From Betaproteobacteria bacterium (GTDB lineage Bacteria > Pseudomonadota > Gammaproteobacteria > Burkholderiales > JACQAP01): a stretch of DNA of 64,000 nucleotides. Location: contig JACQAP010000008.1 of assembly GCA_016194905.1 (NCBI GenBank), positions 124,001 to 188,000 on the forward strand, read 5' to 3'. Under the pieces are notes generated by a model. The model worked only from the letters and a program-made list of their open reading frames with translations, ran no database searches and was not told the origin of the DNA. This document shows positions 1 to 64,000 of this stretch, in pieces. The position numbers and the translations under genes were made by a program. Within the stretch, counting starts at the first letter, position 1. Each line of letters starts with the position of its first letter.

Positions 1-8
1 GAAGCAGC

Positions 9-1562
9 ATGAGCGTCACGATCTACGTGCCGCGTGATTCTTCCGCCCTTTCGGTGGGGGCCGAAGCCGTAGCCGGCGCGATAGCGGTCGAAGCGGCGCG
101 CCGCAACAGCGATGTGATCCTGGTTCGCAACGGGTCACGCGGACTGTACTGGCTGGAGCCGATGGTCGAAATCGAAACGGCGCAGGGCCGGGTTGCTTAC
201 GGCCCCGTGGCCATGAAGGATGTCGCTTCCCTGTTCGACGCCGACTTTTTGCACGGCGGACGTCACGTGCTTTGCATCGGCCCGACCGAGAAGATTCCCT
301 ATCTGCAGAAGCAGGAACGCCTGACTTTCGCTCGTGTCGGCATCACCGATCCGTTGTCGCTCGCCGATTATGCGGTGCATGGCGGCTGGAAGGGTTTGCG
401 CGCAGCGCTGGCGATGGATGGCGCGACCGCCGTCAAGCAGGTTACCGATTCCGGATTGCGCGGCCGCGGCGGTGCGGCGTTTCCGGCCGGCATCAAATGG
501 AAAACCGTGCTGGATACGTCCGCCGACCAGAAGTATGTGGTGTGCAATGCCGACGAAGGCGATTCGGGTACGTACTCCGACCGCATGATCATGGAAGGCG
601 ATCCTTATGTGCTGATCGAGGGCATGGCCATCGCCGGCATCGCCGTAGGTGCGACCCAAGGATACATCTACGTGCGTTCGGAATATCCTCATTCCTGCCA
701 GGTGCTCGCCGAGGCGATCGCACTCGCCAAAGCCGGCGGCTATCTCGGCCCCGACGTATTGGGCAGCGGCAAGGCGTTCGAGCTCGAAGTGCGCAAAGGG
801 GCCGGGGCCTATATCTGCGGCGAAGAAACTTCGCTGCTGGAAAGCCTCGAAGGCAAGCGCGGCATGGTGCGCTTCAAGCCGCCGTTGCCGGCCATCGCCG
901 GGCTGTTCGGCAAGCCGACCGTCATCAACAATGTCATCACGCTTGCCTCGGTGCCGACTATTTTCGCCAACGGCGCGGCGCACTATCGCGATTTCGGCAT
1001 GGGCAGGTCGCGCGGCACCCTGCCGATCCAGCTTGCCGGTAATCTGAAATACTGCGGCCTGGTGGAAAAGGCCTTTGGTGTGACCTTGCGCGAATTGCTC
1101 TACGACTACGGCGGCGGCTCGGCGAGCGGACGTCCGCTCCGTGCAGTGCAGATCGGCGGTCCGCTGGGCGCGTACCTGCCGGAACAGCAGTTCGATACGC
1201 CGCTGGATTACGAAGCCTTCATGGCGATCGGCGCGATGGTCGGCCATGGCGGCATCGTCGCTTTCGACGACACCGTGGATATGGCCGGCATGGCGCGCTA
1301 CGCGATGGAATTCTGTGCCATCGAGTCGTGTGGAAAATGCACGCCCTGCCGGATCGGCTCGACCCGCGGCGTCGAAGTCATCGACCACATTGTCTCCGGT
1401 CTCGAGCGCGAAAAGAATATCGCGCTGCTCGAGGATCTGTGCGACACCATGCTGAACGGTTCGCTGTGTGCGCTGGGCGGCATGACGCCGTTTCCGGTGC
1501 AGAGCGCGCTGAAGTATTTCCCGAATGATTTTCGCGCGGCGCCCAAACGCAAGGTTGCGTGA
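9..1562 (+). CDS. fdsB: NAD-dependent formate dehydrogenase, beta (diaphorase) subunit FdsB
   Basis: Flavoprotein subunit of the soluble molybdenum formate dehydrogenase; it passes electrons from the Fe-S chain of FdsA to NAD+ in the cytoplasm. The 517-residue product is homologous to the 51-kDa subunit of complex I (NuoF): a short thioredoxin-like N-terminus, the NADH/FMN signature GRGGAAFP from Gly152, the second FMN/NADH motif GAYICGEETSLLESLEG from Gly266, and the C-terminal 4Fe-4S motif ESCGKCTPCR with Cys441, Cys444 and Cys447. It begins 9 bases into the window, so the usual first gene of this operon (fdsG) would lie just outside. fdsA follows after 28 bp with an AGAGGAG ribosome site. 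FdsB is distinguished from NuoF by the adjacent fdsA, fdhD and fdsD. Confidence 0.95.
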   Translation: MSVTIYVPRDSSALSVGAEAVAGAIAVEAARRNSDVILVRNGSRGLYWLEPMVEIETAQGRVAYGPVAMKDVASLFDADFLHGGRHVLCIGPTEKIPYLQKQERLTFARVGITDPLSLADYAVHGGWKGLRAALAMDGATAVKQVTDSGLRGRGGAAFPAGIKWKTVLDTSADQKYVVCNADEGDSGTYSDRMIMEGDPYVLIEGMAIAGIAVGATQGYIYVRSEYPHSCQVLAEAIALAKAGGYLGPDVLGSGKAFELEVRKGAGAYICGEETSLLESLEGKRGMVRFKPPLPAIAGLFGKPTVINNVITLASVPTIFANGAAHYRDFGMGRSRGTLPIQLAGNLKYCGLVEKAFGVTLRELLYDYGGGSASGRPLRAVQIGGPLGAYLPEQQFDTPLDYEAFMAIGAMVGHGGIVAFDDTVDMAGMARYAMEFCAIESCGKCTPCRIGSTRGVEVIDHIVSGLEREKNIALLEDLCDTMLNGSLCALGGMTPFPVQSALKYFPNDFRAAPKRKVA

Positions 1563-1590
1563 GCGACGCAGCCCGGTAGAGGAGACTACG

Positions 1591-4440
1591 ATGTCGCTGC
1601 AGACCAGCCCCGATTACGGCACCCCGAAGCGGGTTTCGGAAAAACTCGTCACGCTGGAGATCGACGGCGCCGAAGTTTCCGTGCCGGAGGGCACCTCGGT
1701 AATGAGCGCGGCCGTGGACGCCGGCGTACTCGTGCCCAAGCTGTGTGCGACGGACAGTCTCGAGGCATTCGGTTCCTGCCGCCTGTGCCTGGTCGAGATC
1801 GAAGACCGCAAAGGCTACCCCGCTTCCTGTACCACCACGGTTGCGCCGGGCATGAAGGTGCGCACGCAAACGCCGAAGCTCGCGGATCTGCGGCGCGGCG
1901 TGATGGAGTTGTACATCTCCGACCATCCGCTCGACTGCCTGACCTGTTCCGCCAACGGCAACTGCGAGCTGCAGGATATGGCCGGCGTGGTCGGCCTGCG
2001 CGAAGTGCGCTATGGTTACGAAGGCGAGAACCACCTGAAAGCCGAGAAAGACACCTCCAATCCTTACTTCAGCTTCGATCCGAGCAAGTGCATCGTCTGC
2101 TCGCGGTGCGTGCGTGCCTGCGAGGAAGTGCAGGGCACGTTCGCGCTGACCATAGACGGCCGGGGATTCGCTTCCATGGTCTCGCCGAGCGAAAACCAGC
2201 CGTTCATGGAATCTGAATGCGTTTCCTGCGGCGCCTGTGTGCAGGCGTGCCCGACCGCGACGCTGATGGAAAAATCCGTCATCGACAAAGGCCAGGCGGA
2301 TCACAGTGTCACCACCACCTGTGCCTATTGCGGCGTGGGTTGTTCTTTCCGCGCGGAGATGAAGGGTGCGGAGGTCGTGCGCATGGTTCCCAACAAGGAC
2401 GGCAAGGCCAATCACGGGCATTCCTGCGTAAAGGGCCGCTTCGCCTTCGGCTATGCCACGCATCCGGATCGCATCGCCAAACCGATGGTCCGCAGCCAAA
2501 TCACCGACCCCTGGCGCGAAGTCTCCTGGGACGAGGCGATCGGCCATGCCGCTTCGGAATTCAAACGCATCCAGGCGAAATACGGCCGCGACTCGGTCGG
2601 CGGGATCACGTCGTCGCGGTGCACCAACGAAGAAACCTACCTGGTGCAGAAGCTGGTGCGGGCGGCGTTCGGCAACAATAACGTCGATACCTGCGCGCGC
2701 GTGTGCCACTCTCCGACCGGCTACGGACTGAAGACCACGCTCGGCGAATCCGCCGGCACCCAGGACTTCGACTCGGTGATGAAAGCGGACGTAATCATGG
2801 TGATCGGCGCCAATCCGACCGACGGCCATCCGGTGTTCGCTTCGCTCATGAAGCGCCGGTTGCGCGAAGGCGCGAAGCTGATCATCGCCGATCCGCGCAC
2901 CATCGACATGGTGCGTACGCCGCATATCGAAGCTTCCTATCACCTGCAACTGCGCCCGGGAACCAATGTCGCACTGATCAATTCGCTCGCCCATGTGATC
3001 TTGACCGAGGGATTGGTGAAAGACGATTTCGTCGCCGCACGCTGCGACGTGAAGGAATTCGGCAAGTGGAAGGCGTTCATTTCCGAATCGCGTAATTCGC
3101 CGGAGGAGATGGAAAAAGTCACCGGCGTTCCCGCCGAGCAGGTGCGCGGCGCCGCGCGCCTGTACGCTACGGGCGGCAACGCGGCGATCTATTACGGACT
3201 GGGCGTCACCGAGCACAGCCAGGGTTCGACCATGGTGATCGGCATTGCCAACCTCGCCATGGCGACCGGGAACATCGGCCGCGAGGGCGTGGGTGTGAAT
3301 CCGCTGCGCGGCCAGAATAACGTGCAGGGTTCCTGCGACATGGGTTCGTTCCCGCATGAATTACCGGGCTATCGCCACGTTTCCGACGACAAGGTTCGTG
3401 CTCAGTTCGAAAGGAAATGGGGCGTGAAGCTGGACAACGAACCGGGCCTGCGCATTCCCAACATGTTCGATGCGTCGATCGACGGCAGTTTCAAGGGCTT
3501 GTACATCCAGGGTGAGGACATCGCCCAGTCCGATCCGGATACCCAGCACGTCACCCATGCGCTGGAGGCGTTGGAATGCGTGGTAGTGCAGGACATTTTC
3601 CTCAACGAGACTGCGAAATTCGCGCATGTATTTCTGCCGGGCTCCTCGTTCCTGGAGAAGAATGGGACCTTTACCAATGCCGAGCGGCGTATCTCGCGCG
3701 TGCGCAAGGTGATGCCGCCGCTTGCCGGCAAGGAAGATTGGGAAGTCACGGTTGCGCTGTCCAACGCGCTCGGCTACCCGATGAAGTACAAGCACCCTTC
3801 CGAAATCATGGACGAGATCGCGCAGCTCACCCCTACCTTCACCGGTGTGAGCTACGACAGGATCGACGAGTTGGAGAGCATACAGTGGCCGTGCAATGAC
3901 AAGGCGCCGGACGGTACGCCGGTGATGCACGTGGAGGAATTCGTGCGCGGCAAGGGCCGGTTCGTGGTCACCGAGTATGTGCCGACCGAGGAGCGCACCA
4001 CCGGCAAGTATCCGCTGATCCTCACCACCGGCCGCATCCTGTCGCAATACAATGTCGGCGCGCAGACCCGACGCACGCCAAACAATGCCTGGCACAGCGA
4101 GGACCGCCTGGAACTTCACCCGCACGATGCCGAGCAGCGCGGAATCAACGATGGCGACTGGGTCGGCATCACCAGCCGTGCAGGCGAGACGGTGTTGCGG
4201 GCGACCCTCACCGAGCGCGTGCAGCCCGGCGTGGTCTACACCACGTTCCACTTCCCGGAGTCCGGCGCGAACGTGATCACCACCGACAACTCCGACTGGG
4301 CGACGAACTGTCCCGAATACAAGGTCACTGCGGTGCAGGTCACGCGCGTGACGCAGCCGTCCACCTGGCAGAAGCGCTTCCGCGAGTTCACCGATACGCA
4401 GCTCGACCTGCTGCCGCAACGCGAAGCCAGCGGGGCGTGA
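1591..4440 (+). CDS. fdsA: NAD-dependent formate dehydrogenase, catalytic alpha subunit FdsA
   Basis: Catalytic subunit that oxidises formate to CO2 at a bis-molybdopterin Mo centre. The 949 residues carry, in order, an N-terminal 2Fe-2S ferredoxin domain, a His/Cys-rich 4Fe-4S segment (HPLDCLTCSANGNCELQ), a 2[4Fe-4S] ferredoxin domain (CIVCSRC and CVSCGAC), a further 4Fe-4S motif (CAYCGVGCSF) and the molybdopterin oxidoreductase and dinucleotide-binding domains. The Mo ligand is predicted to be Cys372, followed by His373, in the motif ARVCHSPTGYG. The encoded residue is Cys, not selenocysteine, as expected for this soluble NAD-linked class. The ATG at 1591 is chosen over an in-frame start at 1525 because the latter overlaps fdsB and GAGGAG lies just upstream of 1591. 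Confidence 0.96.
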   Translation: MSLQTSPDYGTPKRVSEKLVTLEIDGAEVSVPEGTSVMSAAVDAGVLVPKLCATDSLEAFGSCRLCLVEIEDRKGYPASCTTTVAPGMKVRTQTPKLADLRRGVMELYISDHPLDCLTCSANGNCELQDMAGVVGLREVRYGYEGENHLKAEKDTSNPYFSFDPSKCIVCSRCVRACEEVQGTFALTIDGRGFASMVSPSENQPFMESECVSCGACVQACPTATLMEKSVIDKGQADHSVTTTCAYCGVGCSFRAEMKGAEVVRMVPNKDGKANHGHSCVKGRFAFGYATHPDRIAKPMVRSQITDPWREVSWDEAIGHAASEFKRIQAKYGRDSVGGITSSRCTNEETYLVQKLVRAAFGNNNVDTCARVCHSPTGYGLKTTLGESAGTQDFDSVMKADVIMVIGANPTDGHPVFASLMKRRLREGAKLIIADPRTIDMVRTPHIEASYHLQLRPGTNVALINSLAHVILTEGLVKDDFVAARCDVKEFGKWKAFISESRNSPEEMEKVTGVPAEQVRGAARLYATGGNAAIYYGLGVTEHSQGSTMVIGIANLAMATGNIGREGVGVNPLRGQNNVQGSCDMGSFPHELPGYRHVSDDKVRAQFERKWGVKLDNEPGLRIPNMFDASIDGSFKGLYIQGEDIAQSDPDTQHVTHALEALECVVVQDIFLNETAKFAHVFLPGSSFLEKNGTFTNAERRISRVRKVMPPLAGKEDWEVTVALSNALGYPMKYKHPSEIMDEIAQLTPTFTGVSYDRIDELESIQWPCNDKAPDGTPVMHVEEFVRGKGRFVVTEYVPTEERTTGKYPLILTTGRILSQYNVGAQTRRTPNNAWHSEDRLELHPHDAEQRGINDGDWVGITSRAGETVLRATLTERVQPGVVYTTFHFPESGANVITTDNSDWATNCPEYKVTAVQVTRVTQPSTWQKRFREFTDTQLDLLPQREASGA

Positions 4441-4444
4441 AGGC

Positions 4445-5302
4445 GTGACGCGCCGCGAGTTCGATGTGGCGACCGAAGTGCGCCGCGCCGTGCCGGCCGT
4501 GCGAGTCGACGAAAACTCGACTGGCGCCGTGGTCGAACAAATCGCCGAAGAAGCGCCGATCGCGCTGGTCTACAACGGCGTGCCGCATGTCGTCGTGATG
4601 GCTTCGCCGGCGAACCTCGGAGACCTTGCCCTCGGTTTCAGCCTGAGTGAGGGCGTGATCGCATCCGCGGCCGAACTCGGCGGCATCGAAATCGTGCCGG
4701 AGGAGACCGGCTACTCGGTCTATCTGAGCGTTCCGCCCGAGCGCGTCGCGGTCATCGAGCAACGCCGCCGCAATATGACGGCCCGCACCGGCTGCGGGGT
4801 ATGCGGTGCCGAAACCATCGAGCAGGCGATGCGCAATGTCCCTAAAGTAGTAGCGCCGAAAGTTGCAAGTGCGCAACGGGTGACACGTCAGGCAATGGCA
4901 GGCGCAATGAAACAGCTGCCTGCGCTGCAAACGCTGAATGCGGCAACCGGCGCGACTCACGCGGCGGCTTGGGCGAATCTAGACGGGCAACTGCAACTGG
5001 TACGCGAGGATGTGGGCCGCCATAACGCACTGGACAAGCTGATTGGCGCACTGGCTGCCGGCGGCATCGATACCGCGCAAGGTTTCGCCGTGATCACCAG
5101 CCGCGCCAGTTACGAGATGGTGCAGAAAGCGGCGATGGCCGGTATCGGTTTGCTCGCAGCGGTGTCGGCGCCGACCGCTCTGGCCGTGCGTATTGCGCGC
5201 GAAGCGGGTGTGACGCTCGCCGGCTTTGTCCGCGGGGAGCGTTGCATGGTTTATGCCGATGAGGCGCACCGGTTGACCAAGAGTAAAGACTGGAAAGCAT
5301 GA
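4445..5302 (+). CDS. fdhD: Formate dehydrogenase accessory sulfurtransferase FdhD (FdsC)
   Basis: Accessory protein that transfers sulfur from the IscS desulfurase to the molybdenum cofactor before insertion into formate dehydrogenase; in fds operons the same gene is called fdsC. The 285-residue product has the family CxxC motif in TGCGVCGAE (Cys117, Cys120), the pair that carries the persulfide, and the motif GRHNALDKLIGA in the cofactor-binding half. The start is GTG, 4 bp after the fdsA stop, with AAGG inside the end of fdsA, so translation is probably coupled. The stop overlaps the start of fdsD by ATGA. Confidence 0.95.
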   Translation: MTRREFDVATEVRRAVPAVRVDENSTGAVVEQIAEEAPIALVYNGVPHVVVMASPANLGDLALGFSLSEGVIASAAELGGIEIVPEETGYSVYLSVPPERVAVIEQRRRNMTARTGCGVCGAETIEQAMRNVPKVVAPKVASAQRVTRQAMAGAMKQLPALQTLNAATGATHAAAWANLDGQLQLVREDVGRHNALDKLIGALAAGGIDTAQGFAVITSRASYEMVQKAAMAGIGLLAAVSAPTALAVRIAREAGVTLAGFVRGERCMVYADEAHRLTKSKDWKA

Positions 5303-5508
5303 ACATCGAACGTCTGGTTCGCATGGCGAACGACATCGGCAATTTCTTCAAGGCGGAACCGGATCACGCGGTGGCAGTGGACAGCGTGGCTCTGCATCTC
5401 AAACGGTTCTGGGATCCGCGCATGCGCAAAGAGATCGTGGCTTACGTCGATGAAGGCGGCACCGAACTGATGGATCTGGTGCGCGAGGCGGTACTCAAAT
5501 TGCGCTGA
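5299..5508 (+). CDS. fdsD: Formate dehydrogenase delta subunit FdsD
   Basis: Small acidic/basic protein of 69 residues matching the FdsD family by its opening IERLVRMANDIGNFF and by position at the end of the fds operon. FdsD is needed for assembly of active enzyme with its cofactor and is retained as a subunit in some species. The ATG overlaps the fdhD stop codon (ATGA), which indicates translational coupling. It is the last gene of the operon: a heptamer-repeat dyad follows and the next gene is convergent. Confidence 0.93.
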   Translation: MNIERLVRMANDIGNFFKAEPDHAVAVDSVALHLKRFWDPRMRKEIVAYVDEGGTELMDLVREAVLKLR

Positions 5509-5519
5509 TGCGCGATTTG

Positions 5520-5645
5520 AAGGGGCTAGGGAAAAAGACGAGGGGCTAGGGACTAGGGGTTAGGGGCTAGTAAAGTTTCAGGCTTTATTCCCCCCTAGCC
5601 TCTAACCCCTAGTCCCTAGTCCCTAGTCCCTAGTCCCTAGTCCCT
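5520..5645. repeat. Intergenic dyad of G/C-rich heptamer repeats, G-quadruplex-prone
   Basis: Between convergent fdsD and the MFS gene. The left arm (5541-5570) and right arm (5595-5624) are 30 bases each and complementary at 28 of 30 positions, with a 24-base loop. The right side continues as five tandem copies of the heptamer TAGTCCC (5610-5644). The plus strand of the left arm has four G runs (5542-5545, 5549-5551, 5556-5559, 5563-5566). The minus strand of the right side has six G runs spaced by 4 bases. Both fit a G-quadruplex pattern. A partial extra copy (GGGGCTAGGG) lies at 5522. It could act as a bidirectional terminator, though there is no classic U-tract. Confidence 0.85.
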
Positions 5646-5652
5646 CGGCGGC

Positions 5653-6918
5653 TCACGCCGCCATCGCCTGCCGTTTCTCGGCCTGCTCGCCCACTCCCAG
5701 CACCGCAATCAGCGATAGTGCCTGGAAGGCGCCGATACCGATGAATACCCAACCGGGATGATGCGCGTCCATGAGCAGGCCGAACATCAATGGCGCGCCG
5801 GACAGTCCGATGTCGAGGCCGGAATAGACCACACCGTAAACGCGGCCGGTCGCATTCTTCGGCGCGGCAGCGCGCACCAGCAGGTCGCGCGATGGGCCCG
5901 CCACGCCGGACCCGAAGCCGATTGCACCCAAAAGTACGATGACCATCGCTACCGGCGGCACGGCGCTCGCCACCAGCACTGAAACTGCGCCCGCGCCGGC
6001 AAAGGCAATCGCGATCACCTTGTCATGCTGCTGGAACTTTGCCGCCAGGAAACCGCCGACCACAATGCCACCGGCACTCGCCAGCATATAGGCCGTGATG
6101 CACGCCGTCGCATACGTCAGGGGAATCTCGTACAGTTCGCGCAGCGCGGTGGCGGCGAAGCTCTGTATGCCGCCGAAGGAAATCGAGGAGATGAAGAAGA
6201 AGGCGAAGCACATCCACACCGCCGGTACTTTCATGAAACCCAGTGTTCCGCTTCGGGCTTCTTTCTTCTTCGCCGATTCCGCCACTGCGTCACCGACTTC
6301 GCGGGGATCGAGGAGATGGCGGAACGCGATCAATACCGCTAACACGGTGAAAGCCAGCACTGCGGCAGCCAGCAGCGCCATGCGCCAGTTTGCGACAGTC
6401 GCGATCCCGGCCAGAAAAATGGGTGCAATAGCCCAGCCGAGCGTGCCGGTCAGTCCGTGGACACTGAAGGCGTGCCCGAGACGCGGGACGCTGACGCGTC
6501 TGTTCAGCAGGGTGAAGTCCGCGGGATGGAATACGCAGTTACCCAAGCCGGCCACGCCGGCGAACAGGACCAGCATCGGATAGTTCTGGCTGGCGGCCAG
6601 GCCGAGCGCCGAAATGCCGAGCAGGGCGATACCGCCGAGCAATACCCGCAGGGCGCCAAAGCGGTCCACGACGAAGCCGGCGAGCGCTTGGCCGACGCCG
6701 GATACGATGAAAAATACGCTCATCAGCAAGCCGAGTTCCGCGTAGCTGACAGCAAAGGCATCCTTCAGCCAGGGGAACAGCGGTGCAAGTGAAAGATGAA
6801 AAAAATGTGATGTACCATGCGCCAAGCCGACTAGGCTGATGACCTGGGCGTCGCGCCGGAACGAATCGACCGTAGCGGTAGTCATGTGACGGGAGGGAAA
6901 TGACGAGACTCGAAACAT
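5653..6918 (-). CDS. MFS family transporter
   Basis: Inner-membrane transporter of about 420 residues with a hydrophobic profile fitting 12 transmembrane helices. The conserved MFS loop 2-3 signature appears as DRFGALRVLLGG, and the N-terminal helix includes GLAHGTSHFFHL, reminiscent of the fosmidomycin-resistance-like branch. The substrate is not evident. The start is uncertain: the ATG at 6918 has AAGG seven bases upstream, while the next in-frame ATG at 6885 fits the usual family N-terminus better but lacks a ribosome site. It is divergent from the GntR-type regulator, with about 115 bp between starts, so that regulator may control it. Confidence 0.85.
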   Translation of the reverse strand: MFRVSSFPSRHMTTATVDSFRRDAQVISLVGLAHGTSHFFHLSLAPLFPWLKDAFAVSYAELGLLMSVFFIVSGVGQALAGFVVDRFGALRVLLGGIALLGISALGLAASQNYPMLVLFAGVAGLGNCVFHPADFTLLNRRVSVPRLGHAFSVHGLTGTLGWAIAPIFLAGIATVANWRMALLAAAVLAFTVLAVLIAFRHLLDPREVGDAVAESAKKKEARSGTLGFMKVPAVWMCFAFFFISSISFGGIQSFAATALRELYEIPLTYATACITAYMLASAGGIVVGGFLAAKFQQHDKVIAIAFAGAGAVSVLVASAVPPVAMVIVLLGAIGFGSGVAGPSRDLLVRAAAPKNATGRVYGVVYSGLDIGLSGAPLMFGLLMDAHHPGWVFIGIGAFQALSLIAVLGVGEQAEKRQAMAA

Positions 6919-7034
6919 AGCGCAACCTTGCCGATACGGCAAACCGGTCGGTCGAGGCACTTGTTTCGCAGTGATTTATTTTGCGGCGATTTAGGCATAA
7001 TCCGCATCACTTCGAAAGGATGCCGAACCCACTC

Positions 7035-7730
7035 ATGCCCGCAGCCGGAAAACCTGGTTCAAGACCTGTGGCAAGCCGAAAGCGCGGCCCCGATCACAGC
7101 CTGACCGATCAGGCGTATTCGAAGCTGGAAGAATTGATCGTAACGCTGCAATTTGCGCCGGGAGAAATCGTGTCGGAGGCGGCGCTCAGCCGGCAACTAC
7201 GCATAGGCCGTACCCCGATCCGCGAGGCGCTGCATCGGCTCGCGCGGGAACGCCTCGTGAACATCCTGCCGCGGCGCGGCATCATCGTTTCTGAAATCAA
7301 CATTGGCGCGCAGCTTCGGCTGTTGGAAGTGCGGCGTGAGATCGAGCGCCTGGTGGCGCGCTCTGCGGCAAGGCGCGCCAGCGACGTCGAACGCAGGCAA
7401 TTCATCGATCTCGGCAAGGCATTCGAAGCCGCGGCCCGTACCGATGATGCAACCGCCTTCATGCGGACCGACCGTGGCTTCAACGAACTTTGCCTGGTGG
7501 CTGCGCATAACGAATACGCGGCCAGCGCGATGGTGCTGATGAATTCGTTGTCGCGGCGGTTCTGGTTCATCCATTACCGGCAGGCGGCCGACATGCCGCT
7601 TGCCGCCAAACTGCATGCAGCGGTCGCTCGTGCGATTTCAAAAGGCGATGCAAAGGCCGCCGCCGGGGCCTCGGACCGGCTGCTCGACTACATAGAGGAA
7701 TTCACCCGGTCCACGGGGGAAGCCGCCTAA
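7035..7730 (+). CDS. GntR family transcriptional regulator (FCD subfamily)
   Basis: One-component regulator. An N-terminal winged helix (SEAALSRQLRIGRTPIREAL is the recognition part, typical GntR spelling) is followed by an all-helical FCD ligand-binding domain (DLGKAFEAAARTDD, then FNELCLVAAHNEYA). FCD regulators usually respond to organic acids. The start is ambiguous. I chose ATG 7035, with AAAGGA 14 bases upstream; ATG 7020 overlaps that site. It lies between the divergent MFS gene and the downstream fatty-acid-hydroxylase-like gene, whose upstream region carries a 12-bp palindrome of the kind this family binds. Confidence 0.88.
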   Translation: MPAAGKPGSRPVASRKRGPDHSLTDQAYSKLEELIVTLQFAPGEIVSEAALSRQLRIGRTPIREALHRLARERLVNILPRRGIIVSEINIGAQLRLLEVRREIERLVARSAARRASDVERRQFIDLGKAFEAAARTDDATAFMRTDRGFNELCLVAAHNEYAASAMVLMNSLSRRFWFIHYRQAADMPLAAKLHAAVARAISKGDAKAAAGASDRLLDYIEEFTRSTGEAA

Positions 7731-7780
7731 CGCCGGCCTGCTTGACTCCCGGCCGCTCGCGAGTGTAGGGTCGCATATCA

Positions 7781-7792
7781 CTGATATATCAG
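7781..7792. promoter_or_regulatory. Candidate operator palindrome upstream of the hydroxylase-like gene
   Basis: CTGATATATCAG is a perfect 12-bp palindrome, 30 bp before the ATG of the hydroxylase-like gene and 50 bp after the GntR gene stop. FCD-type GntR regulators often bind AT-rich palindromes of this form (TGATATATCA-like). A possible -35 TTGACT sits at 7742-7747, but the -10 is poor. Inference: autologous regulator site controlling the downstream gene. Confidence 0.5.
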
Positions 7793-7821
7793 AACGTACC
7801 CCTCGCTGCGGAGGCCTGACA

Positions 7822-8601
7822 ATGAACGCTGGAACCCTTACGCCGAAGCAGGCGGCATTCCGCGACGAGTATCGGCGCAATATCGCTTCCTGGTACAACG
7901 GCTGGGGCCATCTGTTGTCGATCTTCGTTCCCGGCATCGCCGTCGTCTGGTATTGCGTCGCGCACGTGCACGAACCGACCGCCTGGGAACTGCTGTTCGT
8001 GATTCCCGTGCTGGTGTTCTACAACTGGAATGAGTGGTGGCTGCACAAGAACGCCATGCATCGTCCCATCAAGGGTCTTGGCGGCATCCTGATGCCGGTC
8101 TACCACCGCCATACCCATCAGCACCACCAGTACTTCACGGCGCAGGTGATGACCTACGACACCAACCGCGAATGGCGCATCGTGCTGTTCCCGCCTTATG
8201 CGTTGATCGTGTTCCTGGTGATGACGCTGCCGGCCGCGTTGATACTGGGCTTCCTGTGGTCGGCGAACGCAGGCTACATGCTGATGCTGCTGACGCCGAT
8301 CTACTACCTGAACTACGAGACTTTCCACCTGTGCTGTCATGTGCACGACAACTGGTTCGTGCGCAATTTCCCGTTGGTGAACACGATTCGCCGCCACCAT
8401 GCCGCGCACCACAGTCAGCCGATCATGATGGAACGCAACATGAACCTGACTTATCCGGTTGCCGACTGGTACATGAGGACCAGCGACCTGCAGCGCGGCC
8501 TGCTCGGCCATCTGTTCAACGGCTACAGCACACGGTATGTGAAGAAGGAATATACGAGCGACCAGGGTGCCGAGCTCGACGCTCGCGTGACCACTACCTG
8601 A
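7822..8601 (+). CDS. Fatty acid hydroxylase / sterol desaturase superfamily membrane protein
   Basis: Integral membrane non-haem di-iron protein of 259 residues. The three histidine clusters are visible: HKNAMH (His75-His80), HRHTHQHH (His95-His102) and RRHHAAHH (His192-His197), with hydrophobic segments between them. Family members hydroxylate or desaturate lipid-like substrates, but this branch's substrate is unknown. GAGG precedes the ATG. It follows the GntR regulator and the 7781 palindrome, which suggests induction by a small ligand. A strong terminator closes the unit at 8646-8678. Confidence 0.85.
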   Translation: MNAGTLTPKQAAFRDEYRRNIASWYNGWGHLLSIFVPGIAVVWYCVAHVHEPTAWELLFVIPVLVFYNWNEWWLHKNAMHRPIKGLGGILMPVYHRHTHQHHQYFTAQVMTYDTNREWRIVLFPPYALIVFLVMTLPAALILGFLWSANAGYMLMLLTPIYYLNYETFHLCCHVHDNWFVRNFPLVNTIRRHHAAHHSQPIMMERNMNLTYPVADWYMRTSDLQRGLLGHLFNGYSTRYVKKEYTSDQGAELDARVTTT

Positions 8602-8645
8602 AGATGAGGATTCCCTGACAACAACAAACCTCAAGGGAAAGGGAG

Positions 8646-8678
8646 GATGGGCGCCTTCGGCGCCCATCTGTTTTTTTT
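8646..8678 (+). terminator. Rho-independent terminator after the hydroxylase-like gene
   Basis: A perfect 10-bp stem (GATGGGCGCC / GGCGCCCATC) with a TTC loop is followed after two bases by eight T residues. It lies 45 bp after the stop codon at 8601. Confidence 0.9.
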
Positions 8679-8733
8679 GCGGGCAAAAAACGTGGAATCC
8701 ATCGATAATGGCGTCCTTGGACCGCCGAGCAAC

Positions 8734-9036
8734 ATGGACCTGCAGGAATTCACGCTGACCACGTCCCGGGATTCGCCGCCGGCGGGATTGATTCCCGCGC
8801 TGGAGGCGCTATGGTATCTGCGCAAAGGCAACTGGGATCGCGCCCACGCGATCGTGCAGGAACATGAAGACAACAACGCGAATGCGCTGGTGCACGCGCA
8901 CTTGCATCGCATAGAAGGCGATCTTGCCAATGCGGGCTATTGGTATCGCCGTGCCGGGGAAAAGACGGCTGACGCCGCACTCGAAGAAGAATGGAAGTCG
9001 CTGGTCGCGTACTTCCTCCGGGAGAACGCTACATGA
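8734..9036 (+). CDS. Conserved hypothetical protein, 100 residues, overlapping ilvE
   Basis: Short acidic, helix-rich soluble protein. The pattern ALWYLRKGNWDRAHAIVQEH then HLHRIEGDLANAGYWYRRAG resembles a pair of TPR-like helical hairpins, but I cannot assign a named family. The ATG at 8734 is preferred to an upstream in-frame ATG at 8647, which falls inside the terminator hairpin. Its stop overlaps the ilvE start (ATGA at 9033-9036), so the two are co-translated. Confidence 0.75.
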   Translation: MDLQEFTLTTSRDSPPAGLIPALEALWYLRKGNWDRAHAIVQEHEDNNANALVHAHLHRIEGDLANAGYWYRRAGEKTADAALEEEWKSLVAYFLRENAT

Positions 9037-10148
9037 GCAAGCTCGAGATCCGCATCGAACCCTGCACGCAGTCGGCGCCTTCAACGCTACCGAACCCGCT
9101 GGGTTTCGGGCGGCATTTCACTGCGCGCATGTTCACGCGGCATTACACGGCCGGAAAGGGCTGGCACGATGCGGTCATCGGGCCTTATCGGCCGCTGGCG
9201 CTCGATCCGGCATCCCAGGTTTTCCATTGCGGGCAGATGATTTTCGAGGGAACCAAGGCCTACTCGCGCCCGGACGGCAATCTCAATCTGTTTCGTGTCG
9301 AGAAGAATGCCGAGCGGTTCAATCGCTCCGCCGCGCGTCTGGCAATGCCCGAGGTCGACATCGACGAACACGTTCAGGCAATTTCGGAACTGGTGAAGCT
9401 CGAACATGGCTGGGTGCCGAAGCAGGAAGGCGCGGCGCTCTATATCCGCCCGGTGATGATCGCCGTCGAAAATACGCTGGAGGTTCGCGCCAGCCGCACT
9501 TTCCTGCATTACATCATCCTGAGCCCGGTCGCGCCGTACTTTGCAGGCGGCTTCAAGCCGGTCTCGGTGTTCGTGTCCGACGGCTATGTGCGTACGGTAC
9601 GCGGCGGCACCGGAGAGGCGAAGACACCGGGTAACTATGCGGGCAGTCTGGCGGGGACGGAGGAAGCGATCGCCGCAGGCTATCAGCAAGTGCTGTGGCT
9701 CGACGCGGTCGAACGGCGTTACGTCGATGAAGTCGGCGCGATGAATATCGCCTTCGTTTACGAGGGCAAACACATCCGCACGCCGATGTTGTCCGGCGCC
9801 ATCCTGCGAGGCGTGACGCGCGATTCCCTGCTGACGCTTGCGCCCGATCTCGGCTACAGCGTGAGCGAGGACCGCATTGACATCCGCGACGTGCTGCGCG
9901 ACATCGAGGCAGGCAGGATCACCGAAGCGTTCGGCATCGGCACGGGCGCCGTTATCGCGCCGGTCGGCAGCTTTGGCTACCAGGGCCGCGACTACGACTT
10001 GGGCACTGGCGAACCGGGGCCGGTGGCGCAGCGGTTGTTCAAGGGGTTGACCGACATCCAGTACGGCCGTGCCGCCGATCCCTACGGCTGGACGCGCGTG
10101 GTCAAAGTTGCGTCCGAAACCAGGGCAACTTCCGTCACCAGCGCGTAA
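9033..10148 (+). CDS. ilvE: Branched-chain amino acid aminotransferase (class IV, BCAT2-like)
   Basis: PLP enzyme interconverting Leu, Ile and Val with their 2-oxo acids, using 2-oxoglutarate/glutamate. The 371 residues contain the fold-type IV signature GGTGEAKTPGNYAGSL with the Schiff-base lysine at about Lys197, and the conserved EVGAMNIAF segment. Length and motifs fit the longer, eukaryote-like BCAT branch (about 360 residues) rather than the about 305-residue E. coli IlvE. ATG 9033 is chosen because it overlaps the stop of the preceding gene; an earlier in-frame start at 8991 lies within that gene. Confidence 0.92.
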   Translation: MSKLEIRIEPCTQSAPSTLPNPLGFGRHFTARMFTRHYTAGKGWHDAVIGPYRPLALDPASQVFHCGQMIFEGTKAYSRPDGNLNLFRVEKNAERFNRSAARLAMPEVDIDEHVQAISELVKLEHGWVPKQEGAALYIRPVMIAVENTLEVRASRTFLHYIILSPVAPYFAGGFKPVSVFVSDGYVRTVRGGTGEAKTPGNYAGSLAGTEEAIAAGYQQVLWLDAVERRYVDEVGAMNIAFVYEGKHIRTPMLSGAILRGVTRDSLLTLAPDLGYSVSEDRIDIRDVLRDIEAGRITEAFGIGTGAVIAPVGSFGYQGRDYDLGTGEPGPVAQRLFKGLTDIQYGRAADPYGWTRVVKVASETRATSVTSA

Positions 10149-10228
10149 CGCTTTCCCGTCTTGCCGTGCCTGCCCCGAGCGTCTGCCGTTCCTAGCGACG
10201 TCGTTTGCCTCCATACTTGTACCCGAGC

Positions 10229-10993
10229 ATGTGGTGCAATCGACTTCCCATCTTTCGTTTCCTTTTGCTGCGGATCGCCAGAGGCGGACTATTCGCGGTG
10301 CTGGTCTTTGCGAGCACTGCCCGCGGTGAGGACAATTACGCCGCAGCGCGCGGAGTAATGGTGCGCGAGATCGAGCAGATGACACGGCTCACTGCCGAAG
10401 AAACCGGGCGCCCTCGGTTCGACCAGCGGGTGCTCGAGGCGATGGGCGAGGTGGAGCGGCATCTGTTCGTGCCTGGCGCACAGCAGGGCAATGCCTACGA
10501 GAACCGGCCGCTGCCGATCGGACACGGGCAGACGATTTCGCAGCCGTACATCGTCGCGCTCATGACCGATCTGCTGCAGACCAGGCCCGATCACGTCGTC
10601 CTCGAGATCGGTACCGGTTCCGGCTACCAGGCGGCAATCCTGGCCAAACTCGCCCGCACGGTCCATACGATCGAGATCATCGACCCGCTGGGCCGCCAGG
10701 CTGGCGTTCGTCTCGCGCAACTCGGCTACCGCAACGTGCAGGTGAAAGTGGCGGACGGCTACTACGGTTGGCCGGAGCACGCGCCGTTCGATGGAATCAT
10801 GGTGACCGCGGCCGCCAATCACGTCCCTCCATCGCTGGTCCGCCAGCTCAAGCCGGGTGGACGCATGGTGATCCCGGTGGGCACGAGTTTCCTCACGCAG
10901 GTTTTGCTGCTTGTGGAAAAAGAGCCCGACGGCTCGGTGACCAGCCGCCAGATATTGCCTGTGCGTTTCGTGCCGCTGACCGGCGGGCATTGA
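10229..10993 (+). CDS. pcm: Exported protein-L-isoaspartate O-methyltransferase
   Basis: Repairs isoaspartyl residues by SAM-dependent methylation. Family motifs: GQTISQPYIVALMTDLLQ, SAM site EIGTGSGYQAAILA and the distal RQLKPGGRMVIPVG. Unusual feature: from the ATG at 10229 the protein starts with a basic stretch and a hydrophobic run (LLLRIARGGLFAVLVFAST), then ARGED, which looks like a signal peptide or anchor, so the enzyme is probably periplasmic rather than cytosolic. An earlier in-frame ATG at 10205 adds eight residues. It precedes the large membrane protein by 79 bp. Confidence 0.88.
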   Translation: MWCNRLPIFRFLLLRIARGGLFAVLVFASTARGEDNYAAARGVMVREIEQMTRLTAEETGRPRFDQRVLEAMGEVERHLFVPGAQQGNAYENRPLPIGHGQTISQPYIVALMTDLLQTRPDHVVLEIGTGSGYQAAILAKLARTVHTIEIIDPLGRQAGVRLAQLGYRNVQVKVADGYYGWPEHAPFDGIMVTAAANHVPPSLVRQLKPGGRMVIPVGTSFLTQVLLLVEKEPDGSVTSRQILPVRFVPLTGGH

Positions 10994-11072
10994 TGGTGCC
11001 GCGGCAGCGGCCAAACGCCATGGACAATGCCGCGATCGCGCGCTTGCGCTTCACAACCGGCGGCGGAACCGC

Positions 11073-13550
11073 ATGCCGTCGCTAGCGAACGGCGCTGCGC
11101 CCGAAAGGATCGGCCTGCCGCTTGCGCTCGGCCTCGCGCTGGCGCTGGTCTCCGCTGCGGCGCTGGCGTACGAGATCCTGCTTACGCGGCTCTTTTCGAT
11201 CATCCAGTGGCATCACTTCGCCTACATGATGATCAGCGTGGCGCTGCTCGGCTACGGCGCCGCGGGCACGGCGGTAACATTGCTCCGCGCGCGCCTCGAG
11301 CCGCACTTCGTCGCAACCTTCGCCGCGGCCGCTGGCGGGTTTGGGGTGACTGCGGTCGCGTGCTTTCTGGCAGCGCAGCGGCTGCCGTTCAACGCGCTGG
11401 AGTTTCTGTGGGACTGGCGCCAGCCGTTGTGGCTGCTCGCAATCTATCTTCTGCTGTTCGTGCCGTTCTTCTTCGCGGCGATCTGCGTATGCCTCACCTT
11501 CACGCGCTTCGCCGCGCAAGCGCATCGCATCTACAGCTTCGATATCGTCGGTGGCGCGGCGGGCAGTCTCGGCGTGATCCTGGCGCTGTACGCGATGTCG
11601 CCAGCAACAGTGCTGGGTTGCGTCCCAGCCGCGGCGTTGAGCGCGGCGGCGTGCGTCTGGTGGTTTGCGGGGGGAAGGCCGCAACTCGCGGCGGCGCTGC
11701 CGATCGCGCTTGCGGTGGTCATCGTTCTGGCCCTGCAGACACCGCTTGCGCAACTGCGCGTGTCGGAATACAAGCAACTGTCGCAGGCGCTCAATGTCAT
11801 GGGTGCGCGCGTCGTCGCCGAGCGCTCCAGCCCGCTCGGACTGGTGACAGTGGTCGAGAGTCCCGAGGTGCCGCTGCGGCATGCGCCGGGGTTGAGCCTC
11901 AGCGCACCAGACGAGCCGCCTGCGCAACTCGGCGTCTTCACCGACGGCGACGGATTGAGCGCGCTCGACCGTTTCGACGGCCGGCGCGAGTCCCTGAACT
12001 ATCTCGACTACCTCACGTCAGCGCTGCCCTATCACCTCGCGCGCGATCCGCGCGTACTGGTGCTCGGTGCGGGGGCGGGCGGGGACGTGCTGCAGGCGCT
12101 GTACCACCGTGCCGCCAGCGTGGATGCGGTGGAGCTGAATCCGCAAGTCGTGGACCTGGTGGAGCGGCAGTTCGCCGGATTCTCCGGCCGGCCTTACAGC
12201 CAGCCTGGCGTCAGACTGCACATCGGCGAGGCGCGCGGATTCGTCGCTGCCGGCCGGGAGCGCTACGACATCATCCAGGTTGCGCTGCTGGACTCCTTTG
12301 GCGCCTCGTCTGCGGGATTGCACGCGCTGTCGGAAAGCTTTCTCTACACCGTCGAGGCGATGCAGCGTTTTATGGCGCATCTCGCTCCGGATGGAGTTCT
12401 GTCGATCACGCGCTGGGTGAGTCTGCCACCGCGCGACACCTTGAAGCTCTTCGCCACTGCCGTCGTCGCGCTGGAGCGGGACGGGGTGCGCGATCCGGCG
12501 GCACGCATCGTGCTGATCCGCAGTTGGAAGACGGCGACACTCGTCGTGAAGAACGGCGAGGTCACCACGGAAGATATCGCGCGACTGCGCGAATTCTGCC
12601 GCCTGCGTGGATTCGACCTGGTGTGGTATCCCGGTATGCACCCGGAGGAGGCGGACCGCTACAACCGACTTGACCGGCCGTACTTCCACGAAGGTGCCGT
12701 CGCGCTGCTCGGGCCGCAGCGCGACAATTTCATCGAGCGCTACAAGTTCGACATTGCGCCGGCGACCGACGACAGTCCCTACTTCTTCAATTTTTTCCGC
12801 TGGAAGACGCTGCCCGAACTGCTGCGCCTGAAGGATCGTGGCGGCCTGCCGCTGCTGGAATGGGGTTATCCGCTGGTGGTTGCCACGTTCGCGCAGGCGC
12901 TGCTGGTCAGCGCCGTACTGATCCTGCTGCCGCTTGTATGGTCGCATCGGGCGAAGCCGGAAGACCGTCGAACGGGGCGGCTTCGCACCGCAGCCTATTT
13001 CGCCGCACTGGGAACGGGATTCATGTTCGTCGAGATCGCCTTCATCCAGAAGTTCGTCCTGTTTCTGAGCCACCCTCTGTATGCCGTCGCGGTGGTGCTG
13101 TTCGCCTTCCTGCTCTCGGCAGGCTTGGGCAGCATGGCCTCGCAACGGGTCGCACGGTTGGTGCGCGGAGAGCTTGCGCCGATCGCCTTGCCGGTAATCG
13201 CCATCGTACTGCTGATCGCGGGCTATCTGCTGGCGCTGCCGGGCATGTTCGAGACGCTGATCGGGCTGCCCGATGCAGTCCGGATTGCACTGACCGTGCT
13301 GCTCATCCTGCCGCTGGGAATGTGCATGGGAATGCCGTTTCCGATTGGGCTGCAGGCGTTGAGCGCGCAGGCGCCGCAACTGGTGCCATGGGCGTGGGGG
13401 ATCAATGCCTGCACCTCGGTCACGGGAGCGGTGCTGGCGACGCTGCTCGCGATCCATCTTGGCTTTACCAGCGTGCTATGTGCCGCTGCCGCCCTATATG
13501 TGCTCGCCGTCGCGGTGTTCCCGTGGAGGACGCGTTTACAGCATTGCTAG
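11073..13550 (+). CDS. Polytopic membrane protein with spermidine synthase-like domain
   Basis: 825 residues: about six hydrophobic helices in the first 230 residues, a Rossmann methyltransferase/spermidine-synthase-like domain in the middle (VLVLGAGAGGDVLQALYH as nucleotide site, then VDAVELNPQVVDLV and YDIIQVALLDSFG), and about six helices at the C-terminus. This is the architecture of proteins annotated as fused MFS/spermidine synthase. A bona fide spermidine synthase has conserved polyamine-site Asp residues in its GGGDG and D-x-x-D motifs, which are not clearly present, so aminopropyl transfer is doubtful. It may modify a membrane or exported substrate. Start ATG 11073 lacks a strong ribosome site. 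Confidence 0.75.
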   Translation: MPSLANGAAPERIGLPLALGLALALVSAAALAYEILLTRLFSIIQWHHFAYMMISVALLGYGAAGTAVTLLRARLEPHFVATFAAAAGGFGVTAVACFLAAQRLPFNALEFLWDWRQPLWLLAIYLLLFVPFFFAAICVCLTFTRFAAQAHRIYSFDIVGGAAGSLGVILALYAMSPATVLGCVPAAALSAAACVWWFAGGRPQLAAALPIALAVVIVLALQTPLAQLRVSEYKQLSQALNVMGARVVAERSSPLGLVTVVESPEVPLRHAPGLSLSAPDEPPAQLGVFTDGDGLSALDRFDGRRESLNYLDYLTSALPYHLARDPRVLVLGAGAGGDVLQALYHRAASVDAVELNPQVVDLVERQFAGFSGRPYSQPGVRLHIGEARGFVAAGRERYDIIQVALLDSFGASSAGLHALSESFLYTVEAMQRFMAHLAPDGVLSITRWVSLPPRDTLKLFATAVVALERDGVRDPAARIVLIRSWKTATLVVKNGEVTTEDIARLREFCRLRGFDLVWYPGMHPEEADRYNRLDRPYFHEGAVALLGPQRDNFIERYKFDIAPATDDSPYFFNFFRWKTLPELLRLKDRGGLPLLEWGYPLVVATFAQALLVSAVLILLPLVWSHRAKPEDRRTGRLRTAAYFAALGTGFMFVEIAFIQKFVLFLSHPLYAVAVVLFAFLLSAGLGSMASQRVARLVRGELAPIALPVIAIVLLIAGYLLALPGMFETLIGLPDAVRIALTVLLILPLGMCMGMPFPIGLQALSAQAPQLVPWAWGINACTSVTGAVLATLLAIHLGFTSVLCAAAALYVLAVAVFPWRTRLQHC

Positions 13551-13593
13551 TGATCCGAACAGCTGATCGAGTGGTCGATGAAGGACGAGGGAT

Positions 13594-13713
13594 GCGCTGC
13601 TGCTGGGCGAGCAAATCACCCTGGTCATGCTGGCGGGCTGCGGACTGATTCTGATCGGCACCGCGCTGGTATTCGGGATACTGCGGCTGCCGCTTCGGCG
13701 CGGGACCACCTGA
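13594..13713 (+). pseudogene. C-terminal remnant of an EamA/DMT-type transporter gene
   Basis: The plus frame from 13594 to the TGA at 13711-13713 reads LLLGEQITLVMLAGCGLILI then GTALVFGILRLPLRRGTT. This matches the last transmembrane helix and tail of EamA/DMT permeases (a loop with GE, then an LxLxGxxLIxxGxxLV helix). Nothing upstream in the same frame continues the domain: a TGA lies at 13579-13581, and the preceding gene ends at 13550. It is therefore the surviving end of a deleted transporter gene. Confidence 0.55.
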
Positions 13714-13721
13714 GTTCGCTG

Positions 13722-14213
13722 TTACTTCTCCTGCAACAGAGGCAGCACTTTCTCCGCGTAGTAATACGGCTGTTTCGCGCCGCGGGTCTGGCTGCGCACG
13801 GTGCCGCTGCGGTCGATCACGAAAGCAGTAGGGGTCGGATATTTGCGTTGGAATCCGTTCTGCTCGAGATCGTCGGCCATCACACCCGGCAGTCCATAGA
13901 TCCCGAGCATGCGCTCGACGCGATGGCGGTCTTCCAGGCTGTCGATGCCGACGACGATGACTTCGAAGCCCTGGTCATGGTGCTGCTCGTAGAAAGTTTC
14001 CAGATTGCCGATCTCGTATGCGCAGAAACTGCAGTAACTGGAGTAGAAATTGACCAGCACCACCTTGCCGCGCATCTGCGTAAGATCGAAAGCCTCGCCG
14101 GAGAACAGCGTGCCCTTCAGGGCAGGCGTGGGTTCGCCGAGCTCGGCGGCCGGCTCGGCCGGTGCGGCGGCAAGAATAAAAAGCAGGGCGGCAAGGGCTT
14201 TCAGCTTTTTCAT
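13722..14213 (-). CDS. Exported TlpA-family thiol-disulfide oxidoreductase
   Basis: Thioredoxin-fold protein of 163 residues with an N-terminal signal peptide (KKLKALAALLFILAAAPAEP). The active site CSFC sits in VNFYSSYCSFCAYE, and the conserved cis-Pro loop appears as YPTPTAFVID. Family members act in the periplasm on cytochrome c maturation or disulfide reduction. Start ATG 14213 is chosen because the longer open frame runs antisense through the neighbouring methyltransferase. It is divergent from that methyltransferase, with about 90 bp between starts. Confidence 0.85.
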   Translation of the reverse strand: MKKLKALAALLFILAAAPAEPAAELGEPTPALKGTLFSGEAFDLTQMRGKVVLVNFYSSYCSFCAYEIGNLETFYEQHHDQGFEVIVVGIDSLEDRHRVERMLGIYGLPGVMADDLEQNGFQRKYPTPTAFVIDRSGTVRSQTRGAKQPYYYAEKVLPLLQEK

Positions 14214-14306
14214 GCGGGGAATCCAGCTCAGTCGAAATGCTTCGTCAGCGTCCGATGCACGCCAGTATACTTTGCCGATCATCGAAATAGACCAGGAGGT
14301 GACGCA

Positions 14307-15344
14307 ATGGCCGAAGCAGGCAGTCAGATCACCGCCGATTCGCAGGTTGCCCGCATATTCGAGTGGCGGCGCGGATTCAATACCATTCATCTGATCGATC
14401 TGGGCGTGCACCTGGACTTGTTCCGCGCGCTGGCGCAGACGCCGGGACTGAATGGTGCCGAACTGGCGGGCCAGCTCGGATTGCACGCGCCATACGTCGA
14501 GGTTTGGTGCAAGACCGCTTACGGGCTGGAAATCCTGGATGCGGATGCGCACGGAAAATACCGGCTCGCACCGTATTTCGATGCGATCCTCGCCAGCCCA
14601 ACGCATCCGCGCTACCTCGGCGGCTACGTGCGTCTGGGCATCGAAGTGGCGGCGGACGATTTCCGCCGCTGCCGCGAAGCTTTCAAGTCCGGAAAGGCGA
14701 AACCATTTCAGGGACGCGGCGACCACTTCAACCAGGCGATCGCCGAATCCACGCAAGGTCTGCAGGTTGTCACCGCCAAGAAGATCCTGCCCGGATTGAC
14801 GGACCTCGCGGGACGCCTTTCCGCCGGCGGGGCGATTCTCGAAATCGGCTGCGGCACCGGCAATTTCCTTTTGCAGGCGGCGAAAGCCTTTCCCGGCGCG
14901 CGGCTCGTGGGCGTCGATATCGACGATGAGAGCCTGGCCAAAGCCCGCGACAAGGTGCAGCAGGCCGGCCTCGCCGGGCGAATTACCTTGCACAAGGAAA
15001 AAGTGGACGATGCCGCAGTCGCGTTCGACGCGGTCGTGATGATCGAAGTGCTGCATGAGATCGCGCCGGAGATACGTCCCGCCGTCGTCGGTGCCGCGGC
15101 GCGCACGCTCAAGGCCGGCGGCTGGATGGTCATCGTCGACGAAACTTATCCGACCACGCTGGACGAAGCGCGCCGTCCCGAATTCCGCTTTCCGTTGCAG
15201 ACCGGCTTCGAGGAACTGATCTGGGGCAACGTGATTCCGACGCGTGAAGAACAGGAAAAGCTGCTGCGCGACGCGGGGCTGAAAGGCGCGATCAACCGCG
15301 AGTTGATCGGCGAGGGGTTTACCGTGCTGACGATACGACGCTGA
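14307..15344 (+). CDS. Class I SAM-dependent methyltransferase
   Basis: 345 residues. An N-terminal winged-helix-like dimerisation region (LGVHLDLFRALAQTPGLNGA) resembles O-methyltransferase family 2 proteins. It is followed by a Rossmann domain with SAM motif I ILEIGCGTGNFLLQAAKAFP, motif II VGVDIDDESLAKA and post-motif LKAGGWMVIVDETYP. The substrate is unknown. AGGAGGT at 14293-14299 is a strong ribosome site for the ATG at 14307, which settles the start against a much longer in-frame extension. Confidence 0.85.
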   Translation: MAEAGSQITADSQVARIFEWRRGFNTIHLIDLGVHLDLFRALAQTPGLNGAELAGQLGLHAPYVEVWCKTAYGLEILDADAHGKYRLAPYFDAILASPTHPRYLGGYVRLGIEVAADDFRRCREAFKSGKAKPFQGRGDHFNQAIAESTQGLQVVTAKKILPGLTDLAGRLSAGGAILEIGCGTGNFLLQAAKAFPGARLVGVDIDDESLAKARDKVQQAGLAGRITLHKEKVDDAAVAFDAVVMIEVLHEIAPEIRPAVVGAAARTLKAGGWMVIVDETYPTTLDEARRPEFRFPLQTGFEELIWGNVIPTREEQEKLLRDAGLKGAINRELIGEGFTVLTIRR

Positions 15345-15394
15345 AGCGCGCGCCGATTCGGGTCATTTCGTGAATACGCCGTCGGCGATTGCCG

Positions 15395-15565
15395 AGACTG
15401 CGGTTTGTCGAGGCCGAATTCGCGCGGATCCGTGCCGCGGTACTCGCCCGGTTCCATTGCTCGCACGGGGCCCGACGTGTTCATGGCCTGCACCACCAAC
15501 GACAGTTTTTCCGCGAGGGCTTGAGCGGTGAGGGTCTTGACGGCGTTTGTGACTGGTGGCGGCGT
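15395..15565 (-). pseudogene. Possible decayed DUF4340-like gene fragment
   Basis: Directly downstream of the HupE-like gene, a minus-strand frame reads VKTLTAQALAEKLSLVVQAM (from about 15541) and then EPGEYRGTDPREFGLDKPQS (to about 15396). The helix followed by a (Y/F)GLDxP turn resembles DUF4340 proteins such as the one encoded at 16752-17390. The similarity stops after this segment. No ribosome site or convincing start is seen. It may be a remnant of a second DUF4340-type gene or simply coincidental open frame. Confidence 0.3.
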
Positions 15566-16680
15566 TATCCGCCAAAAAATGCCCGGTCGACGAACAAGAC
15601 CAGTCCCACCGCCAGTATTACGCCCGAGACGGTTGCGACCACGCGCGGTTCCCACGACTTTGATTTCAGCCGCATCAGGATGGGAACGACCAGCAATACG
15701 ACGGTCAACTGACCCGCTTCCACGCCGAGGTTGAAGTTCAGCAGAGACAGCAGCAGGTTTTCCTTCGGCAATCCGATCTCCCGCAGCACCGAGGAAAACC
15801 CGAATCCGTGCGCCAGGCCGAACAGGAAACTCACCGCCCAGCGGCGGGATACCGCATAGCGCGGCAGCAGGTTTTCCAATGCGACGTAGGCGATCGAAAG
15901 CGCAATCACGGATTCAACCAGCGCGCTGGGAAGGACAACCACGTCCAGCGCGGCGAGTGCCAGCGTGATGCTGTGTGCGACGGTGAAGGCGGTGATGATC
16001 TTCAACAACGACCACAATCCGCCGCCGCGCAACATCAGCGCCAGCAGGAAGAGCAGGTGATCGTAGCCGGTCAGAATGTGTTCGATGCCCAGGGGAAAGA
16101 AGCTGCCGGCTCCGCGTGAGGCGCGGGCTTGTTCCCCTGCTGAAACGCTGGTCTCCCGAGCATCGGAGCCGAACGCAAACTGCTGGCTGCCCCCGGACCA
16201 CACGATGAGCGCCAGCGTATGTTGGTTGCTGCCGAGCGCTTCCGACATGTCGTCGCGAATGGTCAGTTTGCGGATCTCGCCGGGACAGATGAAATCCACG
16301 GTTCCCGTGATGCTGATGGAGGTCGCGGACGGTGGCACAATTCGACCTTCGGCGGCCGCGCAGGTCGCGCCGTCGCTGGCAAGATGGATTTTTTCGCTGA
16401 TCGTCGTGATGAGCGGCCGGTAGTCCGGTGTCGCACCCGATTGGCCGAGGTGCATCTGTTCGGCGAGGGGGCCGGGCGGAATGTCTGACAATGTCAGACT
16501 GTAGCGCACGGACTTTTCGTTTATGGTAATGGTGGCGAACCCTGTCATGCCACCAGTGTGCGCACCGGCCAGACCAGCCCATCCGAGCAGCAGGAGCAGT
16601 GCGAACGCCTTCGCCGTCTGTCTGCCAACCGCGGAGCGGAGAGATTTCCAGGCGGCGGGAGTCGGCTTGGTACGGGTCAT
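15565..16680 (-). CDS. HupE/UreJ-like membrane protein
   Basis: 371 residues: signal peptide (AFALLLLLGWAGLAGAHTGG), an extracytoplasmic beta-rich domain of about 150 residues, then about seven transmembrane helices. The membrane part has the HupE/UreJ_2 pattern (PLGIEHILTGYDHLLFLLAL; IITAFTVAHSITLALAAL; FLFGLAHGFGFSSVL) with the conserved histidines expected for a metal-handling membrane protein. HupE proteins are linked to nickel or other metal transport, but no hydrogenase or urease is nearby. It lies 71 bp after the DUF4340 gene in the same direction and may belong to the Gld-like operon. Confidence 0.8.
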   Translation of the reverse strand: MTRTKPTPAAWKSLRSAVGRQTAKAFALLLLLGWAGLAGAHTGGMTGFATITINEKSVRYSLTLSDIPPGPLAEQMHLGQSGATPDYRPLITTISEKIHLASDGATCAAAEGRIVPPSATSISITGTVDFICPGEIRKLTIRDDMSEALGSNQHTLALIVWSGGSQQFAFGSDARETSVSAGEQARASRGAGSFFPLGIEHILTGYDHLLFLLALMLRGGGLWSLLKIITAFTVAHSITLALAALDVVVLPSALVESVIALSIAYVALENLLPRYAVSRRWAVSFLFGLAHGFGFSSVLREIGLPKENLLLSLLNFNLGVEAGQLTVVLLVVPILMRLKSKSWEPRVVATVSGVILAVGLVLFVDRAFFGG

Positions 16681-16751
16681 CGTTTGCAGGGTTTGCGCTT
16701 CGTAGGGCGGCGAAGTTTACCTGCCGCTCCCGGGTGGCGGCAATGCCGGCG

Positions 16752-17390
16752 TCAGCCGCGCTTCTCGATTTCGATCCTGTGCGCCGGCGCTGCGCTGCCG
16801 CCGACCGCCTGAATGAGGTTCTGAAGATTGGTGATCTGATAATTGGCGATGGTGACGACCGATGCACTCCCCACTCGCAGCACGTAGCGGCTCAGACCAT
16901 CCGGCGCGACGTCGCCGACGGCGTACTGGGCAAGCGGCTGCGGATTGTCCTTGCCATAGACCAGAATGATCATCTGCGGCGCAGTGAGACCGTAGGCGCC
17001 CGACTGCACGTCAAGTTTGAGCTGGCGCTCCATCCGCGTGCGTCCCAGCGCGGCGAACGCCTTGTCGATGGTCTGCGCCCGCGCCGGATCGGTCTGGTGT
17101 GCGTGGGCAGCCTGCGCATTGGCATGGACGCCGTGATAGAACCAGGCGCCGGTTGCATCGCGCTCGAAGCGATGCAGGGTGCCCGCGTGTCCGATCTCGA
17201 TGGCACCCAAGTCCGCGACTGCGGCGGGAAGCAGCATGCGCGAACCTTCCGCGCCAGCCACGTGTTCGGCCACGTCTTCCGGAAGGCGCGATCGATTCCT
17301 GAATTCCATCACGCCGATCCCGGCAACGAGCGCGGCCAGAAGCAGCCAGACAATCAGTACGCGCCGCCGAATGCCTGCGCCGGCGCTCAT
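16752..17390 (-). CDS. DUF4340 domain protein, membrane anchored
   Basis: 212 residues with one N-terminal transmembrane helix (VLIVWLLLAALVAGIGVMEF) and an extracytoplasmic DUF4340-type region: GAWFYHGVHANAQAAHAHQT, then ERQLKLDVQSGAYGLTAPQM (the YGL-x-x-P turn is the family hallmark). Function is unknown; such proteins commonly accompany GldG-like ABC components. ATG 17390 is preferred over GTG 17402 because ATG 17390 overlaps the GldG-like stop as ATGA. Confidence 0.8.
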   Translation of the reverse strand: MSAGAGIRRRVLIVWLLLAALVAGIGVMEFRNRSRLPEDVAEHVAGAEGSRMLLPAAVADLGAIEIGHAGTLHRFERDATGAWFYHGVHANAQAAHAHQTDPARAQTIDKAFAALGRTRMERQLKLDVQSGAYGLTAPQMIILVYGKDNPQPLAQYAVGDVAPDGLSRYVLRVGSASVVTIANYQITNLQNLIQAVGGSAAPAHRIEIEKRG

Positions 17391-19021
17391 CGCTGTTTCC
17401 ACCAGACCGCGACGCCGATCGCAGCCAGCAGCGCGGGAACAAGAATGACCGCGAGGAAGAAAGTCCCCTTCATCTGGCGATTGGTGAGATTGACCCGGGG
17501 CACAGCGCGCGCGCGCGGCTCCAGCCCGATCAGGTTTTCCTTGGACGCCAGGTAGTTCACCGTGTTCAGGAACAGCCTGCCGTTGCCCATGATGTGAAAG
17601 AAGGAATTGGTGGCAAAGTCCGAGTCGCCCACGACGGCGATCCGGGAGTTACCGGTCACCGGAACGGTCGCGTCCTTGCCGACCTTTGCCGCGGCTTTCT
17701 CCGCTTCGGGCGCGCGATATGGCGTATCGCCGGCCGGAATCGGGCGGCGTATGGCCACGGCCATCAATGTCAGCGGACCGGGCAGGTCCTTGTCCTTTTC
17801 GAAGCGTGTTCGTTTGGGATCGGTTTGTCCGTAACTCTGTTTTGACGAGTTGGCCAGCGGAATGACATCGGTCCGGGGAATCCGTTGCGGAGTCGGAGCA
17901 AAAGACCGGGCGCCCGGGAAGAAGGTCAGAGGAAGGTCCTGGGCAATCGGATGATAGTTGTAATCGGTTACGGCGGGAGAAGACGGATCGGCCCAGAAGT
18001 GGCTGGACTCGTCGATCACGATATCGTCTTCGACGACGATTCCATATTCGCGCAGGACGGGCTCGAGGCCGGTGCGCACGAAAGGATCGAGCAGGAAGAA
18101 CCCGTTGCCGCCGGCGGCGAGGAAGCGCTGGATCGTCGAGACTTCCACCGGCAGCAGGGCAAGCGTCGGGCCGGCGATGACCAGCAGCGAGCACTTGGTG
18201 AGCGTTTCTGCCGAGCCGCTTTGGGAAAGCGAGATCTTTTCCACGGTGTAATTCAGCGTTTCCAGGGCATTGCGGGCCTTGGCCATACCATGCTGCTGGT
18301 GCATCTCGTACACAGATCCCAGGCCGTGAGTATGGCCGGCCGTGCCTTCCATGTGGTCATGGGTCTCCAAGCTGAAGGGATCGGGCTCTCGATGTCCGTC
18401 GAGAAAACAGACTCTCTGCGTGACGCCCTGCGAGATGCGCAGGATGGCATTGGCGATTTCCGATTCGCTTGAGCCGTTGAACTGCATCTTGCGGCCTTCG
18501 CTCTCGAGGAGGGACGTGCCGGCGAATTGCACCCCGCGCATCCGCGCTTGCGCAGGATTGAGCATGGGATCGAAGAACTCAAGCGTGAGCTTGTCGGTCT
18601 GCCGGGCCATCAGCTCATACAGTTCCACGGTCTCGCGCATCAGCGGGTCATGGAAGAAGGTGATGTGCACCGGCTTTTCCAGCCGCTTGAGCATGGTGAC
18701 CGTCTGCCCCGACAGCGAGTACTTTCCCTCTTCGGTCATGTCGAGGCGCGCCGGGAACTGGACGGACAGGTAGGCGATCGCGCAAAACACGCCCACCACG
18801 CCCAGGGTGTAGAGCACGATTTCGCCACGCCGCTGCCGCACCAGGGTGGCGAATTCGGCGCGCAATGCATAGGCGCCCCATGCGACGAGTGCAACGCCGG
18901 CAGCGCCGATCAGCAGGGTCCAGAGCTTGCCTTCGAGCAGGATTGCGTGAATTGCGCCGGCGAGCGCGAGCAGCGCAACGCCCGCGATAAGAATCAGACC
19001 GGATCGGAAGAATTTGTCCAT
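17387..19021 (-). CDS. GldG-like ABC transporter auxiliary protein
   Basis: 544 residues. Two or three N-terminal helices are followed by a large extracytoplasmic domain of the ABC_transp_aux (GldG) type: FPARLDMTEEGKYSLSGQTV, then FFDPMLNPAQARMRGVQF and VCFLDGHREPDPFS. A single C-terminal helix ends in VWWKQR. In Bacteroidetes, GldG works with GldA and GldF; proteobacterial homologues are of unknown role. Here it follows the permease gene by one base and overlaps the DUF4340 gene by ATGA, so the block is a tight operon. Confidence 0.85.
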   Translation of the reverse strand: MDKFFRSGLILIAGVALLALAGAIHAILLEGKLWTLLIGAAGVALVAWGAYALRAEFATLVRQRRGEIVLYTLGVVGVFCAIAYLSVQFPARLDMTEEGKYSLSGQTVTMLKRLEKPVHITFFHDPLMRETVELYELMARQTDKLTLEFFDPMLNPAQARMRGVQFAGTSLLESEGRKMQFNGSSESEIANAILRISQGVTQRVCFLDGHREPDPFSLETHDHMEGTAGHTHGLGSVYEMHQQHGMAKARNALETLNYTVEKISLSQSGSAETLTKCSLLVIAGPTLALLPVEVSTIQRFLAAGGNGFFLLDPFVRTGLEPVLREYGIVVEDDIVIDESSHFWADPSSPAVTDYNYHPIAQDLPLTFFPGARSFAPTPQRIPRTDVIPLANSSKQSYGQTDPKRTRFEKDKDLPGPLTLMAVAIRRPIPAGDTPYRAPEAEKAAAKVGKDATVPVTGNSRIAVVGDSDFATNSFFHIMGNGRLFLNTVNYLASKENLIGLEPRARAVPRVNLTNRQMKGTFFLAVILVPALLAAIGVAVWWKQR

Positions 19022-19022
19022 T

Positions 19023-19730
19023 TCAGCGTCGCCATTGCAGGAAACCGGCATTCAAGGTCAGCGCGATGGCGCTGACGATCAGGTAGAACAGCACGGCTTC
19101 GCTCCGAATCAAGCCCTGGACGAAATCCGCGTAGTGAAGCGCGAACGAAAGGTAGGCGAAAAGACCGCGCAATGTTTGGGAAACCTGGAAAGTCTGCAGA
19201 TGTCCGATGAACCAGAAGCTCAGCAGGACCGGCACCGCGATCAGGGCGGCGACGATCTGGTTCTGGGTCAGGGCGGAGAAGAACTCGCCCACCGCGAGGC
19301 AGGCCATACCCAGCAGAATGAAACCGATATAGCCGGCCACAATGGTCGTGGTCTGGGGATTTCCGAAAAGATACAGCGGCACCAGGTCGATGAAGGTGCC
19401 GGCCGTCATCAGCAGCAGAATCGTGACCGCCCCGAGGAACTTCCCGAGCACGATCTCCCACGTTTTCAGGGGCAGCGTCATCAGCAGTTCCATGGTGCGC
19501 CCGCTGTATTCGCCCGAAAACAGCCGCATCGACACCAGAGGAAGCAAGGTCAGGATCAGGATGCCCATGTTGCGGAACGTCTCGTCCATCGAGGCACTGC
19601 CCGAGAGAAACATGTTGTAGGTGAAGAAGTAGCCCGTGCCCACCAGGAACACGGCCACGACGAAATAGGCGATCGGCGACCGGAAATAGCTCAGCAGCTC
19701 TTTTTGGTAAACGGCCAAGACTCCGTTCAT
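19023..19730 (-). CDS. ABC-2 type transporter permease (GldF-like)
   Basis: 235 residues with six predicted transmembrane helices and the GldF/NosY-like start FRSPIAYFVVAVFLVGTGYF. The motif FSGEYSGRTMELLMTLPLK is typical of ABC-2 permeases. It is the membrane partner of the ATPase encoded upstream (19840-20814). The GldG-like gene starts one base after this stop codon. Confidence 0.88.
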   Translation of the reverse strand: MNGVLAVYQKELLSYFRSPIAYFVVAVFLVGTGYFFTYNMFLSGSASMDETFRNMGILILTLLPLVSMRLFSGEYSGRTMELLMTLPLKTWEIVLGKFLGAVTILLLMTAGTFIDLVPLYLFGNPQTTTIVAGYIGFILLGMACLAVGEFFSALTQNQIVAALIAVPVLLSFWFIGHLQTFQVSQTLRGLFAYLSFALHYADFVQGLIRSEAVLFYLIVSAIALTLNAGFLQWRR

Positions 19731-19839
19731 TGCGGTGCCTCCTCAACGGCAGCGGGAATGCAAATGTTTCCGGGTCGACGCCGGGCCGCACTCGCTTTGC
19801 CGTCGATCCCCGTACGCACGGGGCCCCTCGCCGGGTGGC

Positions 19840-20814
19840 TCATGCGGCTACCCCCTCTTTTTCCGTCTGGCCGACGTAGCGCAGGAAAATGTTCTCCAGA
19901 GTCGGTTGCTGGCGCTCCAGCCGGTGCAAATCCCAGCGGCCGGCCACGGCCCGCGCGATCGCGGCTTCCACGCCTTCCCGGACATCCGTCTGGCATTCGA
20001 CATTGAGCATGCCTTCGATGCCCGGCACCGGACGGGCTGTCACTGCGCTCACGCCGGAAATCGAAAGCAGTTCCGTCCGCAATGCTTCCGCCGGTGCGCT
20101 TGCGATCAGCAATACCCGATTGGTCTGTTCGGAGGCGCGCTGCAGGCTGGCCGGCGAATCGATTGCAAGCAGGCGGCCCTGGTTGATGATGGCGACCCGC
20201 TGGCAGATCAGTGTCACCTCGGGGAGGATATGGGTACTCAACAGCACCGCATGCTGCTCCCCGAAGGAACGGATCACTTCGCGCGTTTCCTGGATTTGCC
20301 CTGGGTCCAGGCCCGCAGTGGGCTCATCCAGCAAGAGTACTTCGGGTTTGCCGAGCAGCGCCTGCGCCAGACCGACGCGCTGGCGATATCCCTTCGACAG
20401 CTTGTAGATTTCACGCTTGAGCACGCTTTCGAGCCGGCATGCCGTGGCTACGCGGTCGATTTCGGAGCGGACTTCGTTGCGCGAAACGCCTTTGACGCGC
20501 GCGACGAAGGTCAGGTATTGCGTGACATCGAGCGTATCGTAAACCGGGGGATGTTCCGGCATGTAACCGAGTCTGCGCGCCGCTTCTTCATTCTGGGTGG
20601 CCATGTCGAAGCCGGCGACCGTCACTCGCCCCGACGAGGCCGTGGTGAATCCGGCGATCATGCGCATCGTCGTGGTCTTGCCCGCGCCATTGGGGCCGAG
20701 AAAGCCCACGATCTCGCCCTTGTCGACCGAGAATGTCATGTCGTGGACGATGGTCTTGGAACCGAAGCGCTTGGAGACCGATTCCAGGGCGATTGCAGCG
20801 GAGGGAGTATTCAT
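19840..20814 (-). CDS. ABC transporter ATP-binding protein (GldA/CcmA-like)
   Basis: 324 residues: Walker A GPNGAGKTT, signature LSKGYRQRVGLAQALLG and Walker B VLLLDEPTAGLDP are intact. A C-terminal extension of about 100 residues is typical of GldA/NatA-type export ATPases. Start ATG 20814 is used because upstream in-frame sequence crosses the terminator of the preceding gene. It is first in the unit ATPase-permease-GldG-DUF4340-HupE. A gap of 109 bp separates it from the permease gene. Confidence 0.9.
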   Translation of the reverse strand: MNTPSAAIALESVSKRFGSKTIVHDMTFSVDKGEIVGFLGPNGAGKTTTMRMIAGFTTASSGRVTVAGFDMATQNEEAARRLGYMPEHPPVYDTLDVTQYLTFVARVKGVSRNEVRSEIDRVATACRLESVLKREIYKLSKGYRQRVGLAQALLGKPEVLLLDEPTAGLDPGQIQETREVIRSFGEQHAVLLSTHILPEVTLICQRVAIINQGRLLAIDSPASLQRASEQTNRVLLIASAPAEALRTELLSISGVSAVTARPVPGIEGMLNVECQTDVREGVEAAIARAVAGRWDLHRLERQQPTLENIFLRYVGQTEKEGVAA

Positions 20815-20830
20815 CAGATTTGTCGGCAAC

Positions 20831-20855
20831 AAAAAGGCCCCCCGAAGGGGGCCTT
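20831..20855 (-). terminator. Rho-independent terminator after the metallo-hydrolase gene
   Basis: A 9-bp perfect stem (AAGGCCCCC / GGGGGCCTT) with CGAA loop. On the minus strand it is followed by a run of T (AAAAA at 20831-20835 on plus). It lies 27 bp past the metallo-hydrolase stop and just upstream of the ABC operon start. Confidence 0.88.
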
Positions 20856-20881
20856 CCAAAGCGGTCGGAGACCGGACTTGC

Positions 20882-21745
20882 TTATTTGTACCAGCGTCCG
20901 CCCTTGGCAGCGAACTGATCCTGGTCATGTGCGAAGAACAGTGAAGTGCCTTCGATGTCGCGCATGAACTTCAGACGGTTGATCGAATTGGTGTAGGCCT
21001 GGATGCTGAAATTCAGACCGGCGGGATAGCCATCCAGGTTTTCCTGCATCCAGATTGCGTCCTGCGACATGATGATGGTGCCGCTGCTGGCGGTCTTTAC
21101 CTTCATCGACTGATGGCCGATGGTGTGGCCCGGCGTGCTCAGAATCAGGACGGACCCGTCACCGAACAGGTCATAGTCGCCGTCCAATTCCATGAAATTG
21201 AAATCGCGGGTGCCCTCCAGGTCAGCCATGACGAAGGCGCCACCGGTACGGCCCTGGAACTTCTCCGGCCACCAGCCTTGGAAGAGTTCCTTCTTCTGGA
21301 GCACGTGGATGGCGTTCGGGAACATCTTCAAGTTGCCGCCGTGATCGAGGTGGGTATGCGAAGTCACCACGATCTTGACCTTGTCGGCGGAATAGCCGAG
21401 CTTCTTCAGTTGCATGTCAATCATGTCTTCACGCTTCGCGCTCGGCTTCAGGAAATCGCACAAGCCGGGTTGCCAGTAGGCTTTGCAGTCCTGGGTAATC
21501 GCGACGTTGTTACCTGTGTCGAATACGACCAAGCCCTTCGGATGGTCGATGATCCACATGCTGACCGGAATGGTGATGTCGCGCTGCCTTTCCTTCGGCA
21601 CGGTGGGGATCAACCCGGTGATGGGGAACGGACCGAACATGCCGCTGGTGGTCCAATACACTTTCACGGTTTGTGCGAACGTGCCGGACGAACCGAACAC
21701 GCACAGCAGGCCCAGCAATGCGGCGACGATGCCTGATTTCTTCAT
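20882..21745 (-). CDS. Exported metallo-beta-lactamase-fold hydrolase
   Basis: 287 residues with a signal peptide (SGIVAALLGLLCVFGSSGTF then AQ). The zinc signature HTHLDHGG starts at His130, further ligands lie in STPGHTIGHQS and in FFAHDQDQF near the end. The overall layout matches the N-acyl-homoserine-lactonase-like branch of the MBL superfamily, but those enzymes are usually cytosolic, so lactonase activity is only a possibility. GGAGG ten bases upstream fixes ATG 21745. It stands alone with its own terminator. Confidence 0.82.
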   Translation of the reverse strand: MKKSGIVAALLGLLCVFGSSGTFAQTVKVYWTTSGMFGPFPITGLIPTVPKERQRDITIPVSMWIIDHPKGLVVFDTGNNVAITQDCKAYWQPGLCDFLKPSAKREDMIDMQLKKLGYSADKVKIVVTSHTHLDHGGNLKMFPNAIHVLQKKELFQGWWPEKFQGRTGGAFVMADLEGTRDFNFMELDGDYDLFGDGSVLILSTPGHTIGHQSMKVKTASSGTIIMSQDAIWMQENLDGYPAGLNFSIQAYTNSINRLKFMRDIEGTSLFFAHDQDQFAAKGGRWYK

Positions 21746-22049
21746 GGTTTCAATTCCTCCTTGGAATTTTAGTGGTGGTTCTTCTACTTTTTTAGTACCC
21801 ACATGCACCGCCTGTGATTCCTTATTTCTCCCAAACATTCGGGGCGGGAATTTTTGAGTTTCCCTGCGATTGCGTTCAGGTACTTGCGATACGGCGCGAC
21901 GGAAGTTTGCCCTTTCCGTTTCAACGCGTCAATTCGAGTTGCGGGGTAACTCGCTAAATTACAAAATGTATTTCCTACGAAATTTCATTTTTGTAAGAAG
22001 TTCGCCAAATCCCCGCGCGGGGCGGGTTTCCGGGGTGGTCCGGTTCCGC
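21746..22049. other. Intergenic region with an AT-rich imperfect hairpin
   Basis: 304 bp without a credible gene. The outer part holds the ribosome site of the metallo-hydrolase (21756-21760). At 21959-21996 the arms TTACAAAATG-T-ATTTC and GAAAT-TT-CATTTTTGTAA pair over about 14 bp around a CTAC loop. The hairpin lies downstream of the epimerase stop on the minus strand but lacks a U-tract. I see no convincing sigma70 or sigma54 promoter for the metallo-hydrolase. Confidence 0.5.
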
Positions 22050-23018
22050 CTAGGCGAGATTGTCGGCGCTGATCAGTCCTTTCTCGAGCAAGGTCGCGAA
22101 CACCTCATGGGTCTGGCGGATGCCATCCTCGATTGAAATCGAGCCATAGTCGCCGAGGAAGCTGCGCACCGGCTGGTCCGACAGCGCCATGGGAAACGGC
22201 AGGGCATCGCCCGATATGTTGATCCTTGCCTCTGGTGCAAGCTTTCTGATCAGTTCTACCGACTGCTCGACCGTCGAGGCCACGCCATTGATGTCGAATA
22301 CCTCTGCGCCATTGCGATCCCTGGACACAGCCTTGATGAACGCGCTAGCAACCTCGCCTGCATGCAGCCAGGAAACCGGTCCGCGAAATGGAATGGTGTA
22401 TCGCTTGCCGGCAGCCGCAGCGAGGATCGCCACGGTTGTTTTCGAGGTCATCCCCTGATCGCGGCCGATGCCATAGACGACGCCGGGACGCAGGCCGACG
22501 CTGGGAATCTGCCAGTCCTGCGCGTATACCCGGGAGGTCTGTTCGTTCGCGAACTTGTAGGCGCCGTAGAGCGTCGCCATGGTCTTCGGATCGAAGACGC
22601 CGTGCGCGGCAATCGAGCTCGCATAGGCGATGCGCTTGATGCCGAACTTGCGCGCGGCTTCGAAGATGTTGATAGTGCCGACGACGTTGACCTTCGCGCC
22701 GGCTACGGGATCTGCCTTGCAGAATGGAACCTGTAGCGCGGCAAGATGGATGATCGCCTTTGCGCCGCTTTTTTCCACGGCGTTGTTCACGGCAGCGGTG
22801 TCGGCGATGTCGCCGGTAAACCATTGCACCTGGGCGAGCTCGGATTCGGCCATCAGCAATTTCGGGCGCCGCTTGTCTTCAGTGAGATCCATTGCCGCCA
22901 CCGGCACGCCCGCGTCGGTCAGCAGGGTCAGTGCCCAGCTGCCGATGCACCCACCCGCGCCGGTCACCAGCACCGGACCATTGAATTCCTCGGGATTGAT
23001 CCTGAATTGCTTGAACAC
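22050..23018 (-). CDS. NAD-dependent epimerase/dehydratase family protein
   Basis: 322-residue extended short-chain dehydrogenase. The NAD site VTGAGGCIGSWALTLL is near the N-terminus, and the catalytic Tyr-x-x-x-Lys appears as YGAYK, with Ser in YASSIAAHG. The substrate is not evident. GTG 23018 is chosen as start: a GAGGAGG ribosome site lies five bases upstream and the ORF extension upstream overlaps the rhodanese gene. It starts 11 bp after the rhodanese stop, so the two form an operon. Confidence 0.82.
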   Translation of the reverse strand: MFKQFRINPEEFNGPVLVTGAGGCIGSWALTLLTDAGVPVAAMDLTEDKRRPKLLMAESELAQVQWFTGDIADTAAVNNAVEKSGAKAIIHLAALQVPFCKADPVAGAKVNVVGTINIFEAARKFGIKRIAYASSIAAHGVFDPKTMATLYGAYKFANEQTSRVYAQDWQIPSVGLRPGVVYGIGRDQGMTSKTTVAILAAAAGKRYTIPFRGPVSWLHAGEVASAFIKAVSRDRNGAEVFDINGVASTVEQSVELIRKLAPEARINISGDALPFPMALSDQPVRSFLGDYGSISIEDGIRQTHEVFATLLEKGLISADNLA

Positions 23019-23028
23019 GCGGGCCTCC

Positions 23029-23901
23029 TCACATTTCCATTGGTAGAGCGGGATCTCTCGCCCATTCGGACAGCGAGGCATCGTAGAGCTTGACGTTGTC
23101 GTGGCCGAGCATCGTCAGCACGAGCGTGTCGGCCGATGCCGCGATGCCGCCGCCGCAATACGTGATGACAGTCGGTCTGGACAAAGGCTCGGCAAACATG
23201 CGGCGCAGTTCCTCCGCGCTCTTGTAAACGTTGTTGTCGTCCACCGTCGCCATCGCGGCAAGGTTGACGCTGCGCTTGATATGACCGCGGCGGCCATAAT
23301 ATACGCCACCGGTGCCGGTGTGCTGCTCCGGACGCAGCGCATTGATGATGCAAGTGTCTGCGGTCCCGATCGCCGCCAACACGTCTTCTCTGGTGGCGAC
23401 CATATCCCTGCGCGCAGAGGACGGTTTGAAGTGCGATCTGGCGGACGGCTTGGCAGCACCGCTGTCAACAGGCCGGTCTTCCTTGCGCCACTTCTGGAAT
23501 CCGCCATTGAGGACCGCCGCGCGCTCGTGTCCGAATACGCGCAGCATCCACCACATTCGCGTCGCCCACCAGTGGTTGGCGCCCGAGTAGCTCACGACCA
23601 GCGTATCGTGGCCGATGCCCAGCGCAGACATCGCTTCCGCGAACTGGGTGCTCGAGGGCAGCATGAAATGGAACGGGGCTGAAGTGTCGGCCACGTCGTG
23701 GTCCATATCCACGAATGCCGAGCCGGAAATGTGCCCTTTGAGGAAATCATCGCGTCCCGGCCGTACTGTGTAATAGCTGTTATCCGGAAGCGGGGGGAGA
23801 TGGGTTGTACAATCCAGCACTCGCACCCCGGGATCTTGCAGGTGCTCGGCCAGCCAGTCGGTTTCAACCAGAAACTCGGGACGAACGAAGCCTTGCGTCA
23901 T
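23029..23901 (-). CDS. Sulfurtransferase with two rhodanese domains
   Basis: 290 residues in two rhodanese domains. The N-terminal one is inactive (YSGANHWWATRMWW, no Cys). The C-terminal one has the active-site loop VITYCGGGIAAS with Cys249. The loop differs from the CGSGVTA of 3-mercaptopyruvate sulfurtransferases and the CRxGxx[RT] of thiosulfate sulfurtransferases, so donor specificity cannot be stated. First gene of a two-gene minus-strand unit with the epimerase. Confidence 0.85.
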   Translation of the reverse strand: MTQGFVRPEFLVETDWLAEHLQDPGVRVLDCTTHLPPLPDNSYYTVRPGRDDFLKGHISGSAFVDMDHDVADTSAPFHFMLPSSTQFAEAMSALGIGHDTLVVSYSGANHWWATRMWWMLRVFGHERAAVLNGGFQKWRKEDRPVDSGAAKPSARSHFKPSSARRDMVATREDVLAAIGTADTCIINALRPEQHTGTGGVYYGRRGHIKRSVNLAAMATVDDNNVYKSAEELRRMFAEPLSRPTVITYCGGGIAASADTLVLTMLGHDNVKLYDASLSEWARDPALPMEM

Positions 23902-23990
23902 GTCTTCGTAGACTGTGCGTCTGTCGAAAACCGAAGGCTACCAAAAAAAAGCCGGTCTCCGCGGTTCGATCGTCGTGCGAAAGTTGAAAT

Positions 23991-24009
23991 CCGGCACTTG
24001 AAGTGCCGG
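23991..24009 (-). terminator. Possible hairpin terminator after the outer-membrane protein gene
   Basis: CCGGCACTT and AAGTGCCGG form a 9-bp inverted repeat around one base (a 7-bp stem with a 5-base loop is realistic), 33 bp after the barrel-gene stop. The minus strand continues ATTTCAACTTT, so the U-tract is weak. Confidence 0.4.
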
Positions 24010-24041
24010 GTACGCAGGGTCGATGGTGGCCTGGGCCGAGA

Positions 24042-24668
24042 TTAGAAATGGCCACGCACCGTGGCGAACAGGAAATCGCCACCGGCGTCGATCTTGCCGG
24101 GAATGGTTGCGCCGAAGTCCGCGTCGAGCTTGAATCTGCGGTACTCCATCCCGACCGAAACGTAGCGCGAAACGAAGAAATCGGCGCCAACCAGCGCCTG
24201 ATAGCCGATATTGTTCTCGTCTTCCTGCCTTATATCGTCGGGTGATGCATCGACCCGTAGTTGGCTGGTGTAAAGCCCCAGCCCGCCGCCTGCGTATAGT
24301 TCCACGCGGTCCAGCGGCAGGATGAATTTCACGATGCCACCGGCGCCTGCGGAGTGGAGTTGAGTTCTGCCGGTCGAGTTGGGGATCGTCGGGGGCGTAT
24401 CCATTTTTTGCGAGGAATACAGTCCATCTATTTCGAGGGCAATGTTGGGGTGGAGCCGGTAACCCCCACTGAAGAAGCTGCCGTACTGGCCATCCTGGTT
24501 CTGCACCTGCGAATTGGATTCTTCCCTGAATCCGCCCAGTCCACCGCCGATATACCAGCGGCCCACCCGTTCGGGCGCAAACATCCCGGTGGAGTCCGCC
24601 CCGGCAATGAGCGGGTTCAAGGCAATGATCGCAAACATCAGCGACGTCCAGCGGGTCAATCGAAGCAT
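24042..24668 (-). CDS. Outer-membrane beta-barrel protein
   Basis: 208 residues with a signal peptide (SLMFAIIALNPLIAGADS). Alternating aromatic/glycine strands (WYIGGGLGGF, GSFFSGGYRLH, VELYAGGGLGLYTS, YVSVGMEYRRFKLD) end in a C-terminal Phe (FLFATVRGHF). This is the pattern of an eight-stranded OmpA/OmpW-like barrel without a peptidoglycan domain. GGAGG five bases upstream of ATG 24668 supports the start. Function unknown. Confidence 0.8.
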   Translation of the reverse strand: MLRLTRWTSLMFAIIALNPLIAGADSTGMFAPERVGRWYIGGGLGGFREESNSQVQNQDGQYGSFFSGGYRLHPNIALEIDGLYSSQKMDTPPTIPNSTGRTQLHSAGAGGIVKFILPLDRVELYAGGGLGLYTSQLRVDASPDDIRQEDENNIGYQALVGADFFVSRYVSVGMEYRRFKLDADFGATIPGKIDAGGDFLFATVRGHF

Positions 24669-24941
24669 GTCAACCTCCGGTGAAATATGGGGTATTGGCG
24701 AGCAGAATATTCCGGTGCGACCAGCCAGTTCGGCGATCGCCCCGAATATTCAAAGCGTTTGATTCACAAGGATCTGAATATGTTTCCCGCAGAGCAATAA
24801 ATGTTTTGAGGGTCGAAACCAACGCCCGGGAATTTGCATCTGCGGCCGATTCCTGCATGATTCTGAAATCTGCTGACGCCGTCATATTCCGTCCGCCCCA
24901 TAAGTCCTTAAAACTAAACCTGGAAAAGGTGGAGTTCCGAA
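24669..24941. promoter_or_regulatory. Divergent promoter region with paired GAATATTC palindromes
   Basis: 273 bp between divergent barrel and alpha/beta hydrolase genes. The 8-bp palindrome GAATATTC occurs at 24705-24712 and 24744-24751, 39 bp apart, each flanked by CC/GG on the inner side. They may be sites for a shared regulator. No clear -35/-10 pair is seen. Confidence 0.3.
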
Positions 24942-25787
24942 ATGATCAAAGACGCCGCGTACTATGAATCGATGTTCAACAACCGGGCGGCGGTCCCGGA
25001 ATTCCAGAGTCATTTCGACAGCTGGGCGACCCGGTCGGAACAGGCGCGGCGCAGCCTCGATGTCGAACTGGACGTGCCTTATGGCGACGACCGCATGGAA
25101 ACCATGGATATCTTTCGGCCTCGCGGCGAGGCGAAAGCGCTGCTGATGTTCATTCATGGGGGCTACTGGCGATCCCTCGACAAGAAGCACCATTCCTTCG
25201 TGGCTACACCCTTCGTGAATGCCGGGGCCGCCGTCGCCGCGATCAATTATTCGCTGTGTCCGGCGGTGAAAGTCGAAGATATCGTGCTGCAATGCCTCAA
25301 GGCCGGGGCATGGCTTTACCGCAACGCCGCAGAAGTGGGCGCGCCGCGCAACCGGATCTTCGTCGCCGGGCATTCAGCCGGCGGTCATTTGACAGCGATG
25401 TGCATGGCGGTGCAGTGGCCGCGCTATTCCCGGGGATTGCCCGAGAAAGTGATGCAGGGCGGCCTCTCGGTCAGCGGCATCTACGATCTGGGGTCGATCG
25501 CCCTAACGCCTTCGATTAACGCGGATCTACGCCTGAACGAGTCCGACGCGCTGAAATTGAGCCCGGGGCTGATGCCACCCGCCACCAAGGCGCCCGTCTA
25601 TATAGCAGTAGGGGGGCGCGAGCTCGGTGGCTTCAAGGAGCAGCACGCGCTGATCGCCAACCAGTGGTCGACCGTCATCGCGGCAGACATTCCCTGCCCC
25701 GATGACAACCATTTCACGATCCTGAATTCGTTAGCCAATCCCGAAGCCGAGCTTTGCAAGGCGGCCCTGCGAATGATGGGGCTGTAA
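24942..25787 (+). CDS. Alpha/beta hydrolase (carboxylesterase / kynurenine formamidase-like)
   Basis: 281 residues with the oxyanion motif HGGYW (His72), nucleophile elbow GHSAGGH (Ser145) and C-terminal catalytic His257 in DNHFTI. HGGYW and length are typical of esterases and arylformamidase-like hydrolases. No tryptophan-degradation genes are nearby, so the substrate stays open. A GGTGGAG site lies seven bases upstream of the ATG. The gene is followed by the second heptamer-repeat dyad. Confidence 0.82.
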   Translation: MIKDAAYYESMFNNRAAVPEFQSHFDSWATRSEQARRSLDVELDVPYGDDRMETMDIFRPRGEAKALLMFIHGGYWRSLDKKHHSFVATPFVNAGAAVAAINYSLCPAVKVEDIVLQCLKAGAWLYRNAAEVGAPRNRIFVAGHSAGGHLTAMCMAVQWPRYSRGLPEKVMQGGLSVSGIYDLGSIALTPSINADLRLNESDALKLSPGLMPPATKAPVYIAVGGRELGGFKEQHALIANQWSTVIAADIPCPDDNHFTILNSLANPEAELCKAALRMMGL

Positions 25788-25793
25788 AGGGAG

Positions 25794-25886
25794 GTGAACA
25801 GTAACCGGTGAATAGTGAACGGTAAGTAGGCCCGCCTTAAGGACGTTCTTCCGCCAACCGATCACTGTTGGCTGTTCACTGTTCAC
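25794..25886. repeat. Intergenic dyad of GTGAACA-type heptamer repeats
   Basis: Two 30-base arms (25794-25823 and 25857-25886) pair at 23 of 30 positions around a 33-base loop. Each arm is made of imperfect heptamers: GTGAACA, GTGAATA, GTGAACG on the left and CTGTTCA-type copies on the right. The architecture (30-base arms, heptamer units, intergenic) is the same as at 5541-5624, although the base sequence is different. Confidence 0.75.
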
Positions 25887-25897
25887 AATGCGGTTGA

Positions 25898-25913
25898 CTG
25901 TATATAATTACAG
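25898..25913. promoter_or_regulatory. LexA (SOS) box overlapping the -10 of the radical SAM gene
   Basis: CTGTATATAATTACAG fits the LexA consensus CTG-N10-CAG with an AT-rich centre, and is symmetric (ACTGTA-N6-TACAGT). It ends one base before the ATG at 25915 and contains a TATAAT -10 element at 25903-25908. With that -10, transcription would start at or next to the ATG, so the mRNA may be leaderless. Bound LexA would block RNA polymerase directly. Confidence 0.8.
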
Positions 25914-25914
25914 T

Positions 25915-27006
25915 ATGCCGCTGAAAACCGTTACCGGAGACCATGGCGCTGCCTACAAGGGGCGCGGGGCGACCCTCAATCCGGAGGGCCGCTTCGAGAA
26001 AGCTGCGCGGGAAGCGTTCGACGACGGATGGGATGTGCCATTCGAAGATGAGCCGGGACGGCCCAAGACCATTGTCACGGCCGAGCGCGTCAAGAGCATC
26101 ATTTCGAGAAACGATTCGCCGGACATCCCCTTCACCTGCAGCATCAACCCGTATCGCGGTTGCGAACATGGCTGCATCTACTGTTACGCGCGGCCTTCCC
26201 ACGCGTACCTGAATCTTTCGCCCGGCATCGATTTCGAGACGCGGCTATTCGCCAAGGTGAATGCAGCCGAAAAGCTGCGCGAGGAACTCGCCAAGCACGG
26301 TTACGTCTGCAGCACCATCACTATTGGCGCGAACACCGATCCTTATCAGCCGGCCGAACGCAACTGGAAGATTACCCGGTCGATCCTGGAGGTGGTGGCG
26401 GAGTGCAACCAGCCGGTCGGCATCATCACCAAGAGCGCGCTGGTCGAGCGCGACCTCGATATCCTGGCGCCCATGGCGGAAAAAGGCCTGGCAACCGTAT
26501 TTATTTCGGTGACCACTCTCGATCACGATCTGGCGCGCAGGATGGAGCCGCGGGCTTCGGCGCCGGCTCGCAGGATCGACGCCATTCGCCGCTTGGCGAA
26601 CGCCGGTGTACCGGTCGGGGTAATGGTGGCTCCGATCGTACCGTTCCTCACCGATTCGTCGACAGAGCAGATTCTCGAAGTGGCACACGATGCCGGCGCG
26701 CTCTCCGCGGGCTATGTGTTGATGCGCTTGCCGTACGAAGTGAAAGACCTTTTCAAAGACTGGCTGATGCATCACTATCCGCTTAAGGCGGAGCATGTCA
26801 TGAGCCGCGTGAAGCAGATGCGCGGCGGGCGCGAGAACGATCCCGAATTCGGCACGCGCATGCGAGGCAGCGGAGAGTTTGCCGACTTGCTGAGGATGCG
26901 GTTCGAGAAAGCCTGCAAACGGCTGGGCCTGAACGAACACCGGCGCGTGCTGGACATTGCGCAATTCAAGCGGCCGCGCCTGGACGGACAGATGGATCTG
27001 TTCTAA
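25915..27006 (+). CDS. PA0069-family radical SAM protein (SplB-like)
   Basis: 363 residues with the radical SAM cluster CxxxCxxC as CEHGCIYC (Cys83, Cys87, Cys90). Related to the spore photoproduct lyase superfamily by the segment ITIGANTDPYQPAER. The biochemical reaction is unknown. The LexA box at the start codon points to a DNA-damage role. The start ATG 25915 is preferred to GTG/ATG-type codons upstream since these lie in the repeat and SOS box. The DUF2157 gene follows after 49 bp. Confidence 0.88.
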   Translation: MPLKTVTGDHGAAYKGRGATLNPEGRFEKAAREAFDDGWDVPFEDEPGRPKTIVTAERVKSIISRNDSPDIPFTCSINPYRGCEHGCIYCYARPSHAYLNLSPGIDFETRLFAKVNAAEKLREELAKHGYVCSTITIGANTDPYQPAERNWKITRSILEVVAECNQPVGIITKSALVERDLDILAPMAEKGLATVFISVTTLDHDLARRMEPRASAPARRIDAIRRLANAGVPVGVMVAPIVPFLTDSSTEQILEVAHDAGALSAGYVLMRLPYEVKDLFKDWLMHHYPLKAEHVMSRVKQMRGGRENDPEFGTRMRGSGEFADLLRMRFEKACKRLGLNEHRRVLDIAQFKRPRLDGQMDLF

Positions 27007-27055
27007 GGATCCGAAAGCGAATAATCGGCGGCACGAGGGAAGGGAACCTTCGGCA

Positions 27056-28411
27056 ATGCGCGACGCGGGATTCATCAGACGGCTGGAAAAAGCTCTGCCT
27101 GAGTGGGGCGAGCGCGGGTTTCTTTCCGGCCAAGGCGCGAAAGACATCCTCGCCTTCGAAAAGGAGCGCGCCGGTGGCGGAATTCCCTATCTCACCGTAG
27201 CGCTGGCTATCCTCGGTGTATTGCTCCTCGGCTCCGGAATCATCAGTTTCTTCGCTGCGAACTGGCAATGGCTGCCGAAGATCGCAAAGCTCGGGGTGCT
27301 GTTCGGCGGCATGTGGGTTGCGTACGCCATCGCCGGATACATGCTCGGGCGTGGTGCCCATCCGCTGGTGGGTCAAGCGGTGTTGTTGCTCGGCGTTCTT
27401 CTGTTCGGCGCCAACATCTGGCTGATCGCACAGATTTATCACATCTCTTCGCACTACCCGAACGGCGTGTTGATGTGGGCACTCGGTGCATTGCTGGCAA
27501 GTTATCTGCTGCGTTCCCATCCCGCACTTTGCGCCGCGGCATTGCTTGCCATCCTCTGGACCGGCATGGAAGGTTTCGGCTTCGACCGTCCGGTGCACTG
27601 GCCTTATCTGCTGTTCTGGCTCGCCTGCCTGCCGCCCGTGGTTCAGCACCGCTGGCGGTTTGCCGCCCATGCGGCGGCGGTCGGTATTCTGTTCTGGAGC
27701 TGGTCTGCCGTATTTCACGTCGAATGGGCCGTGCGCGGCGGAATGCTTTACATGGCTCAGTTGTGTTTCCTGATTTATCTCGCCGCCTTTCTTGCCGGCA
27801 TGTTGATGGAGCGCACGGATAGTGCTGCCGATCTGTCCGGTCTGGTCAAACGTTATGCCGGTATCGCAGCGCTTGCCGCGCTGTTCGTCCTGACGTTTCC
27901 CGAACTTCACAAGGAAACCGGCTGGTGGCGCGCCGGCGGTGACGTCGAACCGGCGCACACCGGCCAATGGGTGATTGCGACTCTGGTTGCGCTGCTTCTG
28001 GTCATTGCACTGGCGTGGCAGCATCGCAGAGTCGATGCCGGCAGGGGGCGCCCCGGGCATCTCGACTGGGGCTGGGGTTTGCTGGCGATCGTGACGGCGT
28101 TGATCTTTGTCAACCTGTTTGCCCGCGGCGAGTATCCGCAGTTCGTTCCCATCCTGTTCAACCTGCTGTTCTTCGGCGGGCTGGTCTGGCTGATCTACGT
28201 CGGCATCGCCGCGCATGATCGCGGCCTGGTGAACCTGGCATTCGCATTCTTTGCGCTCGGCATTCTTGCGCGCTATCTCGATACTTTCTGGACCTTGCTG
28301 GGCCGCTCTTATTTCTTCATGGGCGGAGGGCTGGTGCTGATCGTCGCCGGCATCGTCCTGGAACGCAGCCGCCGCAGGATCACGCGCACCCTGGAAGGCG
28401 GCGTCAAATGA
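27056..28411 (+). CDS. DUF2157 domain-containing membrane protein
   Basis: 451 residues. The soluble N-terminus (RRLEKALPEWGERGFLSGQG) is the DUF2157 opening, followed by about 12 hydrophobic helices (for example VALAILGVLLLGSGIISFFA) to the end. Function is unknown. The start ATG 27056 has GAAGGGAA upstream. The stop overlaps the next gene by four bases, and DUF2157 plus GDYXXLXY proteins are a recurrent pair. Confidence 0.85.
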   Translation: MRDAGFIRRLEKALPEWGERGFLSGQGAKDILAFEKERAGGGIPYLTVALAILGVLLLGSGIISFFAANWQWLPKIAKLGVLFGGMWVAYAIAGYMLGRGAHPLVGQAVLLLGVLLFGANIWLIAQIYHISSHYPNGVLMWALGALLASYLLRSHPALCAAALLAILWTGMEGFGFDRPVHWPYLLFWLACLPPVVQHRWRFAAHAAAVGILFWSWSAVFHVEWAVRGGMLYMAQLCFLIYLAAFLAGMLMERTDSAADLSGLVKRYAGIAALAALFVLTFPELHKETGWWRAGGDVEPAHTGQWVIATLVALLLVIALAWQHRRVDAGRGRPGHLDWGWGLLAIVTALIFVNLFARGEYPQFVPILFNLLFFGGLVWLIYVGIAAHDRGLVNLAFAFFALGILARYLDTFWTLLGRSYFFMGGGLVLIVAGIVLERSRRRITRTLEGGVK

Positions 28412-28980
28412 GCGGACGCCTTTTCATCACCGTCCTGGTGCAGACGCTGATCCTTCTCGCGATGATCGGTATGCGCCAGTGGACGCTGGCGACCGGTATT
28501 CCCGTGATACTTGAAACCCAACCCATCGATCCGCGTTCGCTGTTTTCCGGTGACTATGTGCGGCTCAATTACAAGGTCTCCGACCTCAAACTGGAAGAGC
28601 TGGCGGGGGACGGGATATTCAAGCGCCATGACACGGTTTTCGTTGTCCTGGCGCCCGATGGCGAATACTGGAAGGCGGTATCGGTGCACCGCAGCCGTCC
28701 TCGCCCAGGCGACGGGCAGGCCGTGATCAAAGGCAGTGTCGAGTACACCGATGACAAGCTATGGGATGCGGCGGGGTACAAGATGGCGGAAGTGACGCGG
28801 CTGCACGTAAAGTACGGCATCGAGGACTACTTCGTGCAGGAAGGCACCGGTCGCGAGCTGGAGCGTCCGCAGCAGGATGAGAAGGTTTCCATCCAGGTTG
28901 CCGTGGACCGATTCGGCAATGCCGGCATCAAAGCGGTTTTGGTGAACGGCCGGCCGAAAACCATCGAAACGCTGCTCTGA
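28408..28980 (+). CDS. GDYXXLXY domain-containing protein
   Basis: 190 residues: an N-terminal membrane anchor (LFITVLVQTLILLAMIGM), then an exported domain with the diagnostic motif GDYVRLNY at about residue 49-56. The role is unknown. It starts inside the DUF2157 stop (ATGA) and ends by TGATG overlap with the DUF2007 gene, so three genes are translationally coupled. Confidence 0.85.
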   Translation: MSGRLFITVLVQTLILLAMIGMRQWTLATGIPVILETQPIDPRSLFSGDYVRLNYKVSDLKLEELAGDGIFKRHDTVFVVLAPDGEYWKAVSVHRSRPRPGDGQAVIKGSVEYTDDKLWDAAGYKMAEVTRLHVKYGIEDYFVQEGTGRELERPQQDEKVSIQVAVDRFGNAGIKAVLVNGRPKTIETLL

Positions 28981-29285
28981 TGTTGAAAATCTATTCCGCG
29001 CAGACGCTTCCCGATGCGCACCTTGTGCGTGGTCTGCTTGCGCAGGCAGGCATCGACGCGCGCGTATTCAACGAAAATGCACAGAGCGTCATGGGCGAAA
29101 TCCCCTTCCACCAAGCGTGGCCCGAAGTATGGATCATGGACGAAGGTGACGCGAAGCAGGCGCGAGATCTGATCCATCAGATCGAGCAGCCACAGCCTCG
29201 GTCAAGCCCGACGTTCTGTCCGCACTGTCATGAAGAAAATCCCGCCAACTTTCATACCTGCTGGAATTGTGGACGGGAGTTCTGA
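28980..29285 (+). CDS. DUF2007 protein with C-terminal zinc ribbon
   Basis: 101 residues. The N-terminal DUF2007 fold (LKIYSAQTLPDAHLVRGLLA; related to signal-transducing PII-like ferredoxin folds) is followed by a linker and a CPHC-x10-CWNC zinc ribbon at the end. A regulatory or adaptor role is possible but unproven. The ATG shares a base with the stop of the previous gene. Confidence 0.85.
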   Translation: MLKIYSAQTLPDAHLVRGLLAQAGIDARVFNENAQSVMGEIPFHQAWPEVWIMDEGDAKQARDLIHQIEQPQPRSSPTFCPHCHEENPANFHTCWNCGREF

Positions 29286-29349
29286 ACTGTCTGCCACGCG
29301 CCGCGGTGTGCTGCGTGAAATCGCGATGGGCGTGTTGGGAGTGCCGATC

Positions 29350-30348
29350 ATGCTGATGGCAAGGAAACTCGAAGCGGCGACCGTAACGGATGCTTGTCTA
29401 TTGGTCGGCGAGGAGCTTGCCCGGTATGGTTTTCCCAACGGACATCCGCTCGGGGCGGACCGCCAGGGCGCATTCCTGAAGGAGGCCGAAATACAAGGTT
29501 TGCTCACGAAAGTCAGGACCTGCCCGCCGCGTATCGCCACGAACGAAGAGATCGGTCGCTTCCACACGCAACGCCATATCGAGAAGGTGATGCATGCGGA
29601 GCGCGACAAGCTCGAGTTTCTCGACAATGGCGACACGCCGGTATTCGCCGGCGTTTTCGAAGCATCCGCGAATGTGGTCGGTGCGGCCCTCGACGGGCTA
29701 GCGCAAGTAGTGCGAGGTGAATGCGCCCGCAGCTTTCAGCCTATCGGCGGATTGCATCACGCCGGGCGCGACCATTCCGCGGGCTTCTGCGTGTTCAACG
29801 ATCTCGGCGTGGTGATCGAGACGCTGCGGCAGCAATACGGTATCAGGCGGATCGCCTACGTGGATATCGACGTGCATCACGGCGACGGCATTTTCTACGC
29901 TTACGAAGCAGATCCGGACCTGATTTTCGCCGACGTCCATGAGGACGGCCGCTATCTTTATCCGGGTACGGGGCGCGAAGACGAAACCGGCAAAGGTGCC
30001 GCCAAAGGCAGCAAGCTCAATATCCCGCTGAATCCGGGGTCCGGTGACCGCGAGTTCGCGGAAGTCTGGCCGCGAGTCGAACAACATCTGGTTCGCTTCG
30101 AGCCGGAATTCATTCTCTTCCAGTGTGGCGCAGACGGGCTGCAGGGTGATCCACTCGCCCACCTGGAATATTCCGCGGCAACGCACGCGCGTGCGGCAAA
30201 GAGTCTGGTGGATATCGCCGAGCGGTTCTCAAGAGGCAGGTTGATGGCCTTCGGCGGCGGAGGCTACGACCGCAATAATCTGGCAAAAGCCTGGAACGCG
30301 GTACTGCGCGAAATCGTCGCCCGGAAAACCTCGGCACTGAAAACGTAA
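29350..30348 (+). CDS. Histone deacetylase / acetoin utilisation (AcuC/AphA-like) family protein
   Basis: Zinc-dependent amidohydrolase of about 332 residues. Catalytic features: the His pair in GGLHHAGRD, metal ligands in YVDIDVHHGDGIFYAYEADP, and GGGGYD near the end. In bacteria, members deacetylate acetylpolyamines, acetyl-CoA synthetase or other amides. ATG 29350 has GGGAG eight bases upstream. A longer in-frame version from 29230 would overlap the DUF2007 gene and include ATRRGVLREIAMGVLGVPIM, which resembles a twin-arginine signal, so export cannot be excluded. Confidence 0.85.
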   Translation: MLMARKLEAATVTDACLLVGEELARYGFPNGHPLGADRQGAFLKEAEIQGLLTKVRTCPPRIATNEEIGRFHTQRHIEKVMHAERDKLEFLDNGDTPVFAGVFEASANVVGAALDGLAQVVRGECARSFQPIGGLHHAGRDHSAGFCVFNDLGVVIETLRQQYGIRRIAYVDIDVHHGDGIFYAYEADPDLIFADVHEDGRYLYPGTGREDETGKGAAKGSKLNIPLNPGSGDREFAEVWPRVEQHLVRFEPEFILFQCGADGLQGDPLAHLEYSAATHARAAKSLVDIAERFSRGRLMAFGGGGYDRNNLAKAWNAVLREIVARKTSALKT

Positions 30349-30377
30349 ACGTTCGAGCAGCGGAGTCGGAACGGTGT

Positions 30378-30896
30378 TCAGCTGCTGCTGGCGAATCCGG
30401 AAACCGATCCGATCTGGGCTGCGCTGGCGCGGCATGACGCTGGCACGTAGCCGGAGATGTCAACAGTGTTATTGGGGTCTGGTCCACAATCCCACATCGC
30501 CACGCGGTCGCCTCCGACGATCGTCGCAGATCGCGAGACGTCCGGCCAGGGACGCAGAACGATTCTCTGGCCATCTACCAGCGCGCTGACACCCTGAATC
30601 TCGATTCTCATCGCTCCCAGGCTGTTGGTCTGGATTTTCGACACGTAGCGCGACGCCGCGGTTGCACTGGCCGATGTTTCACAACCCCACTGGCCCGCAG
30701 CCGGCAGGTTGGTCTCCGACTGCACTATCTCTGCAATACTCGTGCGGCATACGCTGCTGGCGAGAAGTGCCTCCGAGACCTTGGCGCGGGCGGCGTAGTT
30801 CTGATAGGCCGGCAACGCGACCGCGGCAAGAATGCCGATGATCGCGACGACGATCATCAACTCGATAAGGGTGAAACCACCTTCGGATGTTTGCAT
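30378..30896 (-). CDS. pilA: Type IV pilin (PilA/PilE-like), orphan
   Basis: 172-residue prepilin. A short leader MQTSEGG is cleaved after Gly7 and the mature N-terminus is [20 protein letters not shown], the class IVa methylated helix with Glu5. Four cysteines follow (Cys in [28 protein letters not shown]), enough for two disulfides. AGGA lies eight bases before the ATG. No other pilus genes are near, so assembly machinery must be elsewhere. A sigma54-type promoter lies upstream. Confidence 0.9.
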
Positions 30897-30950
30897 GTCG
30901 GGATCCTAGGAGATCAAGTGGGCCGTTTATCTAATCGTCAAGACCATCAA

Positions 30951-30965
30951 GCAGGGCTTGTGCCA
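30951..30965 (-). promoter_or_regulatory. Sigma54-type promoter of the pilin gene
   Basis: On the minus strand TGGCAC-AAGCC-CTGC has the -24 GG and -12 GC dinucleotides at the right spacing (consensus TGGCAC-N5-TTGC). It would give a leader of about 40-45 bases to ATG 30896. pilA of Pseudomonas is transcribed by sigma54 with PilR, which makes the match meaningful. Confidence 0.65.
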
Positions 30966-31114
30966 TTCTGAAGAGGTCAGGACTCGACACCGGAGCGATA
31001 GATATTTTAAAACAAGGAGATGCAATTCAAAACGGAAATTCTACGGGCGGCCGATCGAATTTGACTACCGCAAATAACATGCGCCTATATCGTTACCAAG
31101 ACAAAAAGCGTCAG

Positions 31115-31690
31115 TTACTACAAATGACGAATTGCAACCTGTGGCAGTCTTGGGCAGTGAGGGCAGTCCATGCATGGACTTTCTCGAAAGCAATGTTTGC
31201 TCCGCATAGTACGACGACGACATTGTCTTTCGGCCGACCGTAATTCGGCCTTCGATCAGCGCCGCAACCGAGCAGGATGTCGCCGGTTCGGTCAAAAGTT
31301 TTTCAGTCCGACTTTGAAACATCGATTCCGCTCCTTCGGTTTCGACGCCGATGACACGGGTCGCCGGTGAGAAATGCTTTGTGTCGCGGAAATAATTCCC
31401 GAGATCAACATGCCGCCGCCGATCGAGACCACGATGAGGTCGGGCGCGGGCACGCTGCAACAGTTCGGGCACGATGGTTCCCTGGCCCGCCATGACGGCG
31501 CGATTATCGAAGGGATGGATATAGGCCCGGCCGGACTCGCGCGCCACGTGCATCGCCAGCGCGTTGGCACCGTCCCAGGCAGCCCCGTGAATGATGATCT
31601 CGGCACCGAGCAGGCGAATCGCGGCGAGCTTGGCTGCGGTTGCGGATTCCGGTAAATGGCGAAAAACACGGCCGCCGGTGTTTGCGGCGG
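31115..31690 (-). pseudogene. Degenerate threonine/serine dehydratase gene
   Basis: Fragments of a fold-type II PLP dehydratase can be read in order across frames: ESATAAKLAAIRLLGAEI through AYIHPFDNRAVMAGQGTI in one minus frame, PDLIVVSIGGGMLISGII in a second, RVIGVETEGAESMFQ back in the first, RTEKLLTEPATSCSVAALIEG, and KDNVVVVLCGANIAFE in a third. At least three frameshifts are present. About 70 residues normally found between ESMFQ and RTEKLLTEP are missing, and the N-terminal third with the PLP lysine is absent. It lies just downstream of TrpB2. Confidence 0.85.
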
Positions 31691-31712
31691 CCGTGTCCGG
31701 AGGCGATCGCAA

Positions 31713-33077
31713 TCAAGCCGGAACAGATGGCAAACCGGCCAGCGCCATCGCCAGTTCGCGTTCTTCGTAGCTCCTGTCGGTGAGTTTGCCGGCGAAGTAG
31801 TCGGTGTAAGCCTGCATGTCGAAGTGCCCGTGCCCGCAAAGATTGAACAGGATCGTGCGCGCCTTGCCTTCCTGCTTGCACTTCAGCGCTTCATCGATCG
31901 CGCCTTTGACCGCGTGATTCGCTTCCGGCGCCGGAACGATGCCTTCCGTGCGTGCGAACTGCACTCCCGCCTCGAACACCTCGATCTGTTTGTACGCGCG
32001 CGCTTCGATGAGCCCGAGATCCTTGACGTGCGATACCAGCGGCGCCATGCCGTGGTAACGTAATCCTCCTGCATGGAACGCGGGCGGAATGAACGTGGAG
32101 CCAAGCGTGTGCATTTTCACCAGCGGCGTGAGATGCCCGGTGTCGCCGAAGTCGTAGGCGTATTTGCCCTTGGTCAGGCTGGGGCAGGCCGCGGGTTCGA
32201 TGGCAATGATGCGACGCTTTTTGCCGCCGCGGAGTTGCGCGCCGAGGAAAGGGAACACGATGCCTGCGAAATTCGAACCGCCCCCTGTGCAACCGATGAT
32301 GATGTCGGGATCATCGCCGGCCATCTCCAGTTGCTTCATGGCCTCCTGTCCGACCACGGTCTGGTGCAGCAGTACGTGGTTCAGCACCGAGCCAAGCGCG
32401 TACTTGGTGTCCTCGCGTGTGGCGGCAACTTCGACGGCTTCCGAAATGGCAATGCCGAGTGATCCGGTGCTGTCGGGAGACTTAGCGAGGATGGCGCGGC
32501 CGACATTGGTTTCCATTGACGGGCTGGCAATGCAACGCGCGCCGTAGGTTTCCATCAGAGCCCGGCGATAGGGTTTCTGCTGATACGACACCTTCACCAT
32601 GAATACCTGTACCTCGATGCCGAACAGCGTACCGGCGAAGGCAAGCGCAGACCCCCACTGGCCGGCGCCCGTTTCAGTCGCGATCTTCCTGATTCCGGCT
32701 TCGTGGTTGTAGAAGGCCTGCGCGACCGCTGTATTCGGTTTGTGCGAACCGGCCGGACTGACTCCTTCATATTTGTAATAGATCTTCGCCGGCGTATCGA
32801 GCGCCTTCTCGAGACGGCGTGCGCGGAACAGCGGCGACGGGCGCCACTGCTTGTAGACTTCGCGAACCGGGCCCGGAATCTCGATCTCGCGCTCGACTGA
32901 TACCTCCTGCATGATCAGCGACATCGGGAACAGGGGTGCGAGGTCGTCCGGCCCGAGAGGTTTCAGCGTGCCCGGGTGCAGCGGCGGCGGAGGCGGTGAG
33001 GGCAGATCCGCCATGAGGTTGTACCAGGACTTCGGAATCTGCTCCTCCGGGAGCAGGTATTTGATCGTGTCCGCCAT
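31713..33077 (-). CDS. TrpB-like PLP enzyme (tryptophan synthase beta-like, TrpB2)
   Basis: 454-residue fold-type II PLP protein of the TrpB2 branch, longer than classical TrpB (about 400). The Schiff-base lysine is in GSHKPNTA, the phosphate-binding loop in [11 protein letters not shown], and the N-terminal extension ([20 protein letters not shown]) is characteristic of TrpB2. No trpA is nearby. TrpB2 makes tryptophan from indole and (phospho)serine in some organisms; here it could salvage indole. A dehydratase pseudogene lies immediately downstream. Confidence 0.9.
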
Positions 33078-33214
33078 GATTCCTCCCTTTGATTGTAGTG
33101 TGGGCCGACAGGGCAGATTAGCAGAACACGACGGCAGCGGGGGGCGAAGATAAAGGCGGTGCTTCTCGCGCCGCCTGTCGTTGCCGGTCTACTGAAACCC
33201 GGCGCAGCGGATGC

Positions 33215-34654
33215 TCAGTTTTTCGCCGACTTGTCGGAATCGGGCAAACCATCCCAGCCGCCGCCCAATGCCTTGAACAAGTCCGCGGTCGCAGCCAGTT
33301 GCGCGCGCTGGGCTGCGACGCGGTTCAATTGCGCATCGAGCAGGGCGCGCTCGGCGATGAGCACATCGAGTAGACTCGAGATCCCGTTGTCGTAACGCAG
33401 TTGTGCCAGTTGCATGGAGCTTTGCAGCGCGTCGATGCGAATCTGTTCCGCTTCCATTGCTTCCCGTGCTTTGCGCTGCGCGACCAGGGCGTCCAGGGCG
33501 TCCTTGAAGGCGTTCTGGATTGCAGACTGATATTGCGCCAGCGCCTGTTGTTGACGTGCCTCTGCGACGCCGACCTGCGCTCCGGTGCGACCCGCGTCGA
33601 ACACGGTTTGCGCGGCCGAGCCGGCAAATTGCCAGACGCGCGCCTGCGCGTCGAACAAGCCGGAAAGCGTTGTGCTTTCGCCACCGAAAAAGCTGGTAAG
33701 CGATATCGACGGGTAGTACGTCGCCTTCGCCTGGCCTATGCGTGCATTGGCCGCGACCAGGCTCTGTTCAGCCTGGCGCAAATCCGGGCGGCGCTCCAGC
33801 ATTTCGGACGGCAATCCCGAGGGTACCGACGGCGGCGCGGTCAGTGCGTCCATCGCAGCGCCCCGCTCGACCGGCTGTCCGACAATCGCGCGCGGGCTGC
33901 GTCCCAGCAGCACGCCCAGCGCGGTTTCCTGTGCGGCGAGCTGTTGTTCGATCGTCGGCAACAAGGCCTGCGCCTGCGCGGCTTCCGCTTCCACCTGCCG
34001 CAGTTCGAACTCGGACGCAACCCCGGCTTCGAAGCGCATGCGCTGCAGGGCGGTCGAAGCCTGACGGGTCGAGATCGTGCGGCGTGTAATGGCCACCTGC
34101 GCATCCAGCGCGCGCAGGCTGAAGTAACTCTTGGCGACATCGGCGATCAGCGCGAGCCGTACGGCTTCGCGATTGAACTGCGAGCCGAGCAACTCCGCCC
34201 GCGCCGCTTCGGTGGCACGACGATACTTGCCCCAGAAATCAATTTCGTAAGAGGCGTTCAGCGCCGCGCGATAGTCCGAGTATTTCGGATCGGTGCCCGG
34301 TGGCACGGAAAGCACGCTCTCCTGACTGATGCGATTGCGCGACGCGCTGGCATTGGCGGAGACGCCGGGATATTGGTCGGCGCGCGTGATGCCAAGGGCG
34401 GCGCGGGCTTCGTTGACGCGGGCAATCGCCCGGCGCAAATCGAGGTTATGCACCAGTGCTTCGTCGATCATCTGGTCGAGCACCGGATCGCCGTAGACCT
34501 TCCACCACGTCGACGACAGTGTCTCAGTTGCTGTCGCGCCGGGCCATTGCCCGGGTGTTTCGACCTGCGGGCGCTGGTAGTCCGGTCCGACGGTCATGCA
34601 ACCGGTGAGCGCAACGGCAATCAGCGTTGCCGCGAGTAGACGGGCTCGCATCAT
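33215..34654 (-). CDS. RND efflux outer-membrane lipoprotein (NodT/OprM family)
   Basis: 479-residue outer-membrane channel of the TolC-like superfamily. The lipoprotein signal has a lipobox at ALTGC, followed by the typical VGPDYQRP. Two outer_membrane_efflux repeats follow, with coiled-coil stretches (DLRRAIARVNEARAALGI; EARQQQALAQYQSAIQNAF). It is the third gene of the efflux operon, overlapping the RND pump stop by ATGA. Confidence 0.93.
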   Translation of the reverse strand: MMRARLLAATLIAVALTGCMTVGPDYQRPQVETPGQWPGATATETLSSTWWKVYGDPVLDQMIDEALVHNLDLRRAIARVNEARAALGITRADQYPGVSANASASRNRISQESVLSVPPGTDPKYSDYRAALNASYEIDFWGKYRRATEAARAELLGSQFNREAVRLALIADVAKSYFSLRALDAQVAITRRTISTRQASTALQRMRFEAGVASEFELRQVEAEAAQAQALLPTIEQQLAAQETALGVLLGRSPRAIVGQPVERGAAMDALTAPPSVPSGLPSEMLERRPDLRQAEQSLVAANARIGQAKATYYPSISLTSFFGGESTTLSGLFDAQARVWQFAGSAAQTVFDAGRTGAQVGVAEARQQQALAQYQSAIQNAFKDALDALVAQRKAREAMEAEQIRIDALQSSMQLAQLRYDNGISSLLDVLIAERALLDAQLNRVAAQRAQLAATADLFKALGGGWDGLPDSDKSAKN

Positions 34655-37600
34655 GAGCGTTCTCCTCTCGGCGGTGGCGCACGGTGAGGATTTTCCGCCG
34701 CCTGCACGGCGAGCGTCTTGTGATGCTCGATTTCAGCGCGGATCTGCGCCGTTGAGCGCTTCTCGGTCAGATGCCGGTCGGTGATCAATTTGAAGAACAT
34801 CGGCACGAAGAAAATCGCCAGGAAGGTGGCGGCCAGCATGCCGCCCATGACCCCGGTGCCGACGGCGATCCGCGCACCGGCGCCGGCGCCGGTCGAGAAC
34901 GCAAGCGGCATGACCCCGAGGATGAAAGCCAGCGAAGTCATCAGGATCGGACGGAAGCGCAGTCGCGCGGCCTCTACCGCCGCCGCGGAAGGCGACAGGC
35001 CCTCCTGATTTTTCAGCAGCGCATATTCCACGATCAGGATTGCGTTCTTTGCCGCCAGGCCGAGCAGCGTGACCAGGCCGATCTGAAAGTAAACGTCGTT
35101 GGTCAGACCCCGCACCCAGACCGCCGCCAATGCGCCGAAGGTGCCGAAAGGCAGGGCCATCATCACGGAAAGCGGCAGCGACCACCTTTCGTATTGCGCG
35201 GCCAGAATCAGAAACACCATGATTGCGGCGAGTCCGAGCGCGAGCGTCGAGGTGCCGCTGGATTTTTTCTCCTGAAACGATGCACCGCCCCAGTCGTAAC
35301 TGAAATCCGGAGGCAGCACTTCGTTTGCTATACGTTCGACCACGGCAATGGCCTGACCCGAGGAAATTCCCGGCGCGCCTTGACCCAGCAGTTTGACCGC
35401 CGGCAAATTGTTGAAGCGATCCAGCGAGTCCGGTCCCGAAGTGTAGGAGACCTTGGCCAGCGTCTGGATCGGCACCATGGCGCTCTTGTCGGAGCGTACG
35501 TACAGCTCGCCGACTGAATCCGGCTTGTTGCGATATCCGGGCTCCGCCGACATCAGCACTTGCCAGGTGCGTCCGAATTTGTTGAAGTCGTTCACGTAGT
35601 AGGAACCGAGCGTGGCCGACAGCGTGTCGAAGACATCGCCGATCGGCACGCCGAGCGCCTTGGCTTTTTCGCGATCGACATCGACATGCAACTGCGGCAC
35701 GCCGGCACGCCACAGCGTCTGCACTCCGGCAAGTTGCGGGTCCTTGTTGGCCGCCGCGAGGAACTTGCCCATTTCCGCGGCCAGCCGCTGCGGGCCGCCT
35801 TCGCCGCGATTCTGGATGTAGAACTCGAAACCGCCGGCATTGCCCAGGCCGAAGATCGGCGGCGGCGCGAACGCCAGCACGAGGCCCTCCTTGATCCCGG
35901 CGGTCTTCATGAAGTAATCGCCGATGAGTTCGCGGGTGCCGACGCCCTTGCGCTCGTCCCAGTGGCGCTGGGTCACGAAGATGGTGGCGGCATTGTTGCG
36001 GAATCCGCCGCCGAGAAAATCGAGTCCGGTGAAGGCGATCGCGAATTCATTGGCATGATTGGACTGAATTGCCTTGAGCACTTCGCTGACGACTTTATCG
36101 GTGCGCTGCAGGGTTGCACCGTCGGGCAGAAACACCGCCCCGATGTAGTAGCCCTGGTCCTCGTCGGGCACCAGGCTGCCGGGAGTGATCCTCCACAATC
36201 CGATGGTGATCGCCACCATGCCGACGAAGAGGAGCAGGCCGATGGCGCCGCGGCGAATGATCCAGGCGGCGCCGCCGGTGTAGCGGCCGGTCACGCGCCG
36301 GAACCAGTCGTTGAACCAGGTGAAGAAGCGCAGCGGCGTCTTGTGTTCGCGTCTCAGTATCAAGACGCAAAGGCTCGGGGTCAGCGTGAGCGCGATGATG
36401 CCGGAGAGCACGACCGCGATGGCAATGGTGACCGCAAACTGGCGGTACAGCTCGCCGGTCAGCCCGCCGAGGAAGGCGATCGGCACGAATACCGCGCACA
36501 GCGTCAGCACGATGGCGATTACGGGGCCGGTCACCTCGGTCATGGCTTTGATGGCGGCTTCGCGTGCGTCCTTGTGCTCCTCGTGCATGATGCGCTCGAC
36601 GTTTTCCAGTACCACGATGGCATCGTCGACTACGATGCCGATCGCCAGCACCATGCCGAATAGCGTGAGCGTGTTGATCGAGTAACCGAGCAGAAAAAGG
36701 CCGGCAAAGGTGCCGATCAGCGACACCGGTACCGCGGCAAACGGAATGAGGGTCGCGCGCCAGTTCTGCAGGAACAGGAAGACCACGAGGAACACCAGCG
36801 CCATCGCCTCGAGCAGGGTCTTCACCACTTCGCGTATCGACACCTTTACGAAGCGCGTGGTGTCGTACACGTTCTGGTATTCCATGCCGACCGGGAATCG
36901 CTTTGAAATCTCCGCCATCGCCTTGCCGACGTCCTGTGCTACATCGAGCGCGTTCGCGCCCGGTTGCAGGAAAATGCCGAGCAGCGCCGACTGTCTGCCG
37001 TTGACGCGGCCGATGAAGTCGTAATCCTTCGACGCCAGTTCGACGCGCGCCACGTCTTTCAGGCGCAGCGCAGAGCCGTCCGGATTCGAACGAATGATGA
37101 TTTCTTCGAACTCTCGCGGGTCCGCGAGCCGGCCCTTGGTCGTGATCGTGTACACCAGTTCCTGCGGGCCGCCGGTCGGCGCCTGGCCGACCTTGCCCGC
37201 GGCGAACTGCGCGTTCTGCTCGTTCAGCGCGCGCAACAGGTCGGCGGTGGTGAGTTTCAGTTGCGTCATCCGGTCCGGCCGCAGCCAGATACGCATCGCG
37301 TAATCCTTGGCGCCGAAGATCTGCACATTGGTCGTGCCCGGCACGCGCTTGATCGTGTCGAGCACGTTCAGCGTGACGTAGTTGCTGACGTACAGATCGT
37401 CGAAAGTACCGTCCGGCGAGTTGAAAGCCAGCACCTGCAGGAAAGACGTCGAATTCTTTTCCGCCGTGACGCCCTGGCGCCGCACTTCCTGCGGCAGCCT
37501 CGCTTCGGCCTGCTTGACGCGGTTGTTTACGTTGAGCGCAGCCTGATCGATGTTGGTGCCGATTTCGAAGGTGACATTGATCTCTACCACGCCGTTGGAT

Positions 37601-37851
37601 GACGAGTTGGAACTCATGTAGAGCATGTTCTCGACACCGTTGATCTGGTTTTCCAGCGGCGCGGCCACGGTCTGCTCCAGCACCTCTGCCGAGGCGCCGG
37701 GGTAGACGGCGCGCACCGTGACCACCGGCGGCGCGATTTCCGGATACTGGGCAATCGGCAGCGTGCGCATCGCGGCGAGGCCGGCGAGAACCAGGAAGAT
37801 CGACAGTACAGCCGCGAAAATCGGGCGGTCGATAAAAAATCGGGAGAACAT
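34651..37851 (-). CDS. RND multidrug efflux pump, HAE1 (AcrB) family
   Basis: 1066-residue inner-membrane proton/drug antiporter with 12 helices and two large periplasmic loops. It starts MFSRFFIDRPIFAAVLSIFL, the standard HAE1 opening. The TM4 proton-relay pair is visible in GMVLAIGIVVDDAIVVLENV (Asp-Asp). It lies between the adaptor gene (8 bp gap) and the outer-membrane factor gene. Substrates are probably hydrophobic drugs or solvents. Expression is presumably repressed by the divergent TetR protein. Confidence 0.96.
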   Translation of the reverse strand: MFSRFFIDRPIFAAVLSIFLVLAGLAAMRTLPIAQYPEIAPPVVTVRAVYPGASAEVLEQTVAAPLENQINGVENMLYMSSNSSSNGVVEINVTFEIGTNIDQAALNVNNRVKQAEARLPQEVRRQGVTAEKNSTSFLQVLAFNSPDGTFDDLYVSNYVTLNVLDTIKRVPGTTNVQIFGAKDYAMRIWLRPDRMTQLKLTTADLLRALNEQNAQFAAGKVGQAPTGGPQELVYTITTKGRLADPREFEEIIIRSNPDGSALRLKDVARVELASKDYDFIGRVNGRQSALLGIFLQPGANALDVAQDVGKAMAEISKRFPVGMEYQNVYDTTRFVKVSIREVVKTLLEAMALVFLVVFLFLQNWRATLIPFAAVPVSLIGTFAGLFLLGYSINTLTLFGMVLAIGIVVDDAIVVLENVERIMHEEHKDAREAAIKAMTEVTGPVIAIVLTLCAVFVPIAFLGGLTGELYRQFAVTIAIAVVLSGIIALTLTPSLCVLILRREHKTPLRFFTWFNDWFRRVTGRYTGGAAWIIRRGAIGLLLFVGMVAITIGLWRITPGSLVPDEDQGYYIGAVFLPDGATLQRTDKVVSEVLKAIQSNHANEFAIAFTGLDFLGGGFRNNAATIFVTQRHWDERKGVGTRELIGDYFMKTAGIKEGLVLAFAPPPIFGLGNAGGFEFYIQNRGEGGPQRLAAEMGKFLAAANKDPQLAGVQTLWRAGVPQLHVDVDREKAKALGVPIGDVFDTLSATLGSYYVNDFNKFGRTWQVLMSAEPGYRNKPDSVGELYVRSDKSAMVPIQTLAKVSYTSGPDSLDRFNNLPAVKLLGQGAPGISSGQAIAVVERIANEVLPPDFSYDWGGASFQEKKSSGTSTLALGLAAIMVFLILAAQYERWSLPLSVMMALPFGTFGALAAVWVRGLTNDVYFQIGLVTLLGLAAKNAILIVEYALLKNQEGLSPSAAAVEAARLRFRPILMTSLAFILGVMPLAFSTGAGAGARIAVGTGVMGGMLAATFLAIFFVPMFFKLITDRHLTEKRSTAQIRAEIEHHKTLAVQAAENPHRAPPPRGERS

Positions 37852-37859
37852 TTGGCGAG

Positions 37860-39104
37860 TTATTTGGCTGGTTGCGGGGCTTCGGGTCTTGCCGCGGGCT
37901 TGGCCGGCTGCTGCTCACCCTGGGGTGGCGGACCCTGTGATGGTTGCGCGGGCTGGACGCCTGCAGGCGGCGCCTGCGCGATCTTCACCGGGGAACCTGG
38001 GCGCGCCTTGACTACCCCATCGACGATGACCTGATCACCGGCCTTCAAGCCCCCGGTGATGACCCAATCGGCTCCTGACCAATCACCGACCTGTACCGGT
38101 CGCGGCTCGACGATGTCTTGCGCATTGACGGTCAGCACGATCTTGGTCCCCGGGCCTTCGAGGACCGCGCGCTGCGGAATCGCGATCGCATTGGGGCGGA
38201 CACCGCCCGACAGTTGTACCCGCGCAAACTGGCCGGGGCGCAGCAGACCCTGCGGATTGCCGATGACCGCTCGCGCGTCGATGGTGCCGGTGGCCGGATC
38301 CACGCGCACGTCGGTGAAGTCGACTTTACCCGGGCGCGCGTATTCGCTGCCGTCGGCGAGCTTGAGTTTGACGTCGAACTTGCCGTCTTTGGGTAGGCGC
38401 AATGTACCGTCGGCCATCGCGCGTGTGAATTTCAGATGCTCGGCTTCGGTGAAACTGAAGGTCACGTGCACCGGGTCGATCTGGGAAATCTTCGTCAGCA
38501 GTGTCTGCTGGGCCTGCACCAAGCTGCCCTCGGACTGCAGTGCGCGACTGGTAATTCCGGAGATCGGCGCTTCGACCCGGGTATAAGAAAGATTGAGCCG
38601 TGCTTCGGTAACCGCGGCCTGCGCTGCCTTCACGTTTGCGCCGGTAACCTGTTCGCCGGAGGTTGCGTCATCGAATTCCTTCTGGCTGACCGCCTTCGCT
38701 TCGTAAAGAGGCTTTAGCCGGGCGGCGTTGCGCTTTGCCTGGTCGAAACTGGCTTGTGCGCTGACCAGGTCCGCTTCGGCTTTGGCGAGCGCTGCGCGAT
38801 AGGGCGCGGCATCGATCGTGAAGAGACTCTGTCCTGCGGCGACTTTGCTGCCTTCCGTGAAATTCCATTTCTCCAGGATGCCGGATACGCGCGGGCGTAC
38901 TTCGACTTCGCGAACGCCCGATATCTGTGCGACGTATTCGAAGTTCGCCGGCAGATCGCGTGGCTGGACGACCGTCACGATCACTTCCGGCGGCGGCATG
39001 CCGCCCGGCGCCTGATTCGGGGCTGCCTTCTGGCACGCACCGAGCGCAGCCAGGGTAAATGCGGCGATAATGCCGCGCACTGCAAGCGAAAACGAGGCGT
39101 GCAC
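37860..39104 (-). CDS. RND efflux periplasmic adaptor (AcrA/MexA family)
   Basis: 414-residue membrane-fusion protein with a lipoprotein-type signal (AALGAC). The lipoyl/hairpin region includes VRPRVSGILEKWNFTEGSKV, coiled-coil arms (AKAEADLVSAQASFDQAKRN) and the beta-barrel. The C-terminus is proline- and glutamine-rich (PPAGVQPAQPSQGPPPQGEQ), which is longer than in AcrA. First gene of the efflux operon. Confidence 0.94.
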   Translation of the reverse strand: MHASFSLAVRGIIAAFTLAALGACQKAAPNQAPGGMPPPEVIVTVVQPRDLPANFEYVAQISGVREVEVRPRVSGILEKWNFTEGSKVAAGQSLFTIDAAPYRAALAKAEADLVSAQASFDQAKRNAARLKPLYEAKAVSQKEFDDATSGEQVTGANVKAAQAAVTEARLNLSYTRVEAPISGITSRALQSEGSLVQAQQTLLTKISQIDPVHVTFSFTEAEHLKFTRAMADGTLRLPKDGKFDVKLKLADGSEYARPGKVDFTDVRVDPATGTIDARAVIGNPQGLLRPGQFARVQLSGGVRPNAIAIPQRAVLEGPGTKIVLTVNAQDIVEPRPVQVGDWSGADWVITGGLKAGDQVIVDGVVKARPGSPVKIAQAPPAGVQPAQPSQGPPPQGEQQPAKPAARPEAPQPAK

Positions 39105-39206
39105 TTGAAGCTCCTGTAAGATCTTTTGGTGTGCCGGACCCTGGGACGCGAACGCAGGCAGCCGGAACGGAACACCGGGGTCATACCAGCAAGCGGCGAA
39201 GTTTAC

Positions 39207-39228
39207 TTACATACAATAATGTATGTAA
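39207..39228. promoter_or_regulatory. AcrR-like operator between the efflux operon and its TetR regulator
   Basis: TTACATAC-AATAAT-GTATGTAA is a 22-bp perfect-arm inverted repeat. The arms match those of the E. coli AcrR operator (TACATACATT...AATGTATGTA). It sits about 100 bp from either start codon in the divergent intergenic region, so one site can control both directions. Confidence 0.8.
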
Positions 39229-39311
39229 AGTACAAACTTGCTGAATTTTTTGGGACTGATTGTAATGTCACGCTGGCGGCTTCACCGGCGGCAGCACCAC
39301 GGAGGTGCAAT

Positions 39312-39995
39312 ATGGTGAGAAGAACGAAAGAGGAGGCGCTCGAAACACGCAACAGGATTCTGGATACCGCAGAACGGGTATTCGTGGAAAAAGGCGTGTC
39401 CAACACATCGCTGGCGCAGCTTGCGGAAGCAGCAGGGGTCACCCGGGGCGCAATCTATTGGCATTTCAGGAACAAGGCGGATCTGTTCGATGCGATGATG
39501 AGTCGCGTGGTCCTGCCGATGGAGGAAATGGCGGCGCGAGCGAGTGACGACGATCTGGCGGATCCGCTCGCCCATGTGCGCGCCTGTGCGCTGAACGTCC
39601 TCGAGCACCTGACAACCGACGCACAGTGCCAGCGCGTCTTCGAAATCTGTTGTCACAAGGTCGAATATGTCGACGAAATGGTGCAGGTGCGCCGGCGCCA
39701 CATCGAAGCGCGCAACAATTGCCTTAAGCACATGGAGCGCGGTTTGCGCAACGCTGCGAGGAAGGGATTGCTTGCACCATCGGTCAACCCGCGCCTGGCA
39801 GCCGTGGGACTGCATGCGCTGGTGGACGGACTGATCGTGAACTGGGTGCTCGATCCGGCATATCTGCCTTTGGCGCGGGACGCAAAGACGCTTGTTGACC
39901 AGTATCTTGAACGACTCAGGGCGGGGCCCGTCAAGACTGCGCCGCGACGCATGTCGTCCGTGGTGCGGCGAACGCGTGCCGAAGTCCGCGGTTAG
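39312..39995 (+). CDS. TetR family repressor (AcrR/TtgR-like) of the efflux operon
   Basis: 227 residues with an N-terminal HTH (ISNTS-type start VSNTSLAQLAEAAGVTRGAI then YWHFRNKADLFDAM, the AcrR/TtgR spelling) and a C-terminal ligand domain. It represses multidrug efflux operons until a drug binds. GGAGGTG six bases upstream of ATG 39312 fixes the start over an in-frame ATG at 39126. The stop overlaps the convergent sensor stop by three bases. Confidence 0.92.
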   Translation: MVRRTKEEALETRNRILDTAERVFVEKGVSNTSLAQLAEAAGVTRGAIYWHFRNKADLFDAMMSRVVLPMEEMAARASDDDLADPLAHVRACALNVLEHLTTDAQCQRVFEICCHKVEYVDEMVQVRRRHIEARNNCLKHMERGLRNAARKGLLAPSVNPRLAAVGLHALVDGLIVNWVLDPAYLPLARDAKTLVDQYLERLRAGPVKTAPRRMSSVVRRTRAEVRG

Positions 39996-41470
39996 TCGGT
40001 TGCCGTGATCGTCCCGGTCAGCCGGACGGCGCGGCCGACGGCGTCGCGTTCGGTGACCCGCCCGCTGCAATAGACCCGCTTCCACTGTCCCGATCGGGTT
40101 TCGATCCGGAACCCCGTGCGCGTGATCGGTATGTTTGCCTTGAATGCACCGACGATCGCGTCACGCACCACTTCCCGGTCTTCGGGATGGATCAATTCGT
40201 TGAGGCGACGTGCAGTCGTCGTGAGTGCTTGCGGACCGTAACCGGTCAGGGCGTTCCACTCGCGACTGAGAAATACTTCTCCCGACGGTATATGCCAGTC
40301 GAATAGTGCCAGGCGGGAGCTTTCCAGGGCAAGATGCAGGCGTTCCTCGCTTTTGCGCAGGGCTTCCTCGGCTTCCCGCCGTTCACTGACATCTTCGATA
40401 CTGCAGGCGAACCCGAGTAACTGCTCGCCGTCGCTCATTCTCGCGGATTTCATGGACGCCCATACCACCCTGCCGCTGCGGTGCACGAACCGATGCACCG
40501 AGGCGAACGATGCGCCGCTGCTTGTGGCCCTGCTCCAGGCTGCAAGGACTCTTTCCCGATCGTCCGGGTGCAGCGTCGATTGCCAGCCGTTGCCCAGAAC
40601 CACCGGCTTGGACAGGCCCGCAATACGTTCGAAGGCGGGATTCGATTGCACGCAGGCGCCGGAGCCGTCGGCCAGGAACATTCCAAGCGGTGAAGCTTCA
40701 CTCATTGCACGCAGCGTCGCGGACGATGTTCTCATCGCGCTCTCCGCGACTTCGCGCGAGCGCCTCTGTCCTGCGAGTTTTGCCAGTGTGCGCCTGAGCA
40801 GCAGAGCGAGTGCCGCCAGAGCCAGCAGCAGGGCGACGGCGCGTGCGCGCATCCATGCAGCGGTGCTTTCGAGCTTCCGCTGCAGTTTGAGCCGTGCGCC
40901 CGCAATGTGTTCGCGCTCGACCTGAATCGACTCGACAAACTGCGCGCGTATGCGCTCGGCCTGACTCTCACCCGGGCCTCTATGCATGACTTCAAGGATC
41001 GCCTTCATGGTGCGCTGGCCGTCTTCGCCGGCGCTGCGCTTGACCACCAGAGGGGATGCATAGCGAGCCAGCCAATCCAATGCCGATGCCACGGCACCCG
41101 CTACCAATTGCCGATGCCGCGCATCATCGCCAAGCAGCGCGAGCGCTTTTTCCGAAATGCCGGGAAATTCATCGGCCGCGTCGCGATAACGATTCAAGGA
41201 GGCACTCGAGCCGGTCAGGAGATAGCCGCGCATGCCGGATTGCATTTCGAGCATCATCGTTGGCAGCGGCTGCAATGCTTCCAGGATCTGGCTGTGATTG
41301 TCCAGTTCCTTGACGGCCTGCTCGAGTTCGCGATAGGCGGCGAGCGCGAACAGGTCGATCGCGAACAACAATCCCAGGGCCACCAGAACGAAAAGAATGG
41401 GCCGGGGAAGAACGAATCGATCTTTCAAAGTTGTGCACCAAGTTGATGCGGAGGATGGCTCAGCGCGCAC
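39992..41470 (-). CDS. CHASE3-PAS-PAS membrane sensor without output domain
   Basis: 492 residues: a transmembrane helix (residues about 24-47), an extracytoplasmic CHASE3-type helical domain with the motif QSGMRGYLLTGSSASLNRY, a second helix (about 207-226), then two PAS domains (MSEASPLGMFLADGSG; SSRLALFDWHIPSGEVFLS), each with PAC signatures (GFACSIEDVSERREAEEAL). It ends immediately after PAS2, with no histidine kinase, GGDEF or EAL domain. The stop codon overlaps the tetR stop, which suggests the missing part was deleted. Start GTG 41470 is uncertain. Confidence 0.85.
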   Translation of the reverse strand: MRAEPSSASTWCTTLKDRFVLPRPILFVLVALGLLFAIDLFALAAYRELEQAVKELDNHSQILEALQPLPTMMLEMQSGMRGYLLTGSSASLNRYRDAADEFPGISEKALALLGDDARHRQLVAGAVASALDWLARYASPLVVKRSAGEDGQRTMKAILEVMHRGPGESQAERIRAQFVESIQVEREHIAGARLKLQRKLESTAAWMRARAVALLLALAALALLLRRTLAKLAGQRRSREVAESAMRTSSATLRAMSEASPLGMFLADGSGACVQSNPAFERIAGLSKPVVLGNGWQSTLHPDDRERVLAAWSRATSSGASFASVHRFVHRSGRVVWASMKSARMSDGEQLLGFACSIEDVSERREAEEALRKSEERLHLALESSRLALFDWHIPSGEVFLSREWNALTGYGPQALTTTARRLNELIHPEDREVVRDAIVGAFKANIPITRTGFRIETRSGQWKRVYCSGRVTERDAVGRAVRLTGTITATD

Positions 41471-41604
41471 CGCCCTATCGCAGCGGAAGTGTACTCTTCG
41501 GGCTAATTTATTGTTTCAACATGAAAAAGGTGAGTGGCACACCGGTTGCATTGAATCGAAAAGACGACAATCCCCGAGCCGAATGCGGTGTTTTTCGATA
41601 AACG

Positions 41605-42633
41605 ATGAGTATTGCCCGATTCATCAAGGAAATTGCCAGCGATGCCGACACTCGCCGTGATCTGAGCGAGGGCGACGCGCATGATCTGTTTGCCGCCATG
41701 CTCGATGGCGGTGTGCCGGATCTGGAGCTCGGCGCCTGCCTCTGCGCGCTGCGCATGAAGCACGAGTCGGCAACCGAACTCCTCGGTTTCTATCGTGCCG
41801 CCTCGGAGCGGGTGTATTTGCTCAAACCGCCCGCCACCGCCCTGCGGCCGCTGGTTTTCGCCACGTATAGCGGCGCGCGGCAGGAGCCCAATCTGCTGCC
41901 GCTGCTGGTTTTGCTGCTGCAACGCATGGGAGTCCCGGTGCTATTGCACGGGACACTCGAGGGCGGCGGGCGCGTTGCGAGCGCATACATCCTGCGCGAG
42001 CTCGGCGTGCTGCCGGGCGGGTCGCTGGCTCAGGCCCAGAAATCGCTGGACGAGGACTTACTGGCGTTCGTACCGACAGCCGTACTGTGTCCCGGACTTG
42101 CCAATTTGCTGGCCTTGCGCGGTCGACTGGGCGTAAGCAATCCCGCGCACAGTCTGGTTACGTTGCTGGATCCCATCGAGAGTGGCGGACTGCGAATGGT
42201 AAGTGCGGCCCAGCCTCCCCAGATCGAGCAACTGGAAACATTTCTGCTCGCAACCGGGTTCGATGCCCTGTTGATGAAAAGTACGGAGGGCGAACCGTTC
42301 GCCAATCCCAAACAGCGGCCGCGCATCAAGTTTTTCCGTCAGGGCGAGGCGATCGTGCTGTTCGAGGAAGAGATGCTATCGGCTCGCGGCGCGTTGAGCC
42401 AACCGTCCGCCGTTGACGCAGCGGCAACCGCGGCGTGGGTGAAACAGGCGATGACGGGCCAGGTCCCGATTCCGCATCCCCTGGTGAACCAGCTGGCGTG
42501 CTGCCTTTACGCTTCCGGGTATACCGACGACATGAATCAGGCGAAGGCGATCGCGGCGGTGGAGACGGGCGGCCTCACGCCGCAGGTTCACGGACGGTCC
42601 ATCGAGGGAGCGCATTCGCGGGCTATTACCTGA
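41605..42633 (+). CDS. ybiB: YbiB/TrpD2 family DNA-binding protein
   Basis: 342 residues of the TrpD2 branch of anthranilate-phosphoribosyltransferase-like proteins: a helical N-terminal domain (DLSEGDAHDLFAAMLDGGVP) and a C-terminal Rossmann-like domain (VLLHGTLEGGGRVASAYILR). The phosphoribosyl-binding residues of true TrpD are replaced. E. coli YbiB binds nucleic acid and is SOS induced. No LexA box is seen here. Its 3' neighbour is a PP2C phosphatase 53 bp on. Confidence 0.85.
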   Translation: MSIARFIKEIASDADTRRDLSEGDAHDLFAAMLDGGVPDLELGACLCALRMKHESATELLGFYRAASERVYLLKPPATALRPLVFATYSGARQEPNLLPLLVLLLQRMGVPVLLHGTLEGGGRVASAYILRELGVLPGGSLAQAQKSLDEDLLAFVPTAVLCPGLANLLALRGRLGVSNPAHSLVTLLDPIESGGLRMVSAAQPPQIEQLETFLLATGFDALLMKSTEGEPFANPKQRPRIKFFRQGEAIVLFEEEMLSARGALSQPSAVDAAATAAWVKQAMTGQVPIPHPLVNQLACCLYASGYTDDMNQAKAIAAVETGGLTPQVHGRSIEGAHSRAIT

Positions 42634-42686
42634 CTATTCGCGTCCGTCCCGGCCGCAGGTAGCTCTTGTCACGTCCATCTGAAGCC

Positions 42687-43487
42687 ATGATGCCAGAAGA
42701 CGCCTCTGTCTCCCCGGAAAACGTCGTGTACACGGGGACAACACTCGGCAAGCCTCTGTTGCAATTGCAGCTGGGCCACGCAACCGCTGCGGTGCCAGGC
42801 AAGAACAACGAAGACTTTCACGGGATCGTGACGCCGCGCGAGGATCGCGAAGCGCAATCCAGGGGCATTGCCGTTGCCATTGCCGATGGAGTGAGCGGCA
42901 ACGGGGGTGGACGGCTTGCTTCGGAAACTGTCGTAAAGAGCTTGCTGCGAGATTTTTACGGCGCCCCCGTCACCTGGAACATTGCACAGGCGCTGGACAA
43001 GCTGCTGCGGTCTATCAATGACTGGCTGCTTTCCGAAAATGCACGCCATCCCGAATATGACGGCATGGTGACGACCCTGACCATGATCGTGTTCAAGGGC
43101 AACTACTATCACATGGCGCACGTCGGCGACACGCGCGTCTATCGCCGACGCGGTGATGTATTCAAACAATTGACTATCGATCACACCTGGGAGCGTGGGG
43201 ACATGCGTCATGTTCTCAAGCGAGCGGTCGGGCTCGACAGCCACCTCGTGGTGGACTACACCGATGGCGAATTGATCCCCGGGGATGTTTTCCTGATGGC
43301 GAGCGATGGCATATGGGAAGTGCTGGGCGAGCGCATCGTCCACGAAGTGATGCACAAGAGGGGTTCAACCCAGTCCATTGCCGACGAGTTGGTGGAACGA
43401 TCGATCAAAAATCAAGTCCAGTACATGGGACGCAACGACGCAACGGCGGTTGTGATCGCGGTCGACGAGGTTTTGGCCGGCCTGTAA
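42687..43487 (+). CDS. PP2C-family protein serine/threonine phosphatase
   Basis: 266 residues. Metal-binding motifs are present: [34 protein letters not shown] and RNDATAVVI, all of PP2C type. The protein is a stand-alone catalytic domain without kinase fusion. Start ATG 42687 (or the adjacent 42690) is preferred over an in-frame TTG at 42666, because the ATG is downstream of GAAGCC and closer to the family N-terminus. A partner kinase is not in the window. Confidence 0.85.
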
Positions 43488-43560
43488 TCCGGTTTTGCCG
43501 CTTCACCGCGTTCCATTAGAACCGTATTCCACTAAACTAGCGCGCTTTTCAACGAGCCCA

Positions 43561-43683
43561 TTCACAGATGTCTGGGAGCATGCCCACTACTACGTCGACT
43601 ACCGAAACCGCAGGCCGGACTACGCGGCGGCATTCTGGAACCTCGCGCACTGGGACTTCGCGGCGCAGAACTACGCAGGCTGA
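43561..43683 (+). pseudogene. C-terminal remnant of an Fe/Mn superoxide dismutase gene
   Basis: Translating from 43561 gives [20 protein letters not shown] then [20 protein letters not shown] and stop. DVWEHA-Y-x-D-Y-x-N-R-R-P-x-Y is the signature end of SodB/SodA, with the metal ligands Asp and His of DVWEH. The upstream three-quarters of the gene, including the other two His ligands, is missing. A terminator follows 21 bp later, apparently inherited from the lost gene. Confidence 0.85.
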
Positions 43684-43703
43684 TCATTTTCGCGATCGCA
43701 TCC

Positions 43704-43733
43704 GGGGCGTCGACGGACGCCCCTTTTTATTTT
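43704..43733 (+). terminator. Rho-independent terminator after the dismutase remnant
   Basis: A 7-bp stem (GGGGCGT / ACGCCCC) with a 6-base loop is followed directly by TTTTTATTTT. It would insulate the PP2C gene from the downstream membrane genes. Confidence 0.85.
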
Positions 43734-43846
43734 CTTCAAGGCCTGCCGGCAGCCGCAAGCGTGAAACTCGACTATGACGACTGGCTGTTGCGGCACCCGT
43801 CCGCGTTGTCTACACTGTTCCCGTTCGACTAAAGGAGGAGGGCAAG

Positions 43847-43945
43847 ATGAAAAACCCGCTGGATTCTCTGTGGGGTACGGTAATAGCAGGCTTCGTGCTC
43901 ACTGTTATCTTGTATTACGTCGTCAAATCCGTGATAGGGGGATAA
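43847..43945 (+). CDS. 32-residue single-pass membrane protein
   Basis: A short gene with a strong AAGGAGGAGG ribosome site, ATG 43847 and TAA 43943-43945. The product begins MKNPLDSLWGTVIAGF and ends VILYYVVKSVIGG, one hydrophobic helix flanked by lysine and a GG tail. It starts 3 bp before the PuuD-like gene, so the two are almost certainly co-expressed. It might be a small subunit or stabiliser of that protein. No known family recognised. Confidence 0.7.
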   Translation: MKNPLDSLWGTVIAGFVLTVILYYVVKSVIGG

Positions 43946-43948
43946 GCC

Positions 43949-44428
43949 ATGGAAATGCTTCCGGGAATTTACCGCTGGATTCATATCATGGCCGGCGTAA
44001 TGTGGATCGGTCTGTTGTATTACTTCAATTTCGTACAGGTGGCGGCCCTGAAGGCGGCGCAGGCCGACAGCACGGCCGCCGGCATTACCAAGCACGTGGC
44101 GCCACGCGCGCTGCTCTACTTCCGCTGGGCGGCAGTTGTAACCTGGCTGGCGGGTGCCGCATTGCTGAGTTCCAATTTTGTCGCGGCATTTACCTTGCAG
44201 GCGGGCTTCCAGAAAATCGGCATCGGCGCTTGGCTTGGCACGATCATGCTGCTCAACGTCTGGGGGTTGATCTGGCCGAACCAGAAGAAAATCCTTGGGC
44301 TAGTGCCGGCGACGGACGAGCAGAAGAACAAAGCACGGCGGGTGGCCTTCCTCGCTTCGCGCACCAACACTATGTTGTCCATACCAATGCTTTTCTTCAT
44401 GGTGGCACAGATGCATATCCCGATGTAG
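43949..44428 (+). CDS. PuuD/DUF989-like membrane protein
   Basis: 159 residues with four predicted transmembrane helices and conserved histidines (IHIMAGVMWIGLLYYFNFVQ; TKHVAPRALLYFRW; AQMH near the end). It corresponds to the membrane domain of urate hydroxylase PuuD but lacks the cytochrome c domain. Without purine-catabolism genes nearby, a urate role is unproven; some relatives are simply annotated as haem-binding or electron-transfer membrane proteins. Ends just before a bidirectional terminator. Confidence 0.75.
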   Translation: MEMLPGIYRWIHIMAGVMWIGLLYYFNFVQVAALKAAQADSTAAGITKHVAPRALLYFRWAAVVTWLAGAALLSSNFVAAFTLQAGFQKIGIGAWLGTIMLLNVWGLIWPNQKKILGLVPATDEQKNKARRVAFLASRTNTMLSIPMLFFMVAQMHIPM

Positions 44429-44448
44429 ACGGGATCGTAGTCCGTCGC

Positions 44449-44477
44449 AACGCCCGGGAAGAGCCCGGGCGTTTTTT
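44449..44477. terminator. Terminator between the PuuD-like and DUF192 genes
   Basis: AACGCCCGGG pairs with CCCGGGCGTT around a 5-base loop, followed by a run of T on the plus strand. Its 3' end touches the stop of the convergent DUF192 gene. Confidence 0.88.
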
Positions 44478-44934
44478 ATCGCGCCGGCGGAAGGTTCTCC
44501 AATCCTTCGACACGATCCCCCACCTTGATGCCTTGCTTCCTGAACCAGCCCCGGTTCATTTCCAGCGCATAGGCCGCTGCGCCGGACGAAGCGTGCGCTT
44601 CCTCTGAAAACGGTTCCATTTCGGCGATGTTGAGAATGCGCCCGCTCGCATCGATGAATGCGACCGAAAGCGCAATTCTGGTGTTCTTCATCCACATCGC
44701 CGACGCCTCAGCACGCGGGTACAAAAAAATCATCCCGTTGTTTTGAGCGAGCTTGTCGCGGAACATCAATCCCCGCAGACGGTCTTGCTCGGTATTGGCG
44801 ACTTCCGCGCGAATTTCATGTTTCTTTATCCGCAGGCGATAGGTGATGAGCGGATCGGCATATGCCAAAAGCGCGGTCGCAACGATCAGAATCGCGATCA
44901 TTGCGAAATGTGAGCGGGATTTTACGTATCGCAT
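44476..44934 (-). CDS. Exported DUF192 family protein
   Basis: 152 residues with a signal peptide (FAMIAILIVATALLAYADP) and a DUF192 domain: RLRGLMFRDKLAQNNGMIF, MWMKNTRIALSVAFID and KVGDRVE near the end. The family is of unknown function and is usually periplasmic or membrane associated. Its promoter must lie in the 479-bp region before xoxF. The convergent terminator at 44449-44477 closes it. Confidence 0.88.
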   Translation of the reverse strand: MRYVKSRSHFAMIAILIVATALLAYADPLITYRLRIKKHEIRAEVANTEQDRLRGLMFRDKLAQNNGMIFLYPRAEASAMWMKNTRIALSVAFIDASGRILNIAEMEPFSEEAHASSGAAAYALEMNRGWFRKQGIKVGDRVEGLENLPPAR

Positions 44935-45413
44935 TCGATTTCGGTAGATGAAACGTGGAATGGGCGGATCGCATGGGCCAGTTTGACGACTGCGTGATGT
45001 TTTCGTCCAGTTGAATTTGCGCAGCCCGAGAGCTTATGCGGCAGTTGCACACAGACGCGTATCGCCAAGTGTCGGTGCGATTGAAACGATTGCGTCAGTT
45101 GCGTACCTGAGTCGCAGACTGCGCGCGGTTGACGCAGGCCGAACGTGGATTGTGTCGGACACCTGCGGCGCCTCCCAGTATTATTTGTGCGACGCAATAA
45201 TTCAGACATGGCATATCCATGCTGTTACTAGGCAGAAATGTGTTGACAACATAGTGCGTAACTCTTATTTTCGACTTGCAGTAAAGCTCGTCTAAATCTG
45301 AAGTTTCTCAGGTTGTTCGGTCTTGCTTTACGCATCGAGGCAGTAATCAAAACCAAATGCGCGGTGTCGAAGCTCGAAGCGCTGCGCAATATCTTCGGGA
45401 GGTTTTAAAAAAA
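44935..45413. promoter_or_regulatory. Regulatory region upstream of xoxF
   Basis: 479 bp with no gene. It holds the divergent promoters for DUF192 and xoxF. A sigma70 promoter is at 45243-45271 (listed separately), and an imperfect dyad ATTATTTGTGCGACGCAATAAT is at about 45180-45201, 40 bp before that -35. The GGGAGG at about 45397 is the xoxF ribosome site. The transcript leader would be about 135 bases. Confidence 0.5.
45243..45271 (+). promoter_or_regulatory. Sigma70-type promoter for xoxF
   Basis: TTGACA (45243-45248) and TATTTT (45266-45271) are separated by exactly 17 bp; the -35 is perfect. It is the best promoter in the window for a strongly expressed gene, and the leader to ATG 45414 is about 135 bases. 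Confidence 0.7.
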
Positions 45414-47165
45414 ATGGTGAAGCAATCGTTGCACTTCAAACGTGCTGCGGTATCCCTCGCTGCAATCGCGGCGTTCGGTGCTTCTGGGGTTGTCTCCGCA
45501 CAGGGTCTGGATAGTGCTGAATCAAAGCTCTATCCCAACTATGTAACGGACGACATGCTTCTGAATGCCGACAAGGATGCGCAGAACTGGCTCCTTTATG
45601 GTCGTGACTACCAGACCACGCGCTACAGCCCCCTGTCCCAGGTCAACAGGGAAAACGTCAAGAAGCTGACTCCCGTCTGGAACCTGTCGTTCGGCGTTCT
45701 CGAAGGACAAGACAGCCAGGCAGTCGCGGTTAACGGAATGATTTATGTCACGACGTCCTTCAACAAGGTCATTGCGGTCGACGCTGTTTCCGGCAAAGTC
45801 CAGTGGAGGTATGACCGCGAACTGCCGGGCGACGTGTTCCCGAAACTGTGCTGTGACGTTGTGAACCGCGGTGTCGCCGTCTACAAGAACAAGGTCTACC
45901 TGGCCACCCTGGATGCGCATATCGTCGCGCTCGACAACGCTTCCGGCAAAGTGGTCTGGGACAAGAAGATCGGCGATTACACCTATGCCGAGACTTTCAC
46001 CATCATGCCGATGGCCTTGCATAACAAGATCATCTTCGGTACCGCCGGTGCTGAATATGGCGTGCGTGGCTGGATCGCTGCAATCGATGCCGACACTGGC
46101 GCCCCGGTATGGAAGACGTACACCATTCCCGGACCCGGCGAACCCGGCAACGATACCTGGCCCGGCGAATCTTGGAAATACGGTGGTGGATCGGCCTGGA
46201 TTACCGGCTCGTACGACAAGGAAACCAACTCCTTGTACTGGCCCGTGGGCAACCCCGGACCGGACTTCGACCGCCATGTTCGTATCGGCGACAACCTGTT
46301 CACCAACAGCAATCTGGTGCTTGACCCGGAAACGGGCAAAATCCGCAGCTACTTCAACTACACGCCAAACGATCCGTACGACTACGACGGTGTGAATGAA
46401 ATGATTCTCGTCGACGTCGGCGGCAAGAAGCTGTGGTTGCATGGCTCGCGTAACGGTCACGTCTACGGTATCGACCGTGTCAACACCGTGAAGGGCAAAG
46501 CCGGTAACGAACACAAGTGTGTGTGGGTTAGCGCTTTGCAGCGCGTGAACTGGACCAAGCCGATCACCCCGGCGAACAACTGCAAGCCGGTCTACAACTA
46601 TCCCGAGAAGGATGTGGTGTACGACAAGGTGACCACCGATATCGCCCCGTCCTTGGACGGCGGCAAGGAATGGCACCCGATGGCGTACAGCCATCGTACG
46701 AAGATGGTCTACGTTCCGGTATACGACTTCGCCATGGACCTGCAGGCGAAGAAGATGGAATGGAAGCGCGGTGAGTGGTACCTGGGCGCGAAGATAATCA
46801 ATTTCAACGCGGGCGCGGGTTCCACCAAGGGCTTTGACGCTGCGACCGGTAAGCTCGCCTGGCAGAAGTCCATGAGCTATCCGGCCACCAGCGGCATACT
46901 GGCCACCGGGGGCGGCCTGGTGTTCTACGGCGATCCCGAAGGCTACTTCAACGCTGTGAATGACGAAACCGGCGAGCATCTCTGGTCCTACCAGACCGGC
47001 TCCGGCATCCATGGCAACCCGACGGCCTTTACCGCGCCGAATGGCAAGCAGTACGTTGCCATTGTGTACGGTGCGGGCGGCGGCGGCATCTGGCCCATTT
47101 TCTATTCAGAGTGGCTGAAGAAGAATCAGAAGGGCGGCGGCCTCATGGTATTCGCTGTTGAGTAA
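45414..47165 (+). CDS. xoxF: XoxF-like lanthanide-dependent PQQ alcohol (methanol) dehydrogenase
   Basis: Periplasmic quinoprotein of 583 residues with a signal peptide (AAVSLAAIAAFGASGVVSAQ) and eight-bladed beta-propeller W motifs. The vicinal disulfide is Cys146-Cys147. Metal/active-site residues line up as Glu193, Asn280 and Asp323, and the extra Asp325 (the motif DYD) is the residue that distinguishes lanthanide enzymes from calcium MxaF. It oxidises methanol or another short alcohol and passes electrons to a cytochrome c. The N-terminal spelling (NWLLYGRDYQTTRYSPLSQV) recalls the ethanol-dehydrogenase-like branch, so the exact substrate is open. ATG 45414 with GGGAGG upstream. xoxJ and xoxG-like genes follow. 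Confidence 0.88.
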   Translation: MVKQSLHFKRAAVSLAAIAAFGASGVVSAQGLDSAESKLYPNYVTDDMLLNADKDAQNWLLYGRDYQTTRYSPLSQVNRENVKKLTPVWNLSFGVLEGQDSQAVAVNGMIYVTTSFNKVIAVDAVSGKVQWRYDRELPGDVFPKLCCDVVNRGVAVYKNKVYLATLDAHIVALDNASGKVVWDKKIGDYTYAETFTIMPMALHNKIIFGTAGAEYGVRGWIAAIDADTGAPVWKTYTIPGPGEPGNDTWPGESWKYGGGSAWITGSYDKETNSLYWPVGNPGPDFDRHVRIGDNLFTNSNLVLDPETGKIRSYFNYTPNDPYDYDGVNEMILVDVGGKKLWLHGSRNGHVYGIDRVNTVKGKAGNEHKCVWVSALQRVNWTKPITPANNCKPVYNYPEKDVVYDKVTTDIAPSLDGGKEWHPMAYSHRTKMVYVPVYDFAMDLQAKKMEWKRGEWYLGAKIINFNAGAGSTKGFDAATGKLAWQKSMSYPATSGILATGGGLVFYGDPEGYFNAVNDETGEHLWSYQTGSGIHGNPTAFTAPNGKQYVAIVYGAGGGGIWPIFYSEWLKKNQKGGGLMVFAVE

Positions 47166-47213
47166 CATTCAGCAGCGGACGCCAAGTTAAGTAATACGTA
47201 GCAGCAGTAAGGC

Positions 47214-47248
47214 TAAGGGGGGCAAGGCGTCTGCCCCCCTTATTTTTT
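47214..47248 (+). terminator. Strong terminator between xoxF and xoxJ
   Basis: An 11-bp perfect stem (TAAGGGGGGCA / TGCCCCCCTTA) with a 7-base loop ends in TTTTTT. It lies 48 bp after the xoxF stop, so most xoxF transcripts should end here, with partial readthrough into xoxJ and xoxG. Confidence 0.9.
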
Positions 47249-47327
47249 GTGAAGAAACGGCGCAGACCGTTTTTGCTCTTGGGTAAGCTGGCAAAGCTGC
47301 AGTAGCGTTGACGAGGAGAAAAGGGGA

Positions 47328-47357
47328 ATGGCCGATAAGATTCTTAAAAGGAGTTGA
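47328..47357 (+). CDS. Possible 9-codon leader minigene before xoxJ
   Basis: ATG 47328 with AAGGGGA upstream opens a frame MADKILKRS ending TGA 47355-47357, two bases before the xoxJ GTG start; its last codons overlap the xoxJ ribosome site. It could couple translation of xoxJ. It may equally be chance. Confidence 0.25.
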   Translation: MADKILKRS

Positions 47358-47359
47358 AT

Positions 47360-48199
47360 GTGCGTAAGTTATTTGCTTTGTACGGGTTGACCTTTTTGCT
47401 CGCATTGACGTCAGTTTCAGGCTGGGCGCAGACCGATCCGGATGAGATCGCCGACACGCTGGAGCGTTCGAAAGCGAAAGGTAAGCTGTTGGCGTGTGCT
47501 GATCCTTATGCGTTCCCTTCGGCGGCCCAGAATACCGATCCTCCCGGATACGATGTTGAAATCATGCGCGAGATCGCCAAACGCGGCGGCATGCGACTGG
47601 AAATGGTTTGGGCGGACACCGGCACGCGCGGTGGCACCTCCCGTGCATTCCGCAATTCGATACTCAAGAAACGCTGTGACGTTTTTCTTGGCATGTCCGA
47701 TGGCGGCGACGACGACATGCTGATGGGGCAGCTGGCATTCACCAAACCGTATCTTGGAATGGGTTACGTACTGGTCGTGCAAGGAACGGCGGCGGACAAA
47801 AAATCGCTGACTGAACTCAAGGATGCCAATATCAAGGTGGGCGTGCCGATGTCTACGCCGATCGATGACTATCTCTTCACCCGCAACATTCCGAGATCCC
47901 TCTATCTGGATAACCGCAGAATCATGCAGGGAATGGCGAATGGCGAGATCGATGCCAGCCTGGTATGGGCGACAGCGATATCGGTTGCGCGTCGCGAATA
48001 TCCCGACGCGAAGTTCCACATGGTAGAAGGCTACGTGCCTGAAGCCGACCAGCGCTGGAATCTGAATTTCATCGTTCGCAAACAGGACCAATCCCTAATG
48101 AAGTTCATCGACGACGCCGTTGCGGAACTGCTTGCAAATGGAAAGATGAAACAGATCCTCGATAATTACAATGTACCGTTCTATCCGCCTTTTTCATAA
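47360..48199 (+). CDS. xoxJ: XoxJ-like periplasmic substrate-binding-fold protein
   Basis: 279 residues: signal peptide (LFALYGLTFLLALTSVSGWA) and a SBP_bac_3-type bilobal fold (SKAKGKLLACADPYAFPS; PGYDVEIMREIAKRGGMRLE; AFTKPYLGMGYVLV). Such quinoprotein dehydrogenase-associated binding proteins are thought to activate or mature XoxF. The GTG at 47360 is six bases after AAAGGAG. A TTG at 47354 would touch the ribosome site. The context between xoxF and xoxG supports the name. Confidence 0.8.
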   Translation: MRKLFALYGLTFLLALTSVSGWAQTDPDEIADTLERSKAKGKLLACADPYAFPSAAQNTDPPGYDVEIMREIAKRGGMRLEMVWADTGTRGGTSRAFRNSILKKRCDVFLGMSDGGDDDMLMGQLAFTKPYLGMGYVLVVQGTAADKKSLTELKDANIKVGVPMSTPIDDYLFTRNIPRSLYLDNRRIMQGMANGEIDASLVWATAISVARREYPDAKFHMVEGYVPEADQRWNLNFIVRKQDQSLMKFIDDAVAELLANGKMKQILDNYNVPFYPPFS

Positions 48200-48223
48200 G
48201 TTCCTTAAGGAGGTTAGTTAGTC

Positions 48224-48700
48224 ATGTCAGGTTTGAAACTCAATGCTGTATTCGTAAAGCTGGCAGCGATTGCGGTCTTTGCCTCAGCCCTTGGTGTGGC
48301 GTTACCGGCGGCTGCGCAGCACAAGGCAAACGAGAACGATATGGAAGTGCCGACCAACGACATGAAGGTTGTCGAGGCCGGCAAGGCCTGGTTCGGGCGA
48401 CGCTGCGCGTTCTGTCACGGCACAGGCGGCCACGGCGCCAAAGGTCCGTGCCTGTCCTGTGGAGTTTTCAAATATACCGGCAACACCAACAGCGACATTT
48501 ACGTCATTATCGCGACGGGCGTTCCCAAGACGCTCGGCGGTACGATGGGGGCATTCGGCACAACGATGAACCAGGACGAGATCCTCAGCGTGATCACTTT
48601 CCTGCGCTGGGAAGAAAAGCGCCGCATTGAGGCGGGTGAAATTCCGGATCCGAGTAAGAACAAGAACGAAGAGCCAATGGTTTTCCCGAAATCGAACTGA
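48224..48700 (+). CDS. xoxG: XoxG-like periplasmic cytochrome c
   Basis: 158 residues with a signal peptide (FASALGVALPAAAQ), one haem motif CAFCH and a likely distal Met in MGAFGTTM. Acts as electron acceptor of XoxF. It also has an extra CxxC pair just after the haem site (GPCLSC), lacking His, which is not needed for haem. AAGGAGG precedes ATG 48224 by ten bases. A terminator follows at 48771-48802. Confidence 0.85.
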   Translation: MSGLKLNAVFVKLAAIAVFASALGVALPAAAQHKANENDMEVPTNDMKVVEAGKAWFGRRCAFCHGTGGHGAKGPCLSCGVFKYTGNTNSDIYVIIATGVPKTLGGTMGAFGTTMNQDEILSVITFLRWEEKRRIEAGEIPDPSKNKNEEPMVFPKSN

Positions 48701-48770
48701 CGAGGGTACCAGAGCGACATTGCGACAGCCGCCTTGCGTTGTTCCAGGAAAAGCAGGATCGCAAAAGTGC

Positions 48771-48802
48771 AAAGGCCGGCAATAGCTGGCCTTTATTTTT
48801 TT
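48771..48802 (+). terminator. Rho-independent terminator after xoxG
   Basis: AAAGGCCGGC and GCTGGCCTTT pair (one G-T pair) around an AATA loop, then TATTTTTTT. It also lies close to the convergent dut stop. Confidence 0.85.
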
Positions 48803-48819
48803 GGTTGCCGGAGTCGTAC

Positions 48820-49269
48820 TCAGTGCTTGCCGGTACTACCAAAACCACCGGCACCGCGCGTGCTCTGCGTGAAATCGTCGACGACACTGAAAGCCATCTG
48901 CACGACCGGCACAACGACGAGCTGGGCGATCCTTTCCATCGGATTCAGCGTAAAGACGGCCGCACCGCGATTCCACAGCGAAACCAGTATCTGTCCCTGA
49001 TAGTCCGAGTCGATCAAGCCAACCAGGTTGCCGAGCACGATACCGTGCTTGTGAGCCATGCCGGACCTGGGTAATACCATGGCCGCCAGCCCCGGGTCAT
49101 CAAGGTGGATTGCGATGCCGGAAGGAATCAGTTCGGTCTGACCGGGCTTCAATAGGATCGGCGCATCAATACAGGCTCGAAGGTCGAGCCCTGCGGAGCC
49201 GGAAGTTGCATACGTGGGCAGCTGATCGCGCAGGCGCGCGTCCAGAATCTTGACGTCGATGTTGCGCAT
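48820..49269 (-). CDS. dut: dUTP diphosphatase
   Basis: 149-residue trimeric dUTPase hydrolysing dUTP to dUMP. The five family motifs are present in order: [45 protein letters not shown] and [11 protein letters not shown]. It follows coaBC in the same direction after 21 bp, the standard coaBC-dut order of Proteobacteria. Confidence 0.96.
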
Positions 49270-49290
49270 CGGGTTTTCTTCTTATTTGTG

Positions 49291-50499
49291 TCAGACGGAG
49301 ATAGCAGACTTGCGTGGCTGATACAGCTTTGCGACGTGCCGGATCAGCATGCGTGCCTGCTCGAGTTTCGATGTCCGTCCGAGCCGGTGGCTGCCTTCGT
49401 TGTCGAACAGGACAAGTTCATTGTCGTCGGCATCGATCGCCGACTGCACCAGATTGGCAGCAAGCAAAGGCAGTTTCTTGCGACGACGCTTCGCTTCGGC
49501 ATGCTCTTCAAGCTTTTCGCTTTCCGCTGCAAAACCGACGCAGAAGGGTGGATTCGGCCGTTTTGCTACCGACTCGACAATGTCCGGATTCAGGGCGAGT
49601 TCCAGCGCCGGTACGCCGCCTTCCCTCTTGATTTTTTGTGCGCTGCTGTTGGCAACGTAGTAATCCGCAACTGCGGCGACGGCAATGAATATGTCCGCGT
49701 CCTTCACATGTGCATTCACCGCATCGAGCATTTCGCGGGCAGTCTCGACGCGGATTGCTTGAGCGGCCGGCGGTGGTTCGATCGCGGTCGGGCCCGAAAT
49801 CAGCGTCACACGGGCGCCTGCTTCGATTGCTGCGCGAGCGACTGCGTACCCCATCTTTCCCGAGCTGCGATTCGTCAGGCCGCGCACCGGGTCGATCGGT
49901 TCGAAGGTCGGGCCGGCGGTGACGAGCACATGGGTGCCCGACAGCAATTTGGGCTGGAACCAGGCCGATATTTCACGAACCAGATCCAATGGCTCGAACA
50001 TTCGCCCCATGCCGACTTCGCCGCATGCCTGGCCTCCCGCATCCGGGCCGAGTACTACGATGCCGTCCTGGCGCAGTTGCGCCACGTTGCGTTGCGTTGC
50101 GGGGTTTTCCCACATCTGGCGGTTCATGGCCGGCGCCACCATCAAAGGGCACTCTCGGGCCAAACACAGCGTAGACAGCAGATCGTCGGCAGCGCCGTGG
50201 ACAAGTTTGGCAATAAAATCGGCCGTTGCTGGAGCAACTACGACGAGGTCACGATCTCGGGACAACTCGATGTGCGGCATACCGTTCAGCACGCGGTCAT
50301 CCCACATTTCCACGTATACCGGCTTGCCGGACAGTGCTTGCAGGGTCAGCGGAGTAATGAACTTGCATGCCGAATCGGTCATTACGACTTGGATATCGGT
50401 GCCGTGGCGTTGTAACTCACGGACCAGTTCCGCCGATTTATAAGCGGCGATACCGCCGGTGACGCCCAAAAGAATGCGTTTGCTGCCGAGTTCGGCCAT
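49291..50499 (-). CDS. coaBC: Bifunctional phosphopantothenoylcysteine decarboxylase/synthetase
   Basis: 402 residues. The N-terminal flavoprotein CoaC has GVTGGIAAYKSAELVREL and the catalytic PAMNRQMWENPATQ; the C-terminal CoaB has TAGPTFEPIDPVRGLTNRSS. It adds cysteine to 4'-phosphopantothenate and decarboxylates the product in CoA synthesis. ATG 50499 is chosen. The much longer open frame upstream runs antisense through radC. Confidence 0.95.
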   Translation of the reverse strand: MAELGSKRILLGVTGGIAAYKSAELVRELQRHGTDIQVVMTDSACKFITPLTLQALSGKPVYVEMWDDRVLNGMPHIELSRDRDLVVVAPATADFIAKLVHGAADDLLSTLCLARECPLMVAPAMNRQMWENPATQRNVAQLRQDGIVVLGPDAGGQACGEVGMGRMFEPLDLVREISAWFQPKLLSGTHVLVTAGPTFEPIDPVRGLTNRSSGKMGYAVARAAIEAGARVTLISGPTAIEPPPAAQAIRVETAREMLDAVNAHVKDADIFIAVAAVADYYVANSSAQKIKREGGVPALELALNPDIVESVAKRPNPPFCVGFAAESEKLEEHAEAKRRRKKLPLLAANLVQSAIDADDNELVLFDNEGSHRLGRTSKLEQARMLIRHVAKLYQPRKSAISV

Positions 50500-50572
50500 G
50501 CGATTAGTCTGCCAAAAGTGCCTGGCGAGCAGTGTAAACTGTTGTTGCAAAATATAAAAGTACGAGGATCGT

Positions 50573-51247
50573 ATGGCGATCAACGATTGGCCGGAAGACG
50601 ACAGGCCCCGGGAGAAATTGTTGGCAAAGGGGCCAGGCAGTCTATCGGATGCCGAATTGCTGGCAATTTTCCTGCGCACGGGAACGAAGGGGAAAAGCGC
50701 CGTCGACTTGGCTCGCGCGCTGCTTGCAAAATTTGGCTCGCTGGCCGGGCTTAGTGGCGCGAGCCGCGAGGCCTTCTGTGCCGTCCCGGGTTTGGGTAGC
50801 GCCAAGTATGCGCAGCTGCAGGCCGCCACCGAGCTCACCCGGCGCGCGTTGGCGGCAGAAATGAAGTCGGGTATCAATTTAAGCTCACCGACGACCGTAC
50901 GCGACTTCCTGCGGCTTTCTATCCAGAACCGGCAGGTGGAAGTCTTCGTGGGATTGTTCTTGGATGCTCAGAACCGGGTGATCGCCGTGGAGGAGCTGTT
51001 CAGCGGAACTTTGACCCAGACGAGTGTCTTCCCGCGGGAAGTCGTCAGGAGGGCCTTGCATCACAATGCTGCCGGGGTAATTTTCGCGCATAACCATCCA
51101 TCGGGGGTAGCCGAACCCAGCCATGCCGATGAAACTCTTACGCAAGCGCTGAAGGAAGCGCTCGCACTGATCGACGTTCGGGTGCTGGACCATTTCGTCG
51201 TTGGCCGCGGGGCCACGCTGTCCTTCGCCGAGCGCGGGCTGTTGTAG
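50573..51247 (+). CDS. radC: RadC family JAB domain protein
   Basis: 224 residues: helix-hairpin-helix-like N-terminus ([20 protein letters not shown]) and a JAB/MPN metal domain with HNHPSG...HAD ligands. Despite its name a DNA-repair role is unproven. It is divergent from coaBC, with 73 bp between starts, and precedes rpmB by 110 bp. Confidence 0.93.
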
Positions 51248-51256
51248 AAGGTTATG

Positions 51257-51286
51257 TTGAGTAAGCCGCTGGAACTATGATATAAA
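51257..51286 (+). promoter_or_regulatory. Candidate promoter of rpmB-rpmG
   Basis: TTGAGT (51257-51262) and TATAAA (51281-51286) with an 18-bp spacer, about 70 bp before rpmB. A strong promoter is expected for ribosomal protein genes. Confidence 0.5.
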
Positions 51287-51357
51287 GCGCATCTTTCCGA
51301 ATTTGCCGGGTCGCCACGTCGGCAGCCCGATCAGAAACGCAGCCTGGAGAAGCCATC

Positions 51358-51594
51358 ATGGCGAGAGTATGTGAAGTTACCGGCAAGAAGCCGGTGGTCG
51401 GGAACCGCGTGTCCCATGCCAACAACAAGACCAAACGCCGCTTTTTGCCCAATCTGCAATACCGCCGCTTCTGGGTCGAGAGCGAAAACCGCTGGGTGAA
51501 CATGCGTGTGAGCAACGCCGGCCTGCGCACGATCGACAAGAAGGGCATCGACGTGGTTCTGGCCGAGTTGCGTGCCCGCGGCGACAAGATCTAA
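51358..51594 (+). CDS. rpmB: 50S ribosomal protein L28
   Basis: 78 residues matching L28 from its start [20 protein letters not shown] to [20 protein letters not shown]. Cysteine content is reduced relative to zinc-binding L28. GGAGAAG seven bases upstream. rpmG follows after 21 bp, the usual rpmBG pair. Confidence 0.97.
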
Positions 51595-51615
51595 TCATTC
51601 AGCCGGGAGAGCGAC

Positions 51616-51771
51616 ATGAGAGAGAAAATCAAACTGGAATCGTCCGCCGGAACCGGCCACTTCTATACCACCACCAAGAACAAGCGCACGACGCCGGACA
51701 AGATCGAAATGAAGAAATTCGACCCGGTTGCCCGCAAGCACGTTATCTATAAAGAAACCAAGCTCAAGTAA
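51616..51771 (+). CDS. rpmG: 50S ribosomal protein L33
   Basis: 51-residue protein with [20 protein letters not shown] and the ending [19 protein letters not shown]. It lacks the CxxC pairs of zinc-type L33. GGGAGAG precedes the ATG. It is too short for a standard length filter but unmistakable. Terminator at 51791-51818. Confidence 0.96.
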
Positions 51772-51790
51772 CTGCGGTTTCGCCGAAATG

Positions 51791-51818
51791 AAAAAGCCCG
51801 CCGATCGGCGGGCTTTTT
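51791..51818. terminator. Bidirectional terminator between rpmG and the desaturase gene
   Basis: AAAAAGCCCGCC and GGCGGGCTTTTT form a 12-bp stem around GATC. The A-run and T-run serve both strands, fitting the convergent genes. Confidence 0.92.
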
Positions 51819-51839
51819 CATTGTATCGTTGACTCGTGG

Positions 51840-53042
51840 TCAGGCGTAGCAGCGCAGCGTTCGGGAGAAATCGCGCAACGGAGCGATATCGCTTTTCTCG
51901 GCGCGATGGCACCAGTCTTCCAGCTGTGAAAGCAACTGTTCCTTGTTGGCCGTCGATCGTTGCCACAGCATCGCCAATTCCTGGCGCATCGAATAAACCG
52001 TCGTCAGTACCTTGCTGGTGTTGAGCACTTCGTCCAGCTTCGCCTTCTCCTGTTCCGGCACGAACTTCGCGTCCAGATGCAGCCAGCGCTTCATGGTCTG
52101 CAAGTCGATGGCATGCCCCGATTTGTGCTCGCGCATGCGACGTAATTCGTCGGCGCAAGTCGCACGAAGCGACCTGGTAAAGCGGGCCAGGACGTCGTAG
52201 CGATGGGTGATGACGGCCTGCAGCGTCTGCAGGTCGCATTTCGCCTTGCCGGATTCCATTTTGACTTGCGGTGCGAGTTTCTTGACCTGTGCGAGATTCA
52301 GCATATCCAGCACGCGGATGTAAAACCAGCCGATGTCGAACTCATACCATTTGCTCGACAGTCTGGCCGAAGAGGCGTAAGCGTGGTGGTTGTTATGTAA
52401 CTCCTCACCGCCGATAAGAATGCCCCACGGCACGATGTTGGTGCTAGCATCTTCCACTTGGAAGGTGCGGTATCCGAAATAGTGGCCCACGCCGTTGATC
52501 ACGCCGGCAGCCGTCACCGGAATCCACAACATCTGTACGGCCCAGACGGTCAGGCCTAGCGGTCCGAACAGCAGGATGTCCAATACCAGCATTATTGCGA
52601 CGCCACCCTTGTCGGTACGGGTATAAACATTTCGTTCCAACCAGTCGTCCGGCGTTCCGTGGCCGTACTTGTCCAGCGTTTCCTGATTGGCCGCTTCCTT
52701 GCGATAAAGCTCGCTGCCTTCGAGCAGCACTTTCTTCAGGGTCAGAATCTGCGGACTGTGCGGGTCTTCCTCGGTCTCGCATTTGGCGTGATGCTTGCGA
52801 TGAATCGCCGTCCACGCCTTGGTGGACATGCCGGTAGTCAACCAGAGCCAGAGGCGGAAGAAATGCGCAACAGCAGGATGGAGATCCAGCGCGTGATGTG
52901 CCGAATGACGATGCAAGTAAATGGTCACGGCTGCAATGGTGATATGGGTCATCAGGAGCGCGACCACTATATAGCCCCACCACGGCAGTTCGACGAGCCC
53001 GTTTGCCCAACTCGGCAAGTCCATAAACCCGTTCACATTCAT
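51840..53042 (-). CDS. Acyl-CoA/fatty acid desaturase with C-terminal extension
   Basis: 400-residue integral membrane di-iron desaturase. The three His boxes are HRHSAHH, HRKHHA and HNNHHA, and four hydrophobic segments flank them. It would introduce a double bond in acyl chains of membrane lipids. Beyond the family core (about residue 270) there is a charged helical tail of about 130 residues (THRYDVLARFTRSLRATCAD; LHLDAKFVPEQEKAKLDEVL). The role of that tail is unknown. The gene is transcribed toward rpmG. Confidence 0.88.
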   Translation of the reverse strand: MNVNGFMDLPSWANGLVELPWWGYIVVALLMTHITIAAVTIYLHRHSAHHALDLHPAVAHFFRLWLWLTTGMSTKAWTAIHRKHHAKCETEEDPHSPQILTLKKVLLEGSELYRKEAANQETLDKYGHGTPDDWLERNVYTRTDKGGVAIMLVLDILLFGPLGLTVWAVQMLWIPVTAAGVINGVGHYFGYRTFQVEDASTNIVPWGILIGGEELHNNHHAYASSARLSSKWYEFDIGWFYIRVLDMLNLAQVKKLAPQVKMESGKAKCDLQTLQAVITHRYDVLARFTRSLRATCADELRRMREHKSGHAIDLQTMKRWLHLDAKFVPEQEKAKLDEVLNTSKVLTTVYSMRQELAMLWQRSTANKEQLLSQLEDWCHRAEKSDIAPLRDFSRTLRCYA

Positions 53043-53179
53043 GCAGGTAACCTCGTAGAATCAGAAAGATAACGGCGCCGATTGTACAGCACGGGGGCGC
53101 TCCCGCAAGGTAAATTTTCGTAACAAAATCTAGGGGATGCCCCGATGGCGTATTGACGCCACATCGGCCCTCGATAGGC

Positions 53180-54490
53180 TCATTTCGGCGCCATTTCGCT
53201 GGAATTGAGCCCGCCAACGATGCGGATATCGCGCTGTGGGAAAGGGATCTCGATATTGTTGGCGCAGAAGCTCTTGTACAACGCCAGATTCAAGTCTGAA
53301 TTGAAGTTGAGCTTGCCGCGCTCCGGATCCTCTATCCACGCCATCAGTTCGAGGTTGATACCGTTATCCCCGAACGCGGTCAAAAGAGCCGTCGGAGCCG
53401 GGTCTTTCAACACCCGTGGATGCGAATATGCGGCTTCCAGCATCAATTTCAAGGCAGTTTCCAGATTGCTGGAATAACTGATCTGCACCGGAATACGCAT
53501 CAGAACGCGGCGATTGGAGTACGAATGATTGATCACCGTCGAAGTGATCACCGTTTCGTTTGGCACAATCGCTTCCGTGCCATCCGGACCGCGGACGATG
53601 ATGCAGCGGGACGTGAGCTTGGTCACTTCCCCATAAAAATGATCGACCGTCACCAGATCGCCGGGGCTGACAGTCCGGTCCAGCAGGATGGTGAAACCGC
53701 TGATGTAATTGGCCGCGACTTTCTGCAGGCCGAATCCGATGCCCACGCCCAGCGCGCCGCCGAAGACGGATAGTACGGTGATGTCGATCCCGACGATTGG
53801 CATTGCGATCAGGACCGCCATAACCACAAGTATGCTGCGCAGAATCTTGGTCAACGCGAATCGCAGATTGATCTCGACGTGCTGCAAAGCCATGATGCGC
53901 GCCTCGAGTATCCGGCCAATCCAGAGCGCGGCCAGTACCGTCAGCACGACTGTCAACAATGCGGTGAGTACCATCGCCAGCGAGAGGCGCTGCTGGCCGA
54001 TGCGAAATGCCGTGTCCTCCAGGAATCTTCCGATGGCCGGCAACAGCCCGACGATGTACAGCGCCACCCCCAGCCAGACCAGCCACGCGATCGCCATTTC
54101 CCAGGAGCGCAAAAGACCCCCGGGCGCGAAAGTATGGCGCAACAAGTAGATCACCCCGCGGATGATCACCATCGCCAGCACCAGCGGAACGGCGATATTG
54201 AGCAAGTGGATGGGCTGGTGATCTTCCAGCGCCCAGCGGCCGATCAGCAGAAGCACGAGCGCGGTTACCGGGAACAATTCGCGGTTCATTCCGCCGACAC
54301 TGATCTTCATTGTCCTTTCAGGATCGGCGGCGACGGTGGATGCTGCTAGCCGGCGGCGCAGATGGCGCGCGACCTGCCAGGCGATGAGAAGCGCAAGCGC
54401 AATGATGACAATTTGCCACAGGATAACGCCGCGCTGCAGGTCGTCGAACAGATCCGCCAGCAGACGTCCGAGTTCGGACTGGTTTTTCAT
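53180..54490 (-). CDS. Mechanosensitive ion channel, MscS family
   Basis: 436 residues. An N-terminal set of about five helices precedes the MscS core: pore helix region (GGALGVGIGFGLQKVAANYI), the beta domain with FTILLDRTVSPGDLVTVDHF, and the C-terminal domain. It is longer than E. coli MscS (286) and resembles MscK/YbdG-like sizes. ATG 54490 has GGGAG six bases upstream; a longer TTG start at 54502 is less likely. Confidence 0.9.
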   Translation of the reverse strand: MKNQSELGRLLADLFDDLQRGVILWQIVIIALALLIAWQVARHLRRRLAASTVAADPERTMKISVGGMNRELFPVTALVLLLIGRWALEDHQPIHLLNIAVPLVLAMVIIRGVIYLLRHTFAPGGLLRSWEMAIAWLVWLGVALYIVGLLPAIGRFLEDTAFRIGQQRLSLAMVLTALLTVVLTVLAALWIGRILEARIMALQHVEINLRFALTKILRSILVVMAVLIAMPIVGIDITVLSVFGGALGVGIGFGLQKVAANYISGFTILLDRTVSPGDLVTVDHFYGEVTKLTSRCIIVRGPDGTEAIVPNETVITSTVINHSYSNRRVLMRIPVQISYSSNLETALKLMLEAAYSHPRVLKDPAPTALLTAFGDNGINLELMAWIEDPERGKLNFNSDLNLALYKSFCANNIEIPFPQRDIRIVGGLNSSEMAPK

Positions 54491-54520
54491 CGTTTCTCCC
54501 AATGACGGAGGACTTTTATG

Positions 54521-55090
54521 TCATCTGGATTGGCTGCGAACCACCGCAATCGCGTGTTCGCGATGCTGCTGCCAATTGTCGAAGAATACCCGGGTGAGAT
54601 CGGGATTGCCGTGCAGCACGAGCACATTTTCGGCATTACGATACTGTGCTGCAAATGTGAAATTGAAGCTGCCGGTGATCAGGGTCGGCTGTTTTGCATT
54701 GTGGTCGATGACGATCACCTTGTTGTGGGCCGCCGAGTGATCGGCGTCCATGAATACTGGCAGTCCGGCACCGACAAGATGCTGCATCGCGCTCGACTCG
54801 ACCAGCTCGGTCTGATCTCTGTCTGCAATAACCTGCACGTCGAGGCCACGGTGATGGGCGCGAACCAGCGCGTCGGCAATTCCGCGATGGGTAAAACTGA
54901 ACGCCTGCACCAGGACCTGCGATCTGGCGGCATCGATCGTTCGCACAATCAGATCGGCGGCATCGTCCCCAGGAGTGAAGGCGAATTCGATCGTGCCGGT
55001 TGCGGGGATGACTTTTGAGGGGTCGAACGCGAACGCATGCGCCACAAACGCAAAGCTGACGACCAGCAGCGCAAGGCCCGGATTTTTCAT
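54521..55090 (-). CDS. Exported phospholipase D-like nuclease (single HKD domain)
   Basis: 189 residues with a signal peptide (LALLVVSFAFVAHAFAFDPS). One PLD motif HNKVIVIDHNAKQPTLITGS (H-x-K-x4-D, then G-S-x-N) is present. Small single-motif PLDs such as Nuc dimerise and cleave DNA or phosphodiesters. Located between the MscS gene and rsmB, all on the minus strand. Start ATG 55090 lies 4 bp after the rsmB stop. Confidence 0.85.
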   Translation of the reverse strand: MKNPGLALLVVSFAFVAHAFAFDPSKVIPATGTIEFAFTPGDDAADLIVRTIDAARSQVLVQAFSFTHRGIADALVRAHHRGLDVQVIADRDQTELVESSAMQHLVGAGLPVFMDADHSAAHNKVIVIDHNAKQPTLITGSFNFTFAAQYRNAENVLVLHGNPDLTRVFFDNWQQHREHAIAVVRSQSR

Positions 55091-55094
55091 CCGT

Positions 55095-56351
55095 TCACGC
55101 CCACCTTTGCATGACCGTCGCGAAAAAGGCGTCGGTCTCGTGCGTTTGCGGACGCAGTTCCAGAAAATCTTCGCTATCGAGTGCGATGTGGCTTTCCTCC
55201 AGCGCTTGCTGGCAGCTGACTGGCCGGAAGTCGGGGCGGTCCGCAAGAAATTGCTCGACGACCTCGCGGTTTTCCCGGGCCAGCACACTGCAAGTCGCAT
55301 ACACCAGGCGCCCGCCGGGCTTGAGCAATGTCGCTGCCGCCGAGAGGATCGCTCGCTGCTTTACCGCGAGTTCGTCGATCGTCTGCGGCGACTGGCGCCA
55401 TTTCAGATCGGGATTGCGTCGCAATGTGCCGAGTCCGCTGCATGGCGCGTCCACCAGCACGCGGTCGATCTTGCCGGCCAAGCGCTTCACCTTGATGTCG
55501 TTTTCGCTTGCAATAATCTGCGGGTGTACGTTGGACAATCCTGAACGCTTGAGCCTGGGGGCGAGGTTCTTGAGGCGCTTCTCCGAAACGTCGAGAGCAT
55601 ACAGCCTGCCCTGGGATTGCATCATCGCGCCCATCAGCAACGTCTTGCCGCCTGCGCCGGCGCAGAAGTCCACCACCATTTCCCGGCGTTTCGGCGCAAC
55701 GAGATAGCCCAGCAGCTGGCTGCCTTCGTCCTGCACTTCGATTGCGCCTGTGGAAAACAATTCGTGGCGGTTGATGGCCGGCTTTCCGGCGACGCGGATG
55801 CCGACCGGCGAAAAACGTGTAGGCGCGGCATCGAAGCCGCTCGCACGCAGATCGCGCAGCACCTGCCCGCGATCCGCAATCAGCGTATTGACCCGCAGGT
55901 CGAGCGGAGCAGTCTTGAGCATGGCCCGGCCAAAGGCGATTGTCTCTTGCTCTGACGTTTCTGCGACCAGGCGGTCGTACAGCCAGTCGGGCAGACTCAG
56001 TTTCACAGCCGCCGGCAGCGTTTCGATGTTGGCGGTCTTGAGTTCGAGGACCCAATCGCGGTCGCTGCTTTTCAGGAAAGCTCCAAGTTGTCCAATGCTG
56101 TAGCCCTGCAACTTGATCAGCGCGGCGCAGACGAGTTTTCGCGGAGTCGGCCGGGAGACGAGCTGCTCGAGTAACCGCTTGTTGCGCAAAACGGAAAATA
56201 ACGTTTCGGCGATGAACGCGCGATCGCGCTGGCCCAGTTCCCTGTTGGTGCTGAAGAAACTGCGCAACACCGCATCGGCCGGATGGGTCATCGGCAATGC
56301 GAGATCGACGGCCGCCGTAGCCGCCTGCATCATTGCCGTGGTCGGTTGCAT
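55095..56351 (-). CDS. rsmB: RsmB-like rRNA (cytosine-C5) methyltransferase
   Basis: 418 residues. The N-terminal NusB-like helical region (LALPMTHPADAVLRSFFSTN) is followed by the SAM domain with VVDFCAGAGGKTLLMGAM, the two catalytic cysteines in LVDAPCSGLGTLRRNPDLKW and VYATCSVLARENRE. RsmB methylates C967 of 16S rRNA. The DUF3108 gene ends immediately before it (stop at 56352), so both may be co-transcribed with purN and purM. Confidence 0.9.
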   Translation of the reverse strand: MQPTTAMMQAATAAVDLALPMTHPADAVLRSFFSTNRELGQRDRAFIAETLFSVLRNKRLLEQLVSRPTPRKLVCAALIKLQGYSIGQLGAFLKSSDRDWVLELKTANIETLPAAVKLSLPDWLYDRLVAETSEQETIAFGRAMLKTAPLDLRVNTLIADRGQVLRDLRASGFDAAPTRFSPVGIRVAGKPAINRHELFSTGAIEVQDEGSQLLGYLVAPKRREMVVDFCAGAGGKTLLMGAMMQSQGRLYALDVSEKRLKNLAPRLKRSGLSNVHPQIIASENDIKVKRLAGKIDRVLVDAPCSGLGTLRRNPDLKWRQSPQTIDELAVKQRAILSAAATLLKPGGRLVYATCSVLARENREVVEQFLADRPDFRPVSCQQALEESHIALDSEDFLELRPQTHETDAFFATVMQRWA

Positions 56352-57044
56352 CTATTGATAAGTGATTGCGGTGACGGTCGAATCCAGCACGGTGCTGTCT
56401 TTTTCGATGAAGCGAATTCGCACGGGCAGGTAATGGTGCTCGACTGCGAGCCAGACCTCGAACCCGCGCTTGTCATCGGCTTCCCGAATTTTCTGGAAGT
56501 GCACTGTTTCCAGGTCGCCGAGCGGCGTATTCAGTTTCTCCTTGCCGATGACCTGGTATTTGTAATCGGAGAGCCTGCGGCCATCCGTGAGGTGTACGGC
56601 CAGGATTTCCTCGCTCGGTGGCCTGAACGCAAACGCGTAGGCAAAACTGGTCTGGTCGAATGTGTTGTCCGGCAGCGGAACGGTTTCGACACTGGCGCCG
56701 TCGGTCAGCTTGATCAGTTTGGTGTCCCAGTCGAAATCCGCGGCACGCTTCGGTTTGCGGGTGCGGTCTTCTTCGAAATGCAGCGGCCGCAGGCCATTTT
56801 TCGTTATCAGACCGCGGCTTTCACGGCGGATGTTCATCTTGTAAAAGAAGGCGGCGAGGCCGACTGTCTTCGATTCGCTTATGACCGAATATTGCTTGCC
56901 GTCGTGTTCCAGTACATCGCGTCCGTCGCCGAGGTGCATGGCTCCGGAAGTGACGGCAAAATCCATCTGCACGCGTTGCGGAGGCTGTGTCGTCCAGGCC
57001 GGGCCAGCCAGAAACATCAGCACGATCGGGGCGTAGCGCATCAT
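56352..57044 (-). CDS. Exported DUF3108 family protein
   Basis: 230 residues with a short signal peptide (RYAPIVLMFLAGPAWTTQPP). The DUF3108 domain includes the segments REHRGLITKNGLRP-like (RRESRGLITKNGLRPLHFEE) and FEVWLAVEHHYLPVRIRFIE. The family is periplasmic and of unknown function. Frequently next to purN in Betaproteobacteria, as here; its ATG overlaps the purN stop. Confidence 0.85.
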   Translation of the reverse strand: MMRYAPIVLMFLAGPAWTTQPPQRVQMDFAVTSGAMHLGDGRDVLEHDGKQYSVISESKTVGLAAFFYKMNIRRESRGLITKNGLRPLHFEEDRTRKPKRAADFDWDTKLIKLTDGASVETVPLPDNTFDQTSFAYAFAFRPPSEEILAVHLTDGRRLSDYKYQVIGKEKLNTPLGDLETVHFQKIREADDKRGFEVWLAVEHHYLPVRIRFIEKDSTVLDSTVTAITYQ

Positions 57045-57676
57045 CTTGGCAGGGGAGAGATCATGGATCCCGTGTACTGGCAGCTTGCGGAAACCTTTAC
57101 GTGGTTGCCTTCGATAGCGAGTTGGTCGTCCAGGAACCAGCGGATGGCCTGTACATAGATAGCGTGCTCCTGTTCGAGCACCCGGGCGGCAAGGCGTTCC
57201 TCGTCATCGTCGGGCAGCACCGGCACGGCCGCCTGAATGACGATCGGCCCGTGGTCCAGCGTCGGCGTGACGAAATGCACCGTGCAGCCATGCAGCTTGA
57301 CGCCTTCGTCGATGGCGCGCCGGTGAGTGTCGAGGCCGGGGAACGCCGGTAGCAAGGAAGGGTGGATGTTCATGATCCTGCCGCTGAATCGTTCAATAAA
57401 TTCCTCCGTGAGAATCCGCATGAAACCGGCCAGCACGATCAGGTCCGGACGATACGCCGCGATTGTGTCGGCAAGCGCCCTGTCGAAGTTCGTTCGATCC
57501 GGATAATCGCGGTGGTTCACCACTTTGGACTCCACACCCGCGTCATGCGCAATCTGCAGGCCCTTGGCCGTCGGATTGTTGCTGATCACTGCCGCGATCG
57601 CTGCATTCAGCTTTGCCTCGAGAACCGCCTGCAGGTTGCTGCCGCGGCCTGAAATCAGGATGACGATGCGCTTCAT
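57041..57676 (-). CDS. purN: Phosphoribosylglycinamide formyltransferase
   Basis: 211-residue GART catalysing N10-formyl-THF-dependent formylation in purine synthesis. Conserved features: start KRIVILISGRGSNLQAVLEA, active-site NIHPSLLPAFPGLDTHRRAI and the Asp loop TPTLDHGPIVIQ. ATG 57676 is 8 bp downstream of the purM stop; the longer in-frame start is inside purM. Confidence 0.95.
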   Translation of the reverse strand: MKRIVILISGRGSNLQAVLEAKLNAAIAAVISNNPTAKGLQIAHDAGVESKVVNHRDYPDRTNFDRALADTIAAYRPDLIVLAGFMRILTEEFIERFSGRIMNIHPSLLPAFPGLDTHRRAIDEGVKLHGCTVHFVTPTLDHGPIVIQAAVPVLPDDDEERLAARVLEQEHAIYVQAIRWFLDDQLAIEGNHVKVSASCQYTGSMISPLPR

Positions 57677-57684
57677 CGTCCCTT

Positions 57685-58734
57685 TCAGATGACCACAGTC
57701 TGCGCTTCGTCGCCGCGCCTGCGGCGGATCTCGCCGATACGGAAGACAGTTTCTCCTTCCCGCTGCAGCGCCTCGATCGTGCGCCCGGCATGTTCGGCGG
57801 CGACGATCGCCACCATGCCGATGCCGCAGTTGAATACCCGATGCATCTCGGCTTCCGAGACGTCGCCGTTTCTCTGCAGCCAGTCGAACAACGGCGGCCG
57901 CGGCCAGGCGTTTTTTTTCAGTTCCGCGCATACGTTGTTCGGCAACACACGCGGCACGTTTTCCACCAACCCACCGCCGGTAATATGCGCGAGGCCCTTG
58001 ATGTGGACTTCGCGCAGTACCGCCAATACTGGCTTCACATAGATGCGCGTAGGCGCCAGCAATGCTTCTCCCAACGTCCGGCCGTCGAATCCGGATGACA
58101 AATCCGCGCATGAAGAGTCGACGATCTTGCGTATCAGCGAATAACCGTTCGAATGCGCGCCGCTGCTGGCCAGTCCGAGGACGGCATCGCCCGGCACGAT
58201 ATCCGAGCCATTGATGATTTTGCTTTTTTCCACCGCTCCGACGGCAAATCCGGCAAGGTCGTACTCCCCCGGCGGATACATGCCGGGCATTTCCGCGGTC
58301 TCGCCACCGATCAGCGCGCAACCGGCCTGCTCGCATCCCGCGGCAATGCCCTTCACGACCTGCGTGGCGGTCGCCACGTCGAGCTTCCCGCAGGCGAAGT
58401 AGTCAAGAAAGAACAGCGGTTCGGCGCCTTGCACCAGGATGTCGTTCACGCTCATTGCGACCAGATCGACACCGACCGTGTCGTGCCGGTTCAGATGGAA
58501 CGCGAGCTTGAGCTTGGTGCCGACGCCGTCGGTGCCCGACACCAGCACCGGTTCCTTGTATCTCTTCGGCACTTCGAACAACGCGCCGAATCCGCCGATT
58601 CCGGCCAGCACGCCGTCGCGCAGCGTGCGTTTAGCAAAGGGTTTGATATTGTCGACAAGCTCATCGCCGGCGTCGATGTCGACGCCGGCGTCACGATAGG
58701 ACAGCGAATTGGAAACGGGGCGATCGGTTTTCAA
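57685..58734 (-). CDS. purM: Phosphoribosylformylglycinamidine cyclo-ligase
   Basis: 349-residue AIR synthetase. Family motifs: [55 protein letters not shown] and [13 protein letters not shown]. The only start available for the conserved N-terminus is TTG at 58734, since no ATG or GTG lies upstream in frame. First gene of purM-purN-DUF3108-rsmB on the minus strand, divergent from the AI-2E gene. Confidence 0.95.
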
Positions 58735-58820
58735 GTTGAGTTGCCGGGTTCTTCGGGATAAAGTGGCGACCGGATTGCGGTCCGGTCGTGTGGCTCTTTG
58801 CGCGGCGAATTTTACTCCAA

Positions 58821-59876
58821 ATGTCTACGGTATTTCCTGTGCGATTTGCCTGGTATCTGCTTGCCGCCGCCGCTGCCGGGTTGCTGCTTTATCTCATCGC
58901 GCCCATCCTCACCCCGTTCCTGCTGTCCGCGGTACTTGCTTACATCTGCCTGCCGCCAGTTGACCGGATTGCGCGAAAACTGCCGCGCTGGCTGGCGGCT
59001 GCGATCGTCATGGCGCTGCTGGTAGTCGGTTTGGCGGCGCTCGCACTGATCGTTTTGCCCATGGTCGAACGTCAGTTCGTCGCTTTTCTGCAGCGCATGC
59101 CGGAATACCTCGACTGGGCACGCACCCTGCTGCTGCCGTGGCTGTCCGGAACGCTCGGCGTCGAATTGAATCTCGATATGGAGCATTTCCGGCAGGCTGT
59201 TGCCGACAGTCTGCGGACTGACAGCGACTTCGTCAGAACACTATTGCCCAGGATCACGACGGGCGGCGTGGCGATCGTCGGGTTCTTCACCACCGTGCTG
59301 CTGATGCCGGTGGTGTTGTTCTATTTCCTGCGCGACTGGCACGAAATCGTGCACCGGATCGAAGATCTGATTCCGCGCAGGCTGCACCCCGGAGCCCGCA
59401 ACATAACCGGGGAAATCGACCGCGTGCTCGGCGAGTTTTTACGCGGCCAGCTCCTGGTGATGTTGCTCATGGCCGCGTACTACGCCGCGGCGCTGTGGAT
59501 CGCCGGCCTCGAATACGCGCTGCCGATCGGCATTCTTTCCGGCCTGCTGGTGTTCGTGCCTTATCTGGGGGCACTAGTCGGGCTGCTGCTTGGGACGCTG
59601 GCCGGGTTCAATCAATTCGACGGCGTGCTGGGCCTCGCAGGGGTGTGGATCACCTTCGGCATCGGTCAGGCGCTCGAGGGCATGGTGGTGACCCCGTGGC
59701 TGGTGGGCAATCGTATCGGCTTGCATCCCGTTGCGGTGATATTCGCGCTGCTCGTATTCGGCAAGCTGTTCGGTTTCTTCGGTGTGCTGCTCGCGCTGAC
59801 CGCCAGCGCGGCTCTGCTGGTAGCGCTGCGCCACGTGCGTGCACACTACCTCGATAGCGACCTGTACAAATCCTGA
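58821..59876 (+). CDS. AI-2E family transporter (PerM-like)
   Basis: 351 residues with about eight transmembrane helices and the AI-2E/PerM pattern [20 protein letters not shown]-like ([20 protein letters not shown]) and [17 protein letters not shown]. Function in this lineage is uncertain (export of small molecules). ATG 58821 is taken; a GTG at 58788 would add 11 residues. Its stop shares a base with the hda start. Confidence 0.88.
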
Positions 59877-60562
59877 TGAAGCAGCTGGCACTCATCCTTG
59901 CGCCGCCTCCCGCCCCGGCGCTGGACAATTTCTTTCCGGGGCGCAACGCCGAATTGCTGACCTTGCTCGGCAATCTCGTTGCGGGGCGCAGCGTGGAGCG
60001 ATGCATCTATCTGTGGGGCGATGCGGGCAGCGGACGTTCTCACCTGTTGCGCGCAACCATCGCCGCGCTGAACGCCGCCGGACTTGTCTGCCTGCATGTT
60101 TCCCGGGGCGATCCGATCCCTGCGCCTGCGGCGGAATTGCGCGCCGTGGCGGTGGACGACGTCGAGACGCTCGACGCCCGCAACCAGCGTGCGTTTTTCA
60201 ATCTCTACAACCAGCTGCGCGAACGTGCCGGGATTGTGCTGGCTGCCGGCGATGCTCCGCCGGCACGATTGAAGCTGCGCCCGGAACTGTTAACCCGGCT
60301 GGGATGGGGACTCGTCTACCAGGTACAGGCGCTCACCGATGACGAAAAGGCGCTGGCGCTCAAACGCCATGCCGCCTCGCGCTCGTTCGACCTTCCGGAC
60401 GGCGTGATCGACTATCTTCTGCGCCACCTGAGTCGCGATCTACCCTCCCTGATGAGCGTCCTCGACGCGCTCGATCGCCATTCGCTGGAAGCCAAGCGGC
60501 CAATCACGCTGCCGTTACTCAAGGAATTGCTGCGCTCGGAAGACGACGGCGACCGCGAATAG
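59876..60562 (+). CDS. hda: DnaA regulatory inactivator Hda
   Basis: 228 residues of the DnaA AAA+ domain only, lacking the DNA-binding domain IV. It has a P-loop (LWGDAGSGRSHLLRATIAAL), a sensor region (RAFFNLYNQLRERAGIVLAA) and ends LLKELLRSEDDG. Hda with the beta clamp triggers ATP hydrolysis by DnaA after initiation. The ATG overlaps the stop of the AI-2E gene (TGATG). Confidence 0.93.
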   Translation: MKQLALILAPPPAPALDNFFPGRNAELLTLLGNLVAGRSVERCIYLWGDAGSGRSHLLRATIAALNAAGLVCLHVSRGDPIPAPAAELRAVAVDDVETLDARNQRAFFNLYNQLRERAGIVLAAGDAPPARLKLRPELLTRLGWGLVYQVQALTDDEKALALKRHAASRSFDLPDGVIDYLLRHLSRDLPSLMSVLDALDRHSLEAKRPITLPLLKELLRSEDDGDRE

Positions 60563-60661
60563 CGAATCAGCCAGTTGCAACCGTCGGGCGCTTTCGGGGG
60601 CTTTTAGGCTATACTTCTGTCGCCTTTTCACGTCCCTTCCCGCCTGCTTCGCACCCCCCTC

Positions 60662-61318
60662 ATGCGCCTCGCCCTGTTCGATCTGGACAATACCCTCCTC
60701 GCCGGCGACAGCGATTTCGAATGGGCGCAATTCCTGATCGAAAAGGAAGTGCTCGATCGGGAGGTCTACGAAGCGCGCAATCGCCACTTTTACGAAGCCT
60801 ATAAATCCGGCACGCTCGATATTCACGAATTCCTCGATTTTCAGTTGAAGCCTCTGGCGCGGCATCCGCGCAGGCAGCTCGATCAGTGGCATGCCGAATT
60901 CATGCAGAAGAATATCCTGCCGATCATCACGCAGAAGGCACGCGACCTGATCGACAGCCATCATGATGATGCGCGCGTGGTGATCACCGCCACCAACAGC
61001 TTCGTTACCGCCCCGATCGCGCGCGAGCTCGGCATAGAAAACCTGATCGCCACCGAGCCCGAGGAAGTCGGCGGTGAATTTACCGGCCGGGTGCGGGGGG
61101 TGCCGTCGTTCCGCGAAGGCAAGGTCGAGCGCCTGAAGAGCTGGATGGCCGAGCACGGTATCGAATGGGAAACGGTCTCGGAAACCTGGTTTTACAGCGA
61201 CTCGTTGAACGATCTGCCGCTGCTGTCCATCGTCAGCCATCCGGTTGCCGTGGACCCCGATGAGACTCTCAAGGAACACGCGCTCAGGCACGACTGGCGC
61301 GTTATCAGCCTGCGTTAG
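60662..61318 (+). CDS. HAD-IB family phosphatase (SerB-like)
   Basis: 218 residues of HAD fold: motif I LALFDLDNTLLAGDSDFEW (DxDxT), motif II VVITATNSF, and motif IV SDSLNDLPLL. Substrate is unknown; similar proteins next to hda are annotated as HAD-IB hydrolases or phosphoserine phosphatase-like. 100 bp after hda. Confidence 0.88.
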   Translation: MRLALFDLDNTLLAGDSDFEWAQFLIEKEVLDREVYEARNRHFYEAYKSGTLDIHEFLDFQLKPLARHPRRQLDQWHAEFMQKNILPIITQKARDLIDSHHDDARVVITATNSFVTAPIARELGIENLIATEPEEVGGEFTGRVRGVPSFREGKVERLKSWMAEHGIEWETVSETWFYSDSLNDLPLLSIVSHPVAVDPDETLKEHALRHDWRVISLR

Positions 61319-61348
61319 TCGCCACGGGCGCTGCGGCTGAACCTATTC

Positions 61349-62329
61349 ATGTCGCGTGCCGCCGGAATCGTCGTGTTGTCGCTGATCGCTGCGATCAGCG
61401 TCGTCGTCGGGCTCGGTGCCGGCAGCGTCCCCATCCCTTTTGCCAAACTCTTTTTCGCGCTGGTGCAGCCCGGGAGTGATGCAATTTCCGACATCGTCTG
61501 GAAGCTGCGTCTGCCACGTGTATTGGCGGCGTTTTCCTGCGGAGCGCTGCTGGCGCTGGCCGGCGCGCTGATGCAGGTCCTGCTGCGTAATCCGCTCGCG
61601 GATCCCTATGTGTTCGGCATTTCCGGCGGCGCCGCGCTCGGTGTGATGTTCGGCATGGTGCTCGGCGTGGGGACGTTGATGCAGACCGGCCTGGGGCTGG
61701 CCGGAGCGGTATTGGCCTCTGTGCTGGTATTCGGACTGAGCTTGCGTGCCGGCAATTGGAATCCGTATCGGTTGTTGCTGACCGGCGTGGTGGTGGCGGC
61801 CGGACTGAATGCGCTGCTCAGTCTGATCCTGGTGCTTGCGCCGCAGACCGCGGTAAAGGGCATGTTGTACTGGCTGATGGGCGACCTTGGCTACGCCGGC
61901 AATCCGCTGCCGGCGTTGGCTGTGCTGGTGCTGCTGTTCGCCGTGGCGATGCCGTTCGCCCCCGCAATGAACGTGCTCGCACTTGGAAGGATGAAGGCGC
62001 AGTCTCTTGGTGTGGCGGTCAGCGGCATCGAAATCGTCCTGTTCGGCGTGGCTGCCGTCGCTGCGGTTACCGCGGTGCTGGTCGGCGGCACCGTCGGTTT
62101 TGTCGGCCTGATCGTGCCCCATCTGGTGCGCCTGCTTGGCCTCGCGGACCACCGCTGGCTGTTACCCGGTTCGGTTCTCGTCGGCGGCGGTTTCCTGACA
62201 CTGGCCGACACCGTGGCCCGCAGTGCCTGGGCGCCTTTGCAGTTTCCCGTCGGGGTGCTCACCGCGTTGCTCGGCGTGCCGATCCTGCTGCTGCTTCTTG
62301 CAGGCAAAAACAAAGATGCTGCGCACTGA
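61349..62329 (+). CDS. FecCD/BtuC-family ABC transporter permease
   Basis: 326 residues with about ten helices. Family motifs: KLRLPRVLAAFSCGALLALA, GALMQVLLRNPLADPYVFGI and GFVGLIVPHLVRLLGLADHR. Transports an iron chelate or cobalamin. No binding protein or TonB receptor is adjacent, so the substrate is not resolved. The ATPase gene overlaps its end by 14 bp. Confidence 0.9.
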   Translation: MSRAAGIVVLSLIAAISVVVGLGAGSVPIPFAKLFFALVQPGSDAISDIVWKLRLPRVLAAFSCGALLALAGALMQVLLRNPLADPYVFGISGGAALGVMFGMVLGVGTLMQTGLGLAGAVLASVLVFGLSLRAGNWNPYRLLLTGVVVAAGLNALLSLILVLAPQTAVKGMLYWLMGDLGYAGNPLPALAVLVLLFAVAMPFAPAMNVLALGRMKAQSLGVAVSGIEIVLFGVAAVAAVTAVLVGGTVGFVGLIVPHLVRLLGLADHRWLLPGSVLVGGGFLTLADTVARSAWAPLQFPVGVLTALLGVPILLLLLAGKNKDAAH

Positions 62330-63089
62330 AGATTTGCGGCTTGCTTATCCCGGGCAGATGCTCGTCGACGGACTGTCGATGGAGTTTCGGCCGGGTGAAG
62401 TGTGGACCGTGCTCGGTCGCAATGGCAGTGGCAAGTCCACGCTATTGCATGTGCTCGCCGCGTTGCGGCCGCCCGAGGCGGGCCATGTCACGCTGAAGGA
62501 TTCGATGGTCGGTAACGCGCCCAGACGCGCGCTGGCGCGGCACATCGGCGTACTCCTGCAGGAGGAGAGTCGCGAATTCTGGGGCAGCGTGCGCGACTAC
62601 GTTCTGCTCGGGCGCTATCCGCATGCGCGCAGTCCATTCGGATGGAGCGCGGAGGACGAACGCATCGCCGAAAGCGAGATCGAAGCGATGCATCTGGGCG
62701 GCCTCGGCAACCGTGCTTTTACCTCGCTCTCCGGTGGAGAGCGTCAGCGCGCGCGCGCGGCGGCGCTGTTCGCGCAACGGCCTGCCGTCTATTTGCTCGA
62801 CGAGCCCTTGCAACATCTCGATCTGCCGCACCAGGTGGCGGTGCTGGAGCGGCTCTCGAACGAAGCGCGCAATCGAGACGCGATCGTTGTCATGGTGTTG
62901 CATGATCTCCTCTTCGCCGCCCGCTACTGCAACCGTTTCCTGCTGCTGTTCGGGGACGGACGCTTCAGCGTCGGTCCTGCAGACGAAGCATTGACCGCGG
63001 ATCACCTCGGGGAGCTGTATGGATTTCCTCTGGTGCCGGTCGAGGTCGGCGGCGAACGCCTGTTCCTGCCGGGAAGGCAATCGGGGTAG
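62316..63089 (+). CDS. FecE/BtuD-family ABC transporter ATP-binding protein
   Basis: 257 residues with Walker A LGRNGSGKSTLLH, signature LSGGERQRARAAALF and Walker B VYLLDEPLQHLD. Partners the permease. ATG 62316 is chosen at the expected MLRTEDLRLAYPGQML start. A longer frame from 62223 lies inside the permease gene. pcnB begins 69 bp after. Confidence 0.92.
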   Translation: MLRTEDLRLAYPGQMLVDGLSMEFRPGEVWTVLGRNGSGKSTLLHVLAALRPPEAGHVTLKDSMVGNAPRRALARHIGVLLQEESREFWGSVRDYVLLGRYPHARSPFGWSAEDERIAESEIEAMHLGGLGNRAFTSLSGGERQRARAAALFAQRPAVYLLDEPLQHLDLPHQVAVLERLSNEARNRDAIVVMVLHDLLFAARYCNRFLLLFGDGRFSVGPADEALTADHLGELYGFPLVPVEVGGERLFLPGRQSG

Positions 63090-63158
63090 GGGTCGCATGT
63101 ATAATCCCCGCTTTCACGCCGCCACAGAATTCTCCACTACGGAATTCTCCGCTATTTG

Positions 63159-64000
63159 ATGATTCGGAAACTGCTTCGCCGGGTATTCTCCGGCCGGTCA
63201 TCGCCGTCTGCCCAGCCGCAGGTCATTCCGCGCAGCAAGCACGGTCTATCCAGGGACAAGATCAGCTCGAGCGCGCGGCGCGTCACCACCGGGTTGCAGG
63301 AAAAAGGATTTGCGGCTTATGTGGTCGGCGGTGCGGTCCGCGATCTGCTGCTCGGACTGGAGCCGAAAGATTTCGACATCGCCACCGACGCCACGCCGGA
63401 GCAGGTGCGCAGCGTATTCCGGCGCTCGCGCATCATCGGACGGCGTTTCCGCCTGGTTCACGTCATGTTCGGCGAAGACACGGTGGAGGTATCCACGTTT
63501 CGCGCGCGCCAGGGCGGCGAACAGGAAGATCAGCGCGCCGACGAGCACGGCCGCATCCTGCGCGACAACGTGTTCGGCACCCGGGAAGAGGATGCCACCC
63601 GGCGTGATTTCACGATCAATGCGCTGTTCTACGATCCGACGACCGAACAGATCCTGGATTTCTGCGACGGGCTCGACGACCTGAAAGCGCGTCGCCTGCG
63701 CATGATCGGCGATCCCGATCAGCGCTATCGCGAAGATCCCGTGCGCATGCTGCGCGCCGTGCGTCTTTCCGCCAAACTCGGCCTCAAGATCGAGGCCGAC
63801 ACCCGCGCTCCGATCAAAAGTCTCGCACCATCGCTTGCCAATGTGCCGTCGGCGCGGCTGTTCGAAGAAATGATGAAGTTGCTGTTCTCCGGGCATGCCA
63901 CCGCCTGTCTGCTGCAATTGCGCCAGGAAGGACTGCACCACGGTCTGTTGCCGATGCTCGACGTGATTCTCGAGCAACCGATGGGAGAGCGCTTCGTGAT
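63159..64000 (+). CDS. pcnB: Poly(A) polymerase I, partial at window end
   Basis: The first 280 codons of a nucleotidyltransferase that adds poly(A) tails to RNA 3' ends. The class II NTase motif AYVVGGAVRDLLLGLEPKDF then DIATDATPE carries the catalytic Asp pair; RRDFTINALFYDP follows. The extension before the core (RRVFSGRSSPSAQPQVIPRS) is typical of PcnB rather than CCA-adding enzyme. TATAAT at 63100-63105 is a possible -10. The gene runs off the right edge. Confidence 0.93.
   Translation, partial: MIRKLLRRVFSGRSSPSAQPQVIPRSKHGLSRDKISSSARRVTTGLQEKGFAAYVVGGAVRDLLLGLEPKDFDIATDATPEQVRSVFRRSRIIGRRFRLVHVMFGEDTVEVSTFRARQGGEQEDQRADEHGRILRDNVFGTREEDATRRDFTINALFYDPTTEQILDFCDGLDDLKARRLRMIGDPDQRYREDPVRMLRAVRLSAKLGLKIEADTRAPIKSLAPSLANVPSARLFEEMMKLLFSGHATACLLQLRQEGLHHGLLPMLDVILEQPMGERFV

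Follow-up and report, generated by a model that had tools for sequence, protein, structure and literature searches.

We have analyzed a putative LexA operator lying immediately 5′ to a gene that encodes a PA0069-family radical SAM protein in a betaproteobacterial genome. The window, i.e., the whole stretch of DNA under analysis, is 64 kb in length. All the results are computational, and the operator, the promoter and the 5′ end of the transcript are predictions from sequence. Reading 5′ to 3′, the 16-mer CTGTATATAATTACAG is followed by a single T at 25914 and then by the ATG at 25915-25917. An earlier sequence-only reading had described a CTG-N10-CAG element with an embedded TATAAT, ending one base before the start codon, and this is confirmed by the coordinates (Table 1).

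The neighboring upstream gene (24942-25787, esterase-like) is read in the same direction, and the possibility that the operator is shared with a divergent gene was dropped on this ground. Two genes follow downstream in the same direction (27056-28980), encoding a DUF2157 membrane protein and a GDYXXLXY protein. These might be co-transcribed with the radical SAM gene, because the gap is 49 nt when the start is taken at 27056. An inverted repeat lies directly 5′ of the box; CTGTTCACTGTTCAC, allowing up to one mismatch, has 17 matches in the genome, some of them overlapping, compared with none for the reversed control.

Table 1. Features of the radical SAM locus, with positions in the window
Feature	Position	Strand	Remarks
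Imperfect inverted repeat	25794..25886		30-nt arms, 77% complementary; includes a dispersed repeat of ACTGTTCAC type; overlaps with the putative -35
Possible -35, TTCACA	25882..25887	+	5/6 matches, spacer of 15 nt only; weak
Predicted LexA operator, CTGTATATAATTACAG (extended, GACTGTATATAATTACAGTA)	25898..25913	+	Almost the same sequence as the genome's lexA-imuA box
Predicted -10, TATAAT, inside the operator	25903..25908	+	-12 to -7, counting the A of ATG as +1; family-wide register signal
PA0069-family radical SAM gene	25915..27006	+	363 aa; predicted leaderless start at 25915
CX3CX2C cluster motif (C83, C87, C90)	26161..26184	+	Invariant in 138/138 proteins

The operator is the only site in the window within three mismatches of the CTGTATATAATTACAG 16-mer, where 0.06 would be expected, and the only exact occurrence there of CTGT-N8-ACAG. 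The loose palindrome, allowing up to one mismatch, is not enriched in the window (10 found, 13.9 expected). The complete genome (4.75 Mb) was scanned with IUPAC patterns, taking the reversed pattern as control. Over the genome there was no enrichment either for exact CTGT-N8-ACAG (18 sites, against 31 for the control) or for CTGTATATAANNACAG with up to three mismatches (16 forward and 32 reverse, against 38 and 46). Since these patterns are not enriched over their reversed controls, the evidence for a LexA site rests on the core and its context rather than on motif counts. The exact sequence CTGTATATAANNACAG occurs at three genome sites only, namely the radical SAM gene, the lexA-imuA locus and a truncated integron integrase.

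In this genome lexA adjoins imuA (G000 contig 10), and their promoter contains the box CTGTATATAATAACAG, likewise with TATAAT at box positions 6-11. The operator at the radical SAM gene thus lies in a predicted promoter and resembles the operator of the genome's own lexA, as expected for a member of the SOS regulon. The two sites differ in their spacing. The gap between the box and the lexA start is 31 nt, compared with 1 nt at the radical SAM gene, so that there is room for a leader at lexA-imuA.

We also examined the regions upstream of orthologues. A box was counted where CTG-N10-CAG with up to five mismatches to CTGTATATATATACAG, which we take to be the LexA consensus and used as the scoring reference, fell in the 300 bp preceding the first aligned residue. 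We further searched for GTTC-N7-GTTC, presumed to be the alphaproteobacterial LexA motif. The PA0069 family is widespread, with matches at E ≤0.001 in 70 of 150 genomes of the order and 101 of 276 of the class, some of them partial or weak. The order set comprised 68 of the 70, two that have a C-terminal piece only being left out. The class set comprised 86 of the 101; 10 were partial, weak or at a contig edge, two were already in the order set and three gave no local match (L247, L252, L254). L049 is the same record as L004 and was dropped throughout.

CTG-N10-CAG boxes were found upstream of 39 of 110 loci, compared with three of 857 windows taken within the gene or 3′ to it and one of 415 taken further upstream. 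The sequence-only reading of the site as a LexA box therefore survives a search that could have overturned it, and is supported both by its match to the genome's own lexA-imuA box and by the boxes of orthologues, including those of the GTTC type. GTTC-N7-GTTC was present at 22 of 110 loci, whereas six other spacings gave 0-1 of 110 each; in the control windows GTTC-N7-GTTC was present in two of 857. Divided by set, CTG-N10-CAG boxes occur at 22/68 loci of the same order, 15/86 of the same class and 30/79 in named genomes. A further 22 of the 79 named genomes have GTTC-N7-GTTC, such that 52/79 have one motif or the other, and no locus has both. Nineteen of the 22 GTTC loci carry alphaproteobacterial names (Desertibaculum among them), and three are MAGs called only Proteobacteria. 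Within the genus itself three of five loci have the CTG-N10-CAG box; L006 has the weaker CTGGTATTATGTCCAG, with six mismatches, in the same place, and in L005 the CTG half-site has been lost, although it is retained in L007, which is a second piece of that genome. A Pseudomonas sp. orthologue (L118) has a box with four mismatches, 17 nt before its start.

The gene had also been proposed to be a conserved SOS gene. The boxes do recur at orthologues, but the conservation is patchy, with no recognizable box at 71/86 class loci and 46/68 order loci. The conclusion that emerges, to judge from the predicted operators, is that SOS control of PA0069-family genes is real, recurrent and patchy, and that it follows the change of motif between clades.

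At eight other orthologues (L056, L059, L060, L068, L072, L083, L188 and L205) we observed CTGAGAC or CTGAGAT 22-23 nt before the ATG, preceded by TCGC. Six of the eight have Xanthomonadales (Lysobacterales) names, Luteibacter among them. CTGAGA[CT] occurs within 150 nt at 11 of 235 loci, compared with 15 of 2292 in the control. This may be another promoter or operator that takes the place of the LexA box, and the Xanthomonadales orthologues with this motif were left out of the SOS counts.

Where does the coding sequence begin? There is an in-frame ATG at 25888, use of which would place the box within the open reading frame. In two relatives of the same genus, L004 and L005, an in-frame stop lies 13 and 7 codons upstream, respectively, with no intervening alternative start, and for this reason we favor the start at 25915. 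Alternative upstream starts are present in L006 and L007 of the same genus, as they are in the gene studied here (L003). We then compared 18 loci that were hand-picked for a box or box remnant no more than 4 nt from the ATG. In 12 of these a stop lies 3-13 codons upstream and no other possible start intervenes before the ATG; in three more there is no alternative start, but the stop is distant. The assignment of ATG 25915 as the true start is thus supported by comparison with relatives. By eye, no Shine-Dalgarno site precedes either ATG 25915 or ATG 25888.

The position of the box relative to the start codon suggests how the promoter may be built. There are 68 distinct boxes, 67 with a usable start (L067 has none). 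The box-to-start distance has modes at 1 nt (9/67) and 7 nt (6/67), and 38/67 boxes lie more than 12 nt upstream. In the 1-nt boxes, TATAAT-like hexamers occupy box positions 6-11, which places them at -12 to -7 relative to the start codon. Six of the nine have at least five of six matches to TATAAT at these positions, compared with one of the 52 boxes that lie beyond 4 nt (Fisher 1e-5); without the genus of the studied gene the comparison becomes 3/6 against 1/52 (p = 0.0025). When the palindrome is read on its opposite strand, the corresponding hexamer averages only 2.2 matches in the 1-nt boxes, against 5.0 at positions 6-11. In the 7-nt boxes it is the half-site TACAGT that occupies -12 to -7, in six of six (L100, L161, L163, L225, L229 and L246). 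A -10 inside the box is partly expected, because any LexA consensus includes a TATA-rich core. With the box 1 nt before the start and its -10 at -12 to -7, the mRNA should therefore begin at the ATG.

The same register was scored across the family, using order and class sets drawn evenly from many families. Among 230 loci, with the genus of the studied gene entered once, 162 have an ATG in the 60 nt preceding the first aligned residue, and 161 were counted. A -10 at -12 to -7 was found at 26/161 starts, compared with an average of 4.33 over 39 other offsets, the highest of which reaches 11; 135/161 starts do not have it. The corresponding Poisson value of 1e-12 takes no account of common ancestry, nor of the register having first been noticed in part of the counted loci, and should be taken as a strong contrast rather than an exact probability. 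Only the remainder of 137 starts is free of that choice, from which the 1-nt boxes, the genus, the eight CTGAGAC/T loci and the GTTC loci have been removed. Here, with a score cut-off chosen by the analysts, the -10 is at -12 in 18, against a mean of 3.6 and a maximum of 9 at other offsets, and in eight of the 18 no box reaches the cut-off.

For comparison, lexA of the same order (28 of 30 loci used) has a -10 at -12 in 2/28, against a mean of 0.72 and a maximum of 3. General open reading frames of the same loci show a mild excess (6/154, mean 2.13, maximum 7; p = 0.02). A histone-deacetylase-like gene (29230-30348) was not used as a second control because its starts are uncertain, the matches in relatives beginning mostly near residue 50 or later. 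A six-sequence alignment of upstream DNA was also left out, one row being mostly outside the upstream region. A box was found at 20 of the 28 lexA loci, and lies within 4 nt of the start in one of the 20, indicating that the abutting placement is not simply the usual position of a LexA box. A Shine-Dalgarno match of at least 3 nt accompanies 2/15 boxes at 0-4 nt, compared with 18/38 far boxes, although this scarcity is partly forced because a close box fills the space. In the -12 register the weak box of L006 has 2/6 matches and L023 has 3/6. The GTTC loci have a short-leader arrangement in 7/19 on a loose reading, and their -12 signal (2/10 in the scored test) is not clear. The leaderless mRNA, which the sequence-only reading had drawn from this one site, thus gains support from the family-wide register.

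The reading that we consider probable is that the gene has a compact LexA-repressed SOS promoter, in which the operator holds the -10 and the transcript would be leaderless from ATG 25915. An SOS-controlled gene could instead be transcribed from an upstream start, perhaps with ATG 25888 as the start codon, LexA acting as a roadblock where the open reading frame begins. The in-frame ATG at 25888 and the alternative upstream starts of L006 and L007 are compatible with this, as is the weakness of the -35 in the proposed promoter; a generic promoter scan with spacers of 16-18 nt reported neither the proposed promoter nor its TTCACA. A TTGACT at 25894 was dropped as a sigma-70 -35, being just 3 nt from the -10. 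A leader also fits the 38/67 boxes and the 19/20 lexA boxes of the order that are more than 12 nt upstream. Against this, L004, L005, L023, L026 and L037 have stops 3-13 codons upstream with no intervening alternative start, neither ATG is preceded by a Shine-Dalgarno site as judged by eye, and TATAAT stands exactly at -12, a position kept in L005 despite the loss of the CTG half-site. We therefore regard a transcript with a leader as rather unlikely.

The encoded protein is a member of NCBIfam NF033668 (rSAM_PA0069), with 517.6 bits against a cut-off of 360 and a match to model positions 1-348 of 348. We found no difference from the family, and the name of the model assigns no reaction. The sister model NF038135 (rSAM_Rv2578c) is matched partially, at 228 bits, below its cut-off of 430. 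Membership of the radical SAM superfamily follows from PF04055 (69.2 bits, cut-off 29.5) and the CX3CX2C motif. The AlphaFold model has a mean pLDDT of 81, with residues 1-48 poor. The closest solved fold, ranked first by Foldseek, is that of spore photoproduct lyase (SPL; PDB 4FHC, 4FHF and 4RH0), to which the model corresponds over residues 49-344 (Z = 19.2, rmsd 3.2 Å over 260 residues, 15% identity); the next family is NifB, with Z = 15.3. Overall fold would thus place the protein with the SPLs.

Other evidence separates the two. The SPL equivalog model TIGR04070 scores 21 bits, far below its cut-off of 400, and PF20903 scores 20.2 against 27. Sequence-only searches of the PDB, with the protein or with the alignment, returned no SPL match, only weak or repeat-protein matches. 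Across 138 orthologous proteins the three cluster cysteines alone are invariant; no further cysteine is conserved anywhere, the next best column having 81/138. The residue after C90 is Phe in 64/138; we equate this position with Y99 of SPL from the SPL motif rather than by alignment. As described in parts of PMC5368176, SPL uses a cysteine (C141 in B. subtilis) as donor of a hydrogen atom, together with a pair of tyrosines, and one SPL carries its cysteine elsewhere. For this last reason our cysteine test was made position-free, and by that test the PA0069 family lacks a conserved donor. Since no fourth cysteine is conserved, the SPL reaction should not be assumed. The earlier description of the protein as SplB-like but of no assigned reaction stands, with a fold nearest to SPL and without its conserved cysteine.

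Could the protein nevertheless be a true SPL, the gene providing SOS-induced spore photoproduct repair as the printed name splB implies? The fold, clearly ahead of the next family, speaks for it, and the gene is named a predicted photolyase in the relevant passage of PMC3323433. The cysteine count and the Phe that follows the cluster in 64/138, to be compared with the cysteine donor and tyrosine pair of SPL (PMC5368176), speak against, as does the equivalog score, and a passage in PMC12924846 advises caution in applying the name SplB to the sister family Rv2578c. We find this quite improbable. The missing fourth cysteine argues instead that the usual label may misname the reaction, and the substrate of the SOS enzyme thereby becomes a testable question.

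SOS control of such genes has been reported before. Passages in PMC3323433 describe splB of alpha- and betaproteobacteria as carrying LexA sites whose motifs diverge, and draw the same conclusion as we do; the part of PMC8565304 that concerns SplB (COG1533) describes SOS regulation in several species and splB in the SOS networks of Bacteroidetes, citing Cirz 2006 (P. aeruginosa) among the earlier reports. SplB-like proteins are linked with SOS gene neighborhoods in a section of PMC3765255. The LexA-regulated splB in the relevant passages of PMC3323433 and PMC8565304 shares the repressor logic of the present gene and is the same kind of gene by label only; there too the motif changes with clade while the gene stays under control. 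Those passages treat the protein as a photolyase or DNA-repair enzyme, and contain no discussion of operator-to-start distance or of a leaderless mRNA. A LexA target of Streptomyces venezuelae annotated "Radical SAM protein" (vnz_31145), in an excerpt of PMC9380542, was not counted, its membership of the PA0069 family not being established. In the open-access literature we found nothing on PA0069 together with LexA and, among the papers listed for PA0069 alone, none on SOS; nor did we find, among the papers and passages of that literature searched, a leaderless, operator-fused geometry for splB, SPL or PA0069. The SOS membership of the family is already published and not new, while the leaderless, operator-fused promoter predicted here appears to be new. 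That the box is a chance palindrome or another regulator's operator and the gene constitutive, as might be argued from the lack of enrichment of loose CTGT-N8-ACAG in window and genome, the recA locus without a box and the absence of boxes at most class-level orthologues, is scarcely credible against the near-identity with the lexA box, the enrichment at orthologues, the clade-linked switch of motif and the published SOS control of the family.

The mechanism of SOS induction by LexA and RecA is well established. On the promoter arrangement that we favor, the -10 lies within the 16-bp operator, which extends almost to the start codon, and LexA bound there would block RNA polymerase. DNA damage would lead to RecA-driven self-cleavage of LexA, freeing the promoter, and transcription would begin at, or one or two bases from, the A of ATG 25915. 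The resulting leaderless mRNA, without a Shine-Dalgarno site, would be translated into the PA0069-family radical SAM enzyme, which probably acts on damaged nucleic acid or a damaged nucleotide.

The arrangement may extend further. On the wider reading, which we offer tentatively as possible rather than probable, PA0069 genes across many proteobacterial families would be leaderless SOS genes in which a -10 has been selected at 12 nt before the ATG. The operator would lie at one of two distances from the ATG. At 1 nt its TATAAT core would serve as the -10, and at 7 nt its TACAGT half-site, a single short stretch of DNA thus combining the operator, the promoter and the beginning of the message. 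The protein encoded would be a radical SAM enzyme for repair of DNA or nucleotides, with chemistry unlike that of SPL. If this is true, leaderless translation would permit synthesis of the enzyme when normal initiation is impaired. Because SOS control of the family is already published, the box by itself adds one more member; the useful part is the promoter register, which predicts a leaderless mRNA for a widespread and probably damage-induced gene.

Other LexA-like sites were observed in the same genome. Boxes are present at lexA, at the radical SAM gene and at the integron integrases, unlike recA (L278, contig 4), where there is no CTG-N10-CAG within the 3.8-kb locus. A truncated integrase of 118 aa (L015:1086-1516, contig 14) lies beside the strong LexA-like box CTGTATATAAAAACAG. 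A complete integrase (L257:1501-2530, contig 19; TIGR02249, 478.8 bits) has the weaker box CTGGATATATCAACAG 30 nt 5′ of its start. SOS control of integron integrases is a known theme, noted in a passage of PMC3323433. The genome also encodes a second LexA-like S24 protein (L002:1480-2052, contig 16), which scores 99.3 bits against the LexA equivalog cut-off of 110.95.
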